A stretch of DNA of 64,000 bases from Mactra quadrangularis. Taxonomy: Eukaryota > Mollusca > Bivalvia > Venerida > Mactridae. Each line of letters opens with the position of its first letter. The first letter of the stretch is position 1. The position numbers and the translations under genes were made by a program. This document shows positions 1 through 64,000 of this stretch, piece after piece. The notes below the pieces were generated by a model, which saw only the letters and a program-made list of their open reading frames with translations, was not told the DNA's origin and ran no database searches. The DNA lies in contig CM046303.1 of assembly GCA_025267735.1 (NCBI GenBank), positions 50,361,403-50,425,402 on the forward strand, given 5' to 3'.

Positions 1-3000
1 AACAAAATTGTATTTCTGTTACCAAAGAGTTTCGCTTTACTAGATTTCTTTCATCATAAGTGAAAGGTAAAACTGGCTATTGGAATAGCAACAATTCGCA
101 GTTCAATGATTTTAATATTAAATTTTATTCTGATATAAAATGTATTTGCATGTATTCCGAGAAATAATGTTTTGGGTAAATAAAACAAAACAAAAATACA
201 AACACATTGTATACGGTTTTTGTTAACAGTAGACATTTTTAAACTCATCTGATGTTTAATCAAACGTTTATTACTTTACACATATCATTTCAGGGCTATT
301 TATGGTTCCGTCTATGAAATTGTTATCGTTTCAATGATAGAAGTAGAACTTTATATAATGAATTAGTTTTCAAATATAAGATGTTAACGTTTGACAACAA
401 TCTTTTGCGAACTAATTTCTACAGCAAGTAAGTATTACAAATACATCGACAGATAAAATTACAAACATAAACGCAGTGGACTACTTAACTATTTTTTTTT
501 AATTCACATGTTATATGTTTTATTATTCAAAAATTTCTATCACTTATTGTCTATATATATGTGTGTGTGTTGTTTTAACCGACTTTTTCTTGCTAAATAT
601 ACTGCTCGCTAGCGTACTTTATTATCACTGCTAATAAATGCCTCTTGAAGAAAGACTTGGAACATTTGAGAGCCTTACCAAAATGAGTGTAATATCAACT
701 TTGATGACCACATCGATTGTCGTGTAACATAAAGTTAAGCTTTCAAATAATGAATGTAAGATTGCACTTGTTCATGTTATTGTTTTTAATATGCCACTAA
801 TTCTGAAGTCCTTTGTTTAATCTGTAACAAAGCCGGAGCAGTACAAGACATTATAAACACATTTGCAAATGTTTAAAAATTTTACTGATATAAATGTAAG
901 TGTTGATTGTTTCAAACTCTTTAGGTATATTTGTTTCAGGTTTTTATACCCATACATTTATAACTTATAAGGTTACTAATGAGTCATTAGGTATCATCAT
1001 AATGAATATTTATAAATCACTTACAATACATCATGTGTATTAATATCGATAATTGCATTGCATTCTCTTAAAATTATCTTGTATATTCTATTGGTAAAGG
1101 ACAAGAACCTGATGCATAGCAACATTTAATTGTTGAATGGTAAAACTACTACATATAACTAAGGATATTGTAGTATATACATCCCTGCTTAGACACATAA
1201 ATCAAGAAATGTCTCAAGTACTAATCCCTAAGGTTTAACGATGATGTTTTTCCAATTATCGCCTGGGTCATTTCATAACAATGCATTTAAAGACAATTAC
1301 AAAAATCAATGGGAAAGCTAGTTACGTCCAGAAATATCCGGATAGCTCAGCCACGAGCGTGATGCACTGGCAGCTACATGTAGATTGGCTTTGAATACAG
1401 CTCCAAACTGATAAAAAATGCAATTCCTCCGGGCGTTGAGTTTGTTCGGGACTTACGGCACATCATTACATAATTGGTTACATGTTTTACACTATAAAAC
1501 TTTGTTTAACATAGGGTAAGTAAAAACATAGTTTATTCATGGTCTGGTCTATTTGGGGTTTAAATAGTCCATTTATCTCAATAATGAAAGTTTAAATTAA
1601 CATTTACTGCATGTACATCAACCCAATTTAGAACTTATTGAATGCATTTTAAATAAAATTGTAATTTTATTTTGTATTTTTGGTAGTAATTTAACTATAG
1701 CAATTTTCTTTTAAGGATGCAATCCAAACTACGTACAGCTCTTAAAGATATAAAGCAGGCATATTTGAGGATATCTACCTTTTTGCTATATTAGTTTGAA
1801 TCCAATCGATTCGAACTTCTTGCTGCTAACAACAATTGTACAACCTTAACGATTTCATTAAATTGCATCACTTTGTTATTTGTAACTTCACATGGAGAAG
1901 AATTGCTATTACATCGCATACTTTGCTTCATTGTCTGATTGCAAAGTGAACAGCCAAAACATATTTAAAAAGAATCATTGTGATTATTAAACATAATTAT
2001 GTTTCTTCCAATGTCGACATCTTGTTAATTAAAGAAGTTGAGAATTAAGAAGATTTGATTATGACATATAATATTAGACATTAAGCTATTTGACTTTAAT
2101 TAGAAATTCATCGCGTTGTTTATACAATAAGCACCCAAAGGAATTCATTGGAAAACTTTGAATTGATAATTGGTTTGGGTTTTTTCACCAAAGCTATATG
2201 GTTTTGTCTGACATTTCAGTCGATATTAAATACTGGAGATATCCTACATAAAATAAGTTTTAGACTACATGTGTATTAATGTTTCTTAGGAAGACCTTGT
2301 CGTTTAATCGTGTATCCAATGTGAACGCTAATCGAAGATTAGTCTGACTACATGAATAAATTATCACCTATAAATTGTCAACGTGTGACAACATTCTTGA
2401 ATTAGAATGTTGTCGTAGGTATAAGTGATCACAGCAGGTTGATGGTTAATTAAATTTGTACATTAAATTTGCGTTGTGTTTTGTATTTGTTCTTCGGATA
2501 TTCGTTTGAGGTCCTTTTATATTTTCTAAAATATGTTTAATGTCTCTTGATTTAAAAGCAAATATGAGATGCGTTGGGTTCCGCCGCCTCGACTAATTGT
2601 GGCACTTGAAATAGATAACACAAAACAATTTGGATTCAAGTTTGGTCATCTGACAAGAACTTTGTTTGATTTTACAGAATTATTCAAAGGACAAATAATT
2701 ATAATTATTTTTATATATGATTCAACTAAACAAAGTCAATCCTGTTTAAACTGATCATCTCCTGTCTTAACAGTATTGACAGTGATATGGTTCTAATGCA
2801 TATTTCTAAGGTACAATATAATAAGATAACAATAAATCTGTTTCAGGACATTTACATACATGTATAAGCACTTGACAACGACGACAATGATCAACTTGGG
2901 GACAATTTGACCTTTTTTACACTGAGTCAGTATTCTGTACAAACAATACTGTAATATAATTAACACTTATTATTACTTCTTGAAAAAGTGTGTCTTTATG

Positions 3001-3400
3001 TCTGATTATAAGGCATGAGATAACATCAATGTTTTTATATAAGAGTTCAATTAATATACATGGTTAAATTTTTATGTTGGACAGTAGTCTCAAATCACCA
3101 GTATCATAAAGACGCACAAACATGGGATTCTTTTACAGCACATTTGTGTTTTCTCATTATTTAATATAGCTATTTGTTTGCACAGTTCTTATTCGTATAT
3201 AACTTTGATGTGTACTAGTTTAAAGAAGCTATAATTTGAGGTTGAATTATACTGGCCACGCCATATAAATACAATTGTTAAGCGTCTCAATGCTATCCAG
3301 TTTACTTTAATTATTATGTAAATTGTCATGTTTAGTTTCTGTATGATTTCATTGTGATGTACGTGGCGCTTCACATATCAAATTTTAACCGCGTGCCGTG
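1..3400. other. A+T-rich intergenic DNA, no supported gene
   Basis: Only short open frames occur here, none with codon bias, splice context or a recognisable motif. A short stretch near 1333-1400 begins with a box-A-like run similar to the start of the SINE-C head and is followed by a weak box-B-like run, so it may be a degenerate tRNA-derived SINE. A short TG run lies near 560-572. Nothing else was identified. Confidence 0.5.
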
Positions 3401-3660
3401 GATCTTAAATAATTTTACAAGGACCTTTAAAATAGCTACAATTAACTGCAACTATTTAACCAGGCACTAAAAACATTTTTGTCCATTTATTATAAATCTA
3501 TATTCAATGCAGCTGGTACACCAGACATGTCAAGTACAATTGTTATAAAAATGTTATCTGTATACTTCATCAATACTGTCATTACAAGGAAGTGTCTCAG
3601 ACTTAATATATTATATTATGAGACACGTCGGAAACATAAAGGAGAAATTATATTGCAATA
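3400..3660. repeat. Possible diverged third copy of the 23.4/28.1-kb duplicated segment
   Basis: The stretch around 3496-3535 (…TTCAATGCAGCTGGTACACC…) resembles 23440-23475 and 28128-28165, which share the core 'CAATACAGCTGTTATAC' followed by 'CATGTCAACTGCAAT'. A run reading 'CTGCAACTATTTAACCAG' at about 3447 also recalls 23383 and 28100. The resemblance is over tens of bases only, so this is a weak call that needs an alignment. Confidence 0.3.
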
Positions 3661-6430
3661 ACACTGACATTTTATCTTGAGACACAGTTAACTTGTAAGG
3701 ATTGAAACCAAAGCAATTAGTTTTGCACATAGGAGGAAACTTATTGACATAAAACAGCACTTATATTTCTATGATTCTATAATATACTTACTGAAGAATC
3801 AATCCAGAAGAAAACCGTAAATTATTTATTTCAAATTTCTATTGAAATTTATATTAGAATTGACTACAAACGTATTTTTGTTTTTTGGACGGTTTAACAC
3901 CGTAGCAAGACATTGTCGATTTTGAAACATAATGTATATAACTACCCCAGTTCTCTACCTAGTTGAATAATGCATTTTGGCATCTACACACTTTTCACAA
4001 GTAAAGCAAAACATGTGCGTGGGCGAACTGATACTGTGTACTAAAGCATTTTGCTTACATGTATTAACGTAATCTACTGGTAATTGCTGACTTTTTACAA
4101 AAGACTTTGACTTAGGTTATGAGATAGTTTGAAATGTGCCCCTTCTTCATAAAAAAATAAGTTCAAAATTATTCCACAATGCAACATATTCTTTTGTCCA
4201 TTTCCACAATAATCAAAGCTGTGACATTAACTTTACTTAATAAAAGTCCAAAGCAGTTGTCGGTTCTTCCATTTAAATAGCATGTAACTATTTAGCTTTC
4301 ATATTGTAAATGCCAAAGCATGTTAGGCGCAAATCTCTTGATGTAGATGTTTTCTTCTCATTCTAAATACATAATACATATTGCTGCTTTCGAAAGTGTT
4401 AATTGTTAATTCTTTTATGTGTTTTAGTATTAATGGTTTTAGGTGTACCAATTCTATTGTACTGCAATGATATAACAACAATTATCATCTTTTAAAAATT
4501 ACGTTACGTATAACTAATAATATTCGATGTCACATTTGGAAAATTAGAAAAAGGCTGGTGATTCAATTGTTTTACAGAACGCATAAAATCTTGTCATGTA
4601 ACAAATTCAATAACCCATTCCCTGTTATTTCAAAAATGTCAAAGGCTGAACATATCTAGGAATATGATACGATTGTCGCTTTGTATTGTGATTAATTAGT
4701 ATCTAATCTATTTGTAACAATATTACAAGCTAGACACTGCAGTGAGAAAAGCAATTTCGGTTTATTTGATATTCCTTCTGATATGTTTCACTCGCACATT
4801 AAAAGTCTGGTTTTCGAAAATGATAACTGTTAAAAACATTTACAGACTAGTTCAATTGATTACAGATGGTATTTTTCCATTTACAATTTCCCTTACAATG
4901 TATTAAATGAGTATTTTCCTTCATCGGGTTAAATGGAATATTATATCTTTTATCGCATTCGCCTACCAAATAAGTACAAAAATATATTTTTTAGATGTGT
5001 GAATTTCATATTTTCTGATCGCTATACTTGCGATTCCATTGGCCACAATGCTTGTCATTATTTGTTTCAAAATATACATAAAGCACACCGCTTGTATATA
5101 GTGGTAAACCAATAAATACCGGCAATAAACTTATATTAAAATGTACATGCATAATTAATACCTTTTGTTATTTAAAAATTTCAAATTAATACTGTGAATA
5201 TATAAACCATCTCTTCATCTTCTTGTAAAATTCACATGTATACGTTACTATATTGATTATGTGTAATTATGCTTTAATTATTGTTAGTATTTATTTATGA
5301 ATATGTACTTTGTACTTTTCTAAATAAAATTCTGTTCTGTTCTGTTCTGTTCTGAAAACGATACATTCATAATAAACGCATAGTTTATATTTCGAATTAA
5401 GTAATAATTAAAACCATTGTAATAGTTATAAACGGCTTCGATATGGAATCAATTGTTATATTAAGGTTGATGAATGTTTATATATAATAGTAACTAGTTT
5501 TCCTTGTATGAATGACATCATGTACATGTACACAGTGAGCAGGATAATAGAATTATAAAACGATTTCAAAAATACCATCGACATAACTATCTACATGTTA
5601 ATGCGTTCCAAAAAAAGCCAATACGTCGCAATGCGCTTGGACTTTAGTTTAGAACAGCGTAGTACCTTACAACTTTGTAGTAATATCACATGATGTGATA
5701 CAAATGATATAAATAATATCAAATGGCCATCTTAGTCCGATTATTTCTTGGTAGTCCAAAACAATCAATCGTAAAATTGCCTTAACTAGAAAATTGTTTT
5801 ACCAGAGTACGTACAGATACATCAAAGACACATTAAATTACACATTAAAGTAGAAATGTCTCGACAAGTTTTTATATCCAGTTTTGATGTATCTGAAAGG
5901 TAAACTTAATGTCGGGAAATTGTATGCACTCTTATTGACTTAATCGGTAAAAGGAAAATCTCCCGGTTGAGGTTTCCCTTGTTTGCTTGTCTCATCAGAA
6001 TATAATAAGTATATTGACAAAACACTGTAAGTCTAAAATCATAATATTTCCGTTTGTCGGATGTATCATTTAAAAAACAATAAGAGATCCTAGTGTCACA
6101 TCCTTTAATTCTTCAATTATTCAAATACAGCCCTTCTAATTGTCAACAATCTTTTTATATTTCGTGGGCTGAAAGAAACATTATTGTAACTCCCTTATTG
6201 TAACTACGTTTCACCATAATGGATTTAAAAAACGCGAAAACCTTTATCAGACAAAAATAGTCTTAGTCTTGAATGACGTATGGTCGACGGTGTATGGCTG
6301 GCAGTATGACTATATGCAATGTTATTGATTCTCTTTAAGTATATCTTTATTTATTGTAACACATGAAATTGGATTACGGTATGAATAAACACAAGCATTT
6401 ATATGGTAGTCTTAACGTTCTACAACAATT
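3660..6430. other. A+T-rich intergenic DNA, no supported gene
   Basis: I see no gene, splice-supported exon or clear mobile element between the duplicated remnant near 3.5 kb and the MITE at 6448, apart from the pentanucleotide tail listed separately. Open frames are short and have the composition expected of random A+T-rich DNA. Confidence 0.5.
5330..5354 (+). repeat. (TTCTG)5 microsatellite, possible LINE 3' tail
   Basis: Five perfect copies of TTCTG directly follow 'CTAAATAAAA'. An AATAAA followed by a short tandem pentamer is a common 3' end of some non-LTR retrotransposon families (CR1/Rex1-like), so the preceding ~100 bp could be a truncated LINE tail. No coding remnant was recognised upstream, so only the microsatellite is certain. 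Confidence 0.6.
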
Positions 6431-6447
6431 GTATGTAACTGACCATA

Positions 6448-6846
6448 CAGTCTGATTAAAACCAGATCTAAAAGATTTTCGCTCGCTTACTCGCTAATTT
6501 AGATCTGGCCCTTTCCATTCGAAGGTCACGTTCAGGCGACCTTTTCTCATCATATTATTCATGACGAAATTGTTATAATACGTAACTTGTTTACATCGTC
6601 TACGTCACGCAATTTGAAATGAGCCGCCCAATCGCAGACTGTGAATATTACCGCGGTTAAATTAGCAAGCAAAACTTGGTCTAAAAATAGAAATTACGAA
6701 ATCAAAATGTGATTAATAGTGTTTTCGTCTAGATGAATGCTACGCATTGATTGGTCGACACAAAGTTCGCCTCGACGTGACCTCTCACAGAGAAAGTACA
6801 GATCCTGTACGACATCGGTCTACAGGATATGTGTTTACGGAGATTG
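6448..6846 (+). mobile_element. MULE-like MITE, copy 1 (399 bp)
   Basis: The element starts CAGTCTGATTAAAACC and ends CGGAGATTG, so the outer 6 bp form an inverted pair (CAATCT/AGATTG in the other copies). A perfect 9-bp target-site duplication CTGACCATA flanks it at 6439-6447 and 6847-6855. Near the left end a stem is formed by CCAGATCTAAA and TTTAGATCTGG around a loop rich in CGCTCGC. Near the right end AGATCCTGTA pairs with TACAGGATA. It is closely similar along its length to 21302-21693 and, at both ends, to 52701-52943. No transposase ORF is present, so it is non-autonomous. The 9-bp duplication points to the Mutator (MULE) superfamily, which is inference. Confidence 0.85.
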
Positions 6847-6855
6847 CTGACCATA

Positions 6856-7814
6856 CTAATATTTATGTCGTCAAAGTCAAACAATTTATTATTATAATCA
6901 AGCATCTTGAAAGTGAAGCCATGGTGGCTATAATAGTGAGTGCACATGCATCTGATCAAGTACTAGTGAAAAAAAAATAACAGTAGTTCATACATACAGA
7001 TAAAAAACTGGACAATTTTATATATCACCATTAAAACAAACGTTATTCATAAAACAACTATGGATATATGGTAACTTTAATTTGGCATGTGCAAGAGTAT
7101 AATTCATTTAAAGTGTTCATGAATTGTAAAAAATACAACTACATGGTTTAATTGATATTCTTAAAATAATTATGTTTAGGTTATCATATGTAACGTTTTT
7201 TTGTTTGAATGCTTTTTATCGATAGTATAATCAATTTCAAAGAGTAAGTGTCCAACACGAGGTCCAATTTGTTCTTATATAAGGATGCTTTGTGTTTGTG
7301 AGTTATTTAAGCACAGTTTTCACGAACCAACATCGGTAGAGTTCAATTGTGTCAATAATATACTGACAATTCCTGAACAAGGAACTTAAATCCATTTAGA
7401 AAGGCAATTCAAATGTCAAACCTAAATCTGCTTTCTTTGACTTCTCAGTTATGCATTTTCGTATCGCAATAATGATGCTCGTCTTCAAGATAAGTGCATG
7501 ACCAAAATATCGTTGTGATAGCAACACATTTACTGAATGTGTTTTCTAAAGGTTAAACCATTGTTATCAATGGTTAACGTATTGTTGGTAACAACTTGTT
7601 TGTCTTAGTGGTAAATTGATATGTTTATTTCTGTTTAGCAAGCCTGCATCGTTTGGTGATAATATTCAATCGAAATTGCTGTAGTATACATGTACATGTA
7701 CGTCCCGACTTCTACTAGCAAATTAAATTCGGTATAGAGAGTCATGATATTATCTTTAAATCTAGTAATGATATTACTGGAACTGAATTATGACTTAAGC
7801 ATTAAAAATGTAAC
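6856..7814. other. A+T-rich intergenic DNA, no supported gene
   Basis: Nothing recognisable was found between the MITE and the degenerate SINE at 7815, apart from a short TACATGTACATGTAC self-complementary run near 7687. Confidence 0.5.
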
Positions 7815-8092
7815 ATTGAGTACCGGAATCCCTGGCGCAGTTGAGAGGTACACAAAGATTTCAAATCTAGATTTTCGAAGGGGGCACAGGATCTAATCAA
7901 ATCCGGTGATGGTATACCCTAACATGAAAAAAAAGGAACAAAATGCATATTTTACTAAAAAAAGAGGTAAAAGGAGAAGTTACCGGAATTGAGGAATAGG
8001 TGAGTATGGGATAGAGACAAGGGTCAATGAAAGCTAAGTTAGATGATCTGGTTGTCGTAAGATTACCCTTATTGTGTTTACACGGCGTTAAC
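7815..8092 (+). mobile_element. SINE family A, diverged copy
   Basis: The head has a decayed tRNA-like start (CTGGCGCAGTTGAGAGGTA resembles the box A of the 42.5-kb copy). The body keeps 'GGTGAGTATGGGATAGAGAC', 'GGTCAATGAAAGCTAAGTTAG' and the terminal 'ACACGGCGTTAAC', in the same order as the copies at 12299-12586 and 42484-42779. It lacks a clear target-site duplication and is the oldest-looking of the three. It lies about 190 bp outside the left end of the foldback element. Confidence 0.75.
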
Positions 8093-8275
8093 ATCTATAA
8101 ACAATTATGTCATGATTTTAACTAGTTGGGTTAATTCTTCACATGTATTGTCTTTAATACTATCCCGTTTATTTAAAATAAGTCAACATCCTCAGCCTGG
8201 GAAATGATACTAATTCTTAATCAGATCTGAAAAGTTCTCCCCGAAAAAAAAATGTGAAAACGTCACAGTAATGTA

Positions 8276-8284
8276 ACATATCTC
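8276..8284. repeat. Left 9-bp target-site duplication of the foldback element
   Basis: ACATATCTC directly abuts the left terminus AGGTCTGTG and is repeated perfectly at 16829-16837, directly outside the right terminus. A 9-bp duplication is characteristic of Mutator-like elements and Drosophila Foldback elements. Confidence 0.9.
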
Positions 8285-8480
8285 AGGTCTGTGAAGTTAG
8301 CTATCTATTGTCTATTCTCTATTCAAAAGTCTATTCGCACAATAGACAGCTATGTATTGAGAAATCTATTCATTCAGAAATCTATTCGCATTTACTGTAT
8401 ACATAGGCATAGGTAAGTTCAAAAATCTGTACAAAAATCTGTTCACAAAATGCCGAAAAGACAGCTGTCTAATCGGAAAT
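8285..8480 (+). repeat. Left terminal inverted repeat, non-tandem outer part
   Basis: This segment runs from AGGTCTGTGAAGTTAGC through the landmark 'TGTATACATAGGCATAGGT' to 'TGCCGAAAAGACAGCTG'. It is almost identical to the reverse complement of 15125-15320 and more diverged from the reverse complement of 16640-16828. Scattered 'TCTATTC' words already occur in it, so the tandem array may have grown from the terminus itself. Confidence 0.88.
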
Positions 8481-11400
8481 CTATTCAGAAGTCTATTCGA
8501 AAAAAGTCACTAGTGCAATCAGACATATTTAAAAGTCTTTTCATAGAAAACATAAATAGACAAATGTCCATTCAAAAGTCTATTCCGAAGTCTATTTGAA
8601 AAAAGCCAGTAATGCAATCAAACAGATTTAAATGTATTTTCGTGGAATACGTAAAGATGCAAATGTCCATTCAAATGTCTATTCCGAAGTCTATTCGCAA
8701 ATTTATGTATATGCATTCAAAATGAGGGTGAAGTCTTTTATAGAATTTCGAATAGAGAGCTGTCCATTTAAATGTCTATTCAGAAGTCTATTCGCAAAAT
8801 CTGGTAAATGCTTTCAGAATGAGTCAGAAGTCTATTATGCAGTAGCGAATACACAGCTATCCATTCAAAAGTCTGTTCAGAAGTTAATTTGCTAAATCAT
8901 ATATATGCAATTAGAATGCGTCTGAAGTCTTTAATTAAGTTGCGAATAGATATATGTCGATTCAAAAGTCTATTCAGAAGTCTATTTGCAATATAATGTA
9001 TAAGCAAGGACGGAAGTCCATTCAGAAGTATATTCGAAAAAAGCCTGTAATGCAATCAAACAGATATCCATTCAAAAGTCTTTTCAAAAGTCTATTCGAA
9101 AAATCATATATAGGCATAAAGAATGTGTCTGTAATCTATTTTAAAGTTGTAAATAGACAGATGTCCATTGAAAGATTTATTCAGAAGTCTATTCGCAAAA
9201 TCTGGTGAATGTATTCAGAATGAGCCAGAAGTCTATTATAGGTTTTTGAATAGAGAGCTGTCCATTCAAAAGTCTATTCAGAAGTCTTTTCGCAAAAATC
9301 ATACATATGCAATATGAATGTGTCTGCAGACTGTTATAAAGTTGCAAATAGACAGATGTCCATTCAAATGTCTATTCAGAAGTCTATTCGCAAAAAAATC
9401 TGGTAAATGAGTCCATAATGATCCAGAAGTCTATTTTAGATTTTCGAATAGAGAGCTGTCCATTCAAAAGTCTATTCAGAAGTCTTTTCGCAAAAATCAT
9501 ATATATGCATTATGAATGTGTCTGTAGACTGTTATAGAGTAGCGAATAGACAGCTGTCCATTCAAAAGTCTATTCAGAAGTCTTTTCGCAAAAAATCATA
9601 TAAATGCATTATGAATGTGTCTGTAGACTGTTATAAAGTTGCAAATGGACAGATGTCCATTCAAAAATCTTTTCAGAAGTCTTTTCGCAAAAATCATATA
9701 TATGCATTATGAATGTGTCTGTAGACTGTTATAAAGTTGCAAATAGACAGATGTCCATTCAAAAGTCTATTCAGAAGTCTTTTCGCAAAAATCATATATA
9801 TGCATTATTAATGTGTCTGTAGACTGTTATAAAGTTGCAAATAGACAGATGTCCATTCAAAAGTCTATTCAGAAGTCTATTAACAAAATCTGGTAAATGC
9901 GTCCATAATGATCCAAGAGTCTTTTATAGATTTTCGAATAGAGAGCTGTCCATTCAAAAGTCTATTCAGAAGTCTTTTCGCAAAAATCATATATATGCAT
10001 TATGAATGTGTCTGTAGACTGTTATAAAGTTGAAAATAGACAGATGTCCATTCAAAAGTCTATTCAGAAGTCTTTTCGCAAAAAATCATATAAATGCATT
10101 ATGAATGTGTCTGTAGACTGTTATAAAGTTGCAAATGGACAGATGTCCATTCAAAAATCTTTTCAGAAGTCTTTTCGCAAAAATCATATATATGCATTAT
10201 GAATGTGTCTGTAGACTGTTATAAAGTTGCAAATAGACAGATGTCCATTCAAAAGTCTATTCAGAAGTCTTTTCGCGAAAATCATAAATATGGATTATGA
10301 ATGTGTCTGTAGACTGTTATAAAGTTGCAAATAGACAGATGTCCATTCAAAAGTCTATTCAGAAGTCTATTCGCAAAATCTGGTAAATGCGTCCATAATG
10401 ATCCAGAAGTCTATTATAGATTTTCGAATAGAGAGATGTCCATTCAAAAGTCTTTTCAGAAGTCTTTTCGCAAAAATCATTTTTATGCATTATGAATGTG
10501 TCTGTAGACTGTTATAAAGTTGCAAATAGACAGATGTACATTCAAAAGTCTATTCAGAAGTCTTTTCGCAAAAATCATATATATGCATTTTGAATGTGTC
10601 TGTAGACTGTTATAAAGTTGCAAATAGACAGATGTCCATTCAAAAGTCTATTCAGAAGTCTATTCACAAAATCTGGTAAATGCGTCCATAATGATCCAGA
10701 AGTCTATTATAGATTTTCGAATAGAGAGCTGTCCATTCAAAAGTCTTTTCAGAAGTCTTTTCGCAAAATTCAAATATATGCATTATGAATGTGTCTGTAG
10801 ACTGTTATAAAGTTGCAAATAGACAGATGTCCATTCAAAAGTCTATTCAGAAGTCTTTTCGCAAAAATCATATATATGCATTATTAATGTGTCTGTAGAC
10901 TGTTATAAAGTTGCAAATAGACAGATGTCCATTCAAAAGTCTATTCAGAAGTCTATTAACAAAATCTGGTAAATGCGTCCATAATGATCCAGAAGTCTAT
11001 TATAGATTTTCGAATAGAGAGCTGTCCATCCAAAAGTCTATTCAGAAGTCTTTTCGCAAAAATCATATATATGCATTATGAATGTGTCTGTAGACTGTTA
11101 TAAAGTTGCAAATAGACAGATGTCCATTCAAAAGTCTATTCAGAAATCTTTTCGCAAAAATCATATATATGCATTATGAATGTGTCTGTAGACTGTTATA
11201 AAGTTGCAAATAGACAGATGTCCATTCAAAAGTCTATTCAGAAGTCTATTCGCAAAATCTGGTAAATGCGTCCATAATGATCCAGAAGTCTATTATAGAT
11301 TTTCGGATAGACAGCTGTCCATTCAAAAGTCTATTCAGAAGTCTTTTCGCAAAATCAAATATATGCATTATGAATGTGTCTGTAGACTGTTATAAAGTTA

Positions 11401-11870
11401 CAAATAGACAGATGTCCATTCAAAAGTCTATTCAGAAGTCTATTCACAAAATCTGGTAAATGCGTCCATAATGATCCAGTAGTTTATTATAGATTTTCGA
11501 ATAGAGAGCTGTCTATTCAAAAGACTTTTCGGAAGTCTATTCGTAACATCATATTAGTATATGCTTTAAGAATTTGTCTGAGGTCTTTTATAAAGTAGCG
11601 AATAGACAGATGTTCTTTCAAAAGTCTATTCAGAAGTCTATCCACAAAATCTGGTAAATGCGTTCAGAATGTGTCAGAAGTCTAATTTAGAGTTTCGAAT
11701 AGAGAACTGTTCATTCAAAGTCTATTCAGAAGTTTATTTGCAAATTATTGTAATGCATTTAGGATGCGTCAGACATTTATTATAGAGTAGCGAATAGACA
11801 GCTGTCCATTGAAATGTCTTTTCAGAAGTCTATTCGCAAAACTATATTTATGCATTCAGAATGTGTCAGA
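8480..11870 (+). repeat. Left-arm tandem array, ~98-bp monomers in higher-order repeats
   Basis: Monomers share a core in which a 12-bp unit (ATTCAAAAGTCT, ATTCAGAAGTCT, ATTCGCAAA…) is repeated about three times. Two monomer types alternate: one with 'TGTGTCTGTAGACTGTTATA', the other with 'GCGTCCATAATGATCC'. The second type recurs at about 9421, 9911, 10401, 10694, 10987, 11280 and 11474, giving spacings of 490, 490, 293, 293, 293 and 194 bp, that is 5, 5, 3, 3, 3 and 2 monomers of ~98 bp. Similarity is highest in the centre (9.3-11.4 kb), as expected from recent unequal exchange, and lower at the flanks. Open frames here are by-products of the 12-bp sub-repeat. Confidence 0.9.
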
Positions 11871-11891
11871 TGAAATTGTGATAGACCTGCC

Positions 11892-12158
11892 ATGTCTACT
11901 GAAGTTTGCGTGGTTTTGCCTGAACTAAGTAAGTTTTTTAACTCTCGTAAACATAAATGAATCTCCCGAATGTTTCTGCAATTTTAGATGAAGATCGAAT
12001 TTGCCTTTTCATATCGTCGATTTCTTGCAGATTCTGTAAACCAAGTCGAGCCGGTAAAGCCTGGTTCAAACAAGATTACTGGAACCGTTGATTACACAAG
12101 TGCAATTGCAAATTCGGTAACCAGTGCTGGTTCTATTCGAGGACGCGCCATTGATTGA
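11892..12158 (+). CDS. Possible two-exon mini-gene or captured exon pair in the foldback spacer
   Basis: A putative first exon (11892-11928) begins with ATG in good context (CCTGCCATG) and runs 12 codons plus one base to a consensus donor, A|GTAAGT. After 102 bp comes a pyrimidine-rich acceptor, TTTCTTGCAG, at 12021-12030. The second exon (12031-12158) continues in the same phase for 41 codons to TGA at 12156-12158. The predicted product is 54 residues, starting MSTEVCVVLPEL and ending AGSIRGRAID. The second exon is visibly richer in G+C than its surroundings and reads like a real protein. I recognise no domain. It could be a host gene fragment captured by the element, a short accessory ORF of the element, or chance. 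An upstream in-frame stop lies at 11871-11873. Splice phase match and composition are the only evidence. Confidence 0.4.
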
Positions 12159-12298
12159 GACATGCTAATATTTCGAAGCTTGTAGGCAGAAAAACCTTTG
12201 AATTTCATATTAAATCGTAAACAAATTGTTATTATCCACAAGAAAAATAAGCGCCAAAACAAAACTACTAAGTCACCAATTTACATTTAAGCGATAAA

Positions 12299-12586
12299 TT
12301 TATAAATTTATTGGAGTTAACGCCGTATCAACACAATTTAGGTCATTTCACGGCGTCTAGCGCACCTAACCTAGCTCTCCTGGACCATTGTCTATAACCA
12401 GTACTCACCTACCCTTCCACAAGGCCGGAAACTTCTCCATATTATCTAATCAATGGAGGAAAATCGACATTATTGTCAAATTTTCATTGAAGGGTATGAC
12501 CTCCCCGGGTGGGATTCGAACCCGCACCCCCTCGGGCACGAGTATCCAAATCCCGGCGCGCTACCAACTGCGCTATCGACCCGGGT
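12299..12586 (-). mobile_element. SINE family A, copy inserted in the foldback spacer
   Basis: On the minus strand the tRNA-like head reads CGGGTCGATAGCGCAGTTGG (box A) and GGGTTCGAATCCC (box B). It is followed by the SINE body (…TTGACAATAATGTCG…, …GGTGAGTACTGG…, …AAGCTAGGTTAGGTGCGCT…) and the terminal 'ACGGCGTTAAC'. A 13-bp target-site duplication with one mismatch, TTTAAG(C/T)GATAAA, lies at 12286-12298 and 12587-12599. It is the best preserved head of the three family-A copies. Because it sits between the two arms, it inserted after the foldback element's spacer existed. It is a SINE head, not a free tRNA gene. Confidence 0.88.
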
Positions 12587-12599
12587 TTTAAGTGATAAA

Positions 12600-13080
12600 G
12601 CCTGTTTAAATGATTATTTTTGTTTTATAAGAAACACAATTTTACACCATTTTGTTAATTTTTTTGACGGTGCTACAGCGTGACGTCAATCTTGGTGTTT
12701 TCGCACAGGTTCGTGCTTGTAGTATATTGTATAATGTAAATGTATTCATAACCGAAAGGAAAAAGGTAGACTAAATCAATTAGAAGAATTTATCTCATGC
12801 CAGTAGTTGTCTCTGAAAGTCCGTTGGACTTTATTTTAAAACAAAATCAGCTACCGAAAGAAGACTAACTACCAGAAGAAAAATAGAAGTATTGCTTTAA
12901 ATAGAAAAAAAATTAGACCTGAGTGCTTCAAAGAGCATGTCAATTCACTAACCCAGAAAATTATTCCGACACATTAAAAATGCATATGAATGATTTGGCA
13001 TATAAAATTTCTGATAAATAATTTGAAAATGTTATTTTAACACTTTACAAAAAGTAACTTTATTAAAAGACTTTTGCTAC
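12600..13080. other. Foldback spacer, right part, no recognised content
   Basis: This is single-copy-looking A+T-rich DNA between the SINE and the start of the inverted right arm. No ORF, tRNA or inverted repeat could be supported. Confidence 0.5.
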
Positions 13081-15320
13081 ATACTGAATAAAAGCTACTG
13101 TTTGCGAACAGACTTCAGAATTGGCATATGAATGGGTAGCTGTCTAATCGCAATCCTTTCATATACTTCTGACACAATCTACAAGCATTTACTTGATTTT
13201 GCAAAAAGACCTCTGAATAGACATATGAATGGACAGCTGTCTATTCGCAACTCTAAAATAAACATGTGACACATTCGAAATGCATAATAAGATTTTGCGA
13301 ATAGACTTCTGAATAGACATTTAAATGGACAGCTGTCTATTCGCAACTCTATAATGGACTTCTGACACATCCTTAATGCATATAAAAGATTTTGCGAATA
13401 GACTTCTGAATAGACATTTGAATGGACAGCTGTCTATTCGCCACTTTATAATAGACTTGTGACACATTCTAAATGCATAAAAACGATTTTGCGAAAAGAC
13501 TTCTGAATAGTCTTTTGAATGAACATCTGTCTATTTGCAACTTTATAACAGTCTAAAGACACATTCATAATGCATATATTTGATTTTGCGAAAAGACTTC
13601 TGAATAGACTTTTGAATGGACAGCTCTCTATTCGAAAATCTATAATAGACTTCTGGATCATTATGGACGCATTTACCAGAATTTGCGAATAGACTTCTGA
13701 ATAGACTTTTGAATGGACATCTGTCCATTTGCAACTTTATAACAGTCTACAGACACAATTATTATGCATATATATGATTTTTGCGAAAAGACTTCTGAAT
13801 AGACTTTTGAATGGACATCTGTCCATTTGCAACTTTATAACAGTCTACAGACACATTCATAATGCATATATATGATTTTTACGAAAAGACTTCAGAAAAG
13901 ACTTTTGAATGGACATCTGTCCATTTGCAACTTTATAACAGTCTACAGACACATTCATAATGCATATATATGATTTTTGCGAAAAGACTTCTGAATAGAC
14001 TTTTGAATAGACATCTGTCTATTTGCAACTTTATTACAGTCTACAGACACATTCATAATGCATATATATGATTTTTGCGAAAAGACTTCTGAATAGACTT
14101 TTGAATGGACATCTGTCTATTTGCAACTTTATGACAGTCTACAGACACATTCATAATGTATATATTTGATTTTGCGAATAAACTTCTGAAAAGACTTTTG
14201 AATGGACAGCTCTCTTTTGGAAACTCTATAATAGACTTCTAACACATTCTGAACGCATTTACCGATTTTTTCGAATAGACTTCTGAATAAACTTTGAATG
14301 GACATCTTTCTTTTCGCTACTTTATATCAGAATTCAGCCACATTCTAAATGCATATGCATATGATGTTGCGAATAGACTTCTGAATAGACATTTGAATGG
14401 ACAGCAGTGTATTCGCTACTGTTTGTAAGTTCTGACTCATTCTGAACGCATTTTACAAATTTTGCGAATAGACTTCTGAATAGACTTTTGAATGGACAGC
14501 TCTCTATTCGAACTCTATAATTAAATAGACTTCTGAATAGACATTTAAATGGACATCTGTCTATTTGCAATTTTTAAATAGACTACAGACACATTCTTTA
14601 AGCATATATATGATTTTGCGAATAGACTTCTGAATAAACTTTTGAATGGACAGCTCTCTATTTGTAAATCTAAAATAGACTTCTGACTCATTCCAATCGC
14701 ATTCACCAGATTTTCAAATAGACTTTTGAATAGACATTTGAATGGATATCTGTCAATTCCAAACTTAATAATAGACTTTAGACACAGTCTTAAAGCACAT
14801 ATATGATTTTGTGAATAGATATCCGAATAGACTTTTGAATGGACATTTGTCCCTGGCATTTTGGGAATAGACATCTTGCTCATTCAGATTGCATCACTAT
14901 GTTTTTGCGAATAAACTTCTGAATAGACTTTTGAATGGTCTTTTGTCTCTTTGCGTATTCCACGAGAAGACTTTTAAATCTGTTTGATTGCATTACTGGC
15001 TTTTTTCGAAAAGACTTCGGAATAGACTTTTGAATGGACATTTGTCTATTTATGTATTCTATGAAAAGACCTTTAAATATGTTTTATTGCACTAGTGACT
15101 TTTTTCGAATAGACTTCTGAATAGATTTCCGAATAGACAGCTGTCTTTTCGGCATTTTGTGAACAGATTTTTGTACAGATTTTTTAACTTACCTATGCCT
15201 ATGTATACAGTAAATGCGAATAGATTTCTGAATGAATAGATTTCTCAATACATAGCTGTCTATTGTGCGAATAGACTTTTGAATAGAGAATAGACAATAG
15301 ATAGCTAACTTCACAGACCT
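13080..15320 (-). repeat. Right-arm tandem array with internal terminus
   Basis: These are the same ~98-bp monomers as the left arm in reverse orientation (core 'AGACTTCTGAATAGACTTTTG'). Only one copy of the 'GGATCATTATGGACGC' monomer type (about 13656) is seen here, against seven in the left arm, so the arms expanded independently. The array ends at 15320 with a complete terminus (…AACTTCACAGACCT) that is almost identical to the left end of the element. After it, array sequence resumes immediately (AATTCTGAATGC) with no target-site duplication. Confidence 0.85.
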
Positions 15321-16828
15321 AATTCTGAATGCATATACATGATTTTGCGAATAGACTTCTGAATAGACTTCTGAATAGACATTTGAATGGACATTTGTCT
15401 ATTCGCAACTTTATAATACACTTCAGACACATTCTTAATAATTTTGCGTATAGACTTCTAAATAGACTTTTGAATGGACAGCTCTCTATTCGAAACTCTA
15501 TAAACGATATCAAACTCATTCTGCAGGCATATACATGATTTTGCGAATAGACTTCTGAATAGACATTTGAATGGACATCTGTCTATTTGCAACTTTACAA
15601 TAGCCTACAGACACATTCTTAATGCATATATATGATTTTGCGAATAAACTTCTGAATAGACTTTTGAATGGACAGCTCTCTATTCGAAACTCTATAATAG
15701 ACTTCTGCCTCATTCTGAACGCATTTACCGATTTTTTCGAATAGACTTTTGAATAGACTTTGAATGGACATCTTTCTATTCGCTACTTTAAAATAGACGT
15801 CAGACACATTCTAAATGCGTATTTGCATATGATGTTGCGAATAGACTTCTGAATAGACATTTGAATGGACAGCTGTGTATGTGCTACTGTTTGTTAGTTC
15901 TGACTTATTCTGAACGCATTCACCAAATTTTGCGAATAGATTTCTGAATAGACTTTTGAATGGACAGCTCTCTATTCGAACTCTATAATAGACTTCTGAC
16001 CCATTCTGGACGCATTCACCAGATTTTGCGAATAGACTTCTGAATAGACATTTAAATGGACATCTGTCTATTTGCAACTTTAAAATAGACTACAGACAAA
16101 TTCTTTATGCATATATATGATTTTGCGAATAGACTTCTGAATAGACTTTTGAATGGACAGCTGTCTATTTGAAAATCTATAATAGAATTCTGACTCATTC
16201 CGAATGCATTCACCAGATATTGCAAATAGTCTTTTGAATAGACATTTGAATGGATATCTATCAATCCCCAACTTAATAATAGACTTCAGACACAGTCTTA
16301 AGGCACATATATGATTTTGCGAATAGATATCCGAAAAGACATTTGAATGGACATTTGTCCCTGGATTTTTGGGAATAGACAACTTGATCATTAAGATTTC
16401 ATTACTATGTTTTTGCGAATAAACTTCTGAATAGACTTTTGAAAAGACATTTGTCTCTTTGCGTATTCCACGAAAAGACTTTTAAATCTGTTTGATTGCA
16501 TTACTGGTTTTTTTCGAATAGACTTCGGAATAGACTTTTGAATGGACATTTGTCTATTTATGTATTCTATGAAAAGACTTTTAAATATGTTTTATTGCAC
16601 TAGTGATTTTTTTCGAATAGACTTCTGAATAGATTTCCGAATAGACAGATGTCTTTTCGGCATTTTGTGTACAGATTTTTGTACAGATATTTTAACTTTC
16701 CTATATCAATGTATACAGTAAATGCGAATAGATTTCTGCATGAATAGATTTCTCAATACATAGCTGTCCATTGAGCGAATAGACTTTTGAATAGAGAATA
16801 GACAATAGATCGCTAACTTCACAGACCT
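15321..16828 (-). repeat. Duplicated outer portion of the right arm, with outer terminus
   Basis: This 1508-bp stretch repeats the distal part of the preceding arm. For example 14335-15320 matches 15808-16828 in order, including 'GCATATGATGTTGCGAATAG', the variant 'TTTGTCCCTGG' spacer and the terminal block. Its terminus carries private changes (ATAGATCGCTAAC, TCCTATATCAATGTATACAG) that neither the left end nor the 15320 terminus has, yet it is this outer terminus that is flanked by the target-site duplication. Confidence 0.8.
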
Positions 16829-16837
16829 ACATATCTC
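16829..16837. repeat. Right 9-bp target-site duplication of the foldback element
   Basis: ACATATCTC abuts the outer right terminus …CACAGACCT and matches 8276-8284 perfectly. Confidence 0.9.
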
Positions 16838-19800
16838 CGGAGGTCCTATTATCTTTTACGGATGTGTCTGAGAGGTTTAACTTATCTATCGGGAAATTGT
16901 TTAAATTCTGAAGGATCTCGAGAATGTTTTCCTAACTCCGGAGAAAAAATACCTCTCATTATTCATGTACATTTGTCCTAGCAAATTATATTATGATAGC
17001 GGAAAATATTGAAAACATAATCATAGAATTTCCCTCTTATGTTCGATGTCGGCTTTCAGGAAATACAGGCTTAAAAAAACGTATCATTATTTGTACGCTT
17101 TGACAAATCCTCATTTTAGAAGTTACGATACATATAAGATCAGTTCTATAATATCTTAGTGCGATAATGCGATAATAATGTCTATTTTCCTCCAAAACTT
17201 AGTAAACAGAAAAGTTACCGATATTGTAGAATATGTGAATAGATTTTGTATTATCATATATAATTTTAGACGGGTTTTATCTCGATCAGCCGCGCATCGA
17301 GTTACTGGTGGCTCAGTATATCGGTCAAGTATGTCTCTTATTATCTTTCTGGTTTAGTTTTATGTCATTTACTTGAATAAGTACATGTGTAACTTTCTAT
17401 AATAACAAATAAGACACTAACACCATACAAAATATGAGCATTTGTACTTATTTAACAATAATAATACGCCTCACGGGCACTTTTTCCGCAAATTTTTTTA
17501 TTTTATAAAAGTTAACATGCATTTTTATATTATGCTTAACTAACTTAAAGCACTTACAGTTGTTACCTACTTGTGTATGATTTTATGAACAGGCACTGAA
17601 GTGTTTTGACTGTTCTGTGCTGTCATGTTTGCATTTTATGGCACCAACATCAGTTTTCTGTTTTCACCATGCTTTTTCAACAATGTATACTTCAGAAGTT
17701 ACAAGAGCAAACACAATTATATGTTCGATACGATTTAGCTTCAGCAGTCTAGTCTTTATTCCGTAAGCATCAAATACAAGAACATTGTATCAAATAAGAT
17801 CTAGGTTTGTGCATAAAATCAATTTTACTGCTAGAATCGGCGTAATAAAACTATAATACAGTTTCCACAGAAATACTTGAACAAACCGGTTCGTTTTGAA
17901 TTTTATCACCTAGATAAAAGTCAACAGTCAATGGTAATATAGATAATATAAATTGTAAATCGGTTTTAAGATATTTCGTAAAATAGAAATTCAGCTCAAT
18001 CTGCAATTTTATGCATTTGAAAAATAATAAACTGTATGCATATTTCCCATTCTTTTATGCAAAACGACTAACATTTATTTATTGTGTTGGTTTATTCTAC
18101 GTTACGTTAAATAAAATCACAATGCGATTCAAGATGTATGAGCTTTAGTGAATCGAATGGATGAGTTTGTTATTTACAATTTCTAAAATGTATAATAGTA
18201 GGGTTAACTTAACACTGATTTTCATGAAACGTACTTATTATGATTAAATTCCACAAATCCAAAAGACAATAGATCAATCTGTGACATTGTACAAACGGGT
18301 ATAATACGAAATTCTCGTAACAATTTAAACTGACCACAAATACCATTTAAATGACGCTGCTTTACAACATAAACCTGTTGGCAGACCAATGGCGGGCATA
18401 CTTAAAGTCAAACTGACGATATCAATTACGTTTTAAAGGTAATTAACAATGTTGAACATATCGTTTTCTATTTTCACTAATGATTGGTCAAGCGATTGCT
18501 TGGATAAGAATAACCAATATAGCCCTGGCTTGAGCGTGTGGTAGTATGATTAAACAAATTGTCGTTTTTGAAAATCTCGACATCTGAAAAAAGTTTCATA
18601 AACAATAAAACCGTAGAAAAACGTGAACACAAAGTGTATGTTTCATTATCATAAACTGCGATATACTAACGTATATAAATACCAAGGTTTAGTTGTTAAA
18701 ACGCTCATAGTTATAGTCCGTCGGCGAATTATCAAACATATCTTACAACTGAGAAATTCCTAAAAGACATCAACGATAATGTGGACTACTTTTATCGGAT
18801 TGGACATGTCGTTTCATTCAAGCTAAATGTATCATACCGCCTGCATTATGATACATAGTACATAATGTACTTGTCATTGACACTACGTCAAGTTCAATTA
18901 ACGCAGTAAAACTTTCTTAAGAACAAGTTTTGGGGTATGCAAGTTAATCTTATTTGTAAGAGATATTGAGTGATAACACGATCTACAAGTGATAAGGTTA
19001 AATGGGAATACTGGCTGAATTTAAATATATAGTTAAGCTGTTTTTTTACTTTATATAACACTAGTCAAAACTTTCTTTTTCTCATTTCAGAATTCCTTGT
19101 ATCTGAGTACGTTAATCTTAAGCAAGAAAGATGATGATACACTTGAATAGTTGTTTTGTTGCTAATATATAACTTATAGCTTGTGCATTTCGTCTCTGTG
19201 GATTTTAACTTTTTTGTTTCCGATTGTGCCACAAGAACAATTACTCATTTAAAGGAATAGCGATAAATGCTTTTTGGTAAGTGGTCTTATTTTATGTAAA
19301 ATATGTATTTTATTTGTTTATGAATATTCAAAACAATTTATCTAGAAATAATCAGAAGTTACAACTAAAGGTTCATTTATTGTATAGAATTATGATATGG
19401 GTTATTTTAATCGTATCGCTTGTTGATGGGCTGAAAGAATATTAATCCAATGAACACAAAAATAGCAAGCATCTAACTTAGCTTTGTATAAAATGTTTTC
19501 TTGTTTGTTTAGAATTTGCTGTACTTAAAATAGTGAATTGGATTTATAATTCATATTCTTAGGACGTTTTAACATACAATGTTGTCTTTACATTCCGATT
19601 TGTATTGAGAACATGTGAAAAGCATAAACCAAGTTTATATAATATTTGCCTTTATAGCAAAACAATGTAACGAAAAATTCAATGACGGCTTCAAAAAACA
19701 CATAACATATTACGATTATAACCTGTGTTTTAAATTTACTCAGATACTATCTGGGATACATACTGATTATTGTATTTTAGATGGTAATAATGACGACGTT

Positions 19801-21292
19801 CATATCACTTGCATCTACCTATGATGGTTTTATATCATTGCTGATCAAATTATTCTGTATAAAAAACGAAGTCTCAAATCAAAACCTGATTGCTAGTCCA
19901 TTTTATTAGTTCACGATAATACATATGATATATAGATAAAGTATCATCTAAAATGTCTCTTATTTACCCGAAAGCAAAATCATGTCATTCGCAATAATAA
20001 CATTCATTCATATAACACATTACTTTATCGCGATCTTATAGAATTATGTAACTATCCAATTATTCTATTACCATGGGAATACTCTTGGTTAATAGCCATC
20101 TTGTGTTTTTGTCTGTTTTGCGCTTCATGTCGGGATGAACGGCGACATTATAAATTTCTGACCATTGATTTCATGCAGTTCCATGTATTTGAATATAGTT
20201 TTTAAGTCACAAGTAATAGCAAAACATAAGGCCACTTGTCAACCTTTCCAACCAATTGCTAACAGAAGATTTAATGCAATTTTTGCATGAACTATTTGTT
20301 AGAAATCGTTTAAGGTCACATATTTACAAAATACATAATGGTAATAGTCAATGACATCTTCTATTTAGTAGCTACCTAATTCAGCTGGAATAAGTCGATC
20401 GCCCGTTGCGTGATACATTGCTACATAACGTTCTCTGTCTTGGCAATTATGTCATTTTCAATAATAAGAGCATTCTTTATAAAAAAAGCTTTGGGACTTC
20501 CGGACTAATTTAATTTGTGAGAGATTTTCGTGTACAAATGGAATCTGTGACAATGTTACAATGAATAAAGTAAGATTAATGTGTAAGTGATAAGGGGGTA
20601 TTTAGTATTTATTGTCATTATATCGATCACTCATTTTGCTATTTCTGGGATTGTATTAAGTAGATATATTACTGAATATCAGTAGGATACGTTCAAGATA
20701 GTCTTTTTGACAAACTTGTTTTGTGCTTTTATGACAAAAAAACCTTGACTTTCCAATGCTTCATGATCTGTGTAAATATTTTATGCAAAACAGAATGAAA
20801 TGGCGATCATTGAAAATGGCGATCATTGAAAATAAATCAGTGAAATTTATTAACACATTTATATTCAAATATTTTTGTAAGCTTTACTATTATTTTACAT
20901 AGGATTGTATTAAAATAACGATGATAAATTTATACTTCTTGACGAATTTAAATCGAAGAAAAGTTTTTTTTTATTATTTAATAAATCTGCATCGTACCAA
21001 TAATAGATAAGGGAACGAACGCAGTGAGAAACTGCAAGTGACCTTAGCAACATTATATATAAATTGATAAAAACAATCATGAAATATAGAACACCCATTA
21101 GTCTAGATCTAATCAGGTTTATGATTATCGTTTTTAACTTTATCAAATGACAAACGTACACATGTTCTAAACAGTAGTGTGTTGGTGGCACTTACAGCGT
21201 ATATCTTCGTAAAAACACAATGTAATAGTTTTCGTAAAATGGACTATTCAAGATAATACCCATTTTGAGTGTTATTGATTCACACCTAATAA
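16838..21292. other. A+T-rich intergenic DNA, no supported gene
   Basis: No gene or bounded element was found. A 17-bp unit containing ATGGCGATCATTGAAA is repeated twice in tandem near 20800-20832. The stretch near 16853-16893 weakly resembles 5886-5922 (both contain 'TCGGGAAATTGT' after a GTCTGAGAGG/ATCTGAAAGG-like run), which hints at an old dispersed repeat. Confidence 0.5.
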
Positions 21293-21301
21293 ATGTCATA
21301 T

Positions 21302-21693
21302 CAATCTGATAAAAATCCGATCTAAAATTTTCCGCTCGCCTACTCGCTAATTTAGATCCGGCCTTTTTCAAACGAAGGTCACGTTCAGGTGACCTTTTCT
21401 CATCATAATATTCATGACAAAATTGTTATGATACGTAATTTGTTTACATCGCTTACGCCACGCAATTTGAAATGAGCCGCCCAACCGAAGACTGTGAATA
21501 ATACCGCTGTTAAATTAGCATGCAAACATTGGTCTAAAAATAGAAATTACGAAATCAAAATGTGATTAATAGTGTTTAGATAAAAGCTAAGCATTGATTG
21601 GTCGACACAAAGTTCATCTCGACGTGACCTTCCACGGAGACAGTAGAGATTCTGTACGACAATGCTCTACAGGATATCTGTTTACGGAGATTG
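21302..21693 (+). mobile_element. MULE-like MITE, copy 2 (392 bp)
   Basis: Termini are CAATCTGATAAAAATCC and CGGAGATTG. A perfect 9-bp target-site duplication ATGTCATAT lies at 21293-21301 and 21694-21702. It is full length relative to the 6.4-kb copy and contains the same left stem (AGATC…GATC) and right stem, plus the internal 'GACACAAAGTTCATCTCGAC' block. No coding capacity. The inserted copy moved between strands of otherwise unrelated A+T-rich DNA. Confidence 0.85.
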
Positions 21694-21702
21694 ATGTCAT
21701 AT

Positions 21703-22377
21703 TGACTAAGCTTTTGAATGTTTGACATCAACAAATTAAGTAAATGAACTCGCATAGTATGTAAAGGATGGACAAAACTATTCTTAAAGATCCTATGTCG
21801 TGGTTATACGAATGATATATGGTTATACGTATAATGAAGCTGAATAAATGGTTTAGGATTGGTCATGCATTACGTCGATTCAATCTTATAATGTGAATAT
21901 ATTTGACTTAATTTGGTTTATTTTACTTTTACGTCATCGTTGACGTTAAGTATTCTTACGTCCTCGTCATTTGACTAATCAATGTTGTTGCTAACGGGTT
22001 TAGATTATAAAAATGATAAGGTAACTAATCGGTTGTGTATTTCATCAAGCTGGAAACTCTCGATTCTAAAATCCGCATTTTACAATTTATCCTCTGAGAC
22101 TTTTTAATGATTTGTTTTCCAAAATGTTGCTTATTTCTTTTACCTACAAATGTATTGTTTTAATAACATTGTTTATTGCAACGATTCTATTACAAAACTT
22201 TACAGCATAAAATGAGTGGAATGAATTTCTTCCAGTATTTAAAAGTTAAACTGCTATTATGATTGATATTAATGACAATCTGCAATAGAACATCGACGTG
22301 ACGCCTGAATGATATTTACAGGCTTGAATGTCAATAATGACACCACACGTTTTTATCTTGCGTTGGAAAGATAGTGC
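21703..22377. other. A+T-rich intergenic DNA, no supported gene
   Basis: Nothing recognisable. The short pieces of open frame lack coding character. Confidence 0.5.
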
Positions 22378-22655
22378 CAGGCCCGTAGGAACATGGGGGG
22401 GCTAGGGGGGCTTAGCCCCCCCCTCCCCAATATTTTCAGCAATTATAGTGATTGAGGATCTTAATTTAATCTGTCACACTTAATTGATTGATACATGTAT
22501 ACTTTATCGGCAAAATCAATTTTGCAAACACTTTTTATGGAACAAGATGCACAAATGCAGTGTAAAATTAACATTAAGAAACGTTTCCTCTACTTCTAAA
22601 AATAAATCTTAAATTACCCACCCACCCCCATCTGAAAATGCTTCCTACGTGCCTG
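22378..22655. mobile_element. Candidate hAT-like MITE (278 bp)
   Basis: The ends are inverted: CAGGCCCGTAGGAA at the left and TTCCTACGTGCCTG at the right, 13 of 14 bp complementary. Just inside the left end lies a long G run followed by a C run (GGGGGGGCTAGGGGGGGC…), and inside the right end a CCCACCC-type run, so G/C-rich subtermini also pair. A terminus starting CAG with G-runs recalls hAT-type MITEs. Flanking 8-mers (GATAGTGC, AGTACAAA) do not form a clean target-site duplication, so superfamily and exact ends are uncertain. Confidence 0.55.
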
Positions 22656-22979
22656 AGTACAAATGCTTTAACCTTTTTACAGATATACCACTATATGCAA
22701 TAACTTAGATAATGCATTGTTCAGATATATGCTGTTTAAAGACTGTTGTAATTACAATTATTTACACTGAATCTACTTAAGACCGTACTTGACTATATAA
22801 TGTCTTCTAACTTTCAAGATAATACCATATAACTAGTTCATCAATAAGTTGAGGTTTTGCTATATCAGGAATTCGCTCACATTTAGAACATCTCCGTGAG
22901 ATGACTCTTGACAAATGTTAAACGATGTTAATGAACTACTTGAGAACAATTTACCAAGTTTTACACTAAATACAGTTTT

Positions 22980-25770
22980 TGTTCTGGTACTGGCTCACAA
23001 TCAGTTAATTATAGTATGGGAAGGTCACTGATACCTCCTGCTGACATGTGTGTTTGTTTGTTTCCATTGTGAATTGTTTATGTATTAAAAAGACAGTTTG
23101 TGGGGTAATACATAATTGGTTGTTGGCGGAAGAAATAAATAAGTTTAAACGTGTGAATCAGCATGATTTAGAGGTTACCTTGCTTGACATTGAATCAGGC
23201 ATCCTAGATTTGATTCATGTTCGCAGCAAGTCATACACTTCCAAGTCAAATCAACCGTACTGCCGCTTGTCGCCATAACATGGGATCATCGACAAATCAA
23301 TTGCCATTGCTTCAAAGAAAACTTTGTCACAAAATATCATGGTTTTAGTACTTTAATTTATCTATAAAATAAAACAATACTGCAACTGTTTTAACCAGTA
23401 ATGTTTTAACAGTAATTCACACCTAATACAACTATATATTCAATACAGCTATTATACTATAAATGTCAACTGCAATATCTAACATTTTACTCGTTTAAAT
23501 GGATATTGTTCTTGTAAGAAAACATCCTTGACTAATTATATTATATTCATAGAACACATCTGCAAGAATCATAAACTGGTATATAACAGTTAAACTATGG
23601 ACTAGATGCAAGCTTAAATTTAAAACAAAATAACAACAAATTAATGAATAAAAAATACAACATCCTTTTATGGAATGACATTCATTGACACAGAATAGTT
23701 TTTAGTCAACATACTTCTGAACAAACTTTTATTTCCTACAATTTTGTATAATAGCAATAAAATCCATTATTTATGCCATTTCACAACGACTGTCATAGCT
23801 TTTTATTAAATAAACGAACCGTAATTAGGCAATGACTACTATTATTGCTAGTCCTTGATTACGCCAAATGAAATAAACTTATATGATACTGATGTATCAA
23901 CATTTTGCGTTGTTTCTGAGAAAAAAAAACCTTTTTCATAAGTTTATGAGTTTATTATCCAACTAATGATTGTTTATAGAAGCCGTGTTAGGGGTTGCTC
24001 TAGAAGCGTTGTATTTGGTCATTCTTATTACAACATATTATTTTTGGATCACCAAAACAAAATATAAATTGTGTATGCACATGAATAATTCAGGCAAATG
24101 TACAGTGTTAAAGCCACTATATGAAGATATATTCATTAACAGTAGACTTGAAAACTGTTTTGCAACCATGAAGTTATCAGAATATAACATGCATTAAAGA
24201 CACAATAAACAGTTCAAACTATTCTGCTTTCTTAATTTGAGTCTGACAAAGTGTCCAATTCTTAAAACAGTGGGGTACTTTTATAAGAGCACACTATATT
24301 CATTTATACCCTGATGTTTAATATACCTGATCCAAGATAGTTTATAAGCTTAATTATGTAATTCAGAGTAAGTTTTTTTCTCTAATAAGACTTCATCTTT
24401 AAAATACTCTGATCAAAACTATTGTTTAAAGTATTGACAACCGAATTCTACTTTCGGTTTCGATCTACTTTCACTTTGAGATAAATAAATAACATGAACA
24501 TATCTAAGCAATATTTGCATATATTTAAAAAATCTTGTTCATTAGAGGTGATTGAAATAGATTAATGTCTATTTTCTTTGCAGTCAAAAAACAGACTTAC
24601 TTTTGATATAAGGGCTTTAATATACGACTTCCAGTACATTCTGCTTTAGTAAGCTAACTCACACAATAACCTACTTGTAAATGAAACAATCGATAAGACA
24701 TACAGCGAATCCCGTTGATATGATTTTCAACATTGGAATAGTACTGACTGAGGCAGATTTAAATCTTGCAAATACTTATTTAAAGTAGATCTTTCTGTTC
24801 AAAGAAATTACTTTATCATCGTTATTGCATCCGTTTAAAAAGATGTAGAGATTCGCGAAGAAAACTTGTTTTATCTAGTCGGTCAATTGTAATCTACTGG
24901 CAAGTGTATGTGCTAGTTACTAGATTTATGTTTTGTCTAGATCTGTCCAAAAACCACGTGTAGCAACACGACCAAACAATAGTTGTATGTCACGTAGAGT
25001 GCCAAACATTACATTATAGTACAACATTTTCTAAAATAAGTAGATGTTTCAAATGAGTAATTTAGATTCCGTCATTTCCGTAGCAAGACATGTAATGTCA
25101 GTTTTGACTCGGATTATCAAGCAAATCGAAACAAAATTCTAAAACTTATAGAGTACATACAAAAAAGCGCCGTTGCATTCTAATTTTACTAATAAGATAA
25201 TATATGCATAGGCATAGATACGAAAAGTCAACTAGCATTTGTAATTGCTCTTGCGTAAATGGAATAATCTTGGTTATTTTTTTATGGATTTTGGTTTGTT
25301 TGATTAGATGTTAATAATTTAAGTCTCATAGAAACTGTTCATGTGGGTCACTTTTTTTTAAAACGATAATTGATTATATGAAAATTTAAAACATTTACAA
25401 TAAGTCTCCTTTTTTAAGATGTATTGTTTTATGTCAATTAATGCTTATTTTGTTTTACATTTTCATCGAAAAAATACGTCAATTAAATGAAATCAGTCTC
25501 ATCACAAAATGGCAATAAGACAAATACGTCGCACGTTACATTTGCTATTTTAGTGAACAAGATATCTGCGTTTAAATGAATGGTAGATGTGTTGGCGTGA
25601 AGTTATATTTGTATGGTGAAATGTTGTATAATGTTAAGCTGTGATTTGTAATATACACGTTTTCTGTTGGCAATGCAAGGAAATCTTTTAATTTTTTGGG
25701 GTCTACTGCAGTTTATTAGCGTTTGAATTAATAAGACGAGTAAATGATAAATGAGAGGTTAGCATTACAT
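22980..25770. repeat. Segmental duplication, copy 1
   Basis: Anchors shared in order with 27.06-29.80 kb include: 'GTTCGCAGCAAGTCATACAC' (23219) against 'GGTCGCAGCATATCACACAC' (27185); the TACAACTATAT…CAATACAGCT block (23427 / 28121); 'CATACAGCGAATCCCG' (24700 / 29035); and the long block from 'TTACATTTTCATCGAAA' to 'ATTAATAAGACGAG' (25452-25740 / 29472-29783). It has many substitutions and indels, so the duplication is old. No open gene is kept in either copy. Confidence 0.7.
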
Positions 25771-27055
25771 AAATCTTGAGAATAAAGCAAGCATAAATTT
25801 ACTTCAGGAAACTGCTTGACACTAAATATGTAATTTTTATCAAATACTTTGAATCAAAACAAAGAATTCTAAACGAAGACGGAAATAACATCCTCAATCT
25901 ATTATCATTTACCAAATGAATCAAGAACAAGTTTACGACTTTGTAAAATGTCATATAAATAAAATTTCTGTTTTTAATATACCTGCATAATTTGTTTGAA
26001 ATTGCTTCACATTTGTCTGTGAACATCCTAATAATAACTATTGTTTTGTAAACAAACATAGGCCAAACATTCCAAATAATGAACAAACCTTGTGAATACT
26101 CTATGGGTCACGTTTTTACTCAGTTGTCATCATACTTCGCCAGGCTGCTTGTCTAGGTTATTGCTCAAATGAGTTTGAACATGGGTTATCTTAGATAAAA
26201 AACCGTCACATTAGCTGAAAATAGAAAAAAGTCTTGTCATCACTCTAGTGACTACTATTTAACCAATTATCCTGAAAATTTGTTTTGATTTTACTGTGAT
26301 TCATATGTATATCAATAGTACTCAGGTAAGCGATAAAGGGCCTTCATGTTCATCTTGTTTATGACAGAGCTTGTTTTCATATTCATTTCTTAGTTCATAG
26401 TCTTCATTGCCATTTGCTAATTAGTGATTACAACCATTGCTTACAAAATAGAAAATCAATTACTAACCGCGTATTTTCTATGTAGATATGGACACACTTA
26501 TATCTTATTTACACTAAATTATTCAAGAACATATTGATTTTGATACAGTTTATTTCATTTAAAACAAAAGTCACAACTAAGAACTAAGCTTTTAAATCTT
26601 TGACCTACGTCAACTAATTGATTTAAGGAACCGACCTAGTATGTTAATGGCGTATATAAATTATTCATACAGGAAGTATATGCTGATTTATACATAAAAG
26701 TTAAGCATATGGTGTTGTTTGATCTAGTATGACGCCGATATTTCATAGAGAATATTTTATACTTTAAATACAAATTAATAATGAAACCAAAAAACGTGTT
26801 TGCAAGTGCGTTGGACACAAATGTTTTATGGTAATCAAGTTGTTTCATTGTAATGAACCATTTTAGATTAATCTTATCTGATAATATTTTTGTTACAATT
26901 ATTAAAACAATCAACTCAAATAGATACCGATTTGTTTTATATATCGTATACTTATACTTGCCTTCATCGCAATAACCTGTACATGACATGATACTGCGTT
27001 GTAATTGGTGGTGTTGTAACACCATTTCACTCAAATTACATATGTTTTTGAAATG
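25771..27055. other. A+T-rich DNA between the two duplicated segments
   Basis: A 150-codon minus-strand open frame (26636-27088) lies here. It is the longest simple frame outside the repeats apart from the pentanucleotide one, but it shows no recognised motif and mostly A/T-driven residue use (I, F, K, N, Y). I do not call it a gene. Confidence 0.45.
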
Positions 27056-27836
27056 GCTCTGAACAAATGTTACGATGTAAAGGAACAACTTGTGTTCAAT
27101 AAAACAAGCTATTACAATAAATTAGGTTTTGGTATGACAAACAACTACAGTTACCTCGAGTTTGACAACGAGATTTCGATTAACGGTCGCAGCATATCAC
27201 ACACTTCCATGCAAATCAAACAAATTGTATTTCTTTGTCCAACAATTACACAGAAATGCTGTTAAAGTGATTTTCAAATTAAAAGTTAAATGTAATACGG
27301 TGCACAACCTAAATGTCAAAACTATGGAATTAACGATTGTAGAAATTGATCATGTTAAGTAAAAATATTTCTTTCAAGGTATCAAAAAATAATGTATATG
27401 CTCCCGATACAAGCACGATAACATTGTTTTAACATATATCGTAACCTTAGTTTGGTTTGTTTTCTGTCATTTGTCTGTTATCAGGAGAGATTTGCGAGGC
27501 AACGAATGCGTCTCTAAAGTTCATTTTACGCGTTAAAGGTTTGTTCAAGTGATAATGCAAACGTCCAGGAAAGGGTTAATGATTGGACTAAAGTAACTCA
27601 AAAAGTATGTAGTGCATCTGTTTACTATTAACATAAATTTGACACATTTGTTTAAATAATAACACATTTGTTACAATTGCTGATATCTCAGTTGATGTGA
27701 AAGAAATACTAAATGACGTTATTTATCATTACAATCTTTAAAAGAGCACCTATTTAAACCCCGTAACTGCTACAAAACATCTCACGTTGTCTTTGTTAAA
27801 AGACTAATATGATAAACCAGACTCATATAATAATAG

Positions 27837-28075
27837 TTGCCGCGGCCGTGGCGTAGTGGTTAGCATGTCTGACTTCGAATCCGGAGATCGCGGGTTCGAA
27901 ACCCGGTCGCGGCAGGTCATACCCTATACATGAGTTGTCGGCCTCGTGGTAGGGTAAGTTAGTACTGGTGATAGATAAGTGTCCAGGAAACCTATAGTAG
28001 GAAGAGCTGGCCGTCGTGTATATTACCTATATATGTGTTGAATGCGACGTTAAAAAACCAAAAAACCAAACCAAC
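27837..28075 (+). mobile_element. SINE family B, copy 1
   Basis: A tRNA-like head starts GCCGCGGCCGTGGCGTAGTGG (box A region) and contains GGTTCGAAACCC (box B). The anticodon-loop position reads CTTCGAA, consistent with a tRNA-Arg (TCG) ancestor, which is inference. The body contains 'GTAGGGTAAGTTAGTACTGG' and 'GGAAACCTATAGTAGG', and ends 'TGCGACGTTAAAAAACC'. A perfect 13-bp target-site duplication CATATAATAATAG flanks it at 27824-27836 and 28076-28088. It lies inside duplication copy 2 and is absent from copy 1. Not a free tRNA gene. Confidence 0.9.
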
Positions 28076-28580
28076 CATATAATAATAGGTATTGCAACAA
28101 CTGTTTCAACCGCATACCTAATACAACTATACTCAATACAGCTGTTATACCAGACATGTCAACTGCAATATATGACTTTGTACTCTATCAACTCCATCGA
28201 GACATTGTAAGAAAACATACCAGACTAATAATATTTTACTTGTGGATCACATCTGCATGAAGTACTGGTATTTTACTGCAATATAACTATTGTCTGGATA
28301 GAAACTTATTTTTTGTAATATCCACCAATTAATAAAAAAAAACTTATGTTTCCTCTCTCTGTTCAAAGGTCAAACTACGTCTGTCAAATACTTATTAGTT
28401 CCTAACACTATGTAATAATAGCAATAACTCTCATTTTCGAAGCAACTTTTTCAAAACATTACCAGAGCTCTCAAAATTGTTTTAACTTGCCAAATACTAG
28501 AATGAGTACTGATTTTGTTCACGCAAAATGAAATAAACTCAAATTGTACTTGTGTACCAGCTTTGTATTGCTTGGTTTCT

Positions 28581-28634
28581 TGTTAGTTTGTTTGGTTTTT
28601 ACGGCGCATCAATACAGAAAGGGTGTATCGCGCC
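28581..28634 (-). mobile_element. Extremely 5'-truncated LINE tail (54 bp)
   Basis: On the minus strand this is only the terminal part of the LINE 3' UTR: CGGCGCGATACACCC… followed by GCGCCGTAAAAACC and an AAACAAACTAA tail. It is flanked by an 11-bp duplication GCTTGGTTTCT at 28570-28580 and 28635-28645. The corresponding position in duplication copy 1 (about 23905-23925) lacks it, so it is a true insertion. The same UTR appears in longer form at 45588 and 50275. Confidence 0.8.
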
Positions 28635-29536
28635 GCTTGGTTTCTGGTTTGATAATCTAAAACACTTGGTATTGTTTTATAAGTTTATGAAATAACACTT
28701 GTACATTGAAAGTGTGATTGCTCCAGATTCTTTTTCTGTTAATGCTGCTACTACAGTTTTTAACATAATAACAAAAATAAATGTCGAATGTTCATAAATA
28801 ATTCAAGCCAATTTGACTCTGTTGATATATTTGTTTCGTATCACACTTACATGTACCAATAAACTTACCTACATCTAAAATAAACACATTTTAGCTGGTA
28901 ATGAAATCAATAAAGCGAATCCCGGAGATATGAAATTCAAGATTATGAACACTTCTACTTAGAAACAGTGAAAGAAATTGCTCCAGATTTTTTCTGTTAA
29001 ATATACTAATTTAGCTAGTAATGAAAACAATAAATCATACAGCGAATCCCGGTTATATGAAATTCAAGATTTAATAGTAATTACTGAAGCTGAATAACAT
29101 TTTAAAAAAACTTATCTAAAGTAATTTGTGTATGCAGTGATTGTATGTCTTCGTGATAAAAACCAAGACAAATGTATTGCATACATAAGAAAATTGTGGA
29201 GTTTGGTCATGCAAACTTTTCACTGCCGTTTTCTTGCCCACCTATGTATTAATTTGGGAGTCAGCTACATGTGAGAGTATGTGCTTATAACTAGGGTAAA
29301 ACAAGTTTAATTATATTTAAACTGTTTTGTTTCACTCTCTTTCATATATTGTTTCAGGTGGGTTGCTATTTATGAGCGATAAGTAATCATGAAAGGTACC
29401 ATCAACGGCACTGTATATTTGTTAAATCTGATGTATAATTCTGTGACAAATACGAGGAATACCTATTTTGTTTCACATTTTCATTGAAATAATACGTCAA
29501 TCAAATAAAACAATCCCATCACAAATCAAGAAAAAT

Positions 29537-29583
29537 GCAAATACATCGCATGCTACATTAAATGTAACATGCGATGTATTTGC
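29537..29583. repeat. Near-perfect hairpin created by an inverted duplication
   Basis: GCAAATACATCGCATG (29537-29552) is the exact reverse complement of CATGCGATGTATTTGC (29568-29583), with further pairing toward the centre. The paralogous stretch in copy 1 (about 25517-25545) has only the first arm, so the second arm was added here. Confidence 0.8.
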
Positions 29584-29799
29584 CTTTTTTATGAGAACAA
29601 ACCACATGCGTTTATATGAATGGTAGATGTGTTGGCTTGAAGTGATATTTGCTTGATGTAATGTTGTACAATGTCTGAGATAGAGATTTATAGTGTACAC
29701 GTTGTCTGTAGACAAAGCAAGGACATATTTTCATTATTTGAGTATACCGCAATTTATTTGCTACTGAATTATTAAGACGAGTAGATGCTACAATCAATG

Positions 29800-32700
29800 T
29801 CAACATTGCATTTTTATGTTTATTATGCATGATTATGTTGGAAATATATTTGATCTTTTTATTATTTATAGAATCCTTAGATATCACTTTTATGCGTGTT
29901 GAAATGTTTTCATGTATCTCCGGCTTCCTATGTGTTCCGTAATTATGTGCTGCCAATTTTATTGTTTATAGCATATTTGGTATATAATTATAACACTATA
30001 TGTTATGTTAAAATAACGCAAAAACATGATCCGTTTTTATAATGTAAGCCTTACACTATTATTTATGTACTATACTGTATATCTAAAGCAATACTACGTT
30101 TTCCATACTCTTTACAACAAACCAAAAAAGCCAGTACATCAATTTCTATGGCGTATTCAACACAATCGATGAAGCAAAAATGAATTTTGATGTTGTTGTA
30201 ATAATGTTGCCACAATGTTGGAGATTTTGTAATTTTGATCACCGCTGCTTAAATTTCTGACTAAATTTATTGATGCAGTTTTGTTTTGTTTGTTTGTGTG
30301 CATATTTAGCAGACAATTATTTTCTCTTTATTGAATTAAATTTCCATTACGATAATATTGTTATATTAACGTCGGAAACATCATTTAGCGAATGTCTCTT
30401 AGCTTGTATTTGAATAGAGATTGTTTAATTTAACGGAGCTCAAATCGATATAGAATCAACACAATTTAGAACATTTTACAAACAGGTATTCTGCTTCTTG
30501 TTGTTCACATTTGTCGTCAGACGTAATAGATGTCATTCATATATTGTTTTGAATAAAAGCAGTTTTCGGCGACGTTGTGGTGCAGAACATTTACGTGATT
30601 TCAATTGTATTCATGGTTGAGGGAAAAATAAGTTTACTCACCATTTAGCATGGTATATGTCAATTTTTGCTTGTCAATAAAAGGGATGACGTGTGGCCGA
30701 CAAAATGGCGTCACTGCGATCATCGGTATCTGGCGCATCGGAAAACCACAACAAAGGTACAATACCGCGATATTACCGAACCCGACTATTACTTTGTACA
30801 GATTTTCGAATATCAATCTAACTAATGGATACGCATCTAATCTAAAGACATCGAATGTTCATACAGAGATTTAAATTGAAAATTATATATATCTTAATGT
30901 GTTCAACATATCGATTTTCTCACCTATTTAGGATATCGCAGAATAAACTATTCGTTGTCGTTCCATGCTAATTGGTATAACACGAATTCAATTCATTTGA
31001 ATAATTACTTTAAACATATTTATGTAGTATAATACATCACAATGTTGTCATCACTTACATCTTGAAGTATGCAGTCGTGTTTTGCACCTATACTCTTCCT
31101 TAAAGCACTCGATATAGGAATAACTAACACGAAATATTGTAATGCATTTTGCTACATATACAACATCTTCATTTTGTACTCAGGAAATTACATATCGTTG
31201 ACAAACTATCGAATGTACATTGATTCATCAACTTGAAGTACATAGACTTTTAGCGAATTGCGATGTTGATCGTTATGCGATTGCTAGAAAGAGTATTAAA
31301 ATATGATAAATCAATTGATCTTTATGATAACAATGAGTATGTCAACGAATTTTACTCAAAGTGTTTTAAATATTCTTTATGTAAGATATTGAATAATTAA
31401 TTTTCAACTTTTATAACAATACTTTTCTGAAACATCACGTCATTTTTAATACTGACCTAGATTTAAGATTGCCTTAACACGACGATCTTCGTTTATAATC
31501 TTTGAGAAGTGATATTTGATGAACTTTGCAAATGACTCCTTTTGAAATTTATGGCAACTCTCATTCAGTTTATAACGATACTACACCTCATTATGTCAAT
31601 ACAAAATTGAAACGTTGTTAACTCAAGTCTGTAGGAGGTTTAATCATTGCATCACGATCAGTGAAGGTGAGTACTTAAAGGTCACTTTGCCAAAGCTCTG
31701 TTCACTGTTCTCTGTTCAACGAATTCTCTCAGTTTTTCATTAATACATAGAGGATATTTGTTTATTTCGGTGTAAGATCGATTTTTATTTCACAAGTGAG
31801 CTAAGGATGCAATATTTTCACGAGTGGCGCAGCATTGACAAAGTATGGAAACAAAATCCTCATTTATTAATAGGTTTTTTTTCAATGGAAGAACATTTCC
31901 ATGGGTAAAGGAATAAACCATGAGAGAATGCTAAGTCCCATGGAATGTTTTATTGATCAATTTCAAGTAACCAATCTTATTTAATATTTATGGCTGCAAA
32001 CTTCCTGGTGTAATGCTTATGTAGAATTACATGTGTTTAAAATTTTATAGAATGTAAATGAAAAGCAAAAAGAAAGTGTGCAAGATTTCTGAATTTTCAA
32101 ACGTATTCTAGATTGTGTTTTATGTACGAAGGGCGTTTGGGACGTTCGTAGACTTCTGCCAGGAAAAAAGTCAACGTGCATACCTAAAATTATTGTATTA
32201 TATAAATCTACCGTGCACATGTGATTGATCCAAATGTTAAAGTAGTTTAGATTTTAATCATTTACAGCATGAAATGTTTCGTACTGACTATATTATACTC
32301 GAGGCAATAAAACCAGGCATATCTTAAACAATATTCAGTTATATGTGATTTCCTCTTTATGGAAACTCTAATAAGGTTTATCATATCTGATTTTATAGTT
32401 ACAGACTGATATTACTTTTTCACTAGTCTACAAAATGAGATTAACTTACGACGATCGATTATATATCTTCATCATTTCGTACTAATCGTCGTATTGGGAA
32501 CATATTTTACCAAGTGCCATTGTACTAAAGCTGCGGAATCAGACACGTCAAACACATCATTTATATGATTTCCCATAAATTGAAATAGTTCTATATATGT
32601 CATAAATGTCGACGAATTTACAAAGAATAACAATTTCGCTTCTTGACGATAAAAGCTATTTTGTGTTTTGTTTAATGTATGAGGAAATATAGATTGTTTT

Positions 32701-34980
32701 TTAGATCCGCTATCTTGTTGTTGTGACAGCGAACTTTTTATACAGTTTAAACCATTTGTTTGTTCTAATACAAGCAGTTCTCAAGACTTTTTTATTTATT
32801 TCTGGTTACATTATCTCAGTTAGTTAGGACCCTTGTTGTTCAACTAAAATATGCTCAAAGTAGTTATCTATAGAAACGACGAAACATAGAGTAACAATTG
32901 GTTTCTTCCGTTTTGAATGTATATTAGCAAATACATGATTTAGATTTCAATACATACGCAGTGGAATAGCAAGAGTTTGTACTATTCTCAAATACCTGTT
33001 AAATAAGTATTTACTTGTTTTAATAAAAACATTCGATATGGCACAGTCGGAAAAAATAATTTGAACCATTAGACGCATCTCAAAAACAATAGCACACGCT
33101 TTAATTACTTTTTTGAAGAAAATATTCAGATATGATTAAATATATACATGTAAACATTACACTTTTAGTCATAAGCCGACAAAAAATAACGATAACTCGC
33201 GATATTCAAACTGTAGATCTATCGACGACGACACATTTTGACAAAGAATTCAGTGTGTATTACAATCATGCATAAAATTCAAACATTGGTCTTTATCGTA
33301 GAACCATAATATCAAATTGGTTTAGGCAAACATATGTGCCTCAGATGAAATCAGTGATATACATGTATATCTGGCAAAAACAAAATGTGGTATTCTAATT
33401 GTCATTATTATTTTCATAATTTCTTTTTACACTGAACATTGATATGTTCTTCTAAGGATATGTCATATCTGTGGTTTTACGAGATTGTTGCTTTATTTTC
33501 AAAAGTCATGTGAAACTGGGGTAAGGGTTTCTAAAGTTATGTGAAATCAAATCAAATAATAGTGGTTAAGTGTTATTACGACAAACCATTTGAAACTTGT
33601 TTTTAATCTTACTTTTTAGAACAATTATCTTAATCGATTCTCCAAGGCAAAGGACTAATAAACTTTTGAACTATAGATACAATGTAATGAATAAAGCCTT
33701 TATTGAAACTTGTTTAATGTGATTGACATTTGTTGGTTTTTGAATTAATTGTTGTACTCGAAATATTATGAATGAAAATGCGTATAATAATATAAATGTA
33801 CTTTGAAATACACTTTATTTTGATGTTATTATCGTCTTCATTCTCTCAGGAAATTGATTTTAATGACTAACAAATGCTTTCTACTTTTGCTATGCGTATG
33901 AACAATATAAGTACACTCTGTCAAACACTCACATATGACATTTGTTAATATTTTGTTATCTCAAAACGTTTGTCAATGCATATTGTTTGGATTGATCATC
34001 CCTATGCGGTGTCGTAACGAAACATTTGTTGAATTGATAGATAATTATTATAGTTCTAAAGTACCATTAGAAAACATCTTACAAAACTATGTTTGATGTT
34101 ACAGTTTAAATGAATATACATCTATTTATCAGATAAAAACAAACCACATGGCTTAATTTAAGTCTTTGATAGTTTAATCACCAATTGATTCGAACATTGA
34201 GTACGTTAGATTACTTGCTCTTGACATCGATGTCGCTTTTAGCATTTTTCACTTTTATATATTATTTTGTTTAAAAGACATTTATTATTTCTAGAACACT
34301 AGTGACAGAAAACCCACTTGAACAGTTATATAGGAATAATTTATTAAAATGTCATTATGCCCAAAGAGGAATATTTATTTCTATGTCTTGTCATGAAAAT
34401 GTTTTAGGGTATAACTTTTATCATGAATAACGCTAAAGTGAGGTTTTATCAAAGAATTTATTAGAACATGACTTAAGCATTTTGTTGTAATGTATGATCT
34501 ATGGAATCAATGGTACATTATAAGTCACGAATCACTTATAGATCTGCATGATGATAATGACTCTGGCAAATAAGGTTATCAAACTCGTGTGATAGACTTT
34601 GATCACACAGAAGTTTGTTGTGATGCATCCGTAAATGTTTTGTCTAAAACTCGTTTTATTTACATGTCTTAGTAAGTCAATTTAAATTATTAAGTTGAAG
34701 ATACTCATTCACAGATTTCAACTTAAATATCAACATTTTTGAAACTGTCAAAATTGTATAGAAACATTTTTTGAAGCAGGAAAGTAATGTTCTGATAATG
34801 ACAATTTTAGTGCAAATTGACATATAACTACACATAATGGTGCTTCATGTAGAATATATCTACCCCGTATGTTACGGTATAGACACTTTAGTGCATTTTT
34901 GTGACTTTTATTGTATACTTCTTGCTACATATAGATCAGTTTGGCTTAAAAAGATAAGAACTTACTTTTTTGACACAATA
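29800..34980. other. A+T-rich intergenic DNA, no supported gene
   Basis: No gene was found. A small imperfect hairpin (ACATTTCCATGGGT … CCCATGGAATGT) is visible at 31888-31945. The short frames on both strands near 30.65-30.87 kb show no domain. Confidence 0.5.
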
Positions 34981-34984
34981 AGGG

Positions 34985-35350
34985 ACCTTAGTCAGTTATT
35001 TATATCAGTTATAGGTAGGTCCTTTTAGTTGGATTACTCGGATTTTACCCTTACTTTTTAATGTCAATTTGCCAAAAAATATCTTAAATAACTTTTTTGT
35101 AAATCATTTAACTTGTTTGAAATTCAAGCTAAGAAATTTTAAGGTAAAGAACTATCTAAAGTCCATCATTTCTGTTAATATCTTCATTAACAATAATATA
35201 TTAGAAAAAAAATAGACAAATATATTAGATGAAATATATTGTTATCCTTACATAGGAATTCAATGACGAAATCCGAGGAATCCAACTGTAAGGACCTAAT
35301 TACCAATTGGATTGCTTCAGATTTTATCAGGGAAAGATAACTGACTAAAA
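34985..35350. mobile_element. Candidate MITE with ~70-bp imperfect inverted ends
   Basis: The left arm, TTAGTCAGTTAT … TAGGTCCTTTTAGTTGGATT … CTCGGATTTTACCC (34988-35050), is complemented by 35268-35350, whose reverse complement reads TTTAGTCAGTTATC … TTAGGTCCTTACAGTTGGATT … CTCGGATTTCGTC. The ~215-bp centre is unrelated A+T-rich DNA. I could not identify a target-site duplication, so the outer limits are approximate. Confidence 0.55.
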
Positions 35351-37322
35351 TCTCTAGTTACAAACACTGAATGGTATTTTGAAATTATAGAAAAAATAAA
35401 CCAAATATGTGTACTTGTACCTTTAAAGATGTTTAGTAGCTTTAACGTAACCATTCATTACAGTCTGTGAACTGTGTCTTTTAATAACTACCTTCTGAAC
35501 AAGACCTTTTGTTATTTTGTAAATAAGCACATCTACATTCAAACAGCATGCAATGTAGATTGAATTTCAGAAGGGTAATTAATTTTATTTGATTGGTATA
35601 CTTATTGATTTATTATTTACATATCTATGTTAACAGTAATGATATTTATCTGTAATTTCATATATATAGAATCAGATCCCAATGGTACCGTCGGATCAAC
35701 ATCCTAGATAGAAATGGTTCCTTTATAGCTTTGTACTGTTTTAATCTGTGTTTAATAAAAGCATAACATAAATCATTAATTGAATTGAATCAAATTGCTC
35801 TTTTATCTCAGTTTAACCGTGTCGTAATGTCTGTAGTTACCGTAACTACATGTATATATTTAGCAAGTTTTCTTTTCACACTTGATAGCTAGTACGTAGA
35901 CTGATTAAAAGTTTCATTAATAATTAATGGTCAGTATTCACATATCATGTATTTATGAAAATCAGGTAATTGATTAGAAAACCTAGGTATCTCACATCAG
36001 ACTGATTGATATCGGTACAATTCACATTAATAGCGTTCTTGTCACTTTGCGTGCACTAGTGTGTGCTGATTTTCATGATGTGTTTGTATGTTTTCTAATG
36101 TAATATTATGATTGAATAATTGTATCATGTCAGTATGGTGTATATAATGCTTAGTATGAAAGCTTATTATATACATGTATACAGACCTTTCACTATATAC
36201 TTGAAATCGTTCCTTATTATTATGGAATTACTGAAAGAAAATTAAACACATAGTGCTGCAAAAAAACGTTTTGTTAAGTATCTGTTACAATGTTAAGAGT
36301 ATCTAGTTACTGGATTATACCAATTCCACCATATAGGTAAGTATACGTTGAGTTTCAATCTTAGGAGTGTTTCCGTTTTAAAAAAATCTTTAAAATATTA
36401 TTTGTTTTTAAAATAGCAAAACTACAAACAAAATACAGATTTTATGACTTAGTGTTATTATAATCTAAATTGTATACAATGTTGTTGAAACCAAGTGCGA
36501 TAAATACTTGACCAAGCGCAGGTACTGAGTTATAAAATGTAATATATCATTTAGTGGAAGACACATGATATGCATAATACAAATACATATTTAAGGAACA
36601 CAAATGTTAGCCTTGACAACATTAGGTAGATGGATGCAGAAACATCCAGTCAAATACTATTGGACATGTTGTTTCTGGTGTATATGATGCTATAATTAAC
36701 ACTTTATTTATTAGAGTAAATATTTAAGTAGTTTGTATAATTATGTAATGCATTTGTATGATTTTTGCGAATAGAATACATACCATACGGTTATATGGTG
36801 GTAGATGGAAATTAAAAGATAATTATGTTTATATTTTAAAGTGGGATTTCATGCACAATTATTCATTGGTTAATATAAATACCATACACATGGTTTATTT
36901 AATTTGACTGTACATTTGACCGCGATTGTGGTTCAACTTGTCCAAAGAAATTTCAGACACATTTGAAATGTCCTTCGTGTCGATCTAGAAACGAATATGT
37001 TCATTAAATCACGTTGAATACAACAGCTGTAAATCAGCATGCCTTTATAAATGATATAGCCGTAGGCATCGGGAAGACATTATTCCTTTATGGAAAAATT
37101 CAAAGGACGAGAATCGTTACTGAGATTACCATGATTCGTGTATAATAAATGACATCTCGATTAGATGTCATAAAAAATTAACATGAACGAATCGTGTTTT
37201 TCCGTTCACACGATATGATATTGTACCGGATGATCCAAAGACCAGGTATTCTTTAATATATATTGAACACAAGGTATTCAGGTATATATATTATCAACAT
37301 CACATTTGATGTAACAATGTTA
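35351..37322. other. A+T-rich intergenic DNA, no supported gene
   Basis: No gene or bounded element. The run near 35988 (CCTAGGTATCTCACATCAGA) resembles one at 41053 (GTAGGTATCTCCCACCAGA), suggesting further old duplication in this part of the window. Confidence 0.45.
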
Positions 37323-37335
37323 TATAATAACTTTA

Positions 37336-37565
37336 GCCGCGGCCGTAGCGTAGTGGTTAGCATGTCTGACTTCGAATCTGGAGTTCAAAACCCGGTCGCG
37401 GTAGGTCATACTCTATACATGAGTTGTAGGTATCGTGGTAGGGTAAATTAGTACTGATGATAGAAAAGTGACCAGGAAACCTATAGTAGGACGAGCTGGC
37501 CGTCGTATATATAACCTCAATAAGTGTTGAATACGACGTAAAAAATAAAATATAAAAAACATAAT
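37336..37565 (+). mobile_element. SINE family B, copy 2 (deletion in the tRNA-like head)
   Basis: Same layout as 27837-28075: GCCGCGGCCGTAGCGTAGTGG start, 'ATCTGGAGTT' where the other copy has a longer anticodon-to-box-B segment (about ten bases missing), then 'GGTCATACTCTATACATGAG', 'GGAAACCTATAGTAGGACGA' and the end 'ATACGACGTAAAAAATAAA'. A perfect 13-bp target-site duplication TATAATAACTTTA lies at 37323-37335 and 37566-37578. The deletion touches box B, so this copy is probably transcriptionally dead. Confidence 0.9.
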
Positions 37566-37578
37566 TATAATAACTTTA

Positions 37579-40500
37579 AATTAGATAAAGGCTCATTAGT
37601 GTATTTCTATAAACATATCTTAAGATTTAATCTTAGATTTAATTGTTTTGTCCATAATGCTTCGCATATGTCTTTTCCAAATTGCATTACAACAATCATG
37701 ACTAATAACATTATCATGCAATGATGTTTGACTCTTTAGCTTAAAGTTAATGAGTCGGGTTAGATGATCTTCTGACGAATCATGTTGTACAAATTAAAAG
37801 TGATTTAGAGCGTTTAATGACCATTTCGATCTGGATATTTCCTGGATAATAACTCCAGAGCTATGCATATCTGTACCATTGTGACTTCAAGTTGCATACA
37901 TAAGCAGTAAGGTATTGATATGCGTTGTCAATTGCAAGTGATACATCATGACCAGACATTCATAAGCTATTGTCTTTTTTCCTATTACATGGCAGTAGCT
38001 GAGACAAATAACAATAAATTAACGTACTATTTGTCCCTAAAGAAATCAGACATGTTCATTTCTGTATTGCAATCACTGTCTATACTTTGCCTTAAAGCTA
38101 CTTCATTATTTTCTCTTAATGTAGCAATAAAAATAATAATACATATGCTAAAGTTTAAAACTCTTCTTAGAGATTTAGTTAGAATGATCAAAGTGATGTC
38201 TTAATGGAATACCTAACAAGTGGATACTTGATACAATTATGTTCATTGATACAGACAGTTCACTTACAGTATTAGGTTGTTGGCATTTCGGAACCAGTTC
38301 TATGTCAGTGCAAGTGTCACCTTAATGTGTTATATTGCGAAATTGTATACAAATATTTTAACACTAGAAAATAACGTTACAAAATTAATTGGTCTAGTTC
38401 ACATGCTTTAATAAAGTTGTTAATTTTTGTATCACGTTCACCAGATTTGTTAGCAACTAGTTTATGCCATTTGAAGATTATTAAAATAAGTTAATTTTAT
38501 TTACTATTAAGACACATTCATGACCATTAACCGCCTTTCTGTAAGGTCGTTCCGCGGGTATCAGCAACACTTTTTTACGAAAAAAAAATTTCTAATTCTA
38601 AATCAAGTTCACCTATATCTTAGTTTGCTCAGCCTGATACATTTAACCTAGTGACATTTACCACATGTATGAGTGAAAGCAAGTCACATTAATTTGTGTA
38701 TTGCGTTCACATAAACTGAACAAAATTAGTTTTGTCGTCTTTGCAGATTAATTTGCAGGGTATATATAGTAATATCACTTCTTGATTATAAAACCTTTGA
38801 ATGTTCTTAGGTTATATGTCATGAAGCACAAGTTCGTTCAATTGATAATGTAACGGACAACAGTGCCAGAGTTTTTGTTGCAGTAATAAAATAACATCCA
38901 GTCAAATTATGTAATAATCGATAGTTCGTATTACATTTCATTTAACGCATTTAGACGTTTGTTACTGAAATTGTACTAGAATTAACATTGATAACAATTG
39001 CGATACCACCGGTACGGTTTTAAAAACTTGTTACTGCAATGAAATACCAGGAATATTCACTCTTTCTGTTAAAATTAAATATATCAGATTGAACTGCTTC
39101 AGTAATTTAATGTTACATCTATTGATTTGACGCATTATTATTAAATGTGTATGTTTCAAACGGTCAACAATTATTCCACTTTAAAACTAGCTGATATCAC
39201 TATGCGATCTTAAGAATCGATATTTTTAACTTAATATCATTGACAACCATGGCTGCTAATAGTGACGGTAGGAAGATTAAAAATGTCAGAGATTTTGTAG
39301 TAATCATGATAAATCAGTAAAAGAGATTTTATCAGACACTAAATCTGAATAATTACCTCATACTTTTGTAGCAGTAAATAAAAGTATGTGCTATTGAACT
39401 GAACAATACGCAATAAATCGCACCGAATACTCCAGTCTATATGAAGACCATTAAATTAACGTTGCATTGTTGCCACCAAATTGTCCGTAAAGTATTTCCA
39501 ATTAAAATATATAATTGGTGTCTAAGCCAAATATTGTTCACCCAAACAAACATACAGATATATAATTGTAAATATAATGTACAAAATGAAATATTTTCAA
39601 TGCAAACAGAATCTCTACTAACCCAAAAAATGCAAAACAATTTTTCGAGAAAGAAATTAAATAGATTTTTATGCATAACTAAAAAGTATTTACTGAGTCA
39701 TTAGTATTTCTGTTATGTTTTTATTTGTGATTCATATAAACAAAATATGTTTTTCCACTGATTGTGATACAACATACATGTTCATAACTTAAACATTCGT
39801 TCAATTGATATATTTTGAAAAGTGGTATTTATGAAACGCACATCAATGAAAAACATTTGTCAATAAAAATACTAGGATTTTAATAATAAGAATATCTGTG
39901 TCACGGTTGATATATGTAATGTAATATATGTTCGATTCCGAAGTCATGTTATATATACTTTTTGTATCTTTTATATAAAATGTTTAAATTTTAATAGTTT
40001 TTTTCTTGATATAACTTTCAATTGCTAATGTCGTTAAAAACTATGAAAAATAACCATAAAATATTCTTCTTAATGTTATACATGATTAAGATAATATACG
40101 AATGTGTCCATGATGTGTTAAAACGGTACTTGTATGCTACTCTGCGATTTAAATGGCTGAGATAAAATTTCTTATTTTGAATTGTATTGTTGCGCAACGT
40201 TTATTTGGTAATAAACCGGTGTTACATTCACTAAACAAAATGATATTTACATAGATTTTGCCTTGTTGAAATCCTGAACAATCGAAGAACTGGTTTTTAT
40301 TGAATAATACATTCAGTATTACCTATTTCATTTATGAATTTAGGGAAATTGGCAGAAAATAATCGTGAGTCTCGAAATCTAATTTCATTGTTCTATTTAT
40401 TTTCACTTTTTTCATTAATATTAATTATACGTTATTACACCAACATTACATACGTAAAACTAACTGAAGGATTTTTAATCAATAAGAATAATAAACAACT

Positions 40501-42483
40501 GAGAACATTGTATTGCTTTTACTGAATATGGAACAGTAATTGGACAAGTATGAACTATACGTAAAGTAATTTCAGTGTATACGAACTAATATGAATGAAA
40601 TATGAAACAACAAGAATATAAAATACGATAAATGTCCACCTCGGGTGTGTATGGTCAATAATTGTCTGAAACTTTGTAACCTGTAACCTTAAAGTCACGA
40701 ATTAACAGCATATTGATATACAGTCTAGCAATATTAACATGAGCTTTAACTACTACAATTGCTTTATCAGAGTTAAACCCTCAATTACCAGATAACCCAG
40801 ATTCCAAATGAAATTAAAACGCCGTGTTTTAATTGTAGCCAAACATGAAACATCAATTGAAACTTGAATTGTTTTAGTATTTATACTCGTGATATCAACT
40901 TGTTTTATAATGTGAACTCATACATAGTGAATTCAAATCATTCATTAAATATTAATGGCTACAGTTTGCATACCACATACCATGTACTCAACTTTATCTG
41001 TTTATTGGTGATCATTTTAACTGAAAATGTAATCGGTAAAATCTAACTAATGTAGGTATCTCCCACCAGACAGATTGCCACCAGTAAAAGTCACACAAAG
41101 TTCATCATTGAATGTGCTTTCTATAGTTGGATTATTAACCAAAACATTCGTTCTGATTTGAGTCGTAAAGGATTATTGTTGTATTACATTTTGAGGGTGA
41201 AAGACAACTGTAAATGAAAATTCTTGGACTTAAATAATTAATTTAACTGTGTCACGATTTTGATATACATGTATGTAATGTAAATTATGTTCGATTTCGA
41301 AACGTCATGTTTCCTTTACAATATTACTTTGTAAACAAATATCAGTTCATTAAAGATTCTGTTTAAAATATTGTTAATGAAAGTTTTCTGTCAGGTGTGT
41401 TTCAATGCAAAGAATTATTTGAACACTGATATACCCTTTCTACATTTTGGTAAGTACATTCTTGTTTTGTAACTCTGTGATTTAGTGATTAGAGTTGATT
41501 ACTTTGAAACGTTACATATATATCAAACAGACTACTATGGTTTTAACGGCATAAGTAAATATGCTATGTCCAATTACGTGTGTAATTAGAAAGACATTGT
41601 TATGCTTATAATAAGTGGTCGATACCTTTCAAGTAGCTATTGCATCCAAATCAAGATAAAACTATTAACGTTATCGAATTCATGACATGTGCCATTTTAA
41701 TCCAGTCAACGTGCTGGCAATGACAAAAAACAACTATAAAAGGATAACAACTCTGAAAAAAATATCTCATAACAATCTATTCTATTGCATTATAAATGAC
41801 TAAAAACAGGTCTAAAGCAAAATTCAATTAAAATTTGATATCAGATAATATCTTTACACTCTTAGAATTGCTATATTGTAAAGTGCAAGTATGCTATGAA
41901 GAAGAATTCAATTATAACTTCACAAGGACTTTCTCTAAAATCATTCAATTTCATTTTATTACTATAATTTAGGAGAACGTAAATCTCATACATGTAAAAT
42001 CTGATACATCGATGTTTCTGTACTACTTATTAGAATTTTTCTAATTTTATTTATCCTTAATACAGTGCTTGTAAAACTGTAAGGCCGAGTTTTCGTCATA
42101 CTGATCGTAAAAAAAGCCTCAAACCATTATTTAACTGCACTCACTGTGTTCGTAGAATGCATATCTTATGATTATATTGAAATAGAATTCTGAAAATGTC
42201 ATTGAACTTTCCCATATTTATGTCTGGAATTATTTCGCAGTTTATATTCATTCGTTTGAATAACACAAATATTTAAATCAGTTTCTGCCATTTCAGTCAT
42301 GATTTCACTTACAATAAAAGTTTGATAAATTCCTGTAAATCAATGTTATTGTAGTTTATAGAATTTCAAGACGTCATACATTGCCATATTCTCCAGCAAC
42401 ATGCATATTATGTTGATTTACAATATTTGACATCATCGGTAAGTCATTGAATAACATGTAGGGATAATATTAATAGTAAAGAC
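37579..42483. other. A+T-rich intergenic DNA with old internal duplication, no supported gene
   Basis: The stretch at about 39890-39950 (TGTGTCACGGTTGATATA…GTTCGATTCCGAAGTCATG) is similar to 41247-41310 (TGTGTCACGATTTTGATATA…GTTCGATTTCGAAACGTCATG), spaced ~1.35 kb apart. Nothing else is recognisable. The frame at 37920-38204 (94 codons) has no motif. Confidence 0.45.
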
Positions 42484-42779
42484 ACCCGGGTCGATAGCGC
42501 AGTTGGTAGCGCGCCGGAATTTGGTATCTCGTGTCCCAAAGGGGGTACGAGTTCGAATCCTACCCGGGGATGTTATACCCTTCCACGAAAATTTGACTAT
42601 AATGTCAAATTTCCTCCATTGATTAGATAATATGGAGAAGTTTCTGGCTTTGTTGAAGGGTAGGTGAGTACTGGTTATAGATAAGGGTTCAGGAAAGCTA
42701 AGTTAGGTGCGCTGGACGCCGTAAAATGACATAAATTGTGTTGACACGGCGTTAAACCCAGTAAAAAATAAAAATAAAT
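42484..42779 (+). mobile_element. SINE family A, plus-strand copy
   Basis: The head CCCGGGTCGATAGCGCAGTTGG with GAGTTCGAATCCTAC (box B) is followed by the body 'CCTCCATTGATTAGATAATA', 'GGTGAGTACTGGTTATAGAT', 'GGAAAGCTAAGTTAGGTGCG' and the end TTGACACGGCGTTAAACCC, with an A-rich tail of AAAAATAAAAATAAA. Head, body and end match the reverse complement of 12299-12586 closely. No clean target-site duplication was found. Confidence 0.88.
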
Positions 42780-44731
42780 GGTAACATATCGTGATGTAGC
42801 TCATTTAACAATATACAGCAATTCTTTCAAAAATGTTCGTATTTTCTACAGTTGAATAAAACCATTTGTCGATTTTGAAGAGTCTCACAAATTCAAAACT
42901 AATTATTTCATGACCTGATGCTTAACGGCTGGTTTGACATTTTTTATATCTGAAAATATTTTTAAATGGTATTTTAACCGGGTTTGATTGTTAGTTCTAT
43001 CAATTAATGTGATTACAAAAGTTAAAAGTTAAAGTCAAAAGTTAATATTATATCGAGTTGCCATCGTTTCACTAAGTAGCAATGGTGTATTCTTTCTATT
43101 TATGTTTGATTTAATGAAATATGCTTGTCTGCCTTTGAGAAAAGAAGAAAGTACACCCATTCAATTATAAGTGTAAGCCCCATTTGTCTCATATTGAGAA
43201 AGTTATTGACATAATAATACTGAACAAAAAAGTACATTGTAAGAACCTAGTACACTCTGTCATTAAAGTGATACCATAAGCTTATTACAGTGTATCTGCT
43301 TACTTGAAAATAAGCTTAAAAGTATGTCCAAAATTGACTTTGGAAAAATGTTTAATGACGAGTAAACAGTTGAATATTTTCAATGACAGTAAATCTCACT
43401 GTTAGATATGTATCATGGAGTCAAAATAGCAACGCATAGAGGGCGTCGTCACCACATCAAACATAAAATCTAGTCTTAACACATGTAGTTATGTATTTAT
43501 TTCAGTCTTTTTACGTGGAGAATATCATGTTATCCTGATTAAGCAAGTTAGGTACATGGCGTTACATGCTGATAATGCTTAAACAGCACATTTGTAATTG
43601 TGTATCAATTTATGTTTAAGATTTAAACGACATAATAACTTATGTATGTTATATTATCCACGATGAACAATTTATTGAAAAAACATTACTAGATCATAAA
43701 ATTTCGTTTGGCATTTATTTAGCTTCTTTTTTGAGGGATTGCATTTGTGCTAGTGCTGTTATATGTTTTTTATTATCTGTTCACATCTTTTAATATAATT
43801 GTACATATACAGATCTCTATGTTTCATATCTCGAATGCATCAAATTCATCTTCCAGACAATGCCTTCCATAAACATGTACGCACGAAAACATTTTTTTCA
43901 AAACCTGACATTTAAGCATTCGAAGAAATGTCTGACGCGTAATTTTATGTGTTGCTGAAAGCTATTTTAAAATTATAATGTCCAAATTTCATATATCGAG
44001 AAGCAATTGAATTGTTATATCACATATATTTTAAGTACTGAAGGGATAGTTAATAGTAAAACAAAATCTTTTAAAAAGACAATGATACGTATTAACTACA
44101 TTAGTTACTTTCTAATATAATACAAAAGTGAAATATGGAAAGTTTTTATAAATATATATACAAAGTAATTATTTGTTCTCTGAATAGCTATTGCTACATA
44201 ATAACTAAGCACGAGAAACAGAAAAATTATTGTGTTAAGCTCGGGATGTTAACCTTCACCTAAAAGAATCGAATGAGATTTTAGGAAGTTATAAACGTTA
44301 TGATACAAAACGAAATACAATAAAACAGACTCAGTTTTAATTGTTGTGCTGCCCTGGCAATATAGACAATTCTAACATAGGCACGTGCGTTTTCACTCTT
44401 TATTCAATGTGACGTCATCTATGCTTTATTATTCAACAAAGTATAGCTCGTGACGGCCGTTGAAATTTTACTCCCCACGTTAAATGCGCAAAGCCGAAAA
44501 TGGCGACCGAGTTTATAAGGGTTGACTTTTACAATTTGGTTTCTATTCTATAATTAAGATTTTAATATTTTTTGTTCGGAATAAGAAACACCTATCCGTG
44601 AGAATTGTGTAAATAAATGCTATTTTCGGCCTTTGCACTGGGGTGGATTTCAACAGCATGACGTTTCTGACAGTTAAAAATAGTTCTATAAATATATCTT
44701 TTCTACGGATGTATTTTACGATGTTAGAATC
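42780..44731. other. A+T-rich intergenic DNA, no supported gene
   Basis: Nothing supported. The 44.40-44.52-kb part is somewhat richer in G+C and contains GTGACGTCAT and 'AAAATGGCGACCGAG', but no exon or promoter can be defined. Confidence 0.45.
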
Positions 44732-44901
44732 GAAATAACTTACAGTTGTCTATATTTTGTTGTCTTACAAAATATAGGCACTCGTTTGATGCGCTTATTA
44801 AATCACTCGTGCTAAAGCACTCGTGATTTAATCATACGCGCATCACAACTCTTGCCTATATTTTATTAGACAACAAAATATAGACAACTGTAAGTTATTT
44901 C
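44732..44901. mobile_element. 170-bp near-perfect palindrome (hairpin MITE candidate)
   Basis: The left arm starts GAAATAACTTACAGTTGTC and continues through 'TATTTTGTTGTCT' and 'AAAATATAGGCA'. The right arm is its reverse complement, ending GACAACTGTAAGTTATTTC. The centre is a small loop in GTGC-TAAA-GCAC near 44814-44818. Arms are ~83 bp with few mismatches, including CACTCGT motifs close to the loop. Such a foldback could be a MITE or a collapsed inverted duplication. No target-site duplication was seen. Confidence 0.7.
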
Positions 44902-45575
44902 TTAAGTTAAATACGTTAAAAGGCTCTATCAATGTGGTTTATCATACCCCAGGCTAATGTTGGTAAAGTGATAATCGGTTTCAATTAACATGTTTGGAAA
45001 TATGTATCCACCAATGAATATATTACTTTTTATCTGAATTATCTTCCTTGTACCATGTTAATATTTACGCATGTGTAAATATGTCTTCTATGAGTAACAT
45101 TGCATTAATATACAGTAATAAGATCATTTACAGTTACATAATTATATCACGTACAAACTCTGCTTACATTTTAAGCCCCAATGTGACTTCAGGTAGATAA
45201 TGTCGTATTTGTGCAACCTCTTAAACTACTTTAAATAAGTTGTTTCAGTCCAGACGCTTCAGTTAATGACGTTTGCTATAGACTTTACTAAAACAGTACC
45301 AATGTAATGTTTCAATCTATAATTTATCAAAACGGTTTAATATAAGTACATCTGCTAATCCCAATCAAGAGTTATTGTTATGTAAATGAGAAAGAACATG
45401 TATTGATATTTGTTACGTCTTTTTTCATAGTCTTAAAGTTTCTTTGTAACATATTTAGATTCCTGATTTTAAGGAGATGTTCTTTGTTATAAAGTAACGT
45501 AAGGTAGTCAAGAATAATGATCTGTTATTCCTGACCATGTGATTGTATGTAGCCTGTGATATTACCTTTATATAA
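44902..45575. other. A+T-rich intergenic DNA, no supported gene
   Basis: Nothing recognised. Confidence 0.45.
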
Positions 45576-45587
45576 GGTAAACAATAT

Positions 45588-45788
45588 TGGTTTGTTTGTT
45601 TTGGTTTTACGGCGCACCAACACAGAAAGGTCATATCGCGCCGAAAGCAATTATTGATACTATTAATTTAATCGATATTAATGATTTGAAGTCCTATATT
45701 TTATTATATATATTTATTTCCTTCAAAAAGTTAAGTATTGCAAATGATGTTACTGACTCAAAAAGTTCTTTAAGTGAGTTAACCTTAT
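45588..45788 (-). mobile_element. 5'-truncated LINE (non-LTR retrotransposon) 3' end
   Basis: On the minus strand the fragment encodes the last ~26 codons of an ORF2-like protein (…LKELFESV…ILNFLKEI…YNKI, stop TAG), a C-terminus of the kind seen in Jockey-like LINEs. A 3' UTR follows, with CGGCGCGATATGACC and TGCGCCGTAAAACC, and the tail AAAACAAACAAACC. A perfect 12-bp target-site duplication GGTAAACAATAT lies at 45576-45587 and 45789-45800. It is dead on arrival by 5' truncation. The UTR is shared with 28581-28634 and 50275-50526. Confidence 0.88.
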
Positions 45789-45800
45789 GGTAAACAATAT

Positions 45801-46429
45801 ATGTTTCATCCTACATAATGGAAATATCACTATTTTTGCATAATTGCTTTAATTGCATTGACTAGATAAACAATATTACTACTTCGTGCACCATATTATA
45901 CCATTCCATAAAAGTGTATCTGCCGACGATACTAAATTCCCTTTTTTCCTATATCTCAATAAATGAAATGACAAATGGTCATAAATATTGATATCTCCAG
46001 CTTGCGCTCAATCAATCATAACAAATAGCCATCAAATGTTAATTATATTCAGAATAATGCTCAGAAGACATCGAGTCATCATAAAGTTAGTAATTCATCC
46101 GTAAAAGACGTTGATAAGTTGAACATATGCAAATATGTTCTCGAATTTAGAATAGACAGTAAAATAAATAAGAATAAAACGGACGATCTCCTAAATAAGC
46201 TTAATATTTGAGTCATGGTTTCATAAAGTAGGTTATCTCTAAATATTAACGAATTTCGAAGGATTGCCACCTTGGAAACGTTTAGTAGATACTCCTCAAA
46301 TTCAGGCAAATCCAATTGATTCCAATAACAAAACTCGGATAACAGCAGTAATGCCATCCTGTCAATTAAATCGAATATTGCATACAAATCATACACATAA
46401 TGTTATCTGGTGCATGTTGAGACATTATA
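45801..46429. other. A+T-rich DNA flanking a decayed repeat
   Basis: A minus-strand frame of 105 codons (46079-46396) begins with GTG and lies just downstream, on that strand, of the relic at 46430-46740. It might be part of the same decayed coding region, but a stop (TAA at 46403-46405) and a frame change separate them. No domain is recognised. Confidence 0.35.
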
Positions 46430-46740
46430 CTGTGCCTTGGTGCTGACAACGTCATTAGTATCAATGACATTACCGATTATTTAGTGGAATGGAACATTTA
46501 ACCAGTTTTTATGAGATATTGGATCGTGTTCTCCATCAGTAAAATTCAACTGCAGGTTCTTTGTTGGAAGTCCAAATATTTTGATGTGACCGGGACGAAG
46601 GATAACAGTTTTAAATGCTACGTTTATAAAAATATTGGGAGATGTTTTAAAATGGTCCCTATTTAATGTCAATTATATTAAAAAATTGGACATCGACATG
46701 GCCTCAATTTTGACAAGCAAGTAGAATGTTTCATCAATGT
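46430..46740 (-). pseudogene. Relic copy A of an unrecognised coding-like repeat family
   Basis: On the minus strand, 46481-46672 reads for 63 codons, including …KTSPNIF…, VILRPGHIKIFGLPTKNLQL and NFTDGEHDPIS. The copy at 53670-53985 reads KKSPHVF…, IVPGTNIILRLCGLPTENMQ and VNNTD in the matching place. At DNA level the block TGTGCCTTGGT(G/A)(C/T)TGACAA is shared too. Frames are broken on both sides. The protein family is not recognised; the pattern PG…GLPT.N.Q.N.TD is all that can be described. Confidence 0.45.
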
Positions 46741-47309
46741 GATGTTTAAATGCTCGGTGAAGAGGTAATCTCAAATTAGTCAAATGTTTGACGAGATATT
46801 GAGTCTGGTGATAATGGATCTTATCGTCATTTCACTATTATAACGATTGTGAGACTGATTCCTTTTAACAGTTTGATAATACACAGTTTGCAAACACATA
46901 TTTACTATTTCATGGATTTTGCTACTTTTGAATGCAAAATCAATGCAAATATGTAGTATTGTTTCAATAAATGCCAAATTGAATCTCAGTGAATCAGAAC
47001 CAAAATTGAAAGTCTAGAAATTGGCATGTTATGTCAAAGTTAATGGTTTTATCAAATGTCAAATACAATTTCATGACTTTATGATCCTGTATCAAAATAT
47101 ATTGGATCGTAAATATGGAATTTGCTATCAACTTAAATTACCTTTTCATGATCGCTGAATAAAATCTAGTGAACATATGAATAAGCAGCGGAGTGAGTTT
47201 TGATCGAGGATAAACAACGCTGAGATATAATCAGTGATTGTTTTACCAGATACGATACAAAACCATTGCATACTGTTTTTCGAAAAAAATATAAATACTT
47301 TATATATAT

Positions 47310-47960
47310 TATTCGAAGAATCAGTTTAATGATCATTTTGCTAGAATTAGCTTTTTACTGACGAATTTGTAAAACCGAGTGCTTACATGTTATTTGTTAT
47401 CTGTTTAAAAAATAGCTTGTTAAGAACAAAATTAATGTCAATGACCACTTAATAAGTCAATTAAGTCAGTAAAATGCACATCCTTTTCATCTGACACGTC
47501 TATATAAGTATATTTGGTCTTACAAGATAAAAACAATCGTAACAACTTGATTGCTGTTATGAAAATTATCACGCATATCAAAATGACGTCATACTGAAGG
47601 TAAATCGTCTATGTGCATTCCATTAGTTATAGTATAATGTTGATTGCTGACAAATGAATGATGGTTGGTTTTCGTGGACACACTACTATGTAAAACGTAT
47701 ACATATATCTTTGATTTGCGTATCTTGCCGGAGCCAAACGCTTGTTGTTGACAAATATAATGATTATTTTGCGTGACTACTCTAGTAAGATGATTTGTAA
47801 AATTTTGATAATGCAAAAACAATCACAGATTACTTTCACGAAACTTCATCATAATTCGTTATCGATAATTCGATATTTCAAATCAAACTCCTAGATGTTC
47901 AACGATATTTCCCTAATTTGGTTTCGTTTTATAATTAATAACTACTATATTTATTTCATA
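47310..47960. repeat. Duplicated segment, copy 1 (without the LINE)
   Basis: This stretch matches 50527-51125 in order, e.g. 'GTCAATGACCACTTAATAAG', 'CTGAAGGTAAATCGTCTA', and a run from 'GCATTCCATTAGTTATAG' through 'TTGATTGCTGACAAATGAAT' to 'AACGCTTGTTGTTGACAAAT'. It contains CAGTTTAATGAT at about 47324, the unoccupied version of the LINE target site at 50.27/50.53 kb. No intact gene. Confidence 0.8.
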
Positions 47961-50220
47961 AAATGTTGTTTTATGGTGTTGTTTACGGCACTGGCACAGT
48001 CTATAGCGCAGTTCACTTTTTGTCGCACATTTTTGCAATTTTATTCAAAATAAGTTTCCTTTCGTCTGATAAAATTACCATTGCAATGTATACGCCAACA
48101 ATTGATTAGTTTGCATAAGAATAACATAAATTAATTAGAACACTTAACATGTTTTTAAAACTGACGATGTCATTTAATGAATGTAAAGCCGGTCAGTTCG
48201 TTGACTAAATAAGTGGCTACATGTAACACCATGTGCGTTAAAGATTTAGTTTTTTCGATTTTAGCACAGAAACATAGTTAGCAGGATGTGACATCAGTGA
48301 AGCTTTATCATCACTGTAGGACATGTGTTTAAAAGTAATAGTTTTAAACAGAATTTCTCATCATATAAAGCACATTATGTCTCTGTCCGAACACGAACAA
48401 AATCTTGTCCTAAAAGATTATATTTAACACCGCTTTGTGCGACCATAATTTATATCTTAAAATAGTAAAGCTGTGTGATGAATTGTAATCAGTCTCAATG
48501 CCACGGAGATGTCGATTACTGCGTTCATTTCGTGCATTTCCAATCTGCACAAAAATGCATTGATTGCAACAAAAACAACTTAAGACATTGAAAGTAATGT
48601 TTCTATTACTTCTAGTTACTCTTTAAAGTAATGACCTGTATAAAATGTTTCTTTAAGATCATTTTGAAAAAAAAACTGTACCATGAAATTATCATCGATC
48701 ATGTTTTAAAACAAGTCATTAATCTTTATATTCCGGCCACCGTCGCACAATTAAAGAAATATGCAACGAAATCAACTTAGTAATGATCAATCACAAAGCT
48801 CGATAACGCTCTATATCATATCCCATCAATAACGTCTTACGTTAGTCGCAACTTTTATTCACCACAAGATAGACACGCATTCCGGTTTTGATTAGTTAGA
48901 AAAGTCCAGCAATATCACGAATGGCATACGGCAATTAAACGTGTCCATGATTTATGGACATAAAACTACAGAAAACATCCGGAATTACTTCTAGTTTACT
49001 TTGATACGTCCATGGGTGATGATGTACTGTTTTAAATCAACCATATGTCCATTAGCTAGAAAAGTTTTTTGAAGACATATCATTATGGCTTAACATCGTA
49101 TGTTTGATGTTAAGAGAAAATATTAAACCTATTCTGAATATGATGAGTTATTGCATTGAGTCCTGATATGCTCATAATTAATAAAATGATTGATTGATTA
49201 AATTATTAGTCACTAAATGAAAGCGTGCGGGAGTTCCTTAATTGTATTTGCAAGGGCTCGTTGCTAATAACATTCTGTTAGTGCGTGAAAATAAATTGCT
49301 CTACGCAATCAGATTTTCTTGAAGCAAGACAAATAATGTATGACAGTGAATCTGCTGAGTGGATAAAATCTTCTTGTGGTGAGAATCTTTTTTAATTCGC
49401 ATGTGGGTAAGGATAAACGCGTTAAATAACTAGTAAGCTGGCTGTTATTCAGGATATTAAAATCTGTATGGCATATGTTATTTACTGACAACTCAACATA
49501 TTCAGCTTATACATGCAATTTGCAAGGTGTGTCGTTGGTTGTACGATTTTTTATCTAATACGATAAATAAAATGTCATTGCATGTCGTCCATTGCGGATG
49601 TAATCACCAGGATTTGTCCTAAGTGAAGATGCATTTTATTTGCCTAGGGACATGTAGAAATCATTTGTTTTCTCATGCTGTTATTCATGCTAGTACTTTT
49701 ACGAGTACTTTGTTTCGTCTGACACATTATTGGATGATATACAACATAATAAAATTAAATACATTGTACTTCCATAAATGTCTCAAGATCATTGGCACGT
49801 TGAAGGTTGTATAGTAAAAGTGTCATATTATTTGGTACTGAATATAAAGGATAAATAAAGGAGAACATGTCAATTTTTTTTAATTCCAGCATTTAGATTA
49901 ATAACCAAGGAGCTGTTCCGACATTTTGTTTTATAATAGTTTTATAATATTTTGCTAAGGCTTAAAATATTATATACTTACTTTTTTTCGCTTGAAATAT
50001 AAGTAAATATCATTGAAAGTTTATCTGAAAGCTTTGCAGAATATGTTTTGTTTTGACTTCTATATATTTTTATAGCCATGCATTTGTATTATTGGAATAA
50101 AAGTTTCAACTGTTTTGATAGCGGAAACTCAAATAAGAAATTTTGGACAGATGCATTCGTATAGATATTTTATCGTAAAGAAATGCTTTCTCGGATCAAT
50201 GAATATTCGGAAACTTGTTT
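47961..50220. other. A+T-rich intergenic DNA, no supported gene
   Basis: Nothing recognised beyond the flanks of the duplicated segments. Confidence 0.45.
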
Positions 50221-50274
50221 CTTGATGATACCTTTAGATACTACATATTTATGATTTGACGAGACAGTTTAATG

Positions 50275-50526
50275 TTTGTTTGTTTGTTTGTTTGGGTTTT
50301 ACGGCGCATAAACACAAAAAAGTCATATCGCGCCGAAAACATTTGATGATACTATTAATTCAATTGATAATAACGATTTAAAATCCTACCTTAAAATGTT
50401 TGTCACGGATGTATTTAAGATCCTGACAGTCAAGGAGAACGTGTTTTACATTGAAATGCTCGTCACATGGTATACATTCATGTGCTTTCTCTCTTTTGAG
50501 ATGGTATGAATGTGTTAATCTGGTAT
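50275..50526 (-). mobile_element. 5'-truncated LINE fragment with zinc-knuckle-like C-terminal coding relic
   Basis: On the minus strand a ~40-codon relic reads TRLTHSYHLKREKAHECIPC and continues with the pattern C-X2-C-X7-H-X4-C (CIPC…H…C), the CCHC motif near the C-terminus of many Jockey-like ORF2 proteins. The last ~80 bp of coding sequence seen at 45.7 kb are missing, and the shared 3' UTR (CGGCGCGATATGAC … TGCGCCGTAAAACCC) with (CAAA)n tail follows. A perfect 9-bp target-site duplication AGTTTAATG lies at 50266-50274 and 50527-50535. The paralogous locus near 47.32 kb has the empty site. Confidence 0.88.
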
Positions 50527-51125
50527 AGTTTAATGATAATATTGCTAGATTTAGCTTTCTACAGACGAGTTCGTAAAACAGTTAAATGTTATCTATTTCA
50601 AAAAGCTTGTAAAAACAGCATAAATATCAATGACCACTTAATGAGCCAATTAAATCAGTAAGATACACGTCTTCTTCTTCTGACACGTTGATGTAAGCTC
50701 AGTTAGTCTTACAAGATATTGTAACAGCCTAATTGATGATTTGGAAATTTTGTCACGCAAGTCAAAACAGTGTCACACTGAAGGTAAATCGTCTAGACGC
50801 ATTCCATTAGTTATAGTATAATGTTGATTGCTGACAAATGAATGATTATTGGTTTGCGTGGAAATACTAGTATGTAACGTATACAAATATCTGTGATTTG
50901 CTTATCTTGTCGGAACCAAACGCTTGTTGTTAACAAATAATGACCATTTTGCGTGACTACCCTAATAAGAGTTTTTTGATACATCTAAACATTTGCCAAG
51001 TACTATTACGAATTTTCATCATATTTCATTTTATGTTTCATATCAAACTCCGAGCTGTTCAAAGTAATTTGCTTAATTTCTTTTTGTATTATTTTTATCC
51101 GCCACTACAGTTTATTGCATAAAAT
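50527..51125. repeat. Duplicated segment, copy 2 (LINE inserted at its left edge)
   Basis: Partner of 47310-47960, about 3.2 kb away in direct orientation, with roughly 80 percent similarity by eye and small indels. The homology is clear from the AGTTTAATGAT insertion site to about 51080 (ATCAAACTCC…CTGTTCAA). Confidence 0.8.
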
Positions 51126-52690
51126 ACTTTCTAATAGTTTGTACTAAGAAGTTCGCATACCTTATAAGGCGTTTGATAAAACTTGTTAACAATTAGATCG
51201 TGCAAATTATTAAGATAAGCAAATGTATGATCAGTTATACAAATAATCAACATACCAGAAGTATAGCAACATGTATAAATGGAATGATACGCCTAAAAAG
51301 CAGCTACCTTATATAGTGTTCAATTATCTTTGATGACATTAGAATAAATCAACGACAACTGTTAAATACCGTTATTTAATTGTTAAAAATTTTTTATGTA
51401 CTGTATGTATATTTTAAACACATAGCTTATATTTAATATTTAAAATTGAGAATATAATGTCCAATTTTTGAGATTACTGAACATTTATTAATGATAAAGA
51501 AGTTCTTTTGTTTAAGCATTCACCAATGAAAAGAGAGACAAGAAGACCAAACACGTAAGGTAACTTTACATAGGCTTGACGTCAACATAGATTGTGACAC
51601 AATAGCAACTTGATATACCATGAATTAACAGGATAATTTGAAAAAAGAGTGAGAATGAAAATGCTTACGCTTCATGTCTACAAAGCATTTTCAAAATCAT
51701 TGTGTCTATTACTCACTTAACATTTACTTCGGTAAAACTTTCTATCGCTTATTGTTTTATTAATTGATATGAATATTTATGATATTGCTCGTTTATGTAT
51801 TTTATCTTTATTTTCTATAAAATGGTCATCGTAAGTTACAGAAGATAGATTAAAGATTTCTTTCATGGGTATAACTCTGAGTTTCTATTGATATTGGTCA
51901 ATTAGACTTCTCGTTTTATTGTTATGTTTGCTTGTAAACTGGTCAACAATTCATTATGATCCCAACTGTCAATATAGATTTCCGATGTTTCAGTCATAAA
52001 CTACTTTATCAAGATGAATGTTTTTAATTATTTTGTCGTTTTATTGTTGATTAAGTTTTCTCTTGTAAATCAGATGTTTTACAATGTCACTGACTAGTAA
52101 CTCATACGCGTGATGGACGATAAGTAAATAAGCTTAAACCATGAAATATATTGTTTTGTCCATTGACTGGTTAAACCGATATACATGTTGATGTAGTGCG
52201 TAAATATTGACCCCGATCTGACCTTTCACATTTGCATCTAATAATTATCTACACATATCCCGACGAAAATCAGTACCACGCCTATTCTGCACTTCGGCAG
52301 CATGTTTGTGTGTTAAATTTTAGCTTATAATTCTCACGGCCAAGGACACGGTGTAATCGAACATTAATACTACATTCGTATTCAATGTAATGAATATTCT
52401 TGTATAAAGGTCAGGTCGGGGTCAAACTTGACGCACAATATATTATAGATGAACGAGTTGTGTTATTAGTTGAGATACTATGTCACTACGACTATCAACC
52501 GAGTAAACAAGATCGAGGAATTACTTATTAAAACAAGAACGTAATTATGTTTGTGAGTTTGTCAAAAATAGTAACCTTCATTGTCTTTTATACTTAACAA
52601 CTGCAGCTTGTTCACATTTTTGTTTTGTAAAATAATATATGAACATTGGGCATTTGTTCTTCATCCTCAGGAGTCATCGTTATAATAACA
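51126..52690. other. A+T-rich intergenic DNA, no supported gene
   Basis: Nothing recognised. Confidence 0.45.
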
Positions 52691-52700
52691 TGACCAATTC

Positions 52701-52943
52701 CAATCTGATTAAAACCAGATCTAAAATTTTCCGCTCGCCTACTCGCTAATTTAGATCTGGCCTTTTACAAACGAAGGTCTAAAAGTTGAAATTACGAAAT
52801 TAAACTGTTATTAATAGTATTTTGTCTAGATGAAAGCTACGCATTGATTGGTCGACACAAAGTTCATCTCGACGTGACCTTCCACGGAGACAGTAGAGAT
52901 CCTGTACGACAATGCTCTACAGGATATCTGTTTACGGATATTG
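52701..52943 (+). mobile_element. MULE-like MITE, copy 3 (internally deleted, 243 bp)
   Basis: Termini are CAATCTGATTAAAACC and CGGATATTG, with a perfect 9-bp target-site duplication GACCAATTC at 52692-52700 and 52944-52952. About 150 bp are missing between 'AAACGAAGGTC' and 'AAAAGTTGAAATTACG' compared with the copies at 6.4 and 21.3 kb. The terminal stems are retained, so the ends are what defines the mobile unit. Confidence 0.85.
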
Positions 52944-53669
52944 GACCAATTCAAACAATTAATCAGTAATGGTGATTCTAGAAGATAACTGAGCTGTGTT
53001 AATTTATTCAACATTACTTCAGCGTACACATATATCAACTCGACCATATTGTAGGTAGATCAATGTTCTTTTAACTGTATGACAATAAGAGGCCATATTA
53101 GAGCCGTACATTTGTCTATGGATTGAGCTTACTAAATCATACAAAGTAGCCATAAGATGACGACAATGTTCATAACAATAATGAGAAAAGCTAACATCCC
53201 TAAGTAATTCATTTGTTAAAACCTTTGACATTTTGAACACATATAAAGAAGCACGAATTATGTTTAATTGGGAGATTAACTTGGCTAAGGTATTGGAAAG
53301 TAATAGAATACACTGGCAATACTATTAATGAATGGAGATAATGATTTTATATGTATATGTAACGTTGATACATCAATATTGAGTTTCTGGTAATGAGTTG
53401 ACCACTCTTACTCTATTTTTGTGTCACTTATACCAAGAACTTAGATAGAACTATGTAAAAGGTAGAGCAAATCTAGGCATATATTTCTACTGCATTGTGT
53501 GCTAAGACGTTTGACTTTAAAATTATTTCATTGAATATAATTTGTTTGAAGTTCATTAACAATAAGACTAGTCAAATACTATCATTCCTTGAATTAAACT
53601 GACATTGTGTTGGATGTGAAACGAAATTAGCCATTACAACATCGTTCCAAACAAGTTGAGTTATTATGT

Positions 53670-53985
53670 TGTGCCTTGGTATTGACAATATCATTATTTT
53701 TAACGACGTTACAGATTATCTAAATGAATGGAGCGTTGAACAAGTTAAATGAGGCTATGGTACGAGTCATTGATCAGTGTTATTAACTTGCATGTTTTCT
53801 GTTGGCAATCCGCACAGTCTTAATATAATATTTGTGCCCGGAACAATAGCTAACTTTAAATAGTTATTGATTGCGTACTGAAAAACATGTGGTGACTTCT
53901 TAATTATATTTTTAATCCCTTATTACTATCAATAGGATCATGAAACGGCTGAGGGAAAAGATAACGTTACAATTGTATGACAAGG
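53670..53985 (-). pseudogene. Relic copy B of the unrecognised coding-like repeat family
   Basis: The minus-strand frame reads KKSPHVFQYAINNY, then IVPGTNIILRLCGLPTENMQ and VNNTDQ before a stop. It lines up with the 46.5-kb copy residue by residue across the PG…GLPT.N.Q.N.TD stretch. Upstream on the same strand FYLPCHT matches FYLLVKI of copy A in position. Several stops and frame changes make it non-functional. Confidence 0.45.
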
Positions 53986-54136
53986 CAAATAGAATTTATG
54001 AATTATCTTATATAATATAAAGCGTCTGGGGGGGTTACAGAAGTTGTATTGAACTTGGTATCACCTTGATTGAATCAATTCTTTCAATTATAACTTTTGA
54101 TTTGATATTTCTCTTCGAGCTGTGTAAAGTGATTCG

Positions 54137-54445
54137 TATGGTGGCATATTTCTGCCACCAGATAACCACATAAGTAACACATTATTTAAGTGGTTAACTA
54201 GTTACGTAACTAGTTAACCCTTTAAAATTAAATTGGTAAAATAATACACAATGGCAGTTGTAAGTACTAACTTGCATTTGTTTCCTGTTATGATCGTTTA
54301 TTTATTGAAAAAAAAACTAATTATGTAACTAGTTAACTACTTAATTAAATATTTAATTTTCTGGTTAACTAGTTACGTAACTAGTTGACCACTTAATGAA
54401 CATGTTAGTTATGTGGTTATCTGGTGGCAGAAATATACCACCATA
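54137..54445. mobile_element. 309-bp MITE with nested palindromes
   Basis: The ends TATGGTGGCATATTTCTGCC and GGCAGAAATATACCACCATA are inverted copies, and the complementarity extends ~80 bp inward. A 6-bp direct repeat GATTCG at 54131-54136 and 54446-54451 is the likely target-site duplication. Inside the left arm a 28-bp perfect palindrome (54192-54219, GGTTAACTAGTTAC and its complement) occurs, repeated with one mismatch at 54363-54390 and partially near 54318-54333. Element class is unassigned. Confidence 0.8.
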
Positions 54446-54451
54446 GATTCG

Positions 54452-57400
54452 TTATATGTTAATTGTATTATATACATGTATACGATTTGTTTAAATTTTG
54501 TACGTGTTTTAGGAAATGATATTTAGCTTCAAACTTTGTAATTAGTTGCTTGCTAATATGCAAAGCCTGTACTAATCTACAAGTGTTGAGAATTGTTTTT
54601 TCATGATACTTTTCACATAAAAACACAATAAACATTTCAAAACCATTTTGTTTACGAAATTGAAGTTTGAAACATTCACCAACAAGTCTTTAAAATTATG
54701 CTGATAGACAAAAACAAATCTTTCAGAATATTTTAAATAAGTTATAGAAACTAAATTTTAAGAGTTATTTGGGATCTATAGTTATTTATAGTATACACAC
54801 TTTTTTAAAAATGAAAGTTCATTTATATTATTTCAACTAATTTAATCAAAGTTTACTGATGTAATTGCCAAAACGTAAATAAACAGTACATCATGTCAAT
54901 AGCAATTACTTTAAATTAAAAATATTTCCAATTTAGTTGTATTATCACCTTTTAGTACTAATACAACACAAAAGTTAATTGAACTGGCACCTACATACAT
55001 GTATTTGGTTTTTATCTTTGTGAACTAAGCAAAATTAAAATTAAACTAATGAGTATAGGGTGAATAATTACGGAACAAACATATTTTTTAGTACGAAGTA
55101 CTATTTTCAATTAGTTTTGGTCTTTCTTCATTAGAACATTTTACTTGACTGACTGTCTGATTTTTAGTGGAAAAGAGACACCCAGTCCAGTAAAATTTAC
55201 TCAAAAATAAGGAAAGACATTAACCATAAAACAAGTTAACCTCAGCCAAAACGGACTAACACCATTCAAAGTTAAAGACATATTTTGTTTATTATTACAG
55301 TTCCCCATTTTAATTCAGCTAACCTGTATAATAGCAAGACCCAAAAATGCGCAGTATGGTAGGAGAATGGAAAAACATAAAACAGTCCTAAACTAAACAT
55401 TGGTGGTTCAAAACCCAGTGACTGCCATATCGTTTATTTCTTATTATTTATTTTTTATCATATTAGTATATAACACTATTTGCATAGAAACGTGTACTAA
55501 AAATTATCATAAATAAAAAGCAATTTTATTTTACATTGGATTTTAAATAACTTTCCTATTGGTGTGCTGACTTTCATTTTAAAGCAAAACTGACTTATTT
55601 CGGTTTATTAAAGCCAAATTAGCTAATGAGTAAAATCAAATTTACCGACTTGTTCAGGATAATTTCACAAGCGTGCGTGACAACTAAGAATTTGATTTTT
55701 TGTTACACTAATTAAGTGCATAGCGTTGCATTATCAAACTAGATATATTAATTAAATATAGCATCTTGACTGGAGACACCCATCGCAATGCTTAATAGTA
55801 CTTCGCCAGTAAATTTCAAGAGTTTAATCTCTTCACTAATCATATTGAAAATAACTTCTTATATTGTAATTTGTTGCAAATTTGTTGAATCACTTGTCAA
55901 ATGTTTTACCTTTCTTGATGTATATAGTATGTAAATACTGTTGTTAAGAGGCTCATTGGGAAGATTGGGCTTTGCTTTACTCTGTTACATCTATAAATAA
56001 AGTCTTTATTGTTATCATAAAATAATTAGTGAAGTTGCCGAGTCGCGTGGTACTATTTTGCTAGTAAAAACTTTGATGTTGACTTGGAACGCGTGCACGA
56101 TTGGTGTTATGTCCGTGATTTCGTCAGCACTGGATGGGTCTGAAAACCATTTGTTTAGACATTGAAGTCACGACATAGGGTCAAACTTTGAAAGGTTCAC
56201 TGCCGAGGACCTTGAAGAAGCACAAATAAGTTTGAAACGTCAAGATAACTGTCGAATTTAGCGTGGAAAGTGATGGTATACATTGTGAGTCGGTATCGGA
56301 GTACGGCGGTCCTGGCAGTTGAGTTTTTTTGTGAAGAAATTCATAAGAAACTGTGACTTTACGGATTTATTTTAAACTATAATAATTATGTTTTGTGACA
56401 TTACTTCTAATTAGATTTTAGGCTGTAAATACCGATCATAAATTGTATTCTGTTTATTGATTATTTTCATTTGGAATATTATATACCGGAAAAAACAGTA
56501 GTGTTATTTGCCATTTTTTAATCATAAAAGTGAAATCGTTTAGGTAAGTAAGTTTTTCTCTTTTCCAAAAAATGTTTCTGGTACTACTACGGCAATATAC
56601 TTCAATATAATGCTTAGAATAATGCTAGGACATAATTTATTCAGACATTTTACTTTCGAGACATAACAACAAACTCTCAAAAGTCAAAATAGATAAAAAC
56701 GCTCGACAGAGGCGGGCAGGATGGCAGTAATTAGACTGCTCTAGGACATTACAGATATCGGGACATCTGTGGACTTCCAAGCCAACAGTGTCGTGTATAA
56801 ACGCATTTAACTGGTTTATATCTAAACGATTGTAATTTAAGTATTTTTCATCATCTTATAAAACATGTAGTCAAACAACATCCAATCTTTTTTGTGATTT
56901 ATGTTTCAGGATATTTAACAAGAACATCCCACGTCGATAAGTTAACTATTTCTGGCTAGTGTTTGTTTAGTTGGCATGAAACGCGTACAAGCAAAAAGCA
57001 AGTTCTGAATTGTTGCTTATAATTTATTGACATTTTGTTTGTTGTCAACGACGCTATGAAATTAACTTATGGTTATTGCAATAAAGAAACTATATGATAC
57101 CAAGGTTCTTACCATTGATTGGTATTGTTAAATTTAGTTTTAGTTTTAATTCGAGCTATCTTAATCATAACGATCACTGTAGGAAGGAGATAATGTTACG
57201 TAGTAATTATGAATGGCAAGCAATACAATTATGTTGTGTGATATATTGACGTGGCTATAATGTGATTTAAGACCAAGTGTGTGTAATTGAATCTAAACAG
57301 CAACCATACAGAAGCAGACGTACTTTAACAAATGGTTATTTGAGATATTTGTAGTTATATGTTGTACATTAAAGGTCTTAATGCAATGACGGTCGGAATG

Positions 57401-57519
57401 AAAAGATTGGGTCCTGCCTAACTGTGTTGCCTATATAAATTAAGTCTTTATTATTATTATCAAACCGAACCAAACACAATATGATTATATACATGTAATA
57501 CATATCATTAAATATCTAT
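54452..57519. other. A+T-rich intergenic DNA with a G+C-richer patch, no supported gene
   Basis: Most of the stretch holds nothing. About 56030-56330 and 56705-56800 are visibly richer in G+C and CG dinucleotides than their surroundings (e.g. GTTGCCGAGTCGCGTGG, GAGGCGGGCAGGATGG), which could mark an untranslated exon, an old element or a regulatory region. I see no frame or splice pair to define one. Confidence 0.4.
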
Positions 57520-57707
57520 GTGTTATTTGTCTTGTTAAGTGCCAAATTTGCACAATACTGCAAAACCTGTTTCACAGAACTGATAACCGGGTCGAAATGT
57601 GTTATTGGGGCAATAAGTGTTATAAGTCCTGTTCCAATATCAAATTTCTGTGCTCTGGTTGATAAAACAGGGCCAACAGGGCCAATACCAAAAATTGATC
57701 CGTAAGT
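57520..57707. other. Possible exon or conserved repeat, strand unclear
   Basis: The stretch is open on both strands for 60 codons. On the plus strand it ends ...ATTGATCC|GTAAGTAG, a good splice donor, with GPTGP near its end. On the minus strand it reads GSIFGIGPVGPVLSTRAQKF and onward to a stop. An internal TTTCACAG could serve as an acceptor. It is more G+C-rich than its neighbours. I do not recognise a protein; it could be an isolated exon, a pseudo-exon or a repeat fragment. Confidence 0.25.
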
Positions 57708-57966
57708 AGTTCTTTAATGAAATTGTCATTGAATAAGTAATTTAGTATAGACCTTGTTATTTTTCATTATGGCTTTCATTATGGCTCTTAGCCTTCGGCT
57801 TCGGGCCAATACGGCTGCCCTTGGAAAAGTAGCAATACCTATAACAAAATACTTATTTAGTAACGTATAATATAGTCTGAATCACGGTGTTTCCTACAGT
57901 ACTAGGATTGTATCGTATATAGACAAATACCAATCTAAATTACATGATACTGAGTTAGTAATGCCT

Positions 57967-58308
57967 CAGTCCCATAAAATCGTGGCTTGTTGCAGATCCG
58001 TACGTGCAGACAACTGTAGGCCGTGCGAAGCCTTGCCTATTAAGGTGACGGTACGCACATAGCACAAAACAGCACACCCGTTCAGAGACGTAGCTGGAAG
58101 ATATGCAAGTTTAATTCATACTCGACCACGACTTTGTTCACGATTTGACTTTGAAACCGATACGTGTATCTTGGGGTCATCTCACGGACTCTGGCAAAAA
58201 ACGTAACAGTCCGTACGGATACGCAAGAGTTCGCACGGGTCCTTGCGGAGTTTAATCGCACGGCGCCCGTACGGTGCCCTCACGGCTATTTTTATGTTTA
58301 TTGGACTG
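57967..58308. mobile_element. G+C-rich MITE candidate (342 bp)
   Basis: The left end CAGTCCCATAAAATCGTGGC is imperfectly inverted at the right end (reverse complement CAGTCCAATAAACATAAAAA, then TAGCCGTG). The interior is unusually G+C-rich and full of CGTACG/CGTACGG/CCGTACG words on both strands, so subterminal pairing continues inward. No clean target-site duplication was found. It stands out sharply from the A+T-rich surroundings. Confidence 0.55.
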
Positions 58309-59820
58309 TGGCTCTAAACACACAGACTTATTAAATTTCATGAATTATGATATTGAGTCAGTTTCTTAATAATATTAAACACGTCAATAAGAACCGAACC
58401 GTTGAGCCAATACAGCGGTTTAAAATTAGCCGTTTTGGCGGACGAACAGCGACAGCACAAATATTTCCTATTTCTCTGGATTTTGTAAGATCGATAGCAA
58501 CCAACTTTTTCCAATTAAAATTGTAAGCGTTCATTGAACTAGCTATTGTAGGTTCCCTGCATTATAGTTTTTCGTTTTTAATTACCGTACTTAATTATAT
58601 AGTAAATTTCAAAAGTGATTACTTAGTTCAAACTTTATCTTACTCGAACAAGAGATATTTGCCAAGAACGATTCGTGTAGTTACTGAACTATCTCAAGTA
58701 TGTTCTATATCAATTATTTTCTTCAAATGTTATAGGTATTTTTGTATAAAGAAAATCTTTTTTAATCCGTTCTTTATACTTGTGAACCCATCCTTGATTA
58801 AGTATTCCTGACATCGGGATAAAGTTCATTACACATTAACTTACATAATGAATAGTTTATTCAGAATAAAAAAGCATTGCACGTAGAATACAGCATAGCA
58901 ATGACAAAAACTTAAGCAATTTAACAATTTACATTTCATAATGACAAATTAGCGTGATTAGAAATAGTACAATATTGCAATAAAAATGTTTATGGAAATA
59001 TGTTGATTTATATTTTAATTATATCATGAGAAGCCACAATTATTCACGGATAGCACAAAAAGAGCGAACTCTTATTTCTATTGTGGTCCCAATAGATGAG
59101 CGTGGTTAACATAGACAGGTTACTTGAATCGAAAGAAAACATAAAGAAAATTACTATATTATAAGCTTACTAAACAATATCACAAAGTTTTGGAGTTAAA
59201 TGGTTATTAATAGTAATTGCTATCATAAGTTAGGAGGAAAAATTAAATAAAAATATCACAGGTTAAATATAATCACATATTTAATAACAATGAAAACTGG
59301 TACTTAAAATCATTATTCAGTATGTAGTATATGTATAAATAAATCACAGACTTCGATATTAGGTTTGTGTATTTCTTTAAAATTACGTTGCTTTTCTTGA
59401 AACGACTTTTATAAACAAAAAATAATTTGTTGAGCATGTTTCATGTCTTGCTTTTAGTATTCAATTCTGTATAAGAGACCACCCTTGCGTATGTCAAGTA
59501 ACAGTAAAGAAAGACAACTCGGCTGAACTAACGTCACATTTGGAACAACCTCGGCGATCATCTACGAAGATATACCTCGGAAATCAGACGTAGTAGGAAT
59601 ACAACCAGGTTATTAGGTCCGGCGACTGTTATTTTCATTTCAACATTCAATAATGATTTTGTTACACGCTTTATCACATCATTTCATCACTACAATGTCA
59701 CACACGTCGTATTTCTGTGTAGTTCAGACTATTTACCACAGAAACCAAATTTCTATAGGTCTACTTTTTCACCTTATGATATCCGAGGTTTATCTGCGTA
59801 GAGCCGAGGTAGTTCCGAAT
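58309..59820. other. Upstream region of the 59.9-kb gene, no supported exon
   Basis: A+T-rich DNA with no recognised element. From ~59,500 the G+C content rises toward the gene, as expected near a promoter, but no TATA or initiator can be assigned. Confidence 0.4.
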
Positions 59821-59824
59821 GCTA

Positions 59825-59898
59825 ACGTCACTTACGTTATATTGTTACGTCATGACGTCGGTCCTAACGTCGGTTGCTAACGTCAAATCTGAACGTCA
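59825..59898 (+). promoter_or_regulatory. Cluster of ACGTC/ACGTCA motifs upstream of the two-exon gene
   Basis: ACGTCA occurs at 59825-59830, 59847-59852, 59880-59885 and 59893-59898, with TGACGTC at 59853-59859 and AACGTC at 59866-59871. CGTCA/TGACG is the half-site bound by CREB/ATF-type bZIP factors. Six occurrences in 74 bp, ending 28 bp before the ATG at 59926, are far above expectation in A+T-rich DNA. Whether the cluster is promoter, 5' UTR or an old repeat is not settled. Confidence 0.45.
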
Positions 59899-59925
59899 AA
59901 TAGATACAAAAAGTTACATTAGAAG

Positions 59926-61254
59926 ATGCATAGCGAATTGTGCGATACAAGAAATAAAATTATTTGGAAATGCGGAGATGCTCCAAGGGGAGAATGGGCT
60001 CCTATGGTGAAAGTTGTTGTAGAGGAGAAACGCTTACCAACAATGTTACCTTTAATCCAGCCTTTACACAGAAATTTAACAACAAGTGAAAGCTGTCACA
60101 ACATGCTTCAAAATTTCATAAGATCAATGGCGCAAGAGAATGAACTTGGTGAGTTTAATTACATCGTACGATTTATATTTAGAATTATTATATTATTTTA
60201 AACGGGCTAAAATAAATCAATATAGAAATGAATACTTATATGATTTATATGAATTTAATTTTAAATGTCCAAAATTGCACATAACTACCTTAGAAGTTTT
60301 TAGATAGATATATTCATTGTGTCCATTACTATGCAAATTTTAAACTTGAACATAGAAATAATGGATTTAAAACATAAACATAAACACAGCAAGGTCCCAT
60401 TTCTTACTAACACAACTCAAGTAGAAGTGTTGCATTATTAAGACTTGACCATTTGGTACATCATAAAGAAAATATTTGTTTTTTCTCGACTGTCGAAGTT
60501 TGAAAATTTTCACGGGACTGAACATGTTTTCTTTCCGAACTTACACCAAGCTATTGACATATCACACTTGTTAGGCACCGAACAGTTTGTACACACACAT
60601 TTACTGTGGAAGGTTTATCATAACTGGTTGATTTTTAAAAAAAAATTGTTGGGTTTAACGCCGTAGCAACAAATTGTAAAGGTCATATATCGGCGATCAT
60701 TCAACCTACTTACTCCTCCTGGAAAGGCTAAATCTCTGGATTTAGCTGTTAACCAACTACTAGGCGCATACTTTCGTCAGTGACTGACAACTGCCCTACA
60801 TTATTAAGAATCATTGGTAAGAGGGAGAATGGCCGTAAAAAAATTCATGACCAAACTCCTCGAAACTATGCCCCGCCTTGGAATGGAACCAACGACCCCT
60901 AATCAGTAGACTTGTGTGCTATCAACTGAGGTAGCCGAGCGGCTCATAACTGGTTGATGAAATGCAACTACACATATATAATTACTAGCACATGACATAC
61001 ATTCGTTTATTGTTAAAATAAAATGTAACTAAACCCATATTTTATTTATTTTAGATATGAAACAAGCAAATGTACTTACGTTTGAAGACATCAAGATTGC
61101 TGGTGGTGATTCTATTTCTGAGAGTGATAACACAGAGTGTATAGACGATGAAAATGAGGAAGAAAAAGTTACTATCAAGAAATCATTTAAATCAAGATTG
61201 GTTGAATGTTTGAGAAAGTTATGTTGTATAAAAGGAGAGAGAAAAGATGAATGA
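59926..61254 (+). CDS. Two-exon gene, protein of unknown function (140 codons)
   Basis: Exon 1 (59926-60148) starts with ATG directly after an in-frame stop (TAG at 59920-59922) and encodes 74 codons plus one base up to a donor CTTG|GTGAGT. Exon 2 (61055-61254) follows TTTATTTTAG and continues in phase: G plus AT makes one Asp codon, then MKQANVLTFEDIKIAGG and on to TGA. The product has an N-terminal part with a C/W-containing segment (IIWKCGDAPRGEWAPMVKV), a polar middle, an acidic run (ECIDDENEEEK) and a basic, Cys-rich end (SFKSRLVECLRKLCCIKGER) whose paired Cys could be lipidated. No signal peptide or membrane span. I recognise no family. Further 5' exons are possible. The 906-bp intron carries a SINE. 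Matching splice phase, composition and poly(A) signal support a real gene. Confidence 0.7.
60633..60943 (-). mobile_element. SINE family C, in the intron of the two-exon gene
   Basis: The minus-strand head GCCGCTCGGCTACCTCAGTTG with GGTTCCATTCC (box B) is followed by a ~200-bp body and the end TTGCTACGGCGTTAAACCC with an A/T-rich tail. A perfect 15-bp target-site duplication TCATAACTGGTTGAT lies at 60618-60632 and 60944-60958. It lies antisense to the host gene, well away from both splice sites, so it is likely tolerated. Confidence 0.9.
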
Positions 61255-61351
61255 AGCGACATCTATATATAGAAAATATTATGTATTGTTTGATAGTTGT
61301 TGACGTATTGCAGCACGTGTATACAAAATGTATATAGTACAAGAATAATGT

Positions 61352-61357
61352 AATAAA
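61352..61357 (+). terminator. Poly(A) signal AATAAA of the two-exon gene
   Basis: A canonical AATAAA lies 97 bp past the TGA stop at 61252-61254, in A+T-rich 3' UTR. This spacing is ordinary for a short 3' UTR. Confidence 0.55.
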
Positions 61358-61451
61358 TTATTATATAGTTTTTATAACAGTATGCTTGTATTTGTCTTTA
61401 TATCACATATACAATGTAGTTCTTAAACTGTGTTTGAAAGTATCAAAAGCC

Positions 61452-61523
61452 GCCCGGATAGCTCAGTTGGTAGCACTCAAGTCTACTGATCGAGGGGTTG
61501 TGGGTTCGATTCCTTGCTCAAGG
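61452..61523 (+). repeat. tRNA-like SINE head (family C related)
   Basis: GCCCGGATAGCTCAGTTGG (box A) and GTGGGTTCGATTCC (box B) give a tRNA-like layout. The segment CTCAAGTCTACTGATCGAGG parallels the SINE-C head at 60.9 kb (CACAAGTCTACTGATTAGGG). The acceptor ends do not pair convincingly and no SINE body follows, so this is a SINE remnant rather than a functional tRNA. Confidence 0.65.
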
Positions 61524-61531
61524 TAATTTGT

Positions 61532-61605
61532 AGTGCCCCTAGTGGGATTCAAACCCATGACCTCTCCATCCCTAAGCGCACGTCCTACAACTGGACTACA
61601 GCTCC
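61532..61605 (-). repeat. Second tRNA-like head, facing the first
   Basis: The minus strand reads GGAGCTGTAGTCCAGTTG (box A) … GGTTTGAATCCCAC (box B) … GGGGCAC. It converges on the plus-strand head at 61452-61523 with only ~8 bp between. The acceptor ends do not pair fully (GGAGCTG against AGGGGCAC). It represents another tRNA-derived head, different from families A to C. Confidence 0.55.
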
Positions 61606-61984
61606 TATTTTTCAATTCACACTCTCTTGCTGCTATTAACTGCACTAACATTTTTTTTTCAAAAAAAGTTAATGTAATTGTTTTTCCCACAACCCCCTTT
61701 TAATTATTATCCAGATTGTTTTATGAAATCTCTCCTCAAACAGCTTGCAATGAACGCGAATCTTAATTTCTTTAGTCACCGTTTGTCAATAAAGAGCGGA
61801 ACTTGAGGCTGTTAATATTCATAGGGATTTGTCCGATGATTTATTTCTCGAGTCCAGTCAATCATTACAAGTTGTCACTAAGAGAGCTGTAGAGAAAATA
61901 ATATTAATTGGATGTGGTAAACAAATATCAATAGTCAATACAACAGAACGATACAATATAAAAAAGATAAAATACAATAAATTT
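61606..61984. other. Short intergenic stretch
   Basis: Nothing recognised. It leads into the pentanucleotide array. Confidence 0.4.
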
Positions 61985-62300
61985 AAAACAATGTAGTACA
62001 ATACGATACGATACGATAAAATACGATACGGTACAGTACGGTACGATATGAGACGATATGATACGATACAATATGAACATTTACGGTACGGCACAGTATG
62101 GTACGGTACGATATGATTCGTTTCGATACGATACGATGCGATATAATACAGTACGGTACGGCACGGTACGGTACGGTACGTTACGTTGCAATTGCAAAAC
62201 AATATGATAAGATGCGGTGCGATGTTACACGATTCGATACGAAACGATACGGCACGATACGATACGATACGATATGATACGATACCACATCGCGCATCAC
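61985..62300. repeat. Degenerate pentanucleotide satellite (TACGA/TACGG)n
   Basis: About 300 bp of TACGA, TACGG, TATGA and related 5-mers in near-continuous phase, with interruptions. A 163-codon minus-strand frame across it (SYRIV/PYRTV-type repeats) exists only because the 5-mer array has no stops in that frame; it is not a gene. The array is dense in CG dinucleotides. Confidence 0.9.
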
Positions 62301-62689
62301 ACGATAGGACACAACACAGAACAGCATTACCCAATATAGAACAACTCACTCAGTAAAATAATTCTTCACTTTGCTTTAAGGCGATAATTTGCATTCGCGT
62401 CATGACTACGAACATTGTAATATCATATATAAGATACATTAACCAGTCAACAATTAAGCCTTAACAGAGGCCATTTGAGTGTGCGAGCTCGAATGCCTGT
62501 ATTAAATGAAATGTCGTTCATCCAGTATTTACAAATGAGTTTGAAATATCACATTTTATTTTTATTCGTGTCACTAATTTGTTTAGCATTTTTTACAAGT
62601 TTAGTGTAACTCATTTATCATGATTTCTCTTGATATTAACAATGTCACATGTTAACGTCATGGCTGCTATGTCCACTGGTTGTATTAAG
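62301..62689. other. A+T-rich intergenic DNA
   Basis: Nothing recognised. Confidence 0.4.
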
Positions 62690-62845
62690 GAAATGTTTAG
62701 TTGGGAGAGGTACTAAACAATATAATAAAAATTTATGTAGTTGTATTGACGGTCTTGTGATTTTAATACAATATTTTCTGTCCGGAACATCAAGCATCAT
62801 TATTAAATATTGATTTTGCCATAACAGCACGTGAAAGGTTCTGAA
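62690..62845 (-). repeat. Possible third, most decayed member of the 46.5/53.8-kb relic family
   Basis: On the minus strand GTTCCGGACAGAAAATATTG aligns with GTTCCGGGCACAAATATTAT of the 53.8-kb copy, and neighbouring ATTAA/AAATATTGATT words are also in place. The reading frame is not kept. Weak call resting on ~65 bp. Confidence 0.35.
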
Positions 62846-64000
62846 TAAGGAGAATATTGCTTCAATACCATGTCAAGGACAATACATACATTGTATACTG
62901 AGATAAACAATTTAGTGCTAAGACAAAAAAATCATATTGTTTAATTTACAGGCAGACGACACAGTCCCGATCCAATAAGGCACTTCCGTAGAAAGAAATT
63001 GTGTCCGATTGCCTTTAGTTTAAATAAAATTGTTAATATATCGTAGATTCTTAGTTAGTTAGTCATTATTTCCATAAATATTTGTAACTACGACACAAGT
63101 AGTAGGCGTAATGCATAGTTTCTACAAAATAACAAAACGTGTTTGTGTAAACATTAAAAATGAAACAATCTATTTCAGAGGTAGGCAGTATTAAAAATAA
63201 AAGTTGACGAAATAAGTGTGACGGATAAACCACCATCCTTTCGTCAATCGTGCTTGTAATAGTAGACTGCTTTACCATTACACCAACTATATTAAAATTA
63301 TATATTTTATTGTCGTCCTGGGCATTCCCTGTCGTGGATTAGTTTATTGTATTGTTTATATAAACAGTGTTTTTGTTGTTGTTATTTTTGTACGAACTAT
63401 ATACCAAACTAGACACAGCTTTACTAATTATATTGAAAAGAATATTTTCACTTAATTGTTTTTACAAGATTGCATTATCGGAAGCACATGTAAATGGTCT
63501 TCACAACTGCTGTGTTTTCACTCTATGATACTCAAATTACATTCATAATAGCTGATAGAAAAATAATTGTCTCATGCCAAGTCTCTATTCCAAGGAGTTT
63601 TGTTTCCAATATTTTATTAAGGTTACGTATAACCAATAGTGTTTGTGATTTTTTCTGCTATCTCTGTTCACCATTAGTATTGTCATTCCTGTAGAAGATC
63701 TCTCTTAAAATTGTTTTATTTTTACTGGATATTTCTAACACATACTTGTGAAGGATTAACATTAAACATATCGGAGGTGATTGGACTATACATATATAAT
63801 ACCTGTTAGTAAACTTTAATATTTCTACGATAGGATTTTAGTACCCTGTTTCGGTACGTTTGAAAATATCTAAAATGGAAAACGTAATTAGGAAATAACT
63901 GCATGTAATAATACGTTTTTATTATATTTTAAATGTTGTCTTTATATGCGAAAGTGGTCATATTATTTTTAAATCTCTAGATAATGATAATATGGTAATA
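62846..64000. other. A+T-rich intergenic DNA, no supported gene
   Basis: Nothing recognised up to the window end. Confidence 0.45.

Follow-up and report, generated by a model that had tools for sequence, protein, structure and literature searches.

The window analysed here, a stretch of 64,000 nucleotides from the bivalve Mactra quadrangularis, contains a mobile element of 8,544 bp (8285-16828) that appears to be a foldback-type DNA transposon without a recognisable transposase gene. The element is probably moved by the enzyme of another element, most plausibly a Mutator-like one, which is predicted to bind its inverted ends; the probability of this reading is put at roughly 0.9.

Organisation of the element

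The element is flanked by two copies of the 9-bp sequence ACATATCTC, at 8276-8284 and 16829-16837, and this sequence is found at no other position when both strands of the window are searched. Directly inside these copies lie the two outer termini in inverted orientation, with the 17-bp sequence AGGTCTGTGAAGTTAGC starting at 8285 (8285-8301, + strand) and its reverse complement ending at 16828 (16812-16828, - strand). The left arm (8285-11867, + strand; 3,583 bp) is an array of a ~98-bp monomer, present mainly as units of 97-99 bp, and the right arm (13101-16828, - strand; 3,728 bp) consists of the same monomers in the opposite orientation. Between the arms there is a spacer of 1,233 bp (11868-13100). 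The hallmark of the foldback class is a pair of long terminal arms, inverted and composed of tandem repeats, and the original prediction of a foldback element of about 8.5 kb, with opposed arms of a ~98-bp monomer and a perfect 9-bp target-site duplication, proved exact in all its coordinates.

The two outer ends are not identical, being 93.0% alike over 416 bp. With regard to the relationship between the termini and the arrays, the first 22 bases of the terminus show no significant resemblance to the monomer, since 411 of 1000 shuffled sequences aligned as well. When bases 1-60 are considered the resemblance becomes significant through the inner part (none of 1000 shuffled sequences aligned as well), the monomer-like character of the terminal region beginning at about base 25 and running inward.

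Family size and target-site duplications

In the 979-Mb assembly (447 contigs), the exact 17-base terminus occurs at 786 places, 387 in forward and 399 in reverse orientation, whereas a reversed-pattern control gave 0. A terminus confined to this locus, which the original prediction would not have survived, is therefore not what was found. A search for termini with C, G or T at position 19 found a single place genome-wide, so nearly all of these termini derive from one family. A search with the left 516 bp of the element returned 2081 candidate places, and the 40 that were scored were all full-length matches at 99-100%. Around the best terminus matches 30 loci were inspected, and in 29 of them the DNA directly outside the terminus is not array sequence. 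Contigs C1-C19 and C294 are those with hits, and 18 of C1-C19 measure 31-71 Mb, in keeping with 19 chromosomes, the number found in many bivalves; a protein search with the last exon of a gene in the window gave no homologue. Counting two ends per copy, the family is estimated at ~390 copies, a figure to be read with the knowledge that certain copies hold three termini and that certain termini are single. Since 30 terminus pairs average 8.4 kb in length, the family would account for an estimated ~3.3 Mb, or 0.34% of the assembly. Phage records gave no match; two IMG/VR contigs matched the 17-mer, with alignments of only 17-19 bases that are attributed to chance, and the array pattern was not found in the IMG/VR contigs.

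Target-site duplications were scored on 30 simple pairs of + and - termini, chosen by the exact 17-mer only and taken in listing order from 100 of the 786 places, with 18 bases fetched at each end. The first 78 of these places supplied the 60 that make up the pairs, 18 being dropped because they were single, widely separated or in triple sets, and the last 22 were not used for duplications. Perfect duplications of 9 bp flank 22 of the pairs and perfect duplications of 8 bp flank a further five, while one pair has a duplication of 6 bp and two have none; the latter are the pairs of 2.7 and 3.4 kb, both among the three shortest. When left and right flanks of different pairs were combined, one of the 870 mismatched pairings reached 8 bp or more (9 bp), because two pairs share one left flank, and the rest reached 6 bp at most. 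The contrast between 786 termini and none in the control, together with that between 27 of 30 true pairs and 1 of 870 mismatched ones, excludes chance. The sequence of the duplication varies between sites, as is the case for independent insertions of a mobile element, and the 9-bp duplications anticipated at other copies are thus borne out as perfect duplications of 8 or 9 bp.

Nineteen further copies were fetched around the best matches to the left end of the window element (L033-L052), which makes them a biased sample, and all 19 repeat the inverted arrangement. In 9 of the 19 the far end lies beyond the fetched stretch, leaving their duplications unscored and allowing further internal termini to be missed. 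Eleven copies have both outer ends, the window element included; nine of them carry a perfect 9-bp duplication, one a perfect 8-bp duplication and one a duplication matching at 8 of 9 positions. In ten complete copies, again including that of the window, arm length ranges from 2,408 to 5,441 bp.

Probable recent movement of the whole unit

A twin of the element is located at C11:50039681-50048224, ~330 kb from the window element, with 0 differences over 8,544 positions. The target-site duplication of the twin is ATTGAACCG, unlike the ACATATCTC of the window element, and no similarity between the flanks of the two copies was detected in 1.2 kb on each side. The claim that the element moved as one unit of about 8.5 kb is well supported by this pair. 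The simplest reading, and a likely one, is that the whole unit, including the internal terminus described below, was recently transferred, while gene conversion is possible as a homogeniser of the pair. No direction of descent is implied, as either copy may come from the other or both from a third.

An empty site could be reconstructed for the copy L046, which is inserted in a dispersed repeat that also exists in uninterrupted form. After removal of one duplication, its joined flanks align across the joint to L029 (93%) and to two stretches of the window, 6563-6798 (92%) and 21416-21647 (89.5%). The 8-bp target is present once in each of these uninterrupted repeats, as GAATAATA in L029 and at 21416-21647 and as GAATATTA at 6563-6798. 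Among the nine copies whose joined flanks were compared within the fetched sequence, this is the one with an empty-site counterpart; for the insertion site of the window element no empty allele was found, its joined flanks matching only the filled, single-copy site.

An internal terminus in the right arm

The right arm contains, in addition to its outer end, a complete internal terminus (15304-15320, - strand), which the original prediction had overlooked. Over 416 bp, its likeness to the left end is 95.4%. The distal segment that follows it (15321-16828, - strand) has the outer terminus at its end and is a repeat of 13855-15320 (87.5%). The internal terminus is found in at least eight copies, namely the window copy plus 7 or more of the 19 fetched, and it always adjoins GCATTCAGAATT or GCATTCTGAATT. 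At least three further sets of termini with the same spacing of 1,507-1,508 bp are present among the 100 of 786 places listed. The copy spanning L047/L048 has an additional internal terminus in its left arm, adjoining GCATTATGAATG. At these internal joints the terminus is complete to its first base and lies directly against array sequence.

Such a structure probably arose when one copy inserted in the arm of another and recombination between like arms then deleted the remainder, leaving the terminus inside the arm, or else through an equivalent end-precise duplication. The internal terminus would then have been inherited by later copies. The joint at the first base suits nested insertion followed by recombination, as a terminus preserved in full beside array sequence is less readily expected if the internal terminus is instead a plain duplication within the arm, or the arm's ancestral state, with no scar of nested insertion. 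This second account is a serious contender, to which we give somewhat less than even odds. The distal and inner segments are collinear, the terminal region is itself monomer-like from about base 25 inward, and both kinds of internal joint appear by inspection to lie at an equal monomer register, which suits duplication too. Since bases 1-22 of the terminus are not significantly monomer-like, homology by itself does not fix the position of the joint.

A broader and rather speculative picture can also be drawn, in which a currently jumping bivalve foldback family would grow by telescoping. Ends would become buried, so that a copy would offer nested choices of end, for a unit of 7.0 or 8.5 kb, while the composite itself would be inherited as a new mobile unit, with the SINE shared by the copies, through its Pol III boxes, perhaps serving as a ready source of transcription between satellite arms.

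The spacer

The spacer is 1,223-1,233 bp long in the 20 copies compared and 97-100% alike among them, and shared differences divide the 20 spacers into two groups. A genome search with the spacer gave 400 candidates, of which the 40 scored were all at least 99% identical. Copies with differing spacers had been expected; the 20 compared in full do not agree with this expectation, and one short copy does, as a 3.2-kb element with a perfect duplication, seen in part, has differing, non-array DNA near its centre.

Within the spacer lies the fossil of a tRNA-derived SINE (12307-12586, - strand), which is 88% identical over 282 bp to a sequence at 42484-42765 of the window and in which A-box and B-box motifs are present. 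Its central part is similar to the core domain of MetaSINEs.

The search for coding capacity covered 16 open frames of the spacer and one of the arm, and in these no Pfam match rose above the cut-off (the best E values, 0.074 and 0.078, both fell below it). No recognisable transposase was found in the 16 spacer frames, and the single spacer frame that was compared with the PDB had no match. One + strand frame of the spacer has splice-like edges, and its first putative exon carries a 4-base deletion in 1 of the 20 copies. On the strength of the Pfam and PDB results for the frames scanned, a gene encoded by the spacer was set aside; the spacer is treated as non-coding, an intron-split gene being still possible. 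The histone-hairpin motif of Tm1-HH is absent from the element.

Proposed mechanism and mobilising enzyme

A near-fixed duplication length at precise ends points to staggered cutting by a transposase and subsequent end joining, as established for DNA transposons at large. In the present family, the transposase would be supplied in trans by another element, probably Mutator-like, and movement would likely be by cut-and-paste. The enzyme is predicted to recognise the 17-bp terminus, perhaps with help from sites within the monomers, and to make staggered cuts 8-9 bp apart that give rise to the target duplication, while unequal exchange between monomers would cause the arms to drift in length. Tandem sites in long arms have been proposed to aid binding in Galileo and Tetris (PMC4079207).

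A Mutator-like enzyme is the best inference that can be drawn from the duplication length, since the foldback elements with duplications of 8-10 bp considered here, Tm1 and Tetris, go with Mutator. For Mutator-like elements (MULEs) the duplications are given as 8-11 bp (PMC6446971), and those of 27 of the 30 pairs, at 8 or 9 bp, fall within this range. A search of the genome for MULE domains yielded 43 matches among 74 scored candidates. Nineteen of the 43 loci, with open frames of 370-1204 aa, were examined for arms (C1:18982712, with 377 aa, was left out), and none had arm-like sequence at 3.5 kb to one side. The arm scores of these 19 loci were 17-26; the highest score among 60 background draws was 25, and the lowest among 30 draws from the arm of one other copy was 68. 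Moreover, by inspection, none of the seven MULE loci on C1-C3 lies near a terminus among the 100 of 786 listed. The original prediction had suggested looking for a MULE transposase between such termini, and this one-sided spot check of 19 of the 43 loci did not provide one.

That result would also be expected if the foldback-type element were moved by a non-Mutator transposase, for instance a Merlin enzyme, as Merlin elements share the duplication length of 8-9 bp, or a Galileo-style P-type enzyme, and we consider this unlikely. The foldback shape is said to arise in several superfamilies, as in Galileo with its P transposase (PMC3169594); those foldbacks with 8-10-bp duplications, however, have been assigned (Tm1) or proposed (Tetris) to belong to Mutator in their respective descriptions. 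The non-Mutator account is further weakened by the prevalence of 9 bp, the commonest duplication length (22 of 30 pairs), and by the presence of MULE domains in the genome (43 matches).

A Helentron or HINE-type rolling-circle element is highly improbable, as the insertion of Helitron-type elements is not known to leave an 8-9-bp duplication, whereas 27 of the 30 pairs have one of 8 or 9 bp. In the Pacific oyster, satellite-like arrays are carried in non-autonomous Helentron elements, which gives the comparison some appeal, but HINEs are described with subterminal inverted repeats and a short array between two modules, whereas the element studied here has opposed arms of kilobase length (PMC7492417). 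Finally, the view that the locus is a satellite array duplicated segmentally in inverted orientation, with no transposon and a coincidental 9-bp repeat, for which the satellite-like arms and the 2 of 30 pairs without a duplication might be adduced, is refuted by hundreds of dispersed identical termini, duplications at independent sites, a perfect twin and an empty site, and can be dismissed.

Relationship to known foldback elements

The Foldback elements of Drosophila (FB/FB-NOF) have long opposed tandem-repeat arms and a 9-bp duplication, and in these features the present element resembles them; it differs from FB-NOF in that no NOF-like gene is seen in the spacer frames scanned. The original prediction had recognised the architecture of Drosophila Foldback and associated it with flies; the foldback type is confirmed, whereas foldbacks are not restricted to flies, being described also from nematodes, plants and a sea urchin (PMC3169594, PMC4079207). 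The list of foldbacks in the Tetris paper names fly, rye, Arabidopsis, sea urchin and Chironomus (PMC4079207).

Tm1, a Mutator/Foldback family of root-knot nematodes, is described with composite inverted repeats containing internal repeated motifs, duplications of 8-10 bp, mostly 9 bp, and copies that are mostly non-autonomous (PMC3169594), in all of which it is similar. Its repeats, however, are of ~14 bp, compared with the ~98-bp monomers and the arms of 2.4-5.4 kb in ten complete copies of the present family. In Tm1, furthermore, a copy that bears a transposase is known and the 7-bp ends are asymmetric, and the family is described as inactive, with no two copies identical (PMC3169594), unlike the 100% identical pair found here. 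Tetris, from Drosophila virilis, also has long arms in inverted orientation, in which tandem repeats of ~220 bp vary in number, and duplications of 8-10 bp, and it is likewise reported as non-coding, with no autonomous partner found (PMC4079207). Conversely, its arms reach at most 1,735 bp, its middle is variable and it is described from three complete copies (PMC4079207), whereas the 20 copies of the present family that were compared have a constant middle, and the family has 786 termini. Its arms are thus longer than the ones reported for Tetris.

The original prediction that no molluscan counterpart had been described agrees with the literature searched by title and abstract start, most subscription papers and Repbase lying outside that search, in which no molluscan foldback element was found. 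The main text of a bivalve transposon survey with a library of 39 MULE consensus sequences does not contain the word foldback. Within the literature searched, this would be the first foldback described from a mollusc. A large family in which two copies are identical and a composite sublineage recurs offers a testbed for the growth of foldback arms, for which the earlier families, Tm1 described as inactive and Tetris from three complete copies, provide a contrast. The family also allows the seeding of satellites from transposons and the identity of the mobilising enzyme to be studied; in flies, chromosome inversions and the origin of satellite DNA have both been linked to foldback-like elements (PMC4079207).

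Among the MULE groups, Rehavkus shows a likeness in its 9-bp duplication, its minisatellite near an end and its inverted repeats, and differs in that these repeats measure 26-400 bp, in its single ORF and in its hosts, which are Arthropoda and Annelida (PMC6446971). A Rehavkus-type transposase with a PHD finger was not found in the scanned frames of the window copy. For MULE-Cg, a mollusc group, the inverted repeats are given as 48 and 296 bp (PMC6446971).

Foldback copies elsewhere in the genome

The foldback copy L046, found in the same assembly, sits inserted in a dispersed repeat that is also present twice in the window in uninterrupted form, at 6563-6798 and 21416-21647, and on sequence comparison these two repeat copies act as empty sites for the L046 insertion. 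A further copy (L047/L048, contig C11:62202333-62213234) is 10.9 kb long and carries internal termini, that is, complete inverted ends buried within the arm, in both arms, with an outer target-site duplication that is a perfect 9 bp. Another (L113, contig C2:24839888-24843100) measures 3.2 kb and is flanked by a perfect duplication; close to its centre it contains different DNA that is not array sequence and that includes a hairpin-like stretch. On contig C1, the termini at 34441344 and 31098385, 3.3 Mb apart, have an identical 12-base left flank; the former belongs to a short pair without a duplication, which is perhaps a rearranged copy.

Other features of the window

Relatives of the tRNA-derived SINE fossil in the element's spacer lie at 7973-8101, a short way left of the foldback element, and at 27933-28053, 42484-42765 and 60642-60695. 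Exon-like stretches occupy 59500-61254 on the + strand, the final one reaching a stop near 61254; two pieces from these stretches gave nothing above the cut-off in Pfam, and a search with the last stretch found no homologue. An array of the pentamer TACGA occupies 61997-62285.
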